A stretch of 64,000 bases of DNA from NCBI GenBank assembly GCA_950295325.1, contig OX485806.1:15438001-15502000 (forward strand), written 5' to 3'. Origin of the DNA: Polytrichum commune. Its lineage: Eukaryota > Streptophyta > Polytrichopsida > Polytrichales > Polytrichaceae. How positions within the stretch are numbered: position 1 is the first letter of the stretch; each line of letters starts with the position of its first letter. A program made the translations under genes and the position numbers. Of this stretch, positions 1 through 64,000 are shown piece by piece. The notes beneath the pieces were generated by a model. It was given only the letters and a program-made list of their open reading frames with translations. It was not told the DNA's origin and ran no database searches.

Positions 1-189
1 GAGAAGTCACTTGGTAAGCGACAGTAGTTGCAGCACTGTAAATCTATAATCCCCCATAAATTTACAAGGAATGACAAATAATGTTTGGTTAACATTTAGC
101 GTCGGTGACACTGTACCGCAGTTTACAATTAGTACTGAGCAAGATAATTAGAATTGGTAACACTAAATATCATATTTAGCGTAGTAATG
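1..189 (+). repeat. Partial copy of a CACTA-like dispersed repeat (family A)
   Basis: The stretch from the window edge to about 189 matches, base for base over long runs, 33.99-34.17 kb and 63.64-63.83 kb (shared GTAAATCTA-ATCCCCC and TTTACAA-TAGTATTGAGCAAG blocks). It also matches the opposite strand of 26.99-27.17, 42.58-42.79 and 62.86-63.06 kb. Ends carry CACTAAATAT or its complement, which suggests a CACTA-type non-autonomous element; that class call is inference. The left end is cut by the window. Confidence 0.6.
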
Positions 190-999
190 CCCCCTTCCCA
201 CCTAACTTTACCAAATAACCAAAGTCTTTCCTAAAATCCGGGTACAGATTTCTCGATCGGTTATAGTGGAGGCACCCAGCTATCTTATTGCACCTACAAG
301 AACTTGCTCTCGAGATTTTCAAGTATGTTTAAGTTAAGTAGTATCCACACATGTTTATCTACCAAGTAGTGAATGTACTTGGATAGTTTTTGTCCCATCC
401 CCAAAGGCCTTACCACTCGTCTATCTTACCATTGGTTTCTGTTAATGAAGCTCCTCGTGCGCTCATAACTAAGACTAAAAAGCAACCTTTCACAAGGACC
501 AAAGGCGACACTTTTGAAGGTCCTACACTCTTGCCTCATCTCTAGGTACTGATGGGACGGTCGGTGGTTGAGGCTTAAAACCTCCGCTTTTAAATCATGC
601 CACATCATTTGCCAACTAGGCTTTGGACTAGATAGTGCCGATGGTGTGATGGCCGTATATTTAGAATGATCTTTTGCTAGGCTAAGCTAAAGTTAGGTGG
701 GAAAGGGGCATAAGATTGGTAGGGGGCTAGCTCAAAGAGCAAGGCTTCTAATCCTGGTCATGAAGGAGTTGCTCAAGTTCACCAATGTGTTTTGTGATAT
801 TAGAAACATTTATTAGTATGAGATGATTAGCATGTTCAATAAACCCATCTCAGGTTTCACATACAAGCTTATGGCTATAATCAAGGTGAAGGGTCCCTCA
901 TTCACGCCAACACTAATAGTTGGCGTCACATCTCTCTCACATATGATTAACAAATCCAAATCATGACCACACCTATTGTTCTCATATTTTGCTCTAGCT

Positions 1000-1021
1000 T
1001 ATATATATATATATATATATT
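1000..1021. repeat. (TA)n microsatellite
   Basis: Eleven uninterrupted TA units. A similar run lies at 30,915-30,940. Confidence 0.95.
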
Positions 1022-1064
1022 GAATTATCATCAAAGTCAAAGTCAAAGTCAAAAAATCAAAAAA

Positions 1065-1240
1065 TCAAAAAAATCAACTCTTCTTAAGTAATCATATAGC
1101 TCCCCCCGCCCCTTCCCAAATTTGTTGACTATTGAGCCTTGAATAGTTGGTAAATTTTGAGTACTTAGTCCAGGTTCTTTTAGACACATGTCTTTTGCAG
1201 TGTCCCTTCATCCACATACAACTCAAACATAGGTGCCCAG
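1065..1240 (+). repeat. Copy of dispersed repeat family D
   Basis: The block with TAATCATATAG, a C-rich spacer, TTGACTATTGAG and ACACATGTCTTTT recurs with variation near 13.6-13.76, 15.47-15.60, 17.22-17.43, 36.10-36.26 and 48.96-49.15 kb. On the other strand it recurs near 33.44-33.87, 44.6-44.96 and 46.9-47.15 kb. No termini or duplication could be fixed, so its class is open. Confidence 0.45.
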
Positions 1241-2554
1241 TTCAGATAAGTGACTGAATTAGGCCACCATGTAGCAAAAGAAGTCACAACCTTACGACTT
1301 TCACTCTTAGATTTTCCAAGGTGAACAAAGAGGTCACCTCATTATCGTGTAAATATATATTGTGTGTAATACACCATATATGGTACTTGTTGTCACATAA
1401 ACTATATGCGAAGGGCCTAAAGTAGATGCCTAGAGGTCTCAAAGTGTCACGCCCGCTAATTGCTAGTATGATTCCATTCATCACCATAAGTAACTTGTTT
1501 AAGTGAAAAAATTCTAAATTATGACATTTAGAGTAGCACACTTAGATACTTTAGATGATAGTCTTGCATTTTAATATGCAAGGGGAAGATCTTTTTAGTG
1601 TACTAATGACAAGTGTCATGTGTTTGCATTTAGTATCCAAGAGGAAGATATTCTTGAACATACTCATGCCAAATATCATTTGTGTACACTTGTAGACCGT
1701 TGTGTAACATAGGCATGCACCTCATAACATTATTTATGTATTGAACATGCTCATGCCAAGATATTAGTAAGCGCACTTGAACGCTAAGTGTCATGAGGTG
1801 ACACTTATGGTGAAGTTGTCAATTATCAATGTAACCTAGCATTGTATGCCTCAAAATAGGGTTAGTGACACTATTACGCATGTGATTAATGGCGGATACA
1901 AGAGGTATGAGATGAAAGATTAAGAATCCAAGCCACAGTTCCTTGAATTCCCCTCCCAAAAAACAGTGAGGACCAATGGGAGAAGGATTTAAGGTCCTTA
2001 GTAGAAGAACTCCTTAACTCCAGGTAAACCGTATCCTACATGCTGACTCTAGTAGACCTTATTCTAGTAATCTTACTCTACACTAACACGGATATTTAGT
2101 GTTTGATACACTAAATACAAACGCATATACTAAATGTCAATAACCCTATGAAAGTAAGCAACATTAAATGTAAACTCAAACACTAAATACCAACTATGAT
2201 AATATGTGGAAGTTACATGTTTAAGTTTAGTGTTAGTAAGGATATGAAAGTCCAGTGATATTCATGCTTCACAAGAAGAGAGGTGACATTAGGGAAGGTA
2301 ACGGCACATTTATGTCTAAGACTAAATGTCAAGGAATTAAAAATTTATTGTTAAGCAGGGTAGGGTGGTAACAAAATTAAATATAATCAAACACTAAATA
2401 TCCTTTCTAGTGTAGATAGACTCCAGTTAAACTCTACATCCTACTTAGTCTAAGAAACTCAAAAGATACAAAATTAACCCAAAATAGGTTAACTAAGAAG
2501 CACAATCCAACCCACATTATAATGTCACATGACATCACGGTCACCTCGTGGAGT

Positions 2555-2570
2555 CCCCCCCCCCCCCCCC
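2555..2570. repeat. Poly-C run
   Basis: Sixteen consecutive C in otherwise AT-rich DNA; one of several long C/G homopolymers in the window. Confidence 0.95.
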
Positions 2571-4470
2571 ATTGCAGATGTGTGGGACCACTTCATGATT
2601 TCTATTTATTTATTTATTTATTTAGAACCATTTGAAGCGATGACTCAACAAGCAAAGTCCTACTTCAGGATTTGCAAGGAGTTTTCTACAATTTGCAATT
2701 GAATCGCATGTGTTTGTCAACCATCATCTTTAAATCTAGTAGGGATGTTTTTTTCTTTAAAATGGGCTTACACAAACGACTTTGTGGAATTTATAGATTG
2801 GGTAGCAATCCGAAGGAATATGCTTTATTCTCGAATATATCTTGATGCATACAAACCTTCCACTCTTGAGTCAATGGAAGTTGACTATTCATAAAGACCT
2901 CATATGATAGTCTAGATTAATCCGTATTAACACAACATGGTCTTCTATTACAATATGTGGATGACAACAAAACCTTCATTCATCTTTGTCATCCAAAGCT
3001 GATATTATTAATTGTATTGCCTCAATTGAAGACTATGATGGGTTCTCCCATCTTATATATGATCCAAATGCCTTGAATTTTGTTCTAGTAGATGAGTATT
3101 GAAGTTGACCATATTATGGTCCAAGTAAGCAAATGGAATTCCATGTAGACGCAGTGGGCTCGAAACGTTAAAACATAAAATATCATGTGCTTTGGGTTTT
3201 CTTGGAGGCTTAGCCCTTGAACAACTACAAAATTTAGGGTCCAGCCACACATCTCAATTAAGGTTCCAGTTCAAGTAAGTAACCATTCAAATTAATTATA
3301 TTGTGCCCGCATTGTCCAGTTAAGAAAGTTAATAGCTAATTTATGAGATAGCCAACCTATGTGAGAGCTAAACTATCTCATAGCCACACCAACTAGTTAA
3401 AATGAAGGTTTAAATAAAAGTTATCAAAATAGAAGGTAGCTAACTTTTGGGACCTTGCTTTTGTGAAGAAACCTTAACTCATCTCTACCCCTAGTGCTAA
3501 ATAACTTTTACAAATAAGTAATTGAAGTTTTTGTCTAGAATCCTTGCATTTTATTTTCCCCATCTCTTCGTTATTCCGCTATGAGGTGGACCACACTATT
3601 TCTTACATCATCCTAAATTAGCATTCATCTTAAATTTTAAATTATTATTATTATTCATTTTCAAATTTCAATTGAAAATTAATTTAATCATAATCATAAA
3701 ATTCTAATCTATTCTAATCTTAATGACACACAAATGGTGTGGGCCATAGAATTATAATGTATCATAATTAGTGTCATGTTCAAAACTTGGGCAAGTTGAA
3801 CAAAACTTTAGTTGGTCAACCTTAATTCCTCTCTTAAATTGGTCAAACTTTGGTTAGTAGTAATGGGGATGTGTGGCCGTGCAATTGGTTAGCTCACATA
3901 TGAGCTAGGTAATTGATTTCACTAACCCACATATAGTTGGCTAACTCTCCTAACTAGGTGGTGCGGCCATAATTTTAATTAGCTAGAATTTTGGTTAGCT
4001 AATCCTCACTTAACTCATAAGTTACTTAATTCTCTTAACTAGGTTGGTGTAGCTGGACCCTAAGGGTTGGTCTTTGCTTCCCATAAAGTATGCTTAGAAA
4101 CTTTAGGTAAAACATTGTGTATGTTTAAATTTTGACCATTTTTTTTCTCTGAGGGACATACTATAACCCTTTTGTAATATTTGAAAAGATAAGTCATACA
4201 ACTACACCGTTTATGGTTTTTAGTCCACTTACTATTCGGAGGTACGCAATATTGGAGGAAAAAAATGGTTAAGATAATTTCTTTTACCAAGTAAAGATCT
4301 TAAAATTTTTGATGTCCGAACTTCCAATTTATAGTAAAATAATTATAACAATTTGGATAATTCCCAATAACAAGGACATTAAGTACCTTAAGTGATGTAA
4401 GTGTTTACAATTGAGAAGATTTAACTCGAGTCAAACTCTTGTTCCCCAATCATTCCAATATTGTGGTTTT

Positions 4471-4509
4471 AAACAACAACAACAACAAACAAACAAACAA
4501 ACAAACAAC
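4471..4509. repeat. (AAC)n/(AAAC)n microsatellite
   Basis: AAC triplets pass into AAAC tetramers over about 39 bases. Confidence 0.9.
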
Positions 4510-5099
4510 CTATATTGATCCTTTCAATCTTGAGAGAATTCTAACACTCGGTTCAAATATATCATATAGGTTCACAAGACTAGTAAAATATTGTAGGTGA
4601 AATTATTCATGGCCAAATATCACTATAGCTTCCGAATGCAATGCTTGTCTTGGTCAACCTTTATCGTTTCAAGAGGCCCAACATGGGCTTTAAGATGTCA
4701 CACAAAAGTGTCTATGGTGACTTACAATTGTTCTTGCCTTGAAATGTCAAAAGTGATTCCATCCAAAATCAACCTCCTTATGTCACCGTTGTCACATATG
4801 ATTGTTACATCTTTCACATCTTTCACATCTATTTCTAGTGAGTTGGACTAAAACATAGTTTTAGTCTTTTAAACCAAGTAAAATTCCCATAAGATTTGGT
4901 TTTAATATTTGTTTGAGGCTTGTACAAATTATCATTGTACATTCCTTTATAAAGGACAAGTTTGCTATTGAAATGTAAAATGGTGATTCCAATCCACCAC
5001 TTAGTAATTCATTCAAATGTGTCTCACTACACTAAAATTTATAAAGCAAACTTATAAAGGACAAGTTTACATACCATTCAAATATCATACTAATATCAA

Positions 5100-5880
5100 G
5101 AACTATTCAAAACCAAGAACTCAATTGATGGAAGAATTGATTTATAAACACCTATTGTTGATTCCACAATTAACGACATAAAACCACTAATGTGACGAAT
5201 ACCTGAAAGCAGGTAGGGGCAACGTGAAACACACAAAACAAGTGGGGACAAGAGAAGTTTCGAGCACCCTTGCGATTTCAACGAGCTTTTATGTTGGCCT
5301 TTGCAAGAATACCTAGATTCTAAGTCATCTAAGTCACCTAATGCACGCAATCATTACTTGCATTCACTACCCGCATCAACCACCCGCATCAGCCATCTGC
5401 ATCCCCTTTGATCAACCTCCACACACACACACACACACACACACACACCAAACAAAAAAAACAAAAAAAACAAAAAAAATAAAAAATAAAAAAATGCAAC
5501 GTGTTCCTCTTGCAACCCTAAGCAAGAAGTGACCTCGTTCTTTGCTCAACGACCCGTTCCGAAACCCGAAGATCGCTTCCTCCAAACAACAATGTATGGA
5601 TGATGGATGAGACAAGGAAAACGAGGAACAACTATTTGTCCTCGCTTCTTCCAATATGAAACACTCAGCCCATCAAGTCCAACGACACTACCATACAAAG
5701 TACAAACATTGTATAGTTTCTATAGGTCCTTCGTACACGTACATACCTACGAGCTACAACGTGTTCAACATACATCTATGTAGCACAACAAAGTCCAAAT
5801 TAACACCCCTTTTGTGCACTCCCGTATACTCACTCATACATGTTATAATAAACGCACCCCCAGGAGAGTGATCTAAGTTA
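5100..5880 (+). repeat. Left arm of a long inverted repeat
   Basis: Read forward, this arm aligns throughout with the reverse complement of 7,540-8,245. Landmarks in the same order are ATTCAAAACC-AG, AAACACCTATTGTTG, GGTAGGGGCAA-GTGAAACAC, CATCCCCTTTGAT-AACCT, CTCTTGCAACCCTAAGCAAG, TTTGTGCACTC and ATAC-ACGTGTTAT or its variant. This arm also contains an (AC)n/A-rich expansion (5,420-5,494) absent from the other, which makes it longer. Diverged but clearly homologous. No protein was recognised in either arm. Confidence 0.85.
5420..5449. repeat. (AC)n microsatellite followed by an A-rich tract
   Basis: About 14 AC units, then AC/A-rich sequence to about 5,494. It sits inside the left arm of the long inverted repeat and is missing from the right arm, so it expanded after the arms separated. 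Confidence 0.95.
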
Positions 5881-6076
5881 AAAACGATGAAACAACCAAG
5901 TGAAATTGTGCTGCCATAACAATACTCAACACTAGGGAGGTACATCCATCGTGATGGAAGAAAAAGCACCCCGTCGTTTGTGTCGGGTCGCCCTTGCAAT
6001 ATGAACAAATGTTGTGCTTGCGTACTCTTCACTTTTACATGGGCCAACTGCCAGTTGGGGTTTGGTTACCAGAGTG

Positions 6077-6111
<35 letters not shown>

Positions 6112-6205
6112 TTGCTTGCTTAATTATACAAAGGCTGGCCTGGCCATCCACATCCAGCCAGCCAGAGAGAGAGAGAGAGAGCTTGCTTGCTTGCTTGCGT
6201 GCGTC
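6077..6205. repeat. Composite AGCC / CTTG / AG microsatellite
   Basis: An (AGCC)n run at 6,077-6,110 passes directly into CTTG units. The same order, AGCC then (AG)n then CTTG units, appears again at 6,155-6,200. The two blocks look like a duplicated microsatellite separated by about 35 bases. Confidence 0.9.
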
Positions 6206-6628
6206 GGTGTTAACGATCAATTCTACTGGCGTTCAAAATCATGGCCTCTGATATATATTCGTGGACCCCCACTTGCTTGTAAAGGGAGAGGTGAAGGAGG
6301 TAAGCCTGAGTAAGAAGGAGGCCCGAAACATAGCATACCTTCACGTACGGTATTGTAAGGTTAAAGCCCAACCAACCGTTGAGGCCACTCTGCACCAATT
6401 AGACGTGGGCATGTGTCCCAACTCCCGACCTAGTTAGAGGATCCCACCCTCAGCCTCACCACCACACAGTCGGCGACCAAGTAAACTTTGCATCCTCTCC
6501 AAAGAACGAGGAATGTGCTCTTCTCACTAAGTGTCGTTTGACCGCTAGCTCACATGAGATCTTTCAATAATACATGCAGCATGCAGTTTGTTTAGAGTAT
6601 GGACGTCATGTCCGATGTTGGACTTAGG

Positions 6629-6841
6629 TGTTATGAGACACGTCAGGTTTCCATACCATTATTCAGATCCATAACAATGTTCTTCCATCTTATTCATCAC
6701 ATCCATAACAATGTTCTGTGGGACTGACGGTATTCTGTGGAATATTCTCCATACTTGGTGTGAATGTGGGGAATATTCCATGTAATATTGTCGGTCCCAC
6801 AGGTAGATGTTGTGGATCTGAATAATGTTGTGTCTCATAAC
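6629..6841. mobile_element. Small foldback (MITE-like) element, copy 1
   Basis: The outer arms GTTATGAGACAC and GTGTCTCATAAC are exact complements. Inside them CATTATTCAGATCCATAACA pairs with TTGTGGATCTGAATAATG, and GGAATATTC motifs pair nearer the centre, so most of the 213 bases can fold. A shorter relative lies at 41,557-41,715. No coding capacity. Confidence 0.7.
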
Positions 6842-7539
6842 GATGAACTTCTTGCTTTTATGAGGGGAGGGGGAAAAACGAGCAACATCGGTGCGTTTTT
6901 GTCGACGTGGAATTGCTTGTATGAGTGGTATGAAACTTCACAATTTTATGCTTGCATGTTTGTTTGATGTGGGTGAACGTCTGATTTAAGCTTACCTTGG
7001 CCTTTTTTGGATATCTGTCTCACCCAGCTTAGATTTGGGTGTGACAGCTTACATGCCAAAGTGACTTGGAAAGGATATAGTATGAGGTAGGAAAACAGAT
7101 AACGGTGAAAATAAGTTGATTCGGCCATAAAGTGTGGGTTGAAGTTTGTGCAATAGTTTTTAGAGATAAAGGAGAGGAGATGATGAGAAATACAAGTTGT
7201 TTTGTAATTTTAGTTCTTGTAAATAATTGGTTACATTCTCTCAAAGAGGCAAGTAAGTCAAATCCTCTACTTGTATAGTAGAGTCTCCCTAATTTGAGCA
7301 TCAAATATCCTACTCTGCATACGAATGCACACAAAACGGTTCAACTCAATGGCACCCAAAAGTGATCCCAAGTGGTGTGAAACAAGACCTTGTCGGGCCA
7401 CCACTTTTACACTTAAACATTTTGGGCCTACGCAAGAATTATTTTACTCCTAGCCCGGTGCACATGTAGTGGTCATTCACCGTTTTCCGTTTTTCTACCT
7501 CAATCCACATTGCAATCTCCTCGGATGGGGGACCAACCT

Positions 7540-8245
7540 ATCCAAAATTTACTCGAGTTGACAAGGATGACTTGGTCCCAGGTGGTGCACCTTTCATAAC
7601 ACGTACGAGTATGCTTGAGTGCACAAACGGGGTATTGATTTGAACTTTGCTATACTACATATACATTTGCTACACAAATTGTAGCTCATAATTATGTACA
7701 TGTACGAAGAACCTCTAGAAAGTATACAACACTCGTATTCATATTGTAGTGTCACTAGACTTTATGGGATAAGTATGTCAAATTGAATGAAACTAGGATG
7801 AATACTTTTCTCATTTCCTTGTCTAATCCATACATGTATGGAAGAAGCAATATTAGGGTTTTGGAATGGATCTTTGAGCTGAGAACGAGGTCACTTCCTT
7901 GCTTAGGGTTGCAAGAGGTACATGTTTGTGCTTTTTGTAAAGGTTCATCAAAGGGGATGCGGATGGTTGATTGAAGGGGGGGGGGGGTGATGGAGATAGT
8001 GATTGCAGGCATTAGGTGACTTAGAAGTTAGGTATTGTTGGCGACATAAAAGTTCATTGAAATTGCGAAGGTGCTCAAACCTTCTCCTTTCGTCATTCGT
8101 TTTGTGTGTTTCACATTGCCCCTACCTCCTTTTTGATGCTCGTCACATCAATTGTTTTGTGTACTTGATTGTGGAAACAACAATAGGTGTTTATAGATAC
8201 ATTCTTCCACGAATTGATTTCTCGGTTTTGAATAGAGAGCACAAT
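7540..8245 (-). repeat. Right arm of the long inverted repeat
   Basis: The reverse complement aligns with 5,100-5,880 as described there. A 12-base poly-G run (7,976-7,987) sits where the left arm has a plain CATCAACCACC stretch. Outer end near the sequence CGGTTTTGAATAGAGAGC. Confidence 0.85.
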
Positions 8246-10741
8246 GCTTGCCTTATCTCTGAATTAAGTTGTGGCTATTATTAAAGCATGCATGGTAGAG
8301 ACCAATTAACAAGTGGAATAAAATGGGTCAAGTATATGTTTTTTGTGCAAGATACTTTGAGTTTTGATTTCTATAAGAACTGAAAGATGCAGGCAAGGAA
8401 AGTCATGACAAGAACACAATTGAAACTAGAATTGTCAAAGATATGGTAGACCAAAAAAATTACCTCCAATTAAGGTTTGGTTTGTTGGGTGGGTTAATAA
8501 GAAGCATAGAAAATTTAGTAATTGTTGGGTGGAGCATATGGATTCAATCAACTTGATGGACCGTCCATCAAACATGGAGATTGACTTATGTTGATATAAA
8601 AGAAAGGCCAACAACAAGTGGACTTACGATCTTACTAATAATTTAATGAAAAACTTCATATGATCTTATGGATCTTTTGAAACAATTACTACATTAGCTT
8701 CTATGACAAATGTTGTGGATGTAGATGCTTATGAGTTATATTAAGGGGATGAAAAAGTATTCAACGACGTTATGATGAATGCTAGGGTTTTTCATTTTAC
8801 ATATGATAGGGGTTGATTGTTATTCAAAGTATATTTAAATACTTATGTTAATAACTATTTATGAATGTAACTTCTCTTCTATGTAAACATACTGTCACTT
8901 GTATTTTTATCATTAAAATTCTACATGTGTTGCTTGATTTTTAAAAAAATTAAAAAAAATTAAAAATTAAAAATTAAACCAAAAAAAAAACTTGTATAGA
9001 AGAGGTTTTTAGAGTATGTTGTGAACGCACGTGATTCTTGGTTTTTAATGAAAGGTGCACCCCTTAGGGATTACTCAACCCCTTTGTTAAGAACATTTTG
9101 AACTTATAGATCCGAAAATGTTCAATGCAAGCACCCTCTCAAACGCAATGGAAAATATAATACAACTCTTGTACTCATATCTTTTTGAAGAAATCAAAAT
9201 CAAAATGGTGAAGATTATCCTTCTTATACCCACCCAAATTGCTATGGAGGTCTCTCTCTCTCTACCAAGGTTGTGGCCTCTTTCGGTGAGCACATGGTGA
9301 CCCACAAACTTTGTCATTTTCTTGAACACTTCATCACCTTTGGTCTCAAGTTCGGTGTTGTGTTTGATTAGCAAGGATTCACTTTCCAAATGCATGCATG
9401 CCTAATTTCTTGCCGAAGCTGTAGATTCACTAAAAAAAAAAGTACCCTTGGATGAATTTTTGTGACTCTTGTGTGATTCATACATGAATTTCAAAAGTTA
9501 ATGTCCATCAAAGCATGGTCTTCTCTTGCAACTAGGATTCAAGCATATTTGGATCTATGCATGAATTTTGGACGATGTCAATTGTCAATATGACGTACAC
9601 TTGATCACAACACTAAACAAATATGATAGCAGGCAAACATGGAATACGGACGTTCAAAGTTGTGGTTGTTGAGTAGTTGCTTTTGTTGTTGTCGTTTGGT
9701 GTATTGTCCCCAAAAGTGCACATCACTTATTACTTTTGGACAAGTGGTTTGTCAAAATATACTTAAATGTCAATTTTTCTTTTTTAATTTATTGTTGTGA
9801 AACTTAAATTGTTTACAAATATGCTTATCTATGTGAGCTTGTGAAATCTTATGAATGTGAAGGTTGTTGAAAGAATGCTATACGTAGAATCATGTTGCAC
9901 TTAGGTTTGAAAGTGATTCTCAAAATGTTTAGTATTTCATATGTAATGAACTAGCTTGGACCCATGCCATCCTACCCCGTTGCACCCATGCCTATGAATT
10001 AATATCTTGAATGCCTCCAATCCCATACAATCATGCAACTATTTGTCCATGTCCGTGTGTGCCCGCCATATGCATGTATTCTTATTCCCCTGCTCATAAG
10101 GCCCCCATAACCTGCCACCATGCCCCCATGGAGCGCTTTAAGAGAAATATGATTTTTTTTCTTCATTTTAATTAAATTGTCTTACTTTGTCATGTTGCGT
10201 ATGCCATGTGCCACTTCCCCTAGTTTCCCCCCACCATGCCCACCTTTTACACTTGTAGTCCCACACCTTTTCACATTTGTTTCCTCTTTCTTTTGTCAAA
10301 TGTTTGTTTTGGAGAAGAATTTTTGGCATGTGGCGCTTGTTCTTTAATAATCAAATTGGACATGTGTCCATCTTTCATGGACTTCCAGCACCTTGTTGTC
10401 CGCTGTATATAGGTACGAGTATGGACATGTGCCATCCTAGCCCGTACATATGATGCATCACTTTACCGTTGTCCCCTACCTTTCTAGAACGGCAGCGAAT
10501 GGTGGAACAATGACCTCACCACCACCACCACCACCACCACCACCACATCTTCCATTATATATCGATGTTGTAATGAATATCACCTTGAGCAATTCATCAT
10601 AATGAATATGGTATAATGGTTATTTTAAGTTTATGAATACCCTTTGAATATCATTAAGATAATGAAAGAATTATAATACTAACATGACCTAAGATAACCG
10701 CCACATTTTCCAAGTACAACCTTAACCCTGACACCAAAAGC
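8246..10741. other. Intergenic DNA without a recognisable gene
   Basis: Frames are short and interrupted. An A-rich stretch (about 8,940-8,995), a CT run near 9,247-9,260 and an (ACC)n tract (10,516-10,546) are the only clear features. Confidence 0.5.
10516..10546. repeat. (ACC)n microsatellite
   Basis: About ten ACC triplets; not inside a credible open frame. Confidence 0.9.
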
Positions 10742-11023
10742 ATGCATAATATCAATAACCTTCATTCACAAGATTCTAGTTTCTTTAAAGGTACATATCC
10801 TAATCCTCGCCGACTGCCTCCAGGCAAAAGAGCTGACCTTCGGTCTTTGAGAGGAGCTCACTACTTGATCCGAGATGACCCTAAACTACTAGATGATAAT
10901 GGAAAAGTACTACTCAAACCAAATGGAGTGGTTGGCAATTCGATTCCCATCCGTGAAATTCTCTCCCTACTTGACGGAAAACTAACCAAGTGGTCAAGCG
11001 CATCTTGTGTTCCAAAAAAATGA
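10742..11023 (+). CDS. Isolated coding-like ORF, 93 codons, product unknown
   Basis: An ATG-initiated frame of 93 codons ends at TGA. Residues from about 17 onward look like real protein: LPPGKRADLRSLRG, then a charged YLIRDDPKLLDDNGKV segment, then IPIREILSLLDGKLTKW and a basic C-terminus. Base composition over this span is more balanced than in the flanks, which turn AT-rich at once (a T/A tract begins right after the stop). I do not recognise the family. It could be one exon of an unassembled gene, a captured gene fragment in a transposon, or a small gene. An internal CTTTAAAGG before residue 17 may mark an exon edge, so the ATG is uncertain. Confidence 0.4.
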   Translation: MHNINNLHSQDSSFFKGTYPNPRRLPPGKRADLRSLRGAHYLIRDDPKLLDDNGKVLLKPNGVVGNSIPIREILSLLDGKLTKWSSASCVPKK

Positions 11024-14000
11024 ATTAATTTTTTTTTATAAAAAAAAACAATAAAATCGAATAAAAGAATAGCTCACTACCATTAACCGCCCCAAGATTG
11101 ATAGTAACCTTGACCCAAAATAATTGGTTTGTGTGACCTTGGTTGGAGCTTGCCGCAAGTGAGGATAAACATGGCGATGGAGCATGCCACATGTTGAGCC
11201 TCAGCGGGTTTGCGGGCGAAGAAAGTGTCAATCTATAGAACCTCACAAATAGCAGGTCCGGTAAGTTGCACGTTGACTAAAGTGACCACCTCGGCCCTCC
11301 AATTAATCTCCCTGCCAAGGTTCCCAGATCCAAGCCTGTTACCAAACTTTCATGTTTCGAGTTCTGGTGCAGGAAAGAATAAGCCCCAAAAAGTCAAGCG
11401 CAGCATCGCATTTCGTCAACTTCATTCTTGAAGGTCGTTTCGTTTCATCGCATCTGCAGTCCCAAAGACGTCACGAGAATCGAAATTCCTGGGAGAGAGG
11501 GAGGGAGAGAGAGAGAGACTCATGCAGATGCTGTCGCCGGAAGAGTCTCGATCGAGACTTGAAGTCTTCTAATAACTTAACTTCGCCTCCGTGGCGGCAT
11601 GCAAGCTTCATCATGTGGAGTGGAGGGAGACTTGCGGCCGGGGAGGATCCTGTGCAGACCGAGTCCATGTTGAATCTGCTCCCACTTTGGGGAAAAAAAT
11701 TAAGCTGTTGAATGCATGAGATGCAGTGCGGTTGTGTAGTGGACTGAAGTCTATGATTTCCCGGTTTTCATGTCACGGGGTCTCACACACATGAGGTTGG
11801 GAAACGCTGTTTCCGAAACAAAACAAAAGTTGTGGTGGACCAAGCGGAATGAAGTTGGGCCTTCCCATGCATGTGCCCATCCTTTGAAGAGCCCGGTTGC
11901 ATGGTTGGTCCCTCATATTGTGGGTAGAAATGGAGGTGTTCCACTCCATCCAAAGGTTCTCTGTGAGGCTTAAAACAAGCCATTTTTGCCTCCCAAAAGA
12001 GGGACCAACTTTGAACCCAAGCTCCTCATGGTTAGGTACATTTCGAGGCTGAAATTCTTTTACCCTGGCCCACCGTTTTCGAACAAACTGCATGCATGAA
12101 TGCATGTGTTCACCAACCCCTCCCCCTGCTCCTCCCCTTCTAGTAAGGTATCTATGTGATTCTACTGTGGGCACTTCCAACTTCACCCAGAACTTGATTG
12201 CTAAATCGGGTCATGGATTTCCCCCAAGGGGTGGACTCTTCATACCATGTGCGAAATAACGTGAGTGCCTGAAGGGGTGTTGTTTGACACGTTAGCGTAC
12301 ATAATATACATACGGGAGAGGTGTTATTTTTCTTTAGTGTGTACATCTAAAAAAGTTATTAGATTCCATGAAGTAAAGGTCGATGTACAATAAGGGGGGC
12401 CTAAGATTGAGATTTTTTAAATATTAAATTAAACTAAAAAAAAAGATGATGTGTTAGTTTCATCCAATTCATGTTTTCGTTTATTGTTGCCATATGGTAA
12501 AAGTCTTCAATGACTACCATGTTAGGTTTGCATTTGGGTTCTATGTTTTAAAAAACTAGAGGCTCTTGGAGTGGTCATGATGGGCTTCCTTGAGTTATGC
12601 TCCCAGGTTAGTGGCTAAAGTATTATGCTCTTGTCTTTGTTTGTTTGAGACAATCGTTGAGTTACGTGCTATGAATGAAAATGACTTTTTTGGAGGAAAG
12701 TGAAAAGAGATTTCATGTGTAATAAAAAGGCATACTTAATTCATCATACATATACTATGTACTATATATAGTATATACTCTATATATGTGTATATGTATG
12801 TATGTATATTGTATATGTTGTGAAGGCATTTATCACATCAATTTGAAAAGCTTAGTATAAATACATGAGGCCATTTCCTAGCATGCCATTAGCACATATA
12901 CACTTGTTTTTGTTTATAAACTTCTTGTATACATGGCATTTAATTTCATAATGACTCACGCACGTCATTTAGGTTTCCAATAAATAATCCACCCTAGGTG
13001 GAATTTTCTTGCCCGAATCACGCATATCATCATCTCAAATTTTAGAGTTGACATTGTAATGCAAAAAAGTAAGATGAGACAATGCTCAAATTGTCACTTT
13101 AAGCATTGAACATAGTGTTACCACTATTTGATCCAAAAATAAATAAATAAATTAGGGAATTGTTAAATCAATGTGTCACACAATCACACACATGAGGAAC
13201 CAAGTATCAACTTTGCTTCCTTTTCCTTTTATATTTCAGCTTACAACTAGAATTGTCCAAATTTTGATAGGTCATGTGAACATGCGACGTGTCTCTGTGG
13301 ACGTTTTAACTAGTGTGTGGTGGATTTAACAATCCCCTTTCTTTATTGTTAGCAATTGAAAGGGGCCTCTGACGCACCAAACTATATCCAACTTGAATCG
13401 TGTATGAAAAACTTATAAGAATTCAAAGATGTATTGGTAGATGATTCAAAACCATCACATGAGCATGATGTTATGATGGTGGACATCCTCAAAATTACTA
13501 TGACCTTATCATGCTGGATTTTAGAATGTTCATTTAAAAAAGGGTAATGGTTTTAGCATGCTCTAACTTGTAGGAGGCCAAAGAAAATATTATATTTTTA
13601 TTTAAGTGATCACATAGGCCCTCCCAATTGTGTTAACAATGGAGCCAAGAATGATGTTTATATTTTTTTCAGCACATAGTCCAATCTCATTGTAGCATTT
13701 CTTTTTGGTGTCCACTCTAGATTGTAAACCATGCCATGTACCACTCACATGTAGATGATTCATTCAGATGAGTGACAATATAAGGCCCACATACCTTATA
13801 CACTACAGACATGATGGAATAAATACCATATGTATTATATTTTGAGCTTGGTTTCAATGCATGTCAAATGAAAAAATGTCTTTCAAAGAAAGCGTTTTTG
13901 TTTTAAGCCCTTCACAAAGTTTTTGCAAGCCACTTAGAGTGTCACAGTGAGGACCCAAAGCAAAATTCCATTCATTATATGATCGTACCTCTCATCCAAT

Positions 14001-15738
14001 GATGTTGAAAACATGTGTCTTCTATTTCAGGTATTCACAGCAATAACACATTACTTATTAAGTTTGTGATTAATTCATTCCAGTTGTGTCCCATTGAGCT
14101 AATTTGGGATCTTTAACATAATCCTTGCCTTGAAATATTAAAAAGACATAACTTTAGACAATCGAAGACCCGGGTTTTATCAACTTGATTATGTTCAAAT
14201 TGAATCACATTCCCATTTCAACATTTAACCTCACTTAAGTATTCATTTGTCAATAAGTATTTATTTAGCACTCAACAAATTGTCTCCAATTTCTCCTCAA
14301 GTTGTTCTCTAGCTCAAGTGGGATTCAAAAGTTTTTGTACTAGCTACTTCTAGAATTAGATCAAAGTCAATGAGACACATCGCATGGAGGGAAGGTGGGG
14401 GTTTTATTCCCTTGTAGAGATATCAACTATCTCATGTAAAGGGGTATTTGTAGGGTGACATGTATGAAGTAATGCACATATTCATGGGATATTTTACATA
14501 TTTGGTAGATATTCTCATAATATATTTGCTATATACACTTAAATTTTTCTAAGATTTTTATGGTCTTTACTTCAAAAACATTAGATAGAGCCCTATCTAG
14601 TGGATTCCCACCAAACCCCCCCCCCCCCCTCCTTTTCGCATTGGGGTCACAAATCCAAACATGAGTGGGACATCTACCACAATATTTTAGACAACTTGGT
14701 CTCAACTATTTCTTTTCTCATTCTTAGTCGAGTGTCAATTGCAGCAAATCCATAAGCAATGGCAATGTTCAAGTTGGAACATGTTTACTTGAGAGACTTG
14801 ATCAACATGGCAAACTATTTCCTTCTTTCTATATTAAGTTGATTATTTTGTGTCTTGGAAACCAACCCAAAAATTGTAGTATAATTAAATTTAATGAACT
14901 TTAAACTCTAAGTAAAAAGTACAAAGCCTCTCATATTCATGTGAGAAAATTAACACGTCAAGCCTAAATGCAGTGTTGCTTTCAAAGCCTCAATGGCATG
15001 ATGACAAGAAACTATAAAATTAAGTTAAAATAAACGTACATAAGACTTTGGAAAAAGTTTTAAGAAAAAACACATGAAGTGCATTTATTTTGGTGAATTT
15101 CAATTTGAAATGCATGTGAGGACTTCAACTTTGAACATTGTACCATAGAGTGCTTCCTACTCCAATTTTTGATAAATAATTATTTTAAAAAAAATTATTT
15201 CTTACATCAACAGCCAAGACCCATTCAGATTGCACATGGAATTTATGGTTCGGCATCAAAAAAAGATGAATCGCGAAGCACCTTATGGTATATGTGTTAC
15301 CACGCAAAATCAAATGTCCAGGTTTAGAATTGGAATCAAGAGTGTTTGTAAGGTAGATGGGTCTAAAATGGTTATTTCTTCCAACTATCCCACTTCTCCT
15401 GGATATGAAACACCTAAGTAGTATGAGGTGGTTAGCAACTGCAAATGAAGGACATAGCCACTTTCCTCAACATTTTTGGAGCTCATAGAAATATCTTATT
15501 CACTATCAAATTAAAGATTCTCGTGCTCATTAAGTAGTCATATATATGCAATCGTCTCCTTTTAAGCTTGCTAGATTAATTTGGGGTCTTTGACCCTAAT
15601 TTAGGCTATTTTTATAGCAACCCCCAGCTCTACAATAGGTATCGATTTTTTCATCCTTCAACTCAATAGGTGTTGTGAACATTCACCCTTGACTATGCTA
15701 TTTGACATAAAACCTTCAAATGGACAGGTTTATTCCAA
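11024..15738. other. Intergenic DNA without a recognisable gene
   Basis: 11.2-12.3 kb is somewhat GC-richer, with GA-rich runs (about 11,493-11,519), but gives only overlapping frames on both strands and no known protein. 12.74-12.82 kb is TA/TG-rich low-complexity DNA. A copy of family D lies near 13.6-13.76 kb. Nothing else is supported. Confidence 0.5.
14616..14629. repeat. Poly-C run
   Basis: Fourteen consecutive C. Confidence 0.95.
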
Positions 15739-15880
15739 AACATTACTCAACTAATGAGATGTATTAATGAGCACCACAGTCTATTCAAGAACAAAGCCTC
15801 TAGAGGTTGGAATCCCAATGCTTCAAACTAAATCTGAAGTCAAGGCAGCTGAACATAATTCATGAGCTGAGTAATGTTAT
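15739..15880. mobile_element. Foldback element of the AACATTACTCA family, copy 1
   Basis: Terminal AACATTACTCA pairs with TGAGTAATGTT at the other end. Internal sequence (ATTCAAGAA-AAAGCCTC, GGAATCC, AAGTCAAG-CA-CTGAACA) is shared with 36,779-36,921, so these are two copies of one non-autonomous element. No coding capacity. Confidence 0.7.
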
Positions 15881-17487
15881 GTCTTTCAGGTCAAGTCATG
15901 TGCACATTTCCAATGTAGATGTATTTTGGTGAATGTTGCACAAACATGAGGCCCCATTGCCACAAGTTATGACATGTACACCTCCCATTATAAGAAGATG
16001 CTGAAGTTAGGTTATATATCTTTGTAAAGGCCTGTGATACAACCACCCTTTCTCACACTTCTTGTCACTTCTAAGTACCCAATATCTTGTCCCATCGCTA
16101 GTCTACACATTCTCTAATGTAAACATTCGACCTATTTATAGTAGCAAATATTACAGTGTTAGTGGTCATAAATAGAGCATTCCAGGACAATGGAGATAGC
16201 ATCAAAGGTTGGTTGGAGATCACTTTATGCCCAAATGGTCTCGATTCTCAACTGACAGCACACAAGTTTCTATTTCAAATTGCAGTTTGTAGAGAAATTT
16301 GTCAATGAACAATTTGTACAGCTGCAAAGACAAATCACCTGCTGGTAATTATTACCTCTTCATACAGTGATTTAAGAGCAACCACAGAAGAAAATCATGC
16401 ACTTTGTCCAAGTGCCGCTCAAGTCAAAAAAATTGAGATCATAGTCTCTTAGTACAGCACCTGTTTCAAGAATGTTTGAGAGTCCAGATGGTGGTAGTTC
16501 ATAAAGACACAATGGTTTCTTTGGCTTTTAGTCCTTCCAAACATCAGACAAATTATGTGATTTCCAAGATATTCAATTCTTAGTCTCCTGTAACTCATGG
16601 ACCAAACGAATTTACTTTTTGAACATAAGAACTTCCCACTGTTGCTAACCTATAAATTTTCCAGGAAGTAATTGCTAACCAAAAAGGTAGAACAGTATTG
16701 ACAGGCCACGCAGAGCGACAAAACAGAGTGGACGACAAAATGTATGATGAATGACTTTCATTTGTATCTTAATGTACAGACAGTCGAAAATTGATGGATT
16801 CCTGACCTGTCTCGGCTTTGCAAGCATGCCAAGGAACCTTACTTAGTCTACATTGCATTTTTGAATGCAAGAAGGAATTGATATGACAATGCTTGAAACC
16901 AACATCCCTAGGACAAGAGAGAGCATTTCAGTTCACTTGACTTAACCCTTCAACCCCTCCAAGTGCAGAGTAACCCTTGATAACTGCAATGCTGGAAAAA
17001 CCTGCACCATGCCTGCCAGCTGAGCCTGAACCTGCAACAAAAACTTATCCATTAGCCACAGAAAGCAACCTAGGCGCCTAATATAAACTATATTTCCACC
17101 CCAGACTGCAATATCTGTACTGTGATTAGTGGGAGTGATACAAGGTAAGTGGGCCTGAAACGGACACTTTTAGCTCTGTGCCCACTTTTCCTGGGATATT
17201 AAACACAGTACTAGTATGAGATGATCGAGGTCGTAAGCCACTTTCCACATGAACTTTCGAGCTCATTTGAATATCTTATCCATTCTCAAAGTGAAGATTC
17301 TCATTCTTGTTAGATGATCATATAGGACCCCCCAACTATGTTGACTACTGAGTCTAGAATGGTTAAAAGAATTTGTGCATGTAGTCCAATATCTCTTAAA
17401 TACATATCTTTCAAGTGTCCAATCTATTCATGAATGTTGATAATAAGCCTGAAACATTTACCTGATTCCCCATTTCCTACCACTTCT
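15881..17487. other. Region downstream of the POLAR-like gene
   Basis: No further coding exon was seen. A 3' untranslated region of the minus-strand gene should begin just below 17,488; the dispersed-repeat family D copy at about 17,215-17,430 may limit it. Pyrimidine-rich DNA and weak open frames near 16.2-17.0 kb could be extra 3' transcript, but I cannot place a polyadenylation site. Confidence 0.4.
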
Positions 17488-20400
17488 TCACAACCGTCTC
17501 CTACTACGTACTTCATCTTCTCGGTACCCACTTCCTCCATAGAGCTCTTGATGAGCCTCTCCCCTCACAAGCCAATTCTCTCCAGTTCTATTTTTCGGTT
17601 CAGCAGATCTATTATTCCCACGTATCTCCTTCAGTGGTGAATCTGTTTCTTGCACCACGGCAAGCATACCACTGGCTTCTTTTGTTCTAAATGCAGGCTC
17701 ACTAGCATCTGAAATAGAGAACCAACAAACATGTGCATTAGAACCACATCAAACACATGTCATTCAGGGTTTAAAGTTTAGAGCCAATCTCCAATCACAG
17801 AACAAGTACGACTAAGGGCGGGTTTACACTAGGGTCCAAGACCAAAACAACTCCAAAATCAAGCGACCCTGTTGGTCTAGAGCAGAAATAGGGTCGGGGT
17901 CCAAGGTATGAAATAATGAAGTGACCCTAATGTGGATTCACTTTCCCGCCAAATCTCAGTGGTCCCTACCCAAGAAAATACACCCCTTAGTTTGAGAAAC
18001 CGATCTTCAAGCTCGGGTCCACTCTCGAGTCCGAAAGTAAGGTCCATTAAGGGGTGTTCTGGACCCCAAGTTTTTGGAACCCGGACCCTGATGGAAATCC
18101 ACCCTAAGGTCTAGCTTGAGGTTTACATTGCAAAGAATTCATACCCAGATCTAAAGACGGTATATGTTGGAGGTCCAATCTCCCCAAGTACACAGGCTCT
18201 TTCACAGGCTTCTCCTTCACAGTTTTGGCTGCTTTTCTGTCTCGACTAATCAGCTCCAACCTCCGGAAAAACTCATACTCTTGTCGCACGGCTTCATCCA
18301 AAAAGCTGTTGGAGGTCTCCTTCCTTTGGTCATCGCTCCAACCCTCCTCCCTCGAATCATAATCCCGTTCTGAAAGAGTAGATGTATCCGAATCTGTCAT
18401 CCTTCCATTCATCTCCGCATCCTCCCCGCCACCACCACCTCCACCATCATCCCTTTCAAGACTTGCAAGTGCAGTTTGTGCCTCTTTCACGATGTGCGAA
18501 CCCGCCCTTGTTTTCTCGACGATTCGGTTGATCAACATCCGACCAAGCATCTCTTCAGCTTCCAGCACAAGATTTTCCTCGCCAAAAACATTGATGTCGT
18601 CATCAACCAAATCTAAATTACACTGCTCAGACTCAGATGCACGCGACTGGCACTCCCAATCAGACCCCGTCGCAGGACCGGGCGTCTCGCCTTCCATCAA
18701 GCCCTCCCATCGCGCAATTTTGTCAAGAACGGTAGGGCTTAAATCCCCTGACCTACCCTCCAAGCACAATGGCCGCTGCGTGGGCAAATTAAACCCTAAA
18801 CCTAAACCCGGCCCCTCCCGGGATGATGGCTTAAACAACTGTTGTCGCACCTTCACCTTCTCCTTCTCGACAGGCGTGTTCAACCCTGCTCGGCCACCGC
18901 CTTCCCAGAACAAAGCGGCTTTCCGATCCACCGGAACTGTGCCGCCAGAATTTGCAATTGGCCTTGTCGTCCCACTCGCGTCTTCGTACTTAACCGAGTA
19001 GTGCATATCTGAATCCGACATCTCTGAGACCGATTTTGACGACTCGAGGGTTTCCGTATATTTTACAATCGCTGTACAGCTCTCGGCCTTCGGAGAGGCC
19101 GGCCCCTCCTCAGTCTCGACCTTTCTCACGAGGATGGAATTGCCCGCATCCGAGTTCCACGAGGTTCTTCGGCTTGGATGGGGAACCAGCAATTTCCCCC
19201 TGCGAAACCAGCCACCCGTGTCGCCATTATTTGTTGTAGCCTGGAAACTGGCTGGATCAACCGAGTGATCCCAGCCATCAGCAAGAGAGCCTGTGCTTGA
19301 GTAGTCACAAACACTCGGCGTTGCGCTACCCATTTCCGAGCTTTCGGGATAATCAGATTTCTCCAACCCTTGAACAGAATCAATCAACTGCCTCTCAATT
19401 TGCGCGTTGTCCATTACTTGACTGCAGTCCCTCGAGGCTTGTGTGGTCGTTGCCTCAGTATGTGAGGAGGACCCAAATTCTTCATCGTCTATCATAGACT
19501 GCAAAAACTCATTGCAAGTTTCATCCCCAGCTGGAACAGTGATACCTGGAGTGGCGTACCTCTCGGTATCCCTAGGATTCTGCAAATAACCATCACAACA
19601 ATAGAGTTAATCTTAAAGTGTGGCAATGAAGTGAAGTCGATTTCCCCTTATGGTCCCTTGTTCGAGGGTAACCGGAAAGTCTTGGAGGGCTTCTTTGAGT
19701 TTTAGGCACCAACATGTTTCATATTTATATAACTAAAGAATCTTCTCATTTTCTTTGCCACCTATAAGCACGTGTCTCATCAAGGTACTCTTTGCTTCTC
19801 TCAGCACTTGTGTACTCCCCAAATAAAATCAAACTCAAGAAAAGAACTCAAAAGTTTCTCAAAGTTTTGTAGCCTTGCAATAAAAGCAAGAAGAGTTTGC
19901 TCCCTTGTTTTCTTTAGGTTACAAAGTGTTTTGGTCCCCAATTTAGGTGAATTTACCGTAAATTCCAATGTGTATCAAGAGGTGAACCTTTTAGGCACTC
20001 TTGCAGCAAAGGAAGTGGACAGTGTTCTTGATCAGTTCCTGATCATGAGAAATATTTGTGAGCAGTAAGTGAACACAACAGACTTATCCTTTCTAACTCA
20101 ATGGAGTTTTTCATCAGGAGTTGGTGCACTGTGATTTTCCAATAGTTGTTTTGCATACAATATTAAACAATCATTTCCACTTGTGGTGCATGCTTGGAGG
20201 TAGAGTTCGAATTTGAATGAAGAGCAACTAACTTCAGTTCATTGACGACCAAACTCGTTTTAGTACCTCTTGGCATGCCAAAATGATGAGTTCAACCCTC
20301 AACAAAACAATGTAGAATGTTCTTTGTTCAAACCTCCACACTACCTCCAAGCATGCACCACAAACTTACCGAACATGGAACGTACCATATGCAATAACAA

Positions 20401-23400
20401 CCAACTCCAGACCAAAAGTTATATTGAGTTAGAGGATAACTCTAATGGCTCGCTAATTGTGATGATGTGATTACTCATAAGTCTCATTAAGTACCTGTTT
20501 CACATCTGTCTGCAAATCTTCCTTTGTTGTCTCCACCTCTCCTGATGTTACTACCACAGGGGTATCACTCAATCCACCTGGCCCTGTAGTGTTTGTGTCA
20601 GCCTCACTACCACTTACCCATGTACTTGCTCCCTGAAGAGGGAAGTGAAAACTTTCTTGACCTTCAAGACTGTCAATGCCTTTCACACCAGTCTTCTCAT
20701 CAACATTCTTTTGGTTGGGAGTTTTGGACCTCTCAACCAAAGTCTTGGCAGCAATTGTTTTCCCTGGAATCGGAATTTCATCACCTGCCAGTAGAAAAAT
20801 GTCAGACAAACTGAAGCCGCCAATAGAGGGTGGACAGCTACTGATTACCAAAAAAAATGTTCATAGCAAACATTTGATGACAACGAGCAGATGATTGAAC
20901 TTCATTGAACTCCTTTGACCTCATGGATTTACTTGTTAAGAACTAAATGGAAGCAAGACAATAGCTTATATCCTTGAATTTCCTTTTCACTACTACAGTA
21001 AACTTTTTTACACATTGCACTTTCTTGATAGGGCATGACGTAGTGGTGGCAAAAGCAACTGGGAGGGACAAAGAAGGTGCCTGAAGTAGAGGTAAGAGAA
21101 CCCTCCATCAACTGTCGCACTCGATCCTTCCACACCTCAAGCTCCTCCTCTTTACTCTGCAACTTTGACTGGGCTCCTTCCAGCTCCTCCTCTAACTCAG
21201 TAAGCAACTCTTCTTGTCGGGTTGCCTGTTTAAAAGCAAGCATTCCAGCCTCCCATGTCAATGCCTAGTACTCACCATTGCCTCAGCTACCTCCCATGCT
21301 GACTAACATGAAGATGGTACCACTCAAGAAATTTATTAGTTACAATAAATGATTAATGCAAATTGGCAACAATTTACTCAATTCATGTCACCAGAAAGAT
21401 TCCTGACCTGCACTTTGCGAAGAAGTCGGGCAAGCAATCGTGGTGAAACAGCATAATTGTTCAAGCATGCAGGTTGTGCAGGGACTGAATAGTCATCATC
21501 CTCTGAACTTTCCTCTAATCGGGCAGGTAGGCCTGCCACCTTTAAATCACCATAAACAACAGATGCAACACCATCCATATCGAGCTGCGGATACCAACGA
21601 GATAAATAAGGCCATGAAGACAAAAGATATCCCAGAACTCAAGAGCACAACTCCAGCTCCTGCTAAAAGCTAACATAGTCATGATCCAAGCAAATACCTG
21701 TACATAGTGTGCTTGCTACCAATACACTAAACATCTGATTTAGTGGCATTAAAATTGGTGTGCCATGTAAAATTGAGTAGTCTTCATGAACCAAGCAACA
21801 AGTGTCATATGACACACTCTCTTGTTGCCACCCAGTGTTTGCAAGACAATTAATTTGGGTCAATGATGGATAGTGCGGGCCACACTAAATCAGATGTTTA
21901 GCACAGTGTTCATCTTAAAGGCTATATAAAAGTATAATGTGCCTAATTAGCCGAACCTCATCTAAGACTGAGTACTGGCTGTCCAGTACAGAGTCACCCC
22001 CGGTGAGCTGATCCAGTTCAGCCTCCAACTCTGCTTCGAGCTCAGCCATCTGATCCCCTTGATCCTGTGATTCCAGGTCATAACTTACGGTTCCATCACG
22101 AGTACACCTAATTGCTCCTTGATCCAATCTCCCTCCAGCCTGTGACACGTCAAAGCAAGCAACAAAATAAGAGCAGATGTTGGTAAGCTCACATTATAAC
22201 CCACACCAGTGTGCAGAGAGGCATTACAACTTGCATAACCTTTCTTTGATACAGGCAGAGCAAGCTTGAAATCAATAAATAAAAGTTGATAGCTTACCAA
22301 GGATGCAGAACCTCCCCTACTTTCAAGCTCTAGCTTGAGTTTTTGCATCTGAATTTGAGCCTCATCCAACAACTGGTTCAATCTTTGAACTTCAGCTTGG
22401 TGTGCCTCACTTGCTGACTGGACCCCAACACCCACTCCAAAACCGAATAGCAAGGCCTCCTTTGAGGACAAGCTCAGTTCTGCAAAACAATAAAATAAAG
22501 AAATAAATGAGAAAGGGCTATGAACAACAATATATATACTTCGTTCTGAGGCTATCAGCTTCATGAAGATGTCAGTGTCATGCTGATGGATGCCACAGAA
22601 TGCCAATGATAAAATACGGTTCATCACTAATGCAACTGAGAATGTAATCTCAATTGTCACAAGACCTACATTGAAAACGATGTGAGATATGTTCTCGCAG
22701 GATTGCTTGGAGTTACTACATCATCAATGCACATGTAGGCAGCAGATTTTCTGGAACGGAGTAGGTCAATTCTTTCTCACTATCAAAAATACTAACAGAC
22801 GTCTTTCAGCACAACCATAAAAGTATGAAGGTGCATGTAAGTGCATATTGGATAGATCAATTCAAAGGCGTAGAGGTGGAATGGAAAGCCAAAAGTAGGA
22901 ATCACCTTCCACATGCAGCTTGTCACTGCCTTGATCAGATCCCACTGATAGGTGCTTAACATCAGAAATTTTCCTCTTCTTCAAGATGACAGGCAGAAGC
23001 GACTTCTTCCATTGATTGTTACCAGGACTACCTGCTGGCATTTCAACAGCTGCCTGTTTTGGTCCTGCTTCATCTGCATCGGTGTTACTGTCCACCTTAT
23101 TTGGTGCTAGCCTTGCTGCAAACCCCTTGAGCACCTTTTGAAGGTTGGGAAGGCTAACAGAGCCAGTTGATGAGCTTCGTCTCTCAGCCCCTACTGCAGA
23201 ATTGTTATTGATTGGGGTGACATCGGGTGACGTCGGGACTCCATTGATGTAGCCTATCATTTTAAAGCCATTTTCAGGTCTGCCCCTTCCATCTGCTGGA
23301 GGGGAGAAATTGAGAGGACGAGAGACCTGCCTACCCCGATCTCTATCATTCTCATCAGTCAGCTGAGCTCTTAAACAACTCTCCAAGGACGATACAGGCT

Positions 23401-24748
23401 TCGGAGAGGCCCGTAACCCTCGAACTTTTCGTGCCAAAGCTTTGCCTCGACTGGCCTTACTTGGAGTCCTTGAACGTCTCGTGAAGCCTCCTCCCCCCTT
23501 GACTTGTTCCTCCTCATCAGGTAGTTGAGTGAAAAATTCCGCAGCATCAAAGCCTAAGAATGGATCCGACTGGCCCATTAATCCCCACGCAAACGCGTTC
23601 GGGTGCATGTCAGAAGGCACATTCTCTTCTCCAATTCCATCCTTTATCCTCTTCCCAGCAGAGGTGGCCCCCCAAACAATGTCGTTTGCATCATTGAAAC
23701 TGTTTCTTCGAGAGTCCTTCAAGCGCTTCCCAGAATTTGTGAAAGATAACGATACCTTCCCTTTCCCTGACATCTTTCCTCCCTCGTCAGGTGTCTTGGG
23801 ATCTTGATCACAACTACACCTGCTTGTTCTCCTCCAGCCTCTACGTCCTGCTGGTGTCTTCTGTGCCTGGAACTTATACACAGTCCCAGAACCTGGCACA
23901 CCAGACAATCTTCTTAGAACAAATTCCTTACTCGCAGGAGACGTGACCTTCAATGCAGTGTCGTGCTGATCCTCGCTCACATGCGAATTGTTGCCCTTGT
24001 CCTCTGAAAGTGGGGAAGCTTCAATAACCACAGCAGCAGTATGCTTCGCCTCTGCTACTTCCTCCTCAAACTTCTTTGCAAGCTGAGATGGATGTAGGAC
24101 AATTTGATCTGAAATCTTGCACTTGATATCATCAGATTGGCATTCAGGTGCTGATGAATCATGTGCATAACAGGTTAGCGGAGCAGCAACTTCTTCTTCA
24201 GGTTTCTTAACAGCAGGGGAATTATGCGCAGACAGAAATGGCTTCACCAGTATAGGCTCCTGAACATTTCCGTCACCACAATCACCCAAACCTTCCACCT
24301 GGCTCACTAAATCTGCGAGGCAGGGCGCAGAGAATGAGGATAACCTACCACGAGCTGCAAACCTTGACAATGGAGGACTGTCCTTGAGACTACTCTCACT
24401 TCCATCAGCTACATTGTCATAGTCTCCCTCTTCATAAATAACTTCTTCTCTCGAACCACGCCGTGGGCTGATACAGCTCCGGATAATATCATGGCTGGTA
24501 CCTCCACAGAATCCAGCTGCGGTCGAGGCGTTGTTCGCTTTGCCATGCAACTTCTCTAGCTCAAGCAGCTTCTGGTACTCTTCCAGATGATTCGTATCTT
24601 CGAGATCCTCCAGCACAGCCCTCCCTTTAAGAGAACCACCATGATCATAGCTCAGCCTTCGTGAGAATACGCGCGTTGGCAGAGACCTAGTCCTTGATAC
24701 CTTGGAAGAATTTGGAGATCCTCTGGGTGATGTTGATCCATACGGGGT
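17488..24748 (-). CDS. POLAR-like polarity scaffold protein, 5' end missing
   Basis: The closest match I recognise is the plant POLAR / POLAR-like family. These are cortical scaffolds that, in Arabidopsis stomatal precursors, gather GSK3-type kinases before asymmetric division. Eight exons join in frame: 24748-22906, 22479-22298, 22139-21957, 21584-21408, 21225-21102, 20784-20495, 19579-18145 and 17708-17488, giving 1,484 residues. The donors at 21102 (GG/GTTCTC) and 18145 are the least certain. Family marks are a Ser/Arg-rich N-part, SLESCLRAQL near 23,370, and a short GFGVGVGV segment followed by a coiled coil (exon 2). Next come MAELEAELEAELDQL (exon 3), NYAVSPRLLARLL (exon 4), and a coiled coil ending in EEELEVWKDRVRQL (exon 5). 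After that block about 650 residues continue, with Gly9 and acidic stretches, in a part I do not recognise. Family members I know are much shorter. Exon 1 starts in phase 0 and has no early Met, so upstream coding sequence is missing. Confidence 0.75.
17816..18104. mobile_element. Tourist-like (PIF/Harbinger-type) MITE in the last intron of the POLAR-like gene
   Basis: A 289-bp element is bounded by TAA direct repeats (17,813-17,815 and 18,105-18,107). Its inverted ends match: GGGCGGGTTTACACTAGGGTCC on one side, and the complement of GGACCCTGATGGAAATCCACCC on the other. A 3-bp TAA/TTA duplication with GGG-starting ends is the mark of Tourist-like elements. No coding capacity. The duplication lies 37 bases inside the intron and supplies the first in-frame stop met by a transcript that keeps this intron. 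Confidence 0.8.
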
Positions 24749-25894
24749 CTGCACCAGTGTCAAACAAACCCACAAACAAACATTTAGCTCCAAATAGAAG
24801 CACTACACACTTAAGAAAAGTGTTGCCACAACTTCCTATCACTTGCTGTGCCTAAATAGAGTACACATGAGTCAAGGGTTGAGATGAGATGACCATGCTT
24901 TCACTTTCATAGTTTACTCTCGACCCTCTAAAGAGTCGGAATGGTCTGTGACCGGAAAATGACCTAACAGTTGGGATGACGCACAAGTAATGGAACTTTT
25001 CTTCCCTTAATCAAAGTCAGCACTCAAATGCATTTCTTGCAGTACAGAAATTCACCTCTCTCTTGCTGTGCTTGCCTCCCATTCATACCGGACAGGTTGA
25101 ATTTGGTTGAATTGACTGCCCCCTTGGTTTGCATCTGCAAGGGCAACTCCCAAAGATGTGTCAATACCCTGTGCACACATTGAGGTAAACAGACAGACAG
25201 ATAGACAGACAGTCAAACTAGAGAATCCTTCCTTCCTTCCAGGAGTTTGAGGTCAAGCACTTTGACCACCGCCATCACCAGATAACCTAGAGCCCCGTTG
25301 TGTGTTTCCTCAACACTCCCACATTGAAGCACACTGAACTTAACCCTCGTCAGATGCTCTCAATGTGAGCACATGTATGCCAATGTCTTGCTAACCTAAA
25401 AAGTTAGCAATTTCAGTTCCCCCATAGAAGGCTGCTTTTGGTGCCACAACAGGAAGCTCACTCTACTACATCGGACCGAAACACTTCCCCTACCTCCCCA
25501 TTTCGTCTCCTCCGCCAGAATACATTGCAAAAGCTTCCACTTTCAGGAACTTCAGTCACCTGCTGGCTGAGCTCCAATGCTAAGCTAAGCTACACTAGCG
25601 GACGGACAAGGCACTCTGCCCACGGAAAGAAGAGCCAGAAAGATAGATACTTGTTTGTGATTCTAGCCAGCTTCGCCCTGAACAACAGCCTGCACAATAC
25701 CCTGAACAACACCCGGGGGGGGACACCTGTGCATCGTACGGTCTGACACCGGAACTGGAGTCTGCCACCATCGCCCCAGAAGCCCAAAAATTCCCTATCC
25801 CTACTACAGACTCATCACAAAATGTTTAAGATATCATTGTGCCACTGTAGTGGGCATGATTGCTGATTGCCGCCCTTGGGAAGGTGACCAGTTG

Positions 25895-25954
25895 CCCTTC
25901 CTTTCCTCCCTTCCCTTCCCTTCCCTTCCTCCCTTCCCTTTCCTCCCTTTCCTT
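25895..25954 (+). repeat. CCCTT/TTCC polypyrimidine tract
   Basis: Sixty bases of almost pure C/T on the plus strand, built from TTCCC and CCTTT variants; purine-only on the gene strand. It lies in the 5' region of the POLAR-like gene. Confidence 0.95.
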
Positions 25955-26150
25955 CGTATCCTATCCTTACAAACTCAAGGGAATGATGATAAGCTCAAGC
26001 TCAAATAACCTGAATTTCGGCAAAGGATCCTGAGCCTCCCGCACCAAATAGCAATCCTGAAGTAGCCTAATTCGGACTCCTCATCCAAGTGCATGAGCTG
26101 CACCACAATCCAATGCTTGCGTATGGTTTCCAGATCCCTTAAAGCATCGG

Positions 26151-26432
26151 CTAAGTTAACCTCCAAACTCTTCTCTCATCCACCGTAGCACTCCACCACA
26201 GAACGAAGCAAGAAGGAAGAATAAAAAAAGATTCCCGTGAGTCCCAAGCTCTCCTCCGACTTTGCAATCTTCGAAGAATACTTGCGACGAGCTCCCAGAG
26301 TGCCACGATTCGCTCTATACCCTTGCCCTTACCCTCGCTCTCTTCCTGGGCTCGTCCGTCCCCACCCAATTTTTCAAAATCCCAACCTGGACGGCCCGAG
26401 ATGATGATGAACAGTCCCACAAAAAACTGCAT
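26151..26432 (-). other. Possible first coding exon of the POLAR-like gene
   Basis: An ATG-led frame starts MQFFVGLFIIISG and turns basic (ILRRLQSRRRAW). POLAR-like proteins, as I recall them, begin with a short hydrophobic stretch, so an N-terminal exon here is plausible. Several GT sites could end it, including phase-0 ones, as the next exon needs. No single donor stands out. It may equally be leader sequence. Confidence 0.25.
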
Positions 26433-26800
26433 AAAAAAAGTGGTAAAAAGAAAAAAGAAAAAAAACTACTCACCTTCCTACTTTCTCGTCGAACGAACCT
26501 TTGGAGCTCAAAACATCAACGAAAGCACCAACCCACCCCTGGATGGTGATGAAAACTCGTTCTCCGGCCACAGGCCACCATTTTGCGCACTACGGAGTGC
26601 GTTGAAATCAGTGTCGCATGGCACGGAGGGCTGATGAGCGGGCGAGGGAGGGAGAGGCCTACCAGCTCGCGGGTGTCGGACTGATCATCAGCTTCGCTAT
26701 GGCGGGGAGAGAGGGGTCCGCCACGGCACCTCGAGTAAATAACTTTGGCTTGAGTTTGAGTCGGCCGAGCGGGGACGCCGGCACGCTAAAGCACGGATGC

Positions 26801-26806
26801 CACGTG
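26801..26806. promoter_or_regulatory. G-box (CACGTG)
   Basis: The core lies in GCCACGTGTCAT, in the GC-rich stretch upstream of the POLAR-like gene, a typical binding site for plant bZIP and bHLH factors. The same twelve bases occur upstream of the hnRNP gene (62,285-62,296). Distance to the transcription start is unknown. Confidence 0.5.
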
Positions 26807-26984
26807 TCATTTTTCAAGTGGTCAGAAGCCAAGTGAGTTTGGCCACGCTGGCGTGGCGGATTCTGAGTCCAGCTGGGTTTATTATATCTGGGCATCAAAT
26901 ATACGTGCCATGGATTGTTGGCTTCGGCGTGTGATGCCTTTCACTTTTAAGTGTTGTGATTTTGAAGTGGAGGCTTTGACCTAC

Positions 26985-27290
26985 CTACACTAAATATAGT
27001 ATCTAACTTATTAGTGTCACCAATTCTAGTTGTCTTGCTCAATACTAATTGTAAACCGCCAATGTAGTGTCACCAACGCTATATATACACACATGTAAAA
27101 GCAATTTGGGCATCATAAGTGATTTTTCATCCAAATTTCAATCATCCATGACAACACATCACAAAAATGCTCGGATGCAAAATATATCAAACTTCGCTTT
27201 AATAATTGATATCCAACTTCCAAATGAACTACACTTAGATGCGTCATATTTTTACATTGGAGATTTCATTTCATAGCACCTACCAAAGAG
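26985..27290 (-). repeat. CACTA-like family A copy
   Basis: Starts CTACACTAAATATAG and runs through TTAGTGTCACC, CTTGCTCAATACTA and TTTTTCATCCAAATTTCAATC, the complement of the 1-189 and 34.0-34.17 kb copies. The far end decays near 27,290. It marks the upstream limit of POLAR-like promoter DNA. Confidence 0.6.
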
Positions 27291-28431
27291 GAATTATGAA
27301 AATCTACTACCTACAAGTTTGTTCTCCATTTATATGAATTTAATACACTATACTAATTTGGGGGCTCTAATTCCGAATGAGGGTTTTAAAATAGCAATGT
27401 GGACTCGATACTAACAGATGGCACTTTCACTTGCCCTCTCACATTAGGTTGTATCTATCTATGTCGTATCACTAACGCATTACACCGTTTATGATATTTA
27501 GTGTCACATGCATAATAGTGTCACTTACCCTAATTCGAGGCAAATGTTAGTTACACTAAAGATCAACAACTTCACCATCAGTTTCGCCTCATCACACTCA
27601 GCGTTCAAGTGCGCTTACTAATATCTTGGCATGAGTATGTTCAGTAATGTTATGAGGTGTATACTTATGTAACATAATGATCTACAAGTTGACTAAAGTA
27701 TACTCAAATGACACTTCACGTTGGTAAGCTTCATAATCTTCCCTTTGCATATTAAAACGCAAATTTTTTTCATCTAAAGCATCCCAATGTGCTACGCTGA
27801 ATGTCACAATGAAAATAGATTTTAACTTTGAAAAGTTACATGGTTGACAAATAGTATCACATTGACAATTAGTGGACAAGATAGTTTGAGACCTCTATGC
27901 ATATAGTTTAGGTCCTACACAATTATTCTATGTGATACTAAATAGCATACATGGTATAGTCCTTATGAGTTTCTTCAAAGAGATGATTACAATAGATTGC
28001 CATTTGGATGCAGGCTCACAAAAGGTGATGTGGATATCCAAAAGTTTGTCAATTAAGTTGTACTTAGATGTGACACATTATTATGAGTACATTGATTATC
28101 CCAATGAGTGTGTGTTCTTTTGGAGTCACGGAGTGCTATAACTATTTACCGAGAATCTAATTATTTTACCAAGCAAAGTCATCAATGTTCTATAATGTAT
28201 GAACAACCAATTGAACTTTTGTTAGTAAAATTTGAACTCATGAGTAAGACGAGCCTATTGCACTACGTAACTCCGAACAATAACACACACTAATTGGGAT
28301 ACTCAATGTAGTTTAAATTGACTAAAACCCCTACAATTCTTAATAGAGATAGCATTGTAAGAGAAAGAAGGGGGAAAAGGGATGGAGTGGGGGTCAATTG
28401 TTTATTGGCATGATCTTTTAATGTGGAATAA
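27291..28431. other. Intergenic DNA without a recognisable gene
   Basis: Contains further scattered TTTAGTGTCAC motifs (about 27.48-27.53 kb) that look like decayed ends of family A. No protein-like frame. Confidence 0.5.
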
Positions 28432-28853
28432 GGGTGAGTTTCTATGTAGATCGCTTGCCCACTAGATTCTAGTGTGAATGAGGACAAACATGCCCAAATG
28501 TAGAGGGAATCTGGTGGGGTAGGGTTCGTATGTGCCAACTAGCTACTCCCATCTTCTCAAATCCGGGCCCACTTACTAATCTCCTCTTCTTGGTTATCAA
28601 GGATGGAGTTCTAGACCAACATTGATTCTCTCAAGTCTTCAACTGGTATTAATCCTTCAATGGCTGGCACTTGTAGGTTGAAGAGTCTTTAGTGGATGCA
28701 TGAAAGTCTAGCGGCCCGTGTTCACAACCATCCACATTCTAGTGGATTGCCAAATGTGGTTGGTTGGTGGCTTGCACTTAACTACATGCAAACACCTCCA
28801 ACCCACTATTACATAGAGTCTAGTGGACGAGTGGTCTACATGAAAAGTCACCC
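28432..28853. mobile_element. Tourist-like MITE with TAA duplication
   Basis: 422 bp between TAA repeats (28,429-28,431 and 28,854-28,856). Left end GGGTGAGTTTCTATGTAGA pairs with right end TCTACATGAAAAGTCACCC, and the pairing continues through CCACTAGATTCTA / TAGAGTCTAGTGG. No coding capacity. Confidence 0.8.
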
Positions 28854-29038
28854 TAAGTTGGCCCATTTTTATTCAATGGAGTGGAGTCAAATACTAAGTA
28901 CTATCTTTATTCTATTTTTGTCATTTCTTTTGAAGAGGAAACCAAAAGGCTAATCAATTTTTTTTGTAATAGTTCAATCGGTTGTATAATAAGTTAAGTA
29001 TGGCTATTTTGGCAACTTCCAAATAATTTGCATGTGTG

Positions 29039-29429
29039 AGAGCAAGCCCGGTTGTTCCTGGATTTGCATCTGCATCCGGGAATGAAAAGTGGCCTCCACC
29101 CAAAATGCCGATGCATATTCAGGCAAAACTGCCACTCATTCTACCTTACTACCAAAGAATTTCCTCTAAAATGATTTGTAGTTTTTTGCGGCCCTACCAT
29201 ATTGAGTTGTATTTAGTTAAAGGCCGCCATGAAGTTGTTTGTCCTTAGCTGATAGTAGGCTCCCTGCATATCTCGCTGAAATGCAAGGAGTTCTACACTT
29301 CTTGTATTACTTTACATCCAACTTTAGGGTATAGCAGGGTGACTGGGCCAGTATCCTGCATCTGCATCCACATCGCGGATGAGAAAGCGCAAATGCAGAT
29401 GTAGGTGCAGGGTCACTGGGCTTGCCCTG
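29039..29429. mobile_element. Foldback element with AGRGCAAGCCC ends
   Basis: Left AGAGCAAGCCCGG, GGATTTGCATCTGCAT pairs with right ATGCAGATGTAGGTGCAGGG and CTGGGCTTGCCCT. GCATCTGCATCC recurs inside. No clear target duplication, so the class is open. Confidence 0.6.
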
Positions 29430-31569
29430 AGAGCTTTGGAACAAGATCGAGATTGTTTTAGCACATTATAAACAAGGACACTGAGAATTGAGCTCGTTAA
29501 TTAGCAATGATCGAAGCCTTGTTTATTTAACCTTCTGAACATTGGGAGGTTTTTAATCATACATATATGAAATTTTCATTGTTATGTATTCATACATACC
29601 TTAGATTCAATGGTAACTACCATATCTTGCTCTTTGGTTTGGCACACAATGGTTATTTACTTGATGAAGGTTGACATGCGTCGAATCTCATTGGTTGTGA
29701 CCCTATAAAGTCACATATATAATTTACATTATTGCACTAAATGCGCCAACCCAAAGAGCATGATATGGTATTAGAAACAATATCTCAACAAACATTTATA
29801 CATACTTTAACACATACAAAGGAATGATGTTTATAGGGCCCAAATGTGGTTGTCACTTGACTTTAATGTCTCATTCATACATCGTACTTGGTTCACAAGG
29901 TGTCAAGCCTTGAGAAATAATTGGGGGTACCACTAGCTATCACTAAGAGGTGTTGCATGATAACATGATGTGAGGGTTTTTAGTTTATACATGCTTCATT
30001 CCTCCATGTGTATTCCTTTTGCGACATCTCTTAAATTGAAACAACATATATTATTAAAGCCCCCCATGCCACCACATCACATAAAGTTGAATAATACATG
30101 GGTTTGCCAGGAGTTTGCTAATATGTAAGGGGTGTTGAAGATGTCAATTGTGTTGGGTCATAAACATATGAATATCTAAACATTATCATTTCAACCACCA
30201 ATGTCTTGGTCAAACATTGTCAACTAAGGCATTGGTATCCTTGTTCTAGTAAGCTAGAAAGTTGGTCGATTATAAGTCATTTCCACTCTTTAGCATGTTG
30301 AGTAAAGCCTTTATAAAATTGGGTCACTTTGTGCATAAGCTCCTGAACTCACATATTGACCAACTCATCTAGAGTTTAATCCCATAGTTTATTCAACTGA
30401 ATAAATTGTTTTGTAAAGGTCACCCAAATTAGAAGACATTTCAGCAATGTTAGCCTCCGAGAACACTTAGGAGTTAACCAATTAACCCCTAAGTGCTCAC
30501 AAAGGTCCAAAAGTATTTGTGGGTAATTTTCTCATCATAGAAGGAAAACTTCCAAGTAGTTTGCCACCAAGTGCGTTGGACTCTAAGAAATACTTTTTTT
30601 GACATGGAAGTTGCCCCAACTTACATTAAATTACACACGCATATGTCAATGTTCACAAAACATAAGAATAATGCTTGCTATGTTCCTAATAAAAATTGTT
30701 TATCACTTTGAATCTCGGATAACTTAAAGAGTTGGCATATAAGTCAATAGATGACTTGCTTTATGGGGAGGAATAAAATGAGGTAATCCAAAGACCCTAA
30801 AACAAGAAAGAGAACACTCCTCACCACGTGTATAATGTAATGTTATTTGTTGAGGTGTGTGATGAAAATAAAACTACAAGACCATTTACATTTTGACATA
30901 TCTTGGACTTCCTTTTATATATATATATATATATATATATCATAACATGAACATGTCACATGGATTGGTAATGGAGTTGGATAATATTTTGACTTAAATT
31001 CTTATTATGTGAATATTTTTTTTTAATAAAATAAAGTCCATGACATCTCTATAATAATCTTACGGATAGAGTTTGACAAACGTCTTCCACATCCTCTACA
31101 CCAATACTAGCAATCAAGGTGCCCCACACCAATGCACCAACACTCCACATTATTTTGAATATTCACTACCACAACAAAATACATAAAGTATGTTTTATTG
31201 TGGTTGCTACATGGACGTACAAACAAAAATTATAAGCATATGTGATATGGCTTTCAAGACCCAAGGTAATTTGCATGGGTAAAGGGCACGACCTCTTCAT
31301 GAAGGTAATTTAGTTGCACACATGTATTAGTCTACTAGATGTATACATCCATTTCAACACCAACATGAACATATAATTCTATACTAGATCATGTGAGAGC
31401 ACGAGACTCGACCCCTTGGGCATTGAGGGGGAGGCCACACACATTCAAAAATGTTGGTTTCAAAATGGAGTTTGGAAAGCCAAGGTAAAATAATTCCAGC
31501 CTTGACACGTGCTTGATTTCGCGGAGTTGGGTTTCAAGGTCGTGCCCCTCCGTCCGTTTTCAACCCCGA
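29430..31569. other. Intergenic DNA without a recognisable gene
   Basis: AT-rich with a (TA)n run at 30,915-30,940. No frame resembles a protein I know. Confidence 0.5.
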
Positions 31570-31574
31570 TCCTA

Positions 31575-31835
31575 AACAATGTTTTTGCAAGGGCATGAAG
31601 ACCTCCGTTTCCGATAAGAGTTGGAAACGGACGTTTTTGCAAGGCCTCAAAACCTCCGTTTCCGATCATAGTTGGAAACGGACGTTTTTTGCAAGGCTTA
31701 AGACCTTTGTTCCCGATCAGAGTTGGAAACATACGTATTCTGCAAGGCCTTAAAACCTTTGTTTCTTATCAGAGTTGGAAACGGATGTTTTTGCAAGGCT
31801 TAAAACCTCCGTTTCCGATCCAAGTTGAAAATGAA
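31575..31835. repeat. 51-bp tandem repeat, five units, each a hairpin
   Basis: The unit begins ACCTCCGTTTCCGATC, continues AGAGTTGGAAACGGACG and ends TTTTTGCAAGGCCT-AAA. Unit starts are spaced 50-52 bases apart (G positions 31,607, 31,658, 31,709, 31,761, 31,811). In each unit CCGTTTCC and GGAAACGG can pair around a 9-11 base loop; some copies have lost pairing. Because 51 is a multiple of three, one minus-strand frame reads as a 17-residue repeat (PFPTLIGNGG), but it has no gene context. A decayed sixth unit lies just upstream (31,551-31,574). Confidence 0.85.
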
Positions 31836-32494
31836 TAGTTTTAACCCAAAAGAAGGAGAGGGACTAGCCTTGAAACCAAACTCCTCGAAATTAGTCGCAT
31901 ATCACACCCGTTTCCGAAACCGACATTGTCAAATGTGTATTGGTGTCCCCTTGAGAGGTTAACAAGTTACAACAAGCATGTGCCGGCTATTCCATTGTGT
32001 CATGAATGTTTGGCGACTCAAACAGTTTAATAGAATTCTTATTACCAACTACCCATAACAACAGCCACAACCCAAAAATACCACAACATAGAACTCGCAA
32101 TTCAAAACCAAGAACATTCTCATCATTATTCATTCATTCAACTACTTAATTATGCCAACTTTATGCACAATGGAAGAGTGTTGAGTTTGCAGACAATCAA
32201 AACTTTTTTAATTTTGTCCATGGGCCCAAAGTGTGTGCATCGGGTACTAAATATAGGGAACAATTCATGATAAACTCAAGCACACCCTAGTTTATCTAGT
32301 AGGCGGGGTTGGTGCATAGTAATTGATACACACTTATTTTACACACATTAAAGATTGTACTAACTTATCAAGCATGATAATGATATTGTTAGTGTCGAAT
32401 GTTTAGTCAATTGAACTACCAGCCAAGGCTTAAGTTATGATAGGTAGATTGCATCGGTTTGCCAACAATTATGATGGGCGATGGGGAATTATTA

Positions 32495-32974
32495 GGGCCA
32501 CTTTACACACGAGCCAAGAGCCCAAAAGAAAGTGTCCAAAGGCCGTCCCGACACACCTCGAAAATCATGTAGTGTGGTCACGGACCCTCAAGTGTAGTGT
32601 GAAGTCATATGTGACGGGCTCTCAACGGAATGTTATTTCAATGAATTTCTATTCATGCAGGTCCTTGCACGTGATAAAATAAAATAAATCGATGGTTGTG
32701 AGTGTTTAGAGTGCCATGGTCTCATGGTTTTTGTGTTAGGCCTACCTCCAAGAGGTGGTTCTTGAAAGTAGTCCACGTGACCACCAGAAACGATCCAATA
32801 GATGCCATGTAGGAATGCGTCCATGTAGACTTTACATCCATCTTGCATTAACACGCTCCGTTGGTCCCTCAAGCGTAGTGTGAAGCGAACTTGGACCAGC
32901 TCCGCATATTCCACCCAAGAGAGTGCTTGAAGTGTAATGGTCACGGTCTCTCAGTCTTGTGTGTGAAGTGGCCC
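32495..32974. mobile_element. Tourist-like MITE with TTA duplication (family B, copy 1)
   Basis: 480 bp between TTA repeats (32,492-32,494 and 32,975-32,977). Ends GGGCCACTTTACAC and GTGTGAAGTGGCCC are inverted with one mismatch. Internal sequence closely matches 43,849-44,347. The right TTA is followed at once by another GGGCCACTTTACAC, the start of a second, incomplete copy running toward 33,090. Confidence 0.85.
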
Positions 32975-33439
32975 TTAGGGCCACTTTACACTAGAGCTCG
33001 AGGGGGCCTTGACTCATGATTCATGTGATTGGTCGAGAAGTTGGAGACAATCCAAATGCACTTTACACTAGACCCTGAGGGCATAAAAGACTTCTGAAAT
33101 CTAGGAGGAGGAAATTTTTGTATGGTGTCTTACTTGGCATCAAGTGAATAATATCTCGCGATCTTCCAGATATTGTGTTGGATCCATTAGAAAGTGGTGG
33201 ATCTAACGCAAAACTAGAGGCCGTGGCAAACGATTTGATTGGCATTGGCTACTAGAAATATATATTGCCATGATGGGGTCATGGACTATCTACTTTTGGG
33301 GAATGTTCATTGAGTATGTTGCAATATCTCAACATGGTCCACTGTCATTTTATACTAAGCTTGATGGCCCGTCAATTGGAAAATCGGATTTCTATATCCC
33401 ATGGTGCAGCCTTTGGATGATTTTCAAGGGCAGTTAAGG

Positions 33440-33870
33440 CATGTTCAGACGGGGTCCAAAATTGCTATTGGATTGTGTCTTCAAATTTTGTCAACTATTT
33501 CATACTCAATAGTGAACACAATTGGGAGGACCTTTTCAATTAAGAAATAAACAAATGTGCTCTCTCAATAACCATAACTAAAGAAGAGGAGGTTCAATTT
33601 TCAATATAATTTTTGTTGATGTTTCATCATAGATTTGCTAATGAATCACAAATTTGAAAACATAAATATAATCAATAGAAGATGAAGAACAAGAAAACCA
33701 AGCCACTCAACACCCACATACCTTATATACTAAGGTAGATGGGTCTTAAGTGACTCATTTTCTAGATTAAACCCCTATATTTGATTGGTATGTAGTTTGG
33801 TGAGGATAAAAGAACAAACATCATAAAAGACACACATTTAAATGAGATTGGACTACATCTTTGAATATTA
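33440..33870 (-). repeat. Dispersed repeat family D, minus-strand copy
   Basis: The block with AATAGTGAACACAATTGGGAGG, ACACCCACATACCTTAT, TTGATTGGT-TGT-GTT-GGTGA and AAAGACACA recurs at 34.16-34.4, 44.6-44.96 and 46.9-47.15 kb. It seems to run straight into the family A copy at 33,876. Ends not defined. Confidence 0.5.
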
Positions 33871-33875
33871 ATAAC

Positions 33876-34175
33876 TACACTAAATATATTTAGTGTCACT
33901 ATGGTAACTTTTTGGATGGACGAGTTCATCCATTTGCCGAAACCCTACCTTCTCCTGTCAACGACTTGTGATTGAATATTGTCATGGATGAAAAATCACT
34001 AGGTTAGTGATAGTAACTGCAACACTGTAAATCTATAATCCCCCAAAATATTTACAAGGAATAACAAATAATGTTGGGTTAACATTTAGTGTTGGCGACA
34101 CTACACCGCGGTTTACAATCAGTATTGTGCAAGACAATTAGAATTGGTGATACTAAATATCATATCCAATGTACC
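33876..34175 (+). repeat. CACTA-like family A copy, near full length
   Basis: Starts CTACACTAAATATATTTAGTG and contains ATGGTAACTTTTTGGATG, AAACCCTACCTTCT and ATATTGTCATGGATGA, then the GTAAATCTA-ATCCCCC block. It ends near GATACTAAATATCATATCC. Order and content match 63,470-63,833. Confidence 0.7.
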
Positions 34176-36289
34176 ATACACTCAACAATGAACACAATCG
34201 GGAGGACCTATACATTCAATAAGAAATCAAACAAGCACGCAAGTCTTCCAGTAACCAAAGTTGAATTAGAAGAGATCCGATTTTCGATCCGATTTTTGCA
34301 CATGTTTCATTGTAGATTTGCTAATGCCATACGAGTTTTATTGTGTAAATCTAAATGGTAGAAGTTTAAGAACATGAAAAACAAGAAAACGGTAGAACCG
34401 CGAGGCTCTGTCCTTTATTATGAAAGATTATAATTGTAGTTGTCCACTTTGCTCATGCCAATTCATGGCTACTCACTATACCAAACCTTTCTTGGATTTT
34501 GTGCACCTTCTTCTCAAATACAGGTCAAGGATTGAAGCTACTCATTTATCACCCAAAAAATTTTAAATAAATAATCAAGAACTACCGAAATAACTATAAT
34601 TAACTATATTTCTTCAATGCATTTTAGGGAGCACTTATATATATAACATAAACTATATTTAACATCCACATTACATAAAGTGGACCAAAAATAACAAGAA
34701 CAAGTAACGTCCAAGTGTGAACACAAAGTGGTTAGGAAATTTGCTCTTGAAACGAAGAAGTTGATGCATAGTCTCTGTCCTATAGACAGAGCCAACAAAC
34801 CAATTAACACCCACATACCTTATTTAACGTAAGTTAGTTGTTAGCTTCGTGACTTGGCTTGTTAGCCAACACCCAAAAGTGTGGCCAAATTGAGTCGATG
34901 GGCGGGGAAAGGTGTGTGACGCTATGTTATCCGGTCCACTTTGTAAGGACCCCTTTGGGAAGCCCATTCATAGGCTCCGGGGCTTCATAAATTGCAATAA
35001 CTAGCCTCCCCCTTGTCTCATTGGGGCCTTTGTCTTTGCCCTTTTCCATCGTTTGTTCTTAAGCCTACGGGCTACTTCCGGTGTGATTCACACATTTAGA
35101 AAGCATTTTGTCATTAAATAATGGAATTTGGAACCAAACCTACTACCTACACTATACATTCCTTACAACACATATATTTTTGGATTGAATTTCTTCCTAA
35201 AGTCGAGGGGAAAAAGAGGGTATGGTTACCTACATTCAAGTTGTTGAAAGTGAAAGTTTGAAGTTTGGCGATTGGAGCATTCTTGGCCCCTAGGGTCCGC
35301 ACTCTTGATGATAGCCTTGGATTGTAGAGAAGGACTTTCGAGACATCCAAAGAAAACTACAATAAATAAGATATTTAGTGTTTGATTATATTTAATGTTG
35401 TTACCACCTTAACCTTGTTCAACACTAATTTTCAATTTTTTTTGATAATTAGTGTTAGAAGATATGTTGGAATTTTTCTTTTATCATTATTATTTTTTAA
35501 ACATCTTTACTAACACTGAATCCAAACATATAACTTCCACATATTACCATAGTTGATATTTAGTGTTTGAGTTTACATTTATTGTTACTTATTTTCATAG
35601 GGTTATTGATATTTAGTGTACACGTTCGAATTTAATGTATCAAACACTATATATTCTATTTAGTGTAGTGAGTTGATACAAAGCCCACGCTAGGGTCAGT
35701 TGTTGGACCTTGGCATTAGGAGAGGAGTCCCTCTTGATAGGGAAAGTGCACCTCTATCCGAAATTTATTGTTACCAACAAGGATTTTTCACCCTACTCGT
35801 AGTATTCTTAATGGATACGATGTACTACAATTTTGCCAATGTATATAAGACAAGATGTCCTATCAAGATGGAAACTTCCCACTGGTGTGGACCAATCACC
35901 GGTCTTAGTGTGGGCATGGTATTATTGACTTCTAGCTCAATGAACTTATGTGATCATATTGTGATCATTTCAAAGTCTACAAACAATCTAGACCGTTGGA
36001 TTGTTTCATCTTATGTGGACTGTGCAATTGTCATTTCAAGTTCAAAATCAAAGTCGAGATGCAAAAGATATCGAAGATCATAGTGATTAATTGTGTTCTC
36101 TATAAATGAGCAAATAAACCCTCCCCAAATATGTTCATTGTTCCACATAGAGTGGTATCTATATTTTGAACACATGATCCAATCTCGTTATAACAAGTGT
36201 TTCTTTGGTGTTGTTCTTAATTACAAGCCTTGTTGTATAAGTTACCACTCATCAAACGGTGTCCACTTATGAAAAACAACCACAACATG
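34176..36289. other. Intergenic repeat-derived DNA
   Basis: Begins with a second family D fragment (34.16-34.4 kb), then AT-rich DNA. A stretch near 35.38-35.66 kb is dense in ATTTAGTGT motifs and resembles the complement of 2.08-2.42 kb, so another dispersed repeat is present at both places. The 127-codon plus-strand frame at 35,700-36,083 does not resemble a protein I know. Confidence 0.45.
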
Positions 36290-36352
36290 GCGACATAGCT
36301 TAGATGGTTAGCCCATAGAAACGGCATTTGTCTCTATTTCAATCGTCTATCA
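36290..36352 (+). other. tRNA-like / SINE head relic
   Basis: TAGCTTAGATGGTTAG resembles a tRNA D-arm/A-box. A degenerate B-box (TTTCAATCG) follows about 35 bases later. No cloverleaf with a paired acceptor stem could be drawn, so it is more likely a SINE relic than a tRNA gene. Confidence 0.3.
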
Positions 36353-36778
36353 TATGAGATGTTTTTTAACTATTAAGTTTTATGGTGAGTTTTTCATGTC
36401 ATGATTAGTTGCATTGTGTTTTTCTATTAGTAAGTGTCATATAAAGTTTAAAAAATTGGATGGTATGTATCATTTATCTTGCACATTGCTTAGAATTCAA
36501 AAATCAAGCAAAATAGGACAAAAGCCTAGCCCAAGATCGCAAGTTGTATGGGTGTCCATCATTGGGGTTACATGTATATAGATATAATCGTGATATGATT
36601 AGAACATTATTTATTTATCAATACATGTAAAAACAATATACATTAGTATGATATATGAATGGAAATACTTAATCATCATTATATACTAAAAACATGGAGG
36701 ATGTATCATGTGATACATGTAACTTAGACCAAAATGTTAGACATAGTATCTGCAAATCTGTTTATAGAATTGAGTGTA

Positions 36779-36921
36779 CAACATTACTCGGTTGAGGACT
36801 TGTGTTCATAGGCCCCGCAACAGATTCAAGAATAAAGCCTCGGGATGTGGGAATCCTGGTGCTTTAGACTGAATTTCAAGTCAAGACAACTGAACACATC
36901 TCATCAATTGAGAGATGTTAT
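36779..36921. mobile_element. Foldback element of the AACATTACTCA family, copy 2
   Basis: Same terminal and internal sequence as 15,739-15,880 (AACATTACTC, ATTCAAGAATAAAGCCTC, GGAATCCTGGTGCTT). The right terminus is degenerate (GAGAGATGTTATG). Confidence 0.65.
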
Positions 36922-39900
36922 GTGAATCTACAGTAGAATGTACAACACATTTGCCTGCACACTGTAATGCTAAAACATCATTTTTGGCAAAAGTCAAATA
37001 ATCAATGTAGCTAAACAAAACATGTGATTCAGTTCGGGTGACACTATCCATTGTTGGCCCACATCAATTGTCTTGCAATCATTGGGTAGCAACTACGTAG
37101 GATGCCACATGACCGAGCACATGACATGTTTGTGTTACTTGACAAGTCACGAAGACTACTCTGTTCAACATGGCACACCAATGTCAATGCCACGTTACAT
37201 AAGATGTCGAGTGTGTGGAAGGGGGATATAAATAATAATATCTTGAGGTTCATGAATTTGAGCGTTGTTATTGATTTGTTGGCAAACACTAGGAAAAAAC
37301 CAAACGAATGGTGCACGAGCATTTATGAAATTCCTTCACATAGCCTTCCAAGCACAAGGGCCACAAATGAATGGCATCATCCAACATCAAGGGTTCTCAC
37401 GAAACAAGGAATATGGCAACCACTCGCAAAAATTATCATATAAGTAGATCACTTTTGCTACCTTTTTCCGTAATGGTACGGGATACGACTAGTTTTTTGG
37501 GTGGTTTCATTGGGGCTTGGCATCTCACTCAACTCAAATTGATTGCTACAAATCACACCCTTCCCAAGAAGAACGAAAGAAGATGTGCAAAACTTCACCA
37601 ACACACTTATAAGGCAAGTGAAAAGTGATTATGCATTGTTTAGAATGTGCAAATGAAAATGCACAAGTCTTATCTGCATGTTCAAGGCTCACTTAAACCC
37701 AAGGCCTTAACCTGAATCCCATGGGAATTCAAAGGTTGAGTTGCCCGAGGTGGGAATGTACTAAGATGGGTGATATTCCTAGCACTTGATTTTTGGTTCA
37801 CTTTATTGGGACCCTACCACATATGATTCACCCAATCATAGTGGGTGTATTTGCGAAAACCGGAATTTTCAGCCAACCATGCGGGAACCTAGGGGCTTGC
37901 CTTTGGAAGAAGGGGGTAGGTGTCGGCTGGTTCGTCTGCACCTGTTCAAGGTGTTCACCTTTGAAAAAAGGTTGTCGTCATCGGGGGGCCTCTAAATCTT
38001 GGAATGTTTGTTTCAGGATTACATATAGACTTAGACCAAGTTAAAAATTTAGCAACATCATACTTCGCATTGGGGACAAGAAAAGAAAAGAAAGAAAGAA
38101 AAATAATGATAATGCCCGTATCAGGGTACATGCATGAATGTGAGCCCATTGGCCTAATGTTGATCATGGTTGTCTGTGATGCAACTTAAGGTGTTTACCC
38201 TCTTTCAAGAGGTGGGCTTTGATGATGTATTAATTATCCCATAGTTATTGAGGTGGGGGGACATGTGTTTGTTTATTGTCAAGTTTTCTATAGTTTAGGA
38301 CGAGGTATGTAAGGTATTTGATGGCATTCTGGTGTATATTTTTCATGAGGATTTTAATGTTTGATTTGGGTATTTTTAGGTTGACAAGTTTATTGATTGA
38401 TTGTTTGTGTATAGCCCCCCCCCCTGCTCTTGCTCTGATAGTAATGAGGGGGTTGGTTTTCCAACCATTCATTTTTATGGTGTTAATTAGTGGGTCATAT
38501 TTAGTATGTTTACGTGTGAGGCTTGATTGGGGAATCTGTCGTGGCAATATGTGAATTCGATGAGTTGGACTATAAGTGTAGGAGAGGGTGATATTGGTGT
38601 TTGTGTTTGGTTCGGGGCTCCTATTATGCATAAGATGTCCGGCCTTGATTTGGCTTGTTAGCGACAAGCATGTTGTGAACATGTGCATTTGAGAACCCAT
38701 TCCGGGATCGTTTGTTATGGTGGTTTGTTGTTAAGATTGCATGCATTGGTCAGTGTGAAGAACCGGGTGTTTTTGTTGGCTTGTAGTGTTTAGGTGATGA
38801 GGTGTACCGCTTTGTTGTGTCATGCAATTCCGAGACCCTTCGTGTTGGGAACAACATTGGAGTCGTCTTTTTTTTTCTTCTTTTTCTTATGTGCATGTTT
38901 CTATTAATGATTGTTATGCAAGGGAACATAATTATACTCTCATAATGTAGGAGAACACGCCCTTGCCCACCATGTAATGGGCATGCACCTAATGGTTAGA
39001 TTAGTTGCATCTATCATAGGGTCGCTTAACAAGCAATATTACATGCCATAAGTGACAAGTATTCTCCATTTATTACATCAATCATCATTGTTGTGCAAGG
39101 CTTCCCCGAACTAAGGTAGAAATACCATAACCCGTGAGAATCAGGTGATTCACATTGAAGATCTGGTCTGACAATCGTGAGATAATTTTCCAAGATAGAC
39201 GAGAAGGATTCATGAAGAATGCAAGTTGTTTCATATTTTTCTGCCCTACACAAAAAATGCTACAATTTTTCAAAGCGGAAAGTTGTCCAAACCCCTACTC
39301 ATTCACTAGATTCTCCCTACACCGAACCATGTAATCCGCATTTCCATACAGAACATCGCCTAAATCGGTTACCTTGTGAGTACATTAACACTTGACTCTC
39401 ATTGGCTACACTAAGTGTACATGCTTTGAAGTTACCGCCAAGCCATGATCTGTTTTAGAAATGGCACTTCACCATTATGAAGGCGGTCTAGTGCACGGCT
39501 AGAGGGTACTTAACGGGTATGGTATTTCTATCTTATGTAAAAAAAATTATCACTTAATGGGCCAACCTTCCAACTTGGTAATTTTGTTTTTGTTTCAGTT
39601 GTGTAGATAAGGTACACGTCACACTAATTACATTATGCACTAACATAGCGCATCATTGAAGAATGTACATCTTCCAAACAATATGATTCCTTGTAACTTC
39701 TTAAGTACTAGGAGGCTTTCTCACATAGCTGTATGGGTATGGAATAGCGATAACTTTGTTGTATTTAGGTGACTCGTGCATTGGGAATGTGAAATCACAA
39801 TGAACGTTATGATGCTAATGTTAAGTTGATTTCTCGCCCTCCCTCACTCCTCCTTTGCGTGGCTCATTTTTTTGCTATGGTTCTCATTGTGTGCTCGACG

Positions 39901-41205
39901 CTCATCTCCAAATCACTCTCAAGTTCAGCCATGACCTTGTCGGTTTTCAGCTAGGAAGTTCTTGGTTGGACTAGTGGATAGGTTTCACTCTATCTCTAAC
40001 TCTTTTATATCTTGTGCCATGACGTCGTAACATGCTTCCTGGGTAGCTCCTTGTTACTAAATTGCCTAGGACCATGACTAGAGTGTTATGGTTGTATCTA
40101 CTCATCCGCTCATTAAGTATGGTCAGATTTGCTCATTCGCTCTCATTTCCTTGATTATATATCATTACATGTTGTCGGGCCATTCTTGGTTACTATTTCA
40201 CATGGAAACTTAACCAAAGGGTTTTGGTCATATTTGCACATCTACTCCTCAAGTATGGTCAATTCCACCCCATTTGGAGCCATGATCGCTTCGCAAGACG
40301 ATCGTGTTCTTCTTAGACTTATATTGTAACCACGGTCACAACCTCACCATGCCTACTCCTGGTTGGTTCCTTCTAACTTCCATCATTCTAGAATGTGCCT
40401 TTAAGGGAATAGATCTCATATACAAAATACAACCTACCTAAACTACTCCAACTCGTAGCTTTGCATCCCCAACAATACGCAAACAATCTCATACTCTAAT
40501 ACTACAACAATGTTCTCAAAACAATCACAAAAAATCCGTTTTATTTCATGGATCTAGATCTACAACCGCTAGGGCAAAGCCTTCCAATTCCTTGCTACTT
40601 TTGGACATCTTGCTCTATCACTTGATTGCACCCACTACTAACAAATGAACGAACTAACTCCAAAACTCTTTCTCCCAAGTCTTATATCATCAAACCTTCA
40701 CACTAATTCCAACATTTTCACTTGGTCCAATCACATGCATTTTCTTGGTTACCGCTAGTAAAGTCAACAATCACTTTTTTCTAACCATTATTACTACATG
40801 ACTAGGGTGACATGCTAGTCACAATCATTACCTTGGCAAGACCAACCCACAAACTCTAGACTTGATTTTCCAAACAAAATTCCTACTACTTTCTATCTAC
40901 CCTACCCTTGACAACTAGTTTTGTTGATCACTATTTTAGGTCATTGAACTTTGAGAATGACATCGGAGACCATGTTGATTAAGCAAGTTTATAATGGGAA
41001 AGAATAAACCCTTAACATAGAGGATTCCATACTTAATAAAAGCCTCTCGACCATGAAGCACGAGCCGGTAATGTGGTACATATGAGGTGCTACATTGGAT
41101 GTACATAGCATCCTATGGGTACTTTTGGCTCTCATAATTATGAGAGGAAAGGCTCCATCCATTGTACTGCATACATTCGGCGGCCATGAAGAATTGCCCC
41201 CCTCA
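36922..41205. other. Intergenic DNA, including a strongly strand-skewed segment
   Basis: No gene recognised. 38.18-38.90 kb is unusually rich in G and T on the plus strand, with few C outside one C run. The minus strand there carries a 151-codon open frame (38,245-38,700) of low-complexity Asn/Thr/Lys-rich type, probably a product of the skew. 37.1-37.6 kb has three overlapping plus-strand frames (up to 113 codons), none recognised. Confidence 0.4.
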
Positions 41206-41300
41206 TCTATACATTGCCATGATGAAGGATGGTGACGAGATTTGAACCCGGGACCTCCTTGAATCGAAAGGCACAAGAATGGGGTAGCCACCTAAGTTAC
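41206..41300 (-). other. tRNA-derived SINE-like relic
   Basis: On the minus strand, GTCCCGGGTTCAAATCTCG looks like a tRNA T-arm/B-box and GTAACTTAGGTGGCTACC like an A-box about 40 bases before it. This is the usual layout of a tRNA-derived SINE head. No acceptor stem pairs, so a functional tRNA is unlikely. Confidence 0.4.
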
Positions 41301-41556
41301 CCCAAACCCCCCTCCATGACAACCAACTAAAAACAAAGGTACGGGGAACTCCACCCACCCCAATGCTTTGGAAGAATACATTTGGAAAGTGGTGGGTGGA
41401 ATACCCGGGTGGCGGATGAAGTTGGATGAGAATCAAAACCTTGCTTTCATCCAGTAGGTACCGACAAGGTGGTTCATTCATCCAAAGCACATTCAATGGG
41501 ATTGGGCCCAAACCCCTCATCATTTAATTAGAACCTTTGAAGAACTCACCCTTCCA

Positions 41557-41715
41557 TCATAACATTATTCAGATCCATAGCAATGTGTCGTGGGACTGAT
41601 AATATGTCACATAATAATTTTGGATATTCTCCACATTTCATCTGAATGTGAGGAATATTATGTGAAATATTGTCAAACTCACATAACATTGTTATGAATT
41701 TGGATAATGTTATGA
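41557..41715. mobile_element. Small foldback element, copy 2
   Basis: 159 bp with arms TCATAACATTATTCAGATCC and GGATAATGTTATGA; inner parts GATATTCTCCACAT / ATGTGAGGAATATT also pair. Related to 6,629-6,841 by the shared ATTATTCAGATCCATA end and GTGGGACTGA. Confidence 0.75.
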
Positions 41716-41883
41716 GAAATTATAGTGTTGGCTCTAATTTACTTTTGTCGATGGAGACTGCATCAATGTTTGGGAGGGCAAGTCTATTTATTTTGGAATT
41801 TGAACCTAGAAACCCCAAATTAGGGTAATAACAAGGTGCAAAGTTCCAAAAGGATGGGTAAAGTTTCCATCATTCTCCTAGTC

Positions 41884-41901
41884 GGGGGGGGGGGGGGGGG
41901 G
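41884..41901. repeat. Poly-G run
   Basis: Eighteen consecutive G, the longest such run clear of other features. Confidence 0.95.
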
Positions 41902-42315
41902 TTGGGGTAGGTGACGACAAAGATAAACATTGTATTTCCTAATGGTCAACTCGGCCCCCAATTCATGATCAGGGACCCCAACCTAGTCTAATACGACCCA
42001 GTTGAAATGAAATAACAACAAACTTGGGAGGGGCATGTTCTTACCAACCCACATAACCCAAATGAACATGTTGGGCTTTAGGTTGGAAAAAAACTTGACC
42101 AACAGACACTACCATACCTAGTACCTCGTCAATTTCAACATAAAATACATTTTCTTGAGTGAGGGTGTCACGTGTCGTACAACGATTGGTTGGAACCTGA
42201 GAAAAAGTTCACGTGGCAAGGGGGCATATCAAATTTTGGTAAGCAAAAGTGTTGGCCTAAGTTACGAAGATACTACATGTATTCAAGTAGGTTCTCATGC
42301 TTGCAAACTATGTCG

Positions 42316-42466
42316 TAACATTACTCAATGACATGGGTACTTGGAGTTTAACAATGGGATGTTGAGAGCTCAATATGAATTGGAGTCTCCCTATGCATAT
42401 TTTTGAGCATCCCACTGTTATATTATGAGGGCCCACATAATAAAAGATGAGTGTTGAGTAATGTTA
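42316..42466. mobile_element. Foldback element with TAACATTACTCAA ends
   Basis: TAACATTACTCAA pairs with TTGAGTAATGTTA at the far end; CAATGGGATG / CATCCCACTG pair inside. Ends match the 15.7 and 36.8 kb elements but the interior differs, so it is a subfamily. Confidence 0.7.
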
Positions 42467-42574
42467 TGGTAGCTTTACAAAACAATTAATGTATTTACCA
42501 AAAGGGATAAAGAGAGGGGATTATTGCATTCAAACGTACCTCCTATCCATCCAATATAAAAAACTGCATTATTA

Positions 42575-42960
42575 AATATTGTATTTAGTGTCACCAATTC
42601 TATTTGTCTCGCTCAATACTAGATGTAAACCACATGTGTAGTGTCACCAACACTAAATGTAAACTTAACAAATTTTTTCACTTCTTGTAAACGAATTTTG
42701 GGCATTATAGACTTACAATGTTGTAATAAACTGTCACTTACCAAGCGGTTTTTCATCCAAATTTCAATCATCCAATGATAATATTTCATTGCATAAATTT
42801 TTTGATGCAAAATGTACGAAACTTTGTCTCTGTAATTGGCATTTTGATGAACTAAAAGTCGATCATCCATGTCAATTCTTGTAAACTTATTCATAAGAAG
42901 TGCCATTAGAAAAGTTACCACAATGACATAAAATACCATATGACGCTAAACACAATGTTT
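42575..42960 (-). repeat. CACTA-like family A copy
   Basis: Runs from TTTAGTGTCACCAATTCTA through TTTTTCATCCAAATTTCAATC to AAAGTTACCACAATGACA and GCTAAACAC. It is the most complete minus-orientation copy and shows an element of about 390 bp. Confidence 0.65.
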
Positions 42961-43848
42961 AGGGTAGACCACTAGAGTTGCCCCTCTTGACCTTTAGTCA
43001 TTACATTAAAGTTAGGTTGTCATTCGAAGGCATACGTTACTCTCTTTCAGTTGTTAATAATACAATATTTCTGGTTAGTATGCATTTTATGAAACCTACA
43101 ATAATTACATCCTAACAAACTAAATTCTTAGTAAATTACTATAGCATTATGTAACTCAAAATTGTAACCAAGTATGACATAACAAAACTTCCAAAGGATG
43201 TTTTCTACTTGTATTGTTTGTTACAATACAACACCACGAACCGAATTATTACACAAGGCTCACACACATATTGTAAGAGAATTACGTTATATGCCAATGG
43301 GCATAATCTTAACATACTAACTATACTATGTTTACACCGCCCTTGGGAAGCTTGTATCTTTCAAACAAAAAGCAATGAATGGATGAATGAAAAGGGGAAT
43401 GGCAACTCCTCCACAATGGATGAGGTCTCCGTACACGGATATATCATCCACGGGACCATGATATAATACCTCACTCTTTTGGGCGAATAGTCGGGGTTTT
43501 GTGACTCAATGATACACCGGCCTCTCTCTTTTCCGAAAAAGGGCACGAGACCCCCTCTTTTGGCAGGCCTTTTGTGTGTGTGGACAATAGGCTAATACTA
43601 GGCTATCTTGTTATTACTATTCTTATTCTTATTATTAGTATGACACATAGTACCACTTTGGTCTGCATCACACATGTGGCCTTGTATTGGCTCGACAAAA
43701 TCGACTTCATTTCGGACACGGTAAGGAAGGAGGGGACTAAAAAAGCATGAGCCAAAAACCAAAAGTGGATTTCGATGCCCACCCCACTTTTGACCTCATC
43801 CCACAACCGCAAAAGAAAGGACATGGAATGCTCCGAGGCCGGATTGCA
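42961..43848. other. Intergenic DNA without a recognisable gene
   Basis: AT-rich; nothing supported. Confidence 0.5.
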
Positions 43849-44347
43849 CCAAGTTCACACATGAGCCAAGAGCCGTGACCGTGAAATTGTGAGAGCCCAA
43901 AAGAATGTGTCCAAAGGCCGTCCCAACACACCTCCAACATCATGGAAGCGCGGTCACGGGTCCTCAAGTGTAGTGTGAAGTCACATGTGACCGGGCCCTC
44001 AACCAAATGATGTTTCAATGGATTTCTATTCATGCGGGTCCTCACACATGATAAAATAGAATAAATCAACGGTTGTGAGTGTTCAGAGTGCCGTGGTCTC
44101 TCATTTTTGTGTTAGGCCTACTACCACGAGGTGGTTCTTGAAAATAGTCCAAGTGATCATGAAACATGATCCATTCGATGCCTTGTAGGAAACCATGTAG
44201 ACTTTACATCCATCTTGCATTCACAAACTCCGTTGGTCCCTCAACCTCACTGCGAAGCGAATTTGGACCGGCTCCACCTATTCCACCAATGAGAGTGATT
44301 GAAGTGTATTGGTCACGGGCTCTCAATCTCATGTGTGAAGTGGCCAT
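43849..44347. mobile_element. Tourist-like MITE family B, copy 2
   Basis: Aligns from AGTTCACACATGAGCCAAGAG to GTGTGAAGTGGCCATGAG with 32,495-32,974 over nearly its whole length (shared CCAAAGGCCGTCCC-ACACACC, TGTTAGGCCTAC, GACTTTACATCCATCTTGCA). The ends are eroded and no duplication is left, so it is the older or more damaged copy. Confidence 0.75.
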
Positions 44348-46030
44348 GAGGTGTGCTTGACACGAATAATTATATTGGGGATTGTTAAATTGACCACACA
44401 TTGGTTAAAACGATCACATTCAATATGTAAGTTGTGACTTGTCATCCAAGTTGGTCAAGTTTATTAATTTTAACATAGAGTTGATACCTTGCTCCTCTTC
44501 ATGTGTGTGATGAAAATCCAAATTTGAGCATGCGACGCGTCTCTAAGATCAACGTACTACGTGGCCGATTCAACATTTCCCTTGCTATTATGGGAAAGTA
44601 ACTGGGTAAATGGTATGTGGGTGTTATTAGGGTATTTTTCCTTGATTGGACACCTATATCTAATTGGTGTGTGGTTAGGTGACAACCCGAAGACATGCAC
44701 CATAAAGACACATGTTTGAAAAAGACTGGATTACGTCTTCAATTTTCATTAACTACTCCATATTCAATAGTGAACACAATTGGGAAGGACCCACTGTAGT
44801 CTATTAAACAATCAACAGAGAATGTGCACTTCTGATAACCATAAAATGATCATGCATGAGACACTTGGTTTTCAGTCCGTTTGTTGTTGATGTTTCATTG
44901 CACATTTGCTACTGCAATGCAGATTATGTTCTCTTAATCTAATTTGTAGAAGTTGGAGAACATTGAAAATGAACCGAATAACACCCACATATCTTATTAG
45001 AGTTATCCATAAAAACTCTATGGGTAAATCCTCCAAAAGGTGCAGTTTGGGGGCTTATTCCAAAAGTGAACCATGTTTTGTGAGTGCATATATCAACATG
45101 GTTTCTAATGCAAACAAAGTGGGGCTAGCTTTAATAACGATGTCATATTTGGGTCGGTTTGCAGTCTCGTGAGAATAAAGGACCATCTGAGAGAGGACTC
45201 TATATATACATCATCAATAATGAGAACACTATTTTGACACCAATAGAGTATGGATATTTAATGGTGTATTTGTTTTTGATATCATTCATGTCTATAGTAG
45301 AGGCGCCTATTTTTTATCAGCACCCCATCGACAATTTTGTAAGGTACCGGGGATTTCAATAAGGCTAGGATTGAATTTTGAGCAAGCCGCAACCAATAGT
45401 ATCATGACACATGTATTGGATTTGAGTGCTAAAGTGAGGAGGAAGGACTGGTTAGAATGAGCGGTTATGGCAAACTCTAGACATTGGTAATATGTTTGGG
45501 CCAACTTTTGGCATTAAACATTCACAATAATTTCAATTTAAGAAGTAAAATTACGAGAAGATTTGCAGTCCTCCTGATTTCTATCTTCCTACATGAGAAA
45601 AATTTGCACCACCTTATACTTCTCCAAATATGGCTTAGAGTCTCTTAAGTAATCGGTTATGGGCACCTGCACTCTATATACCTTACAAAGAAGCTACGTA
45701 CCTAGGCAAAATCACCCGAGCATTGATATGGTTTAAATGGTTTTGACCCAAATAATTTTGGGTATACCCACAAAGATTCTCTCATCTTGACATACCCACC
45801 AAATATCAATATCACACTTTTGATACTACAAGTATATTCCTTGATTCCATTCTATTTGTTGGTTATTGATACCATGCATTCACCTATATACAAGACCGAC
45901 ACTAGTTCATCCACTCCTCCCCCTCCCCCCGCCCCCCCCCCAACACACACATTATGTCTAATTGACATTAAAAAGACATGTGTTACTGTGAGATTGGACT
46001 ATGTGCTTAAAGTTTATACACCATTCTACG
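44348..46030. other. Intergenic repeat-derived DNA
   Basis: Contains a family D copy on the minus strand (about 44.6-44.96 kb) and a C-rich run (about 45,917-45,943). No protein-like frame. Confidence 0.45.
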
Positions 46031-46628
46031 CAAGGCGGAGTTGGGGGGGGGGGGGCTAGAGGGGGCTCAACCCCCCTTGACATCATTAGTAAAAAAATAT
46101 GCCAAAACGACTACATATTTTTCTTTCTTGTTTTGCAACTACAATGTTGAGAATTTTGGGGCATGTAGTACGCTACTGGAAAGGTGTTTTCAAGACCTTT
46201 CCAACGGTGCATTACAAGCCCCCAAATTCCAAAAATTTCAGTTGGTAGAACTAATTTTTTTTTGTAGTTGTTTAGCGACTATAGAGTAGGTTGGTCAAAA
46301 GAATTGCAATGGGAAAATGATTGCGGTTATTTTTCGCAATGTTTTCTATGAGTGCATTGAAGGAAAGTTGGGCATCTGGTTACTATTGGCGATGATTGGA
46401 TGGTTGATCTGATGATCATCTATATCAAAAAAACCATTGCGAAAACTTTGGATATTAATGACATTATCAATTTTTTCATGGAGATGTTAGCTCGGTGAGT
46501 CCAAATCTCTCAATAAATAATCAAATGCGACCACCTATTGAAATTTAAAAATAAAATATACATAAAATATTTCCATATTATGAGGTCAGCCCCCCCCCCT
46601 CTAGGTCAAAATCATGGCTCCGCCCTTG
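46031..46628 (+). mobile_element. Non-autonomous hAT element with intact 8-bp target duplication
   Basis: 598 bp flanked by perfect ATTCTACG repeats (46,023-46,030 and 46,629-46,636). Ends CAAGGCGGAGTTGG and the complement of GGCTCCGCCCTTG form short inverted repeats of the common plant CAAGGGCGGAGCC type. A plus-strand remnant near 46.33-46.50 kb reads AMFSMSALKES and, after a frame change, DDWMVDLMIIYIKKTIAKTL-DINDIINFF. This corresponds to the C-terminal dimerisation region of hAT transposases, where family members have D-WLND-L-YIE-I-and an acidic/II-F end. The frameshift and small size mean no active transposase. Internal C/G runs flank the coding relic. Confidence 0.85.
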
Positions 46629-49600
46629 ATTCTACGTTCACACAAATTAACACGATTATTAAAAGGGCATGTGCAATCACTTAAGGTGAAAGATAATTTT
46701 CACATTTTTCATCTCCTGTAATTTCAGCATCTCAACTCCAATCCTAAAAACTGGACATAACAATATGCGTGACTTGCAAATGCTAACCGGATGTGATGAT
46801 GTTCAAGTTGATCCAATTGACACTGATGTATGTAGAGTGGATGTGCCTACAATAGGGCCACATATATTAGACATGCCTAAATCAATTACTTTCCTGACTT
46901 TGACACCTATATTTGAGTTGTACGTGGTTTGATCTGGCTCCACAAAAAGATACCAAAAAGACATATGTTTAAAAAAGACTAGACTGCACTCTCAAAGTAT
47001 GTTAACCATTATAGGGCTCAATAGTCAACACAATCGAGAGAGCCTATACGACCATTCAATGAGCGTGAGAATCTTCAGAATAATAACAACTTTTTCAACA
47101 AGATATTCATACGAGCTCCAAAATATATGAGGAAAGTGGCTAGCAGCATGTTTCATTTTGGCTGGGGTGAACCAACCTGTACACTGGTTCCTTGGAGGCA
47201 AGAGTTTAGGCATCCAACTAGGAACGAGTGTATGGGTTGGTTTGCCCAAATCTTTCATTTCCTAGGAGAAGTGGGCAAGTTGGAAGAAATCAACCATTGA
47301 AGACCCATCTACAATTGCCTTATTGAGGCGTGTCTAAATGAGGTAAAGAAGGGGGTAGATGTGGCAGGGAATTGTTTTTAACAAGTTCGCCTAAGCATAG
47401 GTATCTTGTTGCACATGTCCTTGTGTTGCAGTCAGAGGTAATGAGCAGCTCCCTCACATGGGAGTCCGTCATAAACTTCCGTCACTAACTCTGAGAGCTC
47501 ATTATAAGAAACATTTCTTGTGACATAGGACACGGGAGGACACTGTCCCACACCCACTAACCCAAACTTAAAAACAAAAGAACCCACACGCCACGCACTT
47601 AATCATCCATATCCTTGCAAGTTGCGTCCACAGAAAAAATCTTACGTCGAAAACTCGTGGAGATAATTATTTACACTTGGAGAGAGGGGATTATTGTATA
47701 TGAGTATACGTGTCATTCATCCAATATGAAAGCCCTGAAATAGAACACAACATGTGGGTTATTATGTTTCGTCAATTTGAACCTGGGATTAGTTACAAAA
47801 TCCCTGAATTAGTGTATTTGGGGTCTCAGTTTGAGATGAACGAGCAACAAACTTATAGGGGGTCAAGTTTTTTTAGTTTCGATGGATGAGAGATATGCTC
47901 GTATACGATGATTCCCTCTCTTTCTTACACCTCAAGATCACATGTTATGCATATTTTGACATATTGTAGTGTGGAAAAGAGTTTGGAGAGACTTAATCTC
48001 TAAAGGCCACAATGAAATTTCCCCAAAATGCCCTAAAATAATTTAGTGGTACACATATCCAAAAATCAGAAGATTATAACGTAAACATGTATGATGGTAT
48101 GGTCGGGCGATAGTGCCTGCATGGACAAAAATGTCTGCCTCGCCCTTTAGAGGTTCAGGAGAATCATGACATTGTGGTCGAGAGTGGAATTCACTAGAAT
48201 TGCAAATTGTAACTGTTAAATGACGAGTGTACATGCGTGCACTTTGGGATTTCATATTCATATTTCATATTTTAAATTTTAAATATTTTAAATATTTTTT
48301 TATCACACAAAGTTCTGATGTAATTTTGGTTGATTCTCATCATTATTTAATCTCCTTAAAGGCTTACGGCATTAAAAAGTGAATGTGTGCATATTGAAAG
48401 CCATATAAAGATATTCTAAAGGTCCATGGACACAACTTTGCTTCAATGAAGATCATCCTTTGAGAAAGTGGCCCTTTTCAAAATCATCAACGTAGCTTTC
48501 CATTGGAGTTTTGCATTCTGAGGTTGGCAGCTTGTGCAAACACATTCTTCACGCCTCTTGATTCTATACAGCCATACATTTCTTGTACGTGATACATGTA
48601 TGATGTACCACACACAAACACTTCCAATGCAAATGGATTAGTTCACCCTTTGATCCATTGATTCAATGTTTGGGCATGGACATGTTCTCGTAGGTGATTA
48701 AGGGTTAATAAGCAAGTCATCTACCAATCATCTGGTACATTTGCAAATTACATCTAGTACATTGGGCCAAACTACATATTCCATGAAGAATGATGACCTC
48801 ATATATGAAGGTAGACAACTCAAATTGGTGATCAGCACAAGTTTATTGATTTATCTCCATGTTTTTGACTGGTGGCCATTTCAAGTTGGTCAGAACATGA
48901 ATAAACAGAGTACCTTGCAGTGATGGAGTTGTTTCGAATTTAATGCTCCTACTTATCCTATTCATCACCAAAGCAAAGATTTTGCTTCTGATTGAATGAC
49001 AATAAAGGTTACCCCAATAATATTGATTATTGAACTTAGAATACTTAACTAATTATGTACATTTAGTCTCATTTCTTTCAAGCACATTAATTTGGTGTCC
49101 ATTCTAGCCACATGTAGCCTCACACCACTCAAATATAAGTGTCTGATAAACATAAGTAACAAAATTTAGCCTGCTTGCGGTTTATGAATGAGACCATGTA
49201 AAGCAATAATTGTGCCACACAACAGATTTCATCATCGGTATGTCAGTATTGTAAACTTGGTAGTACTTGTAGCTAGTGTGGAGATTGTGTTTGGGACATA
49301 TTTGGGACATAGAAGTTTAGACTTATTCAGAAAATTGTCTGTCAAGAAGTACTGCCAGGAAATCTTCTGAACAAGTCCCCAAATCTTTAATCAACAATAA
49401 TGTGCTGGCATACAATATAAAGCATAGAGTGAAAAAAAAGCTGTAATCAACATGAGGCTATGCAAGTATTGGAGCCAAGAAATGACTTAACAAGGCCAAT
49501 CTTTCTTGCATTACATCAGATGAACTCTTCTAAGAGTTGAGCAAAATCACAGATTTGCAATGTTGCTGGCAAAAGGGGTTTTTCCTACAAAAGGAAACGT

Positions 49601-49655
49601 TTTAAACAGATCTGCTTGACTCCCCACCCCTGCAAGTTCTGATCTCACTACATCC
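46629..49655. other. Intergenic DNA without a recognisable gene
   Basis: Family D fragments near 46.9-47.15 kb (minus) and 48.96-49.15 kb (plus). The 3' end of the transcript candidate at 49,656-52,532 would lie in the upper part. No other supported feature. Confidence 0.45.
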
Positions 49656-52532
49656 TTAATATGCCTCTAACCAATATTTAGAGAATATGTTGACAACTGT
49701 GTGAATAAGAGCTCTCCTAATGTTATGCTCGTCATACTTACCTTCAAGATAATCAATAGCTAAATACCAAGATCTCGATAGGCCGACAATTTTAGAAAAA
49801 CCTAGTACTTCGCTGGTGGTAGAATCATAGCCAAGGGAAACGATAAGCATTTGAATGTAAGCGTTTGGAGGTTAAGCTATCTGTGAGATAAAAGCAGATC
49901 AGAAGAGATTCGAAACAACTCCATTAAATGCAAGGTATTCTGCTTGTGTTCAAGAGCTTGAATGCCAAGTGATTCTATCGTGCCTGGTGATAAACCAAAA
50001 TTGTGAAGGTCCTCACTGTGGCGTCAACTTTTTGAACTGTTCAGTTTTAAGAATATTAAAGATCGAGGGAACTAAAATAAAAGACATGCCCATCAAGCCC
50101 ATCTAAATAGTCAAAAACAATGTCCGCACATTGAGAACGCTAGGGCAATCGTGAAGTCCATCCAGTTTCCTGCAGGTGATGTGTCCAGATGTGTGGTACA
50201 AGCATATTTTGTAAGGTGGAGAATACATACCTGATGCCATATATTACCATTTGGCAGTGATGAAAATCGTGTGATTATTCACATGATCATCTTGAACATC
50301 TTCATATGCTTCGATGACCTCGTCCTTCTGTGTCAAAAATAATGTGAGTTGGAACAAGGAAATTGTAGGTTTAAATCTAAAATTAGACGCACAAACAACC
50401 AAGTTGCACAAGTCCCAATTAGACCTCAACAGCGCAGAAAGAAGCTACATAGTTCTTAAATACTTCTCTGCAACAAAGTTGTGAAAGTGAACCATTAACT
50501 TGATAAATGACTGATCTTGACTGAACTGAACTGATAAGCAACCATGGGGTTCTACAACTCGCCCAAAACTCAAAATCAAATAAACCTTTAAGCACAATGT
50601 GTAAATCATAAGCAGTTTGGGTGTCTCAACAGCAATCCAAGATTCAATTGCTCACCTAAACATGAATTCAAAAGTTTAATTCAATAATCTCATGGGATTG
50701 GACAAAACATCACAACCACACCGACCTTTTTTCTTTTCCAAGGATCCTATACCAGAATATTGATCAACTCAAGGTTTAAGGATGGTAGTCAACAAAAGGA
50801 CACCATCCAGTAGAGTCTCCACTACAGAAAAGTTTGGAAGAGAAAACTGCACTTCAGACTTGATCCTCACCCAGACATTTTTTAGCCTACCATTTAGAGT
50901 ATCCCATTCCAACTCTTTCCAAGTTGGATAAGGAGACTTGTAGAGCAAACACTTTGCTGTTGGTTCCAAAAAACTGGAGAATAGAAGCTGACAAGAACAT
51001 ACTACCAAGAAGCAGAGGTTATAATAGATCACTTCACCAACATGACTTATGCACATAAGTCATTTCTCTGTGGCATTTGAATTCAAATCACCCCATCATT
51101 CACCTAGACAGTAATGAGACTCTTAGTGCCATCAAGACGTCAACGACTCTCCTGTATATTATTAGGTAGTTCCGAAGTGCTATCCTTGTACTTATAGAAC
51201 ATGGTCATTTCATAGCTGAGTAATTTTTTATTACCAACCAAACTTGCTTCACAGGGTCTGTAAGAGAAAAGAAAGAACAAATCAAAGTCTATTAACAATC
51301 ATTTCACTACTATTTTGAGGCTTTAGAATCTCTCATACATACAATGCTCAGTTCTTGCGATAATGAAAAATAGTGGCAAAGGAACTGCCATCTCCACTCA
51401 GCAAATCAAAACTATGTAAGCTCTCCAGCTCAGGTCATGCAAGAAAAGACAACGAGGGGTAGATTAAGCTCTTAAATCCTTTAAACCAAGTTTTGTTTGA
51501 CCAGAAATAATCACCCCTAAATCCCATGATCCTAAAGAGAGGTGCAAGTTAGTTCCTTAAGAGTCAGGTGGAAAGAAGAAAATTTCAGAAGACAGAAAAT
51601 GAGGCAGGTGTTGACAGACTATGAACTCGAGGTGAATGCACAACAAGAAACTATCCTCTCTCTGTCCAACTTGATCTGCAAAGAAAGATTCCTGACCAAG
51701 TGACTACCATATAACTGCCAGAGAACATATAAGCTGCCAGACATATATATATTCTCTAGCAGCAAATCATAGATCTCTACCTAATATGAACTTTATCCAC
51801 CACCAAAAGTGACTGCATATTTTCTACCCCACAATGGAGCACCGCCAACAAAAAGGTGGTGCTAAGAACAAGGTAGAACCCTCCCTTCCAACCTGTGCAC
51901 CCCCAATTGATAAAAGGCCTTCAGTTTTTGGATGTGTAAATTTTAGACTTGGACATGTGCCTATACTTTAGAGTCCATTGTAGGTCACGGGTTCGGTAAT
52001 TTATCAGCACATGCTTGGAGGTATTGTGAAAATTTGAACAAAGAACATTCTATTATGGTTCATTGGGGGTCAGACTCATTTTGGCACGTCAAGAGGTGCT
52101 AAAATGAGTTTGGCCCTCAATGAACAGAAGTAGGTTGCCCTTCATTCATATTTGAGCACTACCTCTGAGCAGGCACCAAAAGTGAAAAGAAATTATTGAT
52201 GGGAAATTTGATGGGAAATTATACAGGAACAACTCCTGATGACAAATTCCATCGAGTTGTAGGACAACTATATTGACAAGAGAAAGAAAAAGTAGAAAGA
52301 GAAATCTGAATAACTGGACCAAGACATAATATGCCTTTGATAAATAAACTCAAAGCAGAAAATACCTTTTTGAGGAAGTACTGGCCTCTTGATGAACACT
52401 TTTCAGCCAAGCCCTCAATGTACTTGCTTGGCACCTGCACCAAAGGCATATATAGATTCAGTTACTAAATGTTCCTCCCAGGGCATGGGTGAAAAGACAA
52501 CTTACCAGTCCAACAAAGCAACCAACACCAAT
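49656..52532 (-). CDS. Candidate multi-exon gene of unknown product, incomplete
   Basis: Eight short minus-strand segments with GT-AG borders join in one open frame: 52532-52506, 52434-52366, 50973-50891, 50746-50726, 50467-50425, 50327-50248, 49812-49742 and 49696-49656 (stop TAA). They read IGVGCFVGL, VPSKYIEGLAEKC-SSRGQYFLKK, FFGTNSKVFALQVSLSNLER, a 21-nt exon, EVFKNYVASFCAVE, KDEVIEAYEDVQ-DDHVNNHTIF, EVLGFSKIVGLSRSWYLAI and NIFSKYWLEAY. The four exons from 50,467 down, except the terminal one, are each open in only one frame, and all four fit by phase. I do not recognise the protein. The 1.4-kb gap between exons 2 and 3 may hide another exon, the 21-nt exon is weak, and the 5' end is not found (a phase-compatible segment ends at 52,578). 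It could also be a decayed gene or a chance chain. Confidence 0.35.
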
Positions 52533-54465
52533 CTGGAACACAAATTGTATGTGTTTAGACTGGAGCTTTAGCAGTACCTGCCGCGTGAAACAGAAAGATA
52601 AGATCCACAGTTTCATCCTCTTTCTTTCTGGCCTCTGGCTATCATGAACGCCAATGAAACCACAGAAAATCATCTCAAAAAGAATGCAGGCACCACATGA
52701 GCTTCCAGACTCCGCCTTTGATGTCTGGAAGCTGTCAGGGCGCCGGCATAGTAAATCCCTTGTCACTGCTCATTATGGGGTCAAGATTTTAAAACTGGCC
52801 CTACCTAGAGTCAACCACAATCTATTGTCATCACCTCCTTGACATCCAAAACGCTCAGATGTTTAAGGATGACATAAAATCCGTTTACATGTACTTCTTC
52901 AAGGTTAGGTACATCTCAGGAAATAGCAGATAGATAGCTGTGGCACAGGCGCAGGAAAGCCATCTATTTCCTTGCCCCAAACTTCTCCTTCAGAGCACAC
53001 AAGCTTAGATACAGTCAGGAGAGGGCCTGAAAGAAAGCCAGTAGCCATAAAACTCTCTCTGCTTAACAAGAAAATACAATCATATATATTTGAGAGCATG
53101 CTCTGTGCAATACACCCAGATGCATTTTCTCAGATCATAAGATTTAATACTTCTTTGAAACGAGAAAAGAAGGAACATCCAAAAAAAGGTTCACGACAAC
53201 ATGCAGCTGACACTTCAAATGCGTGCAGGCTGGGCAAATTGAGTGCCGCAAGCTCCAGTTTGAAGCCCCATGCATTACACATAAATTGGTGCAAGTGACT
53301 CAAATTCAGGTCATCTTTCACCTCATTTGAACAACCTGCATGCAGCGGTGTGGAAAAATTTGGATCCTACATTTATAAGAAAAGTTACACCAGTTCGCAG
53401 TGAGGTCCAAGAAGCCAACATAAGCACATGCTGGAACTTCTTCTTGATGCCCACAGATCGTAACAGCTAGCTTAGGGTCCATCCTAGGCGATAAAAGACA
53501 AGGTCAGTCCCTTCAGGCAACATACAGGAAGCTGTGGAAGACCCTCTCAAATTCTAAATGTCTGTAAAACAACTTCCTGTTGCTAGCAAACCTAAAGCAT
53601 GTAATTTCCGTATACCATCTAAAAAGCCTTCACAGCCTGCAGCAGGTCCTAATGTCACCACTACTACATACGTAACCCCAAAACCTCATTTAAACAACAA
53701 GGTGTTTTGGACTCTTTTCTCTGTTCTCCATCAACCGACCTCAGCATCTTTTGAAGGGACGATGCACATTTGTCAACAGTGGCTGCCCTATGCCATGCCA
53801 TGGACCCAGCAATTGATTAAAATGAAGCCAGGTTTTGCATGTAAGCACCGCATGGTACAGCCACACTCTTACATAATAATATAACATGCCATGGCATTTG
53901 GGTTTGCCAATTTGAACATCATCTTCTCTCATAAAATCTTCCCTTCCAGCAATCACCATGTACTTCACTGCGTATGATATTCCACAGCAACCACAAGGTT
54001 CAACATTCTCCAGTTGGCTGCCTACGGCGGGCACAGATATCTGGCACCCTGAGGCGCTGCCCTGTCTGTGTCTTGAGGGCATGGGTTTGGGCCAGCATGA
54101 CACTGGAATCAAACCCATCCCAACAAAGCAATAAATCTGTATCACGAATACGCATAGGTGAGGAACTTCATTGAAGAGAGATTTCTTTCTGACATACTGA
54201 TGAGTTCTGGTAAATTGGAACCGGCGGAGAACAATAAAAAAAAAAGTTGGAGAATCGTCCTTCATACTAAGTGCCAATGAGAGGACGCAGCACTTGGAAA
54301 TATAAATACAACTACTGCTGCCAGGGAGGCATCTTGTTTACACTGTATCCAAAATCACCATAAATGAGGAGGTTCAAGACTTACGTTCTCATACCCCAGT
54401 AGGCTTAAAAGCTCAACATACAACAAACAAACAAACGAAGGAACTGAAATCTGTGATGGAACCTC
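52533..54465 (-). other. Region between the unknown candidate and the hnRNP stop codon
   Basis: Should hold the 3' untranslated region of the hnRNP gene just below 54,466. The minus strand is open for long spans (178 codons ending at 53,741; 60-100 codons near 53.2, 53.0 and 52.6 kb) with protein-like but unrecognised content. These could be upstream exons of the 49.7-52.5 kb candidate. Boundaries could not be fixed. Confidence 0.35.
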
Positions 54466-57400
54466 TCAATAGTAGGTCTGCTGCTGAGCTGCTCCTTGAA
54501 GAGTATATCCACCAGCAGCTTGTTGTGGAACTTGTTGCATCACACCATACTGAGCACCATAGGCGGGTTGAGTTGGGTAAGAGGTTGCTTGAGGCATCTA
54601 TTAAAGGTTCACATTAAACATGTCAGGTCACTGGCAGCCACACTGTGGTGCAACCAGAATTAAAATTATTGATATTTTCCCCCCAATGCACCTACATTAG
54701 ACATCTCCCAGTTTCAACACCACTGTGGAATTGAAGGTAACATCTCACCTCTTGAACTGGAACAGGAGGGTTGACCATGTACTCTTGATTTACAGCATAG
54801 CCAGTGGCATAGTTATGTGCTGGAGGAGCATATTGGTTGCTGTACATTTGAGTAGTAGGTGGTTGCTGCTGTGCTCCTGCCTGACCAATTGAACCTGCAC
54901 GTCCATACAAACCAAGTGGGAAGACATCAATTACTGATTTGTTCAATGTGATCAAATCATTGTGAAAGTTCTGCAATTGCTAGAAACTGAGACGTAATAG
55001 TCAGAAACTAAGCTCTGAGGCCATAAACTCATAATAGCAGTAGCCTTGTTTAATTCGACTCATAAACGCCTGCAGCTGCAGGCTCTCCTCAGCAGATTGC
55101 AAGAACCCCATACTCACCAACAAAATGTGATCCTTAAGGATCTGAATTGTAAAACTAATGCCAGGATATAATGGAGGGACAACAATCATAAACACAAATT
55201 TCTGAAGTCCAGTATCTTACCAGTTGGAAGTGCAGCTGAAGGCTGAGGAGCTGCATCATAAATTGAATAAGGGGTTCCCCCTTGAGCTGGACCTCCCACC
55301 ATTGTAACAGGCATGCTTGCTTGTTGTGTAGGGACATGTTGTGTCTGACCCATGCTGTGGCCTACTGGTACTCCTTGAGTTTGTTGCACATACGCATTGT
55401 ACTGCTGTTGTTCTTGGGGACGTACAATAGGTGCCCTGTCTTCCAGAAAAATTACCAATTATTACCGATCATCCATGTGACAATTTAATGTCCTAAAATA
55501 GAATCCTAGAGCAGCACACGAAAGAATCAACAAATCTAAACATGGCACAACAGCTTAACCAAGTAAGTGTCATGACATACTCTGAGATAGAGAAATTAAG
55601 CTCCACAGAAAACTACAACAGACAGGTTATAGCACAAACCTGGCTGCATCATTGTACATTGGTTGCTGCACAACTGGCAACCTGTATCCAGATTACACCT
55701 TGTTAATTGGTTGAGACACAACACATCTGATTGATGCAAATTTGGACAATACATCTGTCAAGAAGTTGAAATAATTTGACTGCACACTGCACCTCTATTC
55801 TTATACTTGATTCTACAGCAGACAAGTAAAGATAGCCTAAACAGTTTGAGGTCTATGCCATTCTCATCTTCCCACCCACTGAACCGAAACTCATGAGCTC
55901 AGAATAGCCACAGTACATACACACTATTACTTAATCAGAGAAATTGTGAGAGGAGTGTCAAAAGACAACCTTGGAGCCTCGGAATACATTGGCTGTGCAG
56001 GATAGCCCTGTGCACCTCCAGCTGGCTGCATTGAAACCTGCTCAGGGGCTTCTATGCGTTGGCGAGGAAGACCTCTCTGTGCATCTACAAATCTAGGGTC
56101 TTCTTCCTGTAAGGTACTTAATGGAAATTAGTAAAGGTTCCATATAAAGGAAGCTATTTACAATGACTTGTGTCACATCAGTAAGTATACAAATATATAT
56201 CCAAGACCATTACTGTAGTGAACAGAGGAAGTAAATAAAATTGTACCATGGAAGTAAAAGGTCGCTTCATTCCTGCCACTTCGTACTCGCGATTAGGAAC
56301 ACCATAACCTCCAGGAGGTAACTCTCGGCCACCATAACCAAGTGCAGGAGGTGGAAGCTCCCTACCACCATACCCACTCCCACCCATATCACGGCCACTG
56401 TAGCCTCCACCCAGACCTCCACCACCAACATAATCTCTCCCTCCAAAAGCTCCACCTCCATAACCCCGTCCACCTTGGATTCTATCATACCGCTCAGCAT
56501 AAGTTTCAGCATGGTTTGGCATCCCACCACGGCCCCCACGGAATGAAGGATTGTATGCACCACCTCCCCGTCCTACATACCTATCTCCATAACCAGTACG
56601 ACCCCCTCCTCCACGGGGAAAGTCATTACTGTAACCACTCAAAGGTATTGTGTTTGGGTTGCTTGGATAGCCACCGCCACCACCACCCACAGCCCCACCA
56701 CCAGCACCCCCTCCAAAGTACATATCATTCCCACCATGGCGCCTGTTTCTCCCAGGTCCAAAACCCCCAGCCCCTCCATAAGAATTGTTGTATGTGTCAG
56801 GGGGAGGCCTCCAATCATCATTAGACCTCCCACGCGAATTACGGAATGGTCCACCACCGATGCCACCAGCAGCACCACCACCAGCTCCACTCTTACCCTT
56901 GCGACCGGGCCGATCGCGGTCACCAAACCTCTGTCTAGATTGGCCAGGTTTTGTAAATTCAGACTCTGGAACCTTCTCCATAATTTTCTCAAGAGCATCA
57001 GCAGCTGCCATTTGCTTGGCTCTTGCCTTGTTGCGGCCAACCCCAAATCCCTTGGTTGGAGGACCTGTGGCTCCCCCAGCAGCCCCTCCAATTATGGCAG
57101 TTACTTCAAATGGACCATTTGTTTCTGCTTTTGTCTCATAGTTGACTTCACAGTGGTTGCGGGAGGCATATTCATGCAAAAGAGAAAGAGGTGTTTTGTT
57201 GTGTAGCTTCTGATCCTTGCGGAGTCCTTCAATAACCCTGTGAACCTTAGTTTTCTTGTGCAACTCATAATCATCAGGAGAATCTGAACCAAACCCACAC
57301 ATTGAACACTCAAACTTGTCAAGGGTGGGCTTTGTTACAATTTCCCCGGCTACAGGTGCTGCCTGCTCAGCTCCTGCAGAGTCACCAGGAGCTGCAGTTT

Positions 57401-60400
57401 CTCCATCTCCATCAGGAACTACTGGTGCAGATTCAGGTTCTTCTGTGAGATCAGGCTTCTCTTCATCTTCCACTCCTGATGGATGGTCTTCTTCCGTTGC
57501 TTGATCCCTCAACGCATGCAAAAGCTGGTATCTTGAATCCATCTCATCATGACTGCGTTTTCCTCCACGTCTAGTTTTCCGATCTACCCTTTGTGTCCCT
57601 CCAGCTCCACGAGCACCACCTAGCCTTCCCTGATTTTCAAAACGAGGGACACTTCCCCAACCTGGTCCTGCAAAAGACAAGTGATACATAATAGTGGTAC
57701 TGTCAGTAATAAAAATACAAGAGAGTGTCAGAATTCCAAATAAAATACTTACTTATTTTCCCTCAGAACAACAGATAATCTTGCTGCAAGTCGTACACTT
57801 TACTTCAAACTGTCACATACCATCAAAAGGCCCTGGTCCTGATCCTGGTCCTCCTCTTCCAGAGCGGCCAGGACTTGATCCCACTCGATGGTCACCCCGA
57901 AACGCTGCAGGATATCCTCCTCGAACTCCTCCTTTAGCAGGTTTGCTTTTTAATTGTGGCTTTGCAAGCATGACCTTCATCTTCATCTGTCAAGGACAGA
58001 TCCAGTCGTAAGAGAAGTACAACATTTTGGCAGTGATTGGAGATCCACAGTAAAGCAAAAGGACCAATCCACCTCATGATAATGCGCAAAGATATGTACC
58101 TTTATGTCTCCATCACTGATTTCAGTATTGTTTATGGCTTCAATGCATGCCATTGCAGCATCACGTTCTAAATAATTTACAAATCCAAAATCCTTTCGCT
58201 TCGCAGATAACATATTACGGGCTAGAACTATGCGTTCTATTTCTCCAAATTTCTCAAAATGTTCCTTCACCTTCTCTTCATCCCATGTGGGAGGCATTCC
58301 ATCAACAAACACAGACTTCACCTGCATCACACAGCCATCACAGCAAGTAAATAATCAGATTTGTATGTGTTCCAGAGAATTGTGCTAACCAAAACGCCAC
58401 TACATTTCTTGCGAACAGATGAAATAGCATGTAACATAAGAAAAGAATGCCCTTGCAAAAAAGAATGGATGTCTTCACAATTGAATGTACCTGGGACATC
58501 GTATCCTCATCTGGTTCATTTAGTGGCTGTGCCCATGCAACTTTAGCTGAGCGTTCAGTCCCAAAGATAGCATCAGCTTGTTGTAGCCGGCGGAAAGCCC
58601 TCAAAGCCTCCTTGTGTGTGCCAAACTCAATAAACGCAAATCCACGGTTGACACCCTCAAGCTGAGGATCTTCCATCAGTGTCAATTCCTCAACGGTTTC
58701 AATTCCAAAGGTTTTCAATGTCTCCAATACCTGCAATCAAATACCCAACATGATGCACCACATGAGAAATGATTTGAGTAAACTGTTGCAAGTCCCCAAG
58801 GCCCTTCTCCACCAATAATATTATCACTTTTTGGTGTGATCACTACAAGATTTACATCCATGCAAACTTTGTACTCCAACCTAGGTTACATGCACTTCAA
58901 CTCCCAATGACAAAGCTGGCACTCACATTGTCCTTTTTCCATGATTTGCTGATATTGCCAAGGAACAGTGTGTCATTTTCCTCGCTTGGCAGAACCCCAC
59001 ATTCGCGACCTCGGATCTACACAAACACAGTTGAACTTTCAGTTTCAAGACGGAGGCAAATTGTCCAAGTCACAAAATTCCTGCAAAGCAGATTGTCCAA
59101 CCCTGAGGTGAACACACCAGATAAAGTTCAACATGTTAAAGTCCACACAACATTCACGTCATCACTTGAAGTACCATACCAACACAACCAATTGCCATCC
59201 TTAACCTCCTGGCACTACATCATGCATGGCAATGAAAACAATAGCCACCACATCACTAACTAACTCATTTGTACCCTGCAGATGGTAAAGATTCAGCTAC
59301 TGCTCATCTTCAATTACAAAATGATATCTCTAATCTAGTTACAGAATCCCTGTTGCACCCATCCAGCTACAGCTAAACTCAGATATGCTCAAACATTTAC
59401 AAAATGTTTCTCCCACTGTCCATCAAAAGTCCAATACAGCAAGACTCCTAACCAATCTGACACTAGCAACCACAGATCAACTACCAACTCATATCCAGCA
59501 ATCACCCAGAAAGTAAGCTTTTTCAAATCAGGTGTGTTCTTGGTATGGTACCCTTATTATTTAAAGGTTGGAAAGGGAGGGGCTAGACATAGACAATATT
59601 TTGTAAAAATAGCAACAACACTAAGATGCAGAAAGTACTAAAAGATCACAATGTAGAAGAGTGGCTGACCTCCACATGCTCCAATTCTTCAGCAGCCCGC
59701 TTTGCCATCGCTGTAGAGGAGTAACGAATGAAAGCATACCCTTTGTTTTTTCCAGTCTGTGGATTCCGCATCATTCGCACCTCAACCACCTCGCCACACT
59801 TCTCAAAAACAGACTTCAGGTCCTCATCTGTCGTGTCCTTATCAAGTCCGCCAACAAAAACCTCCAATTGTTTGTGCTTCCGCCTCTCAGAGATCGGCAA
59901 TGAGTGTTGTGCCTCAACATCATATTCTCCTACCTCTCCATTCAGCTCTTTGAGGTCATCCATATCACCATCTCTATCTTCATCCTTGTCCTCATCATAT
60001 TTCTCCTCTCCCCCATCTACATTGCACAGATCATGTTAGAGTAGCGTCTAGGTTTGAGGTTATGATCATCAGATAGATTCCTGTAACACATCATTCACCC
60101 ATTTGAATCACTAGAAAGAAGAAAGTTGAGGAATTCGTGGACTATACTTTCAATTTGGATAATAAAGCTACACTGCGTGGAAAGGACCGCCGTTATCTAG
60201 CTTAGCGCTCCATTTCACCTTCAAGCATTGTTAGATCACTACTATTTAACATCTAATTATGAAATGGTAATATAGCAGAGACACAGGCTACAAAAATCGA
60301 TTATCACTGTGTGTCCTCACCATCGCCCGCAAACCAAGAACTGCTCCCCTGAGCAGATATCTACTGTATACACATCATCCGCAATAACCCACAACAAGTG

Positions 60401-61462
60401 CGGATGGGGCATCATTCATGCATTCCGGATGGCAAATCCACAGTAAAACGAAAATCATCAACTTCACCCACCCCATCAGATAAACAAATGGTCGAAGAGG
60501 CATAAGTATCACATAAAATCAGATCACATTGAAATTTTAAATAATAGATAATGAACAAAACAAAACTACTTCTCACCTAAGAAATCATAATGATCACCAC
60601 CTATGTCCTTGTCAGCTTGGTCCATGCTGTCTTCCATATCCCCTAGAGGAACCTCAACACCTTCTTCCATTTTCTGCGCATCGTAATCCACCTCCATTTT
60701 CACAGGCTCAATTGTCTCCGCTTCCTCTTTCACAGCAACCTTTGATGCAAGTGGCTCTTCGCTTAAAATTTTCTCGGCCTCACCCTCAAGGCTCTCTGCT
60801 GACACTAACTGCGATTCCACCTTCACATCAAGAACAGGCACTTTCACTTCTTCATCCATAGCCATATGCTGAGGTTCGACATCGACCACAACAACAGAAG
60901 ACTCCGTCACCACGACCGAAGTAGTCTCAATTGACGAGGCACTGAGATCTGTACATACATCAACCAGAGAATGTTCCTCCGTGTGTTCTAGTTTCGTTAC
61001 AACCTCCTCGATTATTGTGGCTTCCCCATTCGCAACAGAAGCAATGACAGGCTCGTGTTCTTCTTGTGGTAGTCCCATAACTGCAGCAGCATTCTCTGTT
61101 CCTGATCCTGCTATACCTTGACCATTGGTGTCTAAGAACCTACTACCCTCCGAGGCACTATATTGGAGCTCAGTAGTAACTTCTCCTTCCACGGTTGCCT
61201 CCGTTTCCATAACTGCCACTTCCGTCGTCGTCTTAGTCGTTATCGTCTCCGTTAGGGTTACAGTTTCCGTCCCCGCGACATCGACCGAGAGTGCTGATGA
61301 TGACTCTGTCAACACAGCCTCCTGTGTTTCTACAACCTGTTCTTGCGCTTCCGCCTCGGCACTCGCCGCTTCTGCGGCCGCGGCCGCGGCTGCGGCAGCA
61401 GAAACCCTACCTCGCCCTCTCCCTCTGCCTCTTCCCCTTCCCCTCCCCGTCCCTCGCGCCAT
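54466..61462 (-). CDS. hnRNP R/Q-type protein: three RRMs, C2H2 zinc finger, dsRNA-binding domain
   Basis: Twelve exons join in frame for 1,347 residues: 61462-60577, 60016-59670, 59016-58927, 58730-58491, 58321-58100, 57986-57821, 57667-56247, 56106-55970, 55681-55640, 55435-55221, 54894-54749 and 54597-54466. An RG-repeat start (MARGTGRGRGR) and poly-Ala are followed by an acidic region. RRM1 (about 346-418) has LEVFVGGL and KGYAFIRY; RRM2 (427-511) has TLFLGNI and RGFAFIEF; RRM3 (522-600) has SVFVDGM and KDFGFVNY. A basic RKTRRGGKR (about 680-687) may be a nuclear signal. A zinc finger (771-793) and a dsRBD (about 809-883) come next, then a Gly/Arg-rich region to about 1,124 and a Gln/Pro/Tyr-rich prion-like tail. 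The RRM part matches the plant family of Arabidopsis At2g44710 and LIF2, nuclear RNA-binding proteins. The finger plus dsRBD are the odd part. The ATG follows GC-rich leader and opens the longest frame. Confidence 0.9.
56970..57308 (-). other. Zinc finger plus dsRNA-binding domain within exon 7 of the hnRNP gene
   Basis: 57,308-57,240 encodes CSMCGFGSDSPDDYEL then HKKTKVH, a C-x2-C-x13-H-x5-H finger of the type often found in RNA-binding proteins. 57,197-56,970 encodes a dsRBD: a first helix TPLSLLHEYASRN, a strand region ending GPFEVTAIIGG, then GFGVGRNKARAKQMAAADAL. The last part holds the GxG turn, the Lys/Arg cluster that contacts dsRNA and the Ala-rich second helix. The strand loop has an extra Gly/Ala insert. 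Both lie in the same uninterrupted 1,421-nt exon, so they are not an artefact of splice choice. Confidence 0.85.
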
Positions 61463-61838
61463 CGCTACCTAATAAATCAACCGCCGCTTCGTATCCAAAA
61501 CCCCTCCGCCGATTCACCTCCAGTGCAATCCACAATTCAATAAAAAAATCCTCCTCCACCTCCACCTCCACCTCCTCCGCAGCAAGAACCAAAACCTACT
61601 CACTCGCTTAATCTACATACAGCAAAGAAAACTCGGACGCTCGCGCCATTAATAAAAAAAGACGATGCAAGAAGAAGAATTAATGACAGCCTTCCCACTG
61701 AATTCCAGAATCCGAAAACCAAAACCTCCAGAGTTTCCTTTTGCATCGATTCCCTTATGCCAATATAGGTACACGAGTCACTCCTCGATCGCAAAAGGAG
61801 ATGCCGAAAAATATATTTCGTGTGCGCATAAGCTTGTG

Positions 61839-61848
61839 TATATATAAA
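61839..61848. promoter_or_regulatory. TATA-like element upstream of the hnRNP ATG
   Basis: TATATATAAA on plus, TTTATATATA on minus, about 380 bases upstream of the start codon. It reads better as a plus-strand TATA box, but no plus-strand gene follows. If it serves the hnRNP gene, transcription would start near 61,810 and exclude the upstream ORF at 61,903. Confidence 0.3.
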
Positions 61849-61902
61849 GCGCTGAATCCACCGGCAAGGCAAGGCAATGCAGCAACCCCTGCACGCTGCT
61901 TG

Positions 61903-61956
61903 CTACAATTGTTGGTGCGAGTACGGGTCCGATGTCGAAAGCGCTGGATGAGCCAT
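61903..61956 (-). other. Possible upstream ORF in the hnRNP leader
   Basis: ATG-GCT context, 17 codons (MAHPALSTSDPYSHQQL) then TAG, just after a CT-rich patch (TTCTCTCTCGCTCTCTC, 61,961-61,977) of the kind found near plant transcription starts. It matters only if transcription begins upstream of 61,956. Confidence 0.35.
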
Positions 61957-61998
61957 GACCGAGAGAGCGAGAGAGAAGTGAGTAACTTTTAACCTCGG

Positions 61999-62007
61999 TT
62001 AGGGTTT
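61999..62007 (-). promoter_or_regulatory. Telo-box (AAACCCTAA)
   Basis: Minus-strand AAACCCTAA about 540 bases upstream of the hnRNP ATG and about 20 bases upstream of the CT-rich patch. Telo-boxes are common near starts of plant genes for translation and RNA metabolism, which suits this gene. Confidence 0.55.
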
Positions 62008-62286
62008 GAAGGGGCTCTTTGGCAAACGAGCCAGACGACACTTCACCACAGCAGCAGAATGAATGGCATTTGCGAGGCAAAGGGGTTCCCTACCTGGCAG
62101 ACTCAGAGGGCTTTCTGTTCCTTTCTCTTCTTTATTTTTCTCCGAATCTTAATTATTTCTAAGTTAAGGAGTTGCTCCCAAGTCCAGTTCATGGTGGTGA
62201 AATCCATCCTCGACTTTAATAATACCCAAGAGAGCTCTCTATTATTCCCAAAAGAAGGAGACTAAACTTCTTCCTTCAAGTTCTGC

Positions 62287-62292
62287 CACGTG
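62287..62292. promoter_or_regulatory. G-box (CACGTG)
   Basis: Lies in GCCACGTGTCAT, about 825 bases upstream of the hnRNP ATG and 280 upstream of the telo-box. Same twelve-base context as the G-box upstream of the POLAR-like gene. Confidence 0.45.
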
Positions 62293-62339
62293 TCATGCTC
62301 ACATTCGCTAACACTCCCTTGTATCCCATGTGGAGCCTA

Positions 62340-62790
62340 CAGTCTATATTGTATGTAGTGTCACATGATATTTTACGTCACTATGATAACTTTTCTAATG
62401 ACACTTCTTATGAATAAGATTACAAGTATTGTCATAAATGAAAATAAGAAAAGAAAAGAAAAGATGAAATCCATGCCAACTAGTAGAAAAGTTTGGCATG
62501 TTTTGCATCTAATATTTATGTAATGGAATATTGTCGTGAATGATTAAAAATTGAATGGAAAATCACTCTGTAAGTGACAGTGATTGCAACATTGTAAGTC
62601 TACAATGTTGGTTTTTTTTTCTTACAATGATTGAAAAATAATGCTAAGTTTACAGTTAGTGTTGGGACCCTACACGGGTGGTTAACAACTAATACTAAGC
62701 AATGAAGTATGAAATTAATATTGTCATGAATGATTGAAACTTGGATGAAAATCACTTAGCAAGTGACATGAATTGCAACATTGTGAATCT
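62340..62790 (+). repeat. CACTA-like family A copy (plus), with an internal duplication
   Basis: Starts TATTGTATGTAGTGTCACATG and GATAACTTTTCTAATGACAC. The ATATTGTCRTGAATGATT-AAA-TTG-ATG-AAAATCACT block occurs twice (about 62.53 and 62.70 kb), so the copy is rearranged. It sets the upstream limit of hnRNP promoter DNA. Confidence 0.6.
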
Positions 62791-62849
62791 ATTATGGATA
62801 TTGCTTTTGTACCTATATTGAAGCATTGGAGTGAAGGCTTTCGCTTAGC

Positions 62850-63230
62850 TACATTGAATATTGTATTTAGTGTCACCAATTATATTTGTCTTGCTCAATA
62901 CTAATTGTGAATTGCCCATGTAGTGTCACCGATACTAAATGTAAACCTAAACATTATTTGTGATTTCTTGGCCAAAAAAATGGCGTTACATATTTACAAT
63001 TTGCAATTACTATCACTTGGTAAGTAATTTTTCATCCAATTTCCAATCACCCATAACAACATTTCATTATGGAATTATTGGGATGCAAACTATACCAATT
63101 TTTTATCCCACCCACACTTACTGGTGGGTGTGGCCAACAAACAAACGATCAAACTCCATTCACTAGCATTTAGCAAGTGTATGTGTGATTCTCTTCACTA
63201 GCTTGTTTTTCTCTAGAAGACCTACATTGA
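62850..63230 (-). repeat. CACTA-like family A copy (minus)
   Basis: TATTGTATTTAGTGTCACCAA, CTTGCTCAATACTAATTGTGA and TTTTTCATCCAATTTCCAATC match 42.58 kb in the same orientation. Confidence 0.65.
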
Positions 63231-63469
63231 TTATCCCAATTAGTGTGTGTTATTATTTCAAATTATGTAGTGCTATAACTACTTAATGAGAATGTAATAT
63301 TTCATGAAGCAAAGTCATTTATGTTCTAACTTATACTATCTAAACAAATAGTAAATTTAACTTTTGAGTAAGACGTTCCATATTTACTATCAAAAGTTCA
63401 ATAGGTTATTTGGACATTATAAATTAGAACACAAATGACTTTGCTTGGTTTAGTATTACATTCTCAAAT

Positions 63470-63833
63470 TTAGTGTCTTATGGTATTTAATGTCACTATG
63501 ATAACTTTTTGGATGACACTTGTTATAAATAGATTTGCAAATATTGTCATGGATGATGGCTGAGTTCATCCATTGGCCAAAACCCTACCTTCTTTTGTTA
63601 GTAACTTGTGATGAAATATTGTCATGGATGATTGAACTTTGGATGAAAATTCAGTTGGTAAGTGACAGTAACTGTAAATCTAAATCCCCCCCCCCAAATA
63701 TACAAGGAATGAAAAATAATGTTGGGTTAACAATTAATGTTGGTGGCACTATATCGCGGTTTACAATTAGTATTGAGCAAGACAATTAGAATTAGTGACA
63801 TGAAATATTATATTTAGTGTAGTTATTGCATTG
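63470..63833 (+). repeat. CACTA-like family A copy (plus), near full length
   Basis: Matches 33,876-34,175 in order, including AAAACCCTACCTTCT and CGCGGTTTACAAT, and ends ATATTTAGTGTAGT. A poly-C run interrupts it near 63,687-63,696. Confidence 0.7.
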
Positions 63834-63879
63834 TGTGACTCTAAATGGGATAATCAGTGTAGTACAAACCCTACAAATC

Positions 63880-64000
63880 AACCAATGTAATTACCCAATG
63901 TACTTACAAATGTTGCAATTACTATTACTTACTAAGTGACTTTTATCCCAAATTTCAATAATCTATGACAAAAATTATTATATATTTGTTAGAATGCATA
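63880..64000 (-). repeat. CACTA-like family A copy, cut by the window end
   Basis: TTACTAAGTGACTTTTATCC and AATTTCAATAATC correspond to the middle of the minus-orientation copies. Confidence 0.5.

Follow-up and report, generated by a model that had tools for sequence, protein, structure and literature searches.

The minus strand of the window (the whole stretch of 64,000 nucleotides analysed here) carries a gene whose product combines a core of three RRMs with a finger-like motif, one divergent double-stranded RNA-binding domain (dsRBD), a Gly-rich tract and a Gln/Tyr-rich tail, in this order. We consider it rather probable that this hnRNP R/Q-like protein joins contact with single-stranded RNA to contact with a nearby hairpin or a protein partner, and that its order of parts, which resembles that of animal A1CF, had an independent origin.

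Gene model and RRM core

The gene comprises 12 exons, with its ATG at 61462 and its stop codon at 54466, and encodes 1347 residues closed by a single stop; the length given in the initial annotation was thus obtained again by manual assembly. All 11 introns are of the GT-AG type, and the reading frames agree across the whole model, although this agreement is partly built in, because the splice sites were chosen by hand from the reading frames, without a gene finder or transcripts. The features are as follows (window coordinates).

60577..61462, minus strand: exon 1, with the start codon, an RG-rich and Ala-rich N-terminus and a long acidic region (residues 1-296); donor GTGAGA (splice model, composition)
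59670..60016, minus strand: exon 2, with an acidic tract and the larger part of RRM1 (splice model; best Pfam RRM_1 stretch 348-417)
58927..59016, minus strand: exon 3, end of RRM1 and start of RRM2 (splice model)
58491..58730, minus strand: exon 4, RRM2, ending at MSQ|VK, an intron position common to the LIF2-type paralogue (splice model, paralogue comparison)
58100..58321, minus strand: exon 5, RRM3 (splice model, Pfam)
57821..57986, minus strand: exon 6, final strand of RRM3 and RG-rich linker (splice model, composition)
56247..57667, minus strand: exon 7 (1421 bases), with a basic and an acidic linker, the finger, the dsRBD and the Gly-rich tract (splice model, composition, 524-residue open frame)
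57240..57308, minus strand: C2H2-like finger C-x2-C-x12-H-x5-H, residues 771-793 (motif spacing; under Pfam cut-offs)
56985..57188, minus strand: dsRBD PF00035, residues 811-878 (Pfam, genome scan, best structure model, shuffle controls)
56259..56966, minus strand: Gly-rich tract with RGG, 33% Gly over residues 885-1120 (composition)
55970..56106, minus strand: exon 8, with a rather weak donor, GTTGTC (splice model)
55640..55681, minus strand: exon 9 (42 bases), the least certain of the exons (splice model)
55221..55435, minus strand: exon 10, Q/P-rich (splice model, composition)
54749..54894, minus strand: exon 11, Q/P/Y-rich (splice model, composition)
54466..54597, minus strand: exon 12, Q/Y-rich C-terminus and stop codon (splice model, composition)

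A search of the assembled product with Pfam and NCBIfam bore out the predicted succession of three RRMs and a dsRBD in an hnRNP R/Q-like protein. RRM_1 (PF00076) matched three tandem stretches (E = 1.1e-44), and the best of the nine NCBIfam matches at E ≤ 1 was TIGR01648, hnRNP-R-Q, with 174.5 bits. The cut-off of this model is 317.85 bits and is missed by the gene product as well as by the LIF2-type paralogue described below (215.6 bits); for this reason, we call the product hnRNP R/Q-like and do not file it as a member. Among structures in the PDB, the RRM core matched poly(A)-binding protein first and hnRNP Q (6kor) second. Animal hnRNP R/Q proteins possess an N-terminal acidic domain (AcD/NURR), which is a Pfam family. 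The N-terminal region of the moss product is likewise acidic by composition, and the Pfam scan of its first 341 residues did not find AcD/NURR, returning only DUF5320 and EBNA2_Core, both under their cut-offs.

In the initial annotation, one continuous exon had been said to join an RRM-containing hnRNP to the finger and the dsRBD. This does not hold, as exon 7 is devoid of any RRM and joins only the linker, the finger, the dsRBD and the Gly-rich tract. Since the RRMs sit in exons 2-6, their union with the dsRBD in one protein depends on the splice between exons 6 and 7. The idea that exon 7 may be a cassette exon was set aside, because the frame breaks at once when exon 7 is left out in silico, and a stop is reached at residue 655.

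The block formed by the finger, the dsRBD and the Gly-rich tract is flanked by short motifs that resemble each other, KRSHDEMDSRYQ at residues 687-698 in exon 7 and KRPFTSMEEDPRF at residues 1118-1130 on the border of exons 7 and 8. Their similarity is perhaps due to chance, or perhaps a remnant of an insertion or duplication.

The finger-like motif and the divergent dsRBD

The interval 56970..57308, which had been assigned to a finger and a dsRBD, does encompass both: read on the minus strand, it starts at 57308 with the codon for Cys771 of the finger and ends at 56970 with that for residue 883, which lies five residues beyond the end of the dsRBD according to Pfam. As for the C2H2 finger, the spacing C-x2-C-x12-H-x5-H is present at residues 771-793, but the motif remains below every Pfam cut-off, its best score when scanned by itself being 16.2 for zf-C2H2_jaz (cut-off 22.6), and therefore the call rests on the motif. 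When the whole protein was shuffled 100,000 times, the wider pattern C-x2-4-C-x12-H-x3-5-H turned up in 8 of the shuffles. Zinc fingers of the JAZ/ZFR type bind dsRNA; the finger of the moss product resembles them in its spacing and in its best-matching model, and differs from them in being single and in its score below the cut-off.

Pfam recognized the dsRBD in the full protein at residues 811-878 (dsrm, PF00035; cut-off 23 bits), with a score of 27.2 bits and E = 5.7e-6; the score was 33.9 bits when a segment of 87 residues was scanned alone and 31.1 bits in the whole-genome scan. None of ten controls obtained from the 87-residue segment (one reversed, nine shuffled) gave a dsrm match at E ≤ 1. 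Loquacious, Staufen and PKR domains led the PDB matches (best E = 2.7e-4). AlphaFold2, run without an alignment on a segment of 90 residues, yielded five models, of which the best (mean pLDDT 72.3) showed the succession helix-strand-strand-strand-helix and the remaining four were poor (pLDDT 51.9-58.0); the model of the 151 residues comprising both finger and dsRBD, also obtained without an alignment, was too poor for use (pLDDT 51.5).

The domain had been described as canonical, but the alignment with eight other dsRBDs of the same genome reveals that it is divergent. Apart from the gene's own dsRBD, the scan of the genome gave ten PF00035 matches, and these eight remain when the two weakest, which have no locus, are left out. 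Contact of dsRBDs with dsRNA involves a GxxH-like motif in the β1-β2 loop and a basic KKxAK-like motif at the start of helix 2. In the gene's dsRBD, the β1-β2 loop is shortened and the column of the contact His is a gap, while His is found in 7 of the 8 other aligned dsRBDs (six from three loci with two dsRBDs each, plus one more); the remaining one, that of locus L007, likewise has no contact His. A Gly/Ala-rich insert precedes strand 3. Among the usual contacts of a dsRBD, the Glu of α1 is kept, as is a basic stretch at the start of helix 2, NKARAK, in which the first and last lysines of the KKxAK-like motif are conserved and the second is replaced by Ala. A HMM constructed from the eight other dsRBDs gave the gene's dsRBD 4.6 bits, which is not significant.

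Relatives in the same genome, in other plants and in animals

Whole-genome scans covered 407.8 Mb in 64 contigs. PF00035 had at least 11 matches, among which the gene's dsRBD ranks ninth by score. The finger-dsRBD module, for which one candidate appeared at first look, matched only itself in the genome at E ≤ 1, and its search against viral contigs gave 10 pattern matches with no relative among them. The possibility that the dsRBD was recently copied from some other domain in the genome was set aside on account of this single match and of the low score of the eight-dsRBD HMM.

A second hnRNP R/Q-like gene with three RRMs, the LIF2-type paralogue, is located at C1:17.06-17.07 Mb. It shows 37% identity to the gene over 267 aligned residues, the comparison being based on its first 432 residues only, since the seventh exon as modelled is out of frame. 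Its RRMs and acidic N-terminus follow the LIF2 layout. The intron between RRM2 and RRM3, at MSQ|VK, is common to the two genes, whereas the other introns of the paralogue are placed differently. Neither tblastn nor a small HMM found a dsRBD in the 9.9 kb locus of the paralogue, and none of the at least 11 PF00035 matches of the genome falls there; the small HMM is a weak test taken alone, because it also misses the gene's own dsRBD. To judge from these sequence comparisons, the genome seems to hold both RRM-only and dsRBD-bearing hnRNP R/Q-like forms.

The initial annotation described the flowering-plant relatives as proteins without a dsRBD. A survey of 2004 lists At4g00830, At3g52660 and At2g44710 under hnRNP R/Q, in its available text, as "RRM, 3" only, with no dsRBD or finger entered for them, and its table does give extra domains for some other genes (PMC545797). 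However, the words dsRBD, DSRM and double-stranded occur nowhere in the survey, which may not have looked for such domains, so that its silence is weak evidence (PMC545797). LIF2 (At4g00830) is described, in the part of its report available, as a protein of about 495 residues that combines three RRMs with an acidic region and a Gly-rich RGG tail (PMC3031606). It is therefore similar to the gene product in its three R/Q-type RRMs, acidic region and Gly-rich RGG tail, and differs in length (about 495 against 1347 residues). Its authors name At3g52660 and At5g28390 as its closest relatives and, in the same part, do not name At2g44710 (PMC3031606), so that more than one Arabidopsis gene is a candidate orthologue of the gene.

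Among the matches listed in a search of titles and abstract openings of the open-licence literature, no plant hnRNP R/Q protein with a dsRBD was found. Plant DRB proteins (HYL1/DRB2-type) share PF00035 with the gene product and, to our knowledge, have no RRM. They carry two dsRBDs each, according to the available text of PMC5435087, against one in the gene product.

In animals, DND1, RBM46 and RBM47, like the RNA-editing cofactor A1CF, possess RRMs followed by a dsRBD. The comparison with A1CF made in the initial annotation agrees with the literature, which assigns to this protein, in the text at hand, three RRMs and one dsRBD, the latter qualified as putative (PMC11011687). The likeness to the A1CF/DND1 type consists in a dsRBD placed after R/Q-type RRMs; the gene product differs by the finger-like motif that stands before the dsRBD and by the long tails, Gly-rich and Gln/Tyr-rich, that come after it. 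The DND1-type dsRBD model, PF14709 (DND1_DSRM), has no match in the gene product; it is unlisted for the dsRBD segment at E ≤ 10, in a scan whose filters drop most matches above about 0.1.

Across the whole genome, PF14709 has a single site of match, located on C2 close to another dsRBD. At this place (G000:C2:23.055-23.058 Mb, loci L007 and L042), the PF00035 and PF14709 matches lie about 1 kb apart, and it is possibly an RNase III or Dicer-like gene.

Proposed mode of action and competing explanations

In the mechanism we propose, the three RRMs would select single-stranded parts of an RNA, the finger-dsRBD unit would add a contact to a nearby hairpin or to a protein partner, and the low-complexity tail would gather the protein into RNA-protein assemblies. 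This last role is suggested because the tails are Gly-rich (33%) and Gln-rich (18% over residues 1120-1347, by composition).

The part assigned to the dsRBD is where this mechanism meets its strongest competitor, to which we give somewhat less than an even chance: the domain would have lost its contact with dsRNA and would serve as a protein-binding (dimerisation) domain, so that the protein would bind only single-stranded RNA through its RRMs. The β1-β2 loop without the His that 7 of the 8 other dsRBDs of the genome keep, and the Gly/Ala-rich insert ahead of strand 3, speak for this reading, and changes in RNA affinity of plant and animal dsRBDs have been traced, in the available text of PMC5435087, to the β1-β2 loop and part of α2. 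Against this stand the basic residues R, K, R and K retained at the start of helix 2 together with the Glu of α1, and the dsRBD of L007, which lacks the same His. With the contact His missing and the loop shortened, a confident claim of dsRNA binding is weakened, and such binding may be weak or absent. A far less probable objection, which we regard as very unlikely, concerns the protein itself, and takes the model as two genes or a mis-join: an hnRNP with RRMs only would end in intron 6, and a separate gene for the finger, the dsRBD and the Gly-rich tract would begin in exon 7. Retention of intron 6 in silico does lead to a stop at residue 653, which makes an RRM-only isoform conceivable, and an in-frame ATG (Met693) is found about 40 codons into exon 7; but the 153-base intron 6 has a good donor (GTATGT) and acceptor (TTTTGCAG), the frames are consistent through the model, and the loss of exon 7 destroys the frame.

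Regarding the origin of the domain order, the initial annotation had left the choice between an ancestral form and an independent parallel. An ancestral state with later loss in Arabidopsis, in which the hnRNP R/Q proteins of plants (or of plants and animals together) originally had three RRMs followed by a dsRBD, appears rather unlikely to us. It would account for the same order in animal A1CF (PMC11011687, from the text at hand), and the RRMs-only entries of the Arabidopsis R/Q genes in the table of PMC545797 fit a loss, although a gain in mosses predicts the same. It is opposed by the failure of PF14709 to match the gene's dsRBD and by the restriction of this model to one place on C2 in the genome. 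The weight of this point is small, because one model is concerned, and PF14709 is no mark of animals only, since a review on liverworts also names it among the domains of its figure on the miRNA pathway (PMC9291395, in the part available). The mismatch to PF14709 thus leans to a parallel, while being weak evidence, and we favour, without proof, an independent origin: the order of parts is more likely an independent parallel of A1CF/DND1. In a stronger form of this reading, the A1CF/DND1 plan was assembled independently in a lineage of land plants and extended by a finger, which gave one protein reading single-stranded sequence beside duplex; we put this form forward tentatively, and would wager against it sooner than for it.

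If it is true, an A1CF-like plant protein could tie the hnRNP-type handling of mRNA to precursors that are structured or give small RNAs, a coupling with no counterpart listed for the Arabidopsis R/Q genes. Should transcripts confirm the order and should it prove conserved, plants and animals would have combined the same two RNA-binding modules, either by convergence or very long ago; should it turn out to be widespread in mosses and already recorded by automatic annotation, it would be of modest interest. The paralogue without a detected dsRBD offers a natural comparison within the same genome. Mosses allow gene targeting.

Some further observations concern the rest of the window and of the genome. 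Rfam and tRNA scans of the 64-kb window gave no match. Between positions 1 and 48000 of the window there are 8 open frames of at least 130 residues, and none of the 5 that were scanned had a Pfam match over the cut-off. Two open frames on the minus strand, 18104-19606 (500 residues) and 22862-24802 (646 residues), had no Pfam match at E ≤ 1, and probably represent exons from one or two plant genes that are as yet uncharacterised. The contig G000:C8 (146,561 bases) carries psaA and psaB side by side with open frames, and is probably the plastid genome; together with six contigs of 42 to 78 Mb, it makes a set of about seven chromosomes and a plastid likely. PsaB scored highest against the entries 8htu, 6l35 and 7ksq (1700.6-1704.7 bits), followed by 9lut (1667.2 bits) and then by scores of 1630.3 bits and less, among the matches listed (60 of 83). 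The three leading entries are from Physcomitrium patens, and a moss is the most probable source of the genome. Finally, dynein heavy chain gave 13 matches at eight separate places of the genome. Dynein heavy chains go together with motile sperm, which flowering plants and conifers do not have, and the matches are therefore read as those of a plant with motile sperm.
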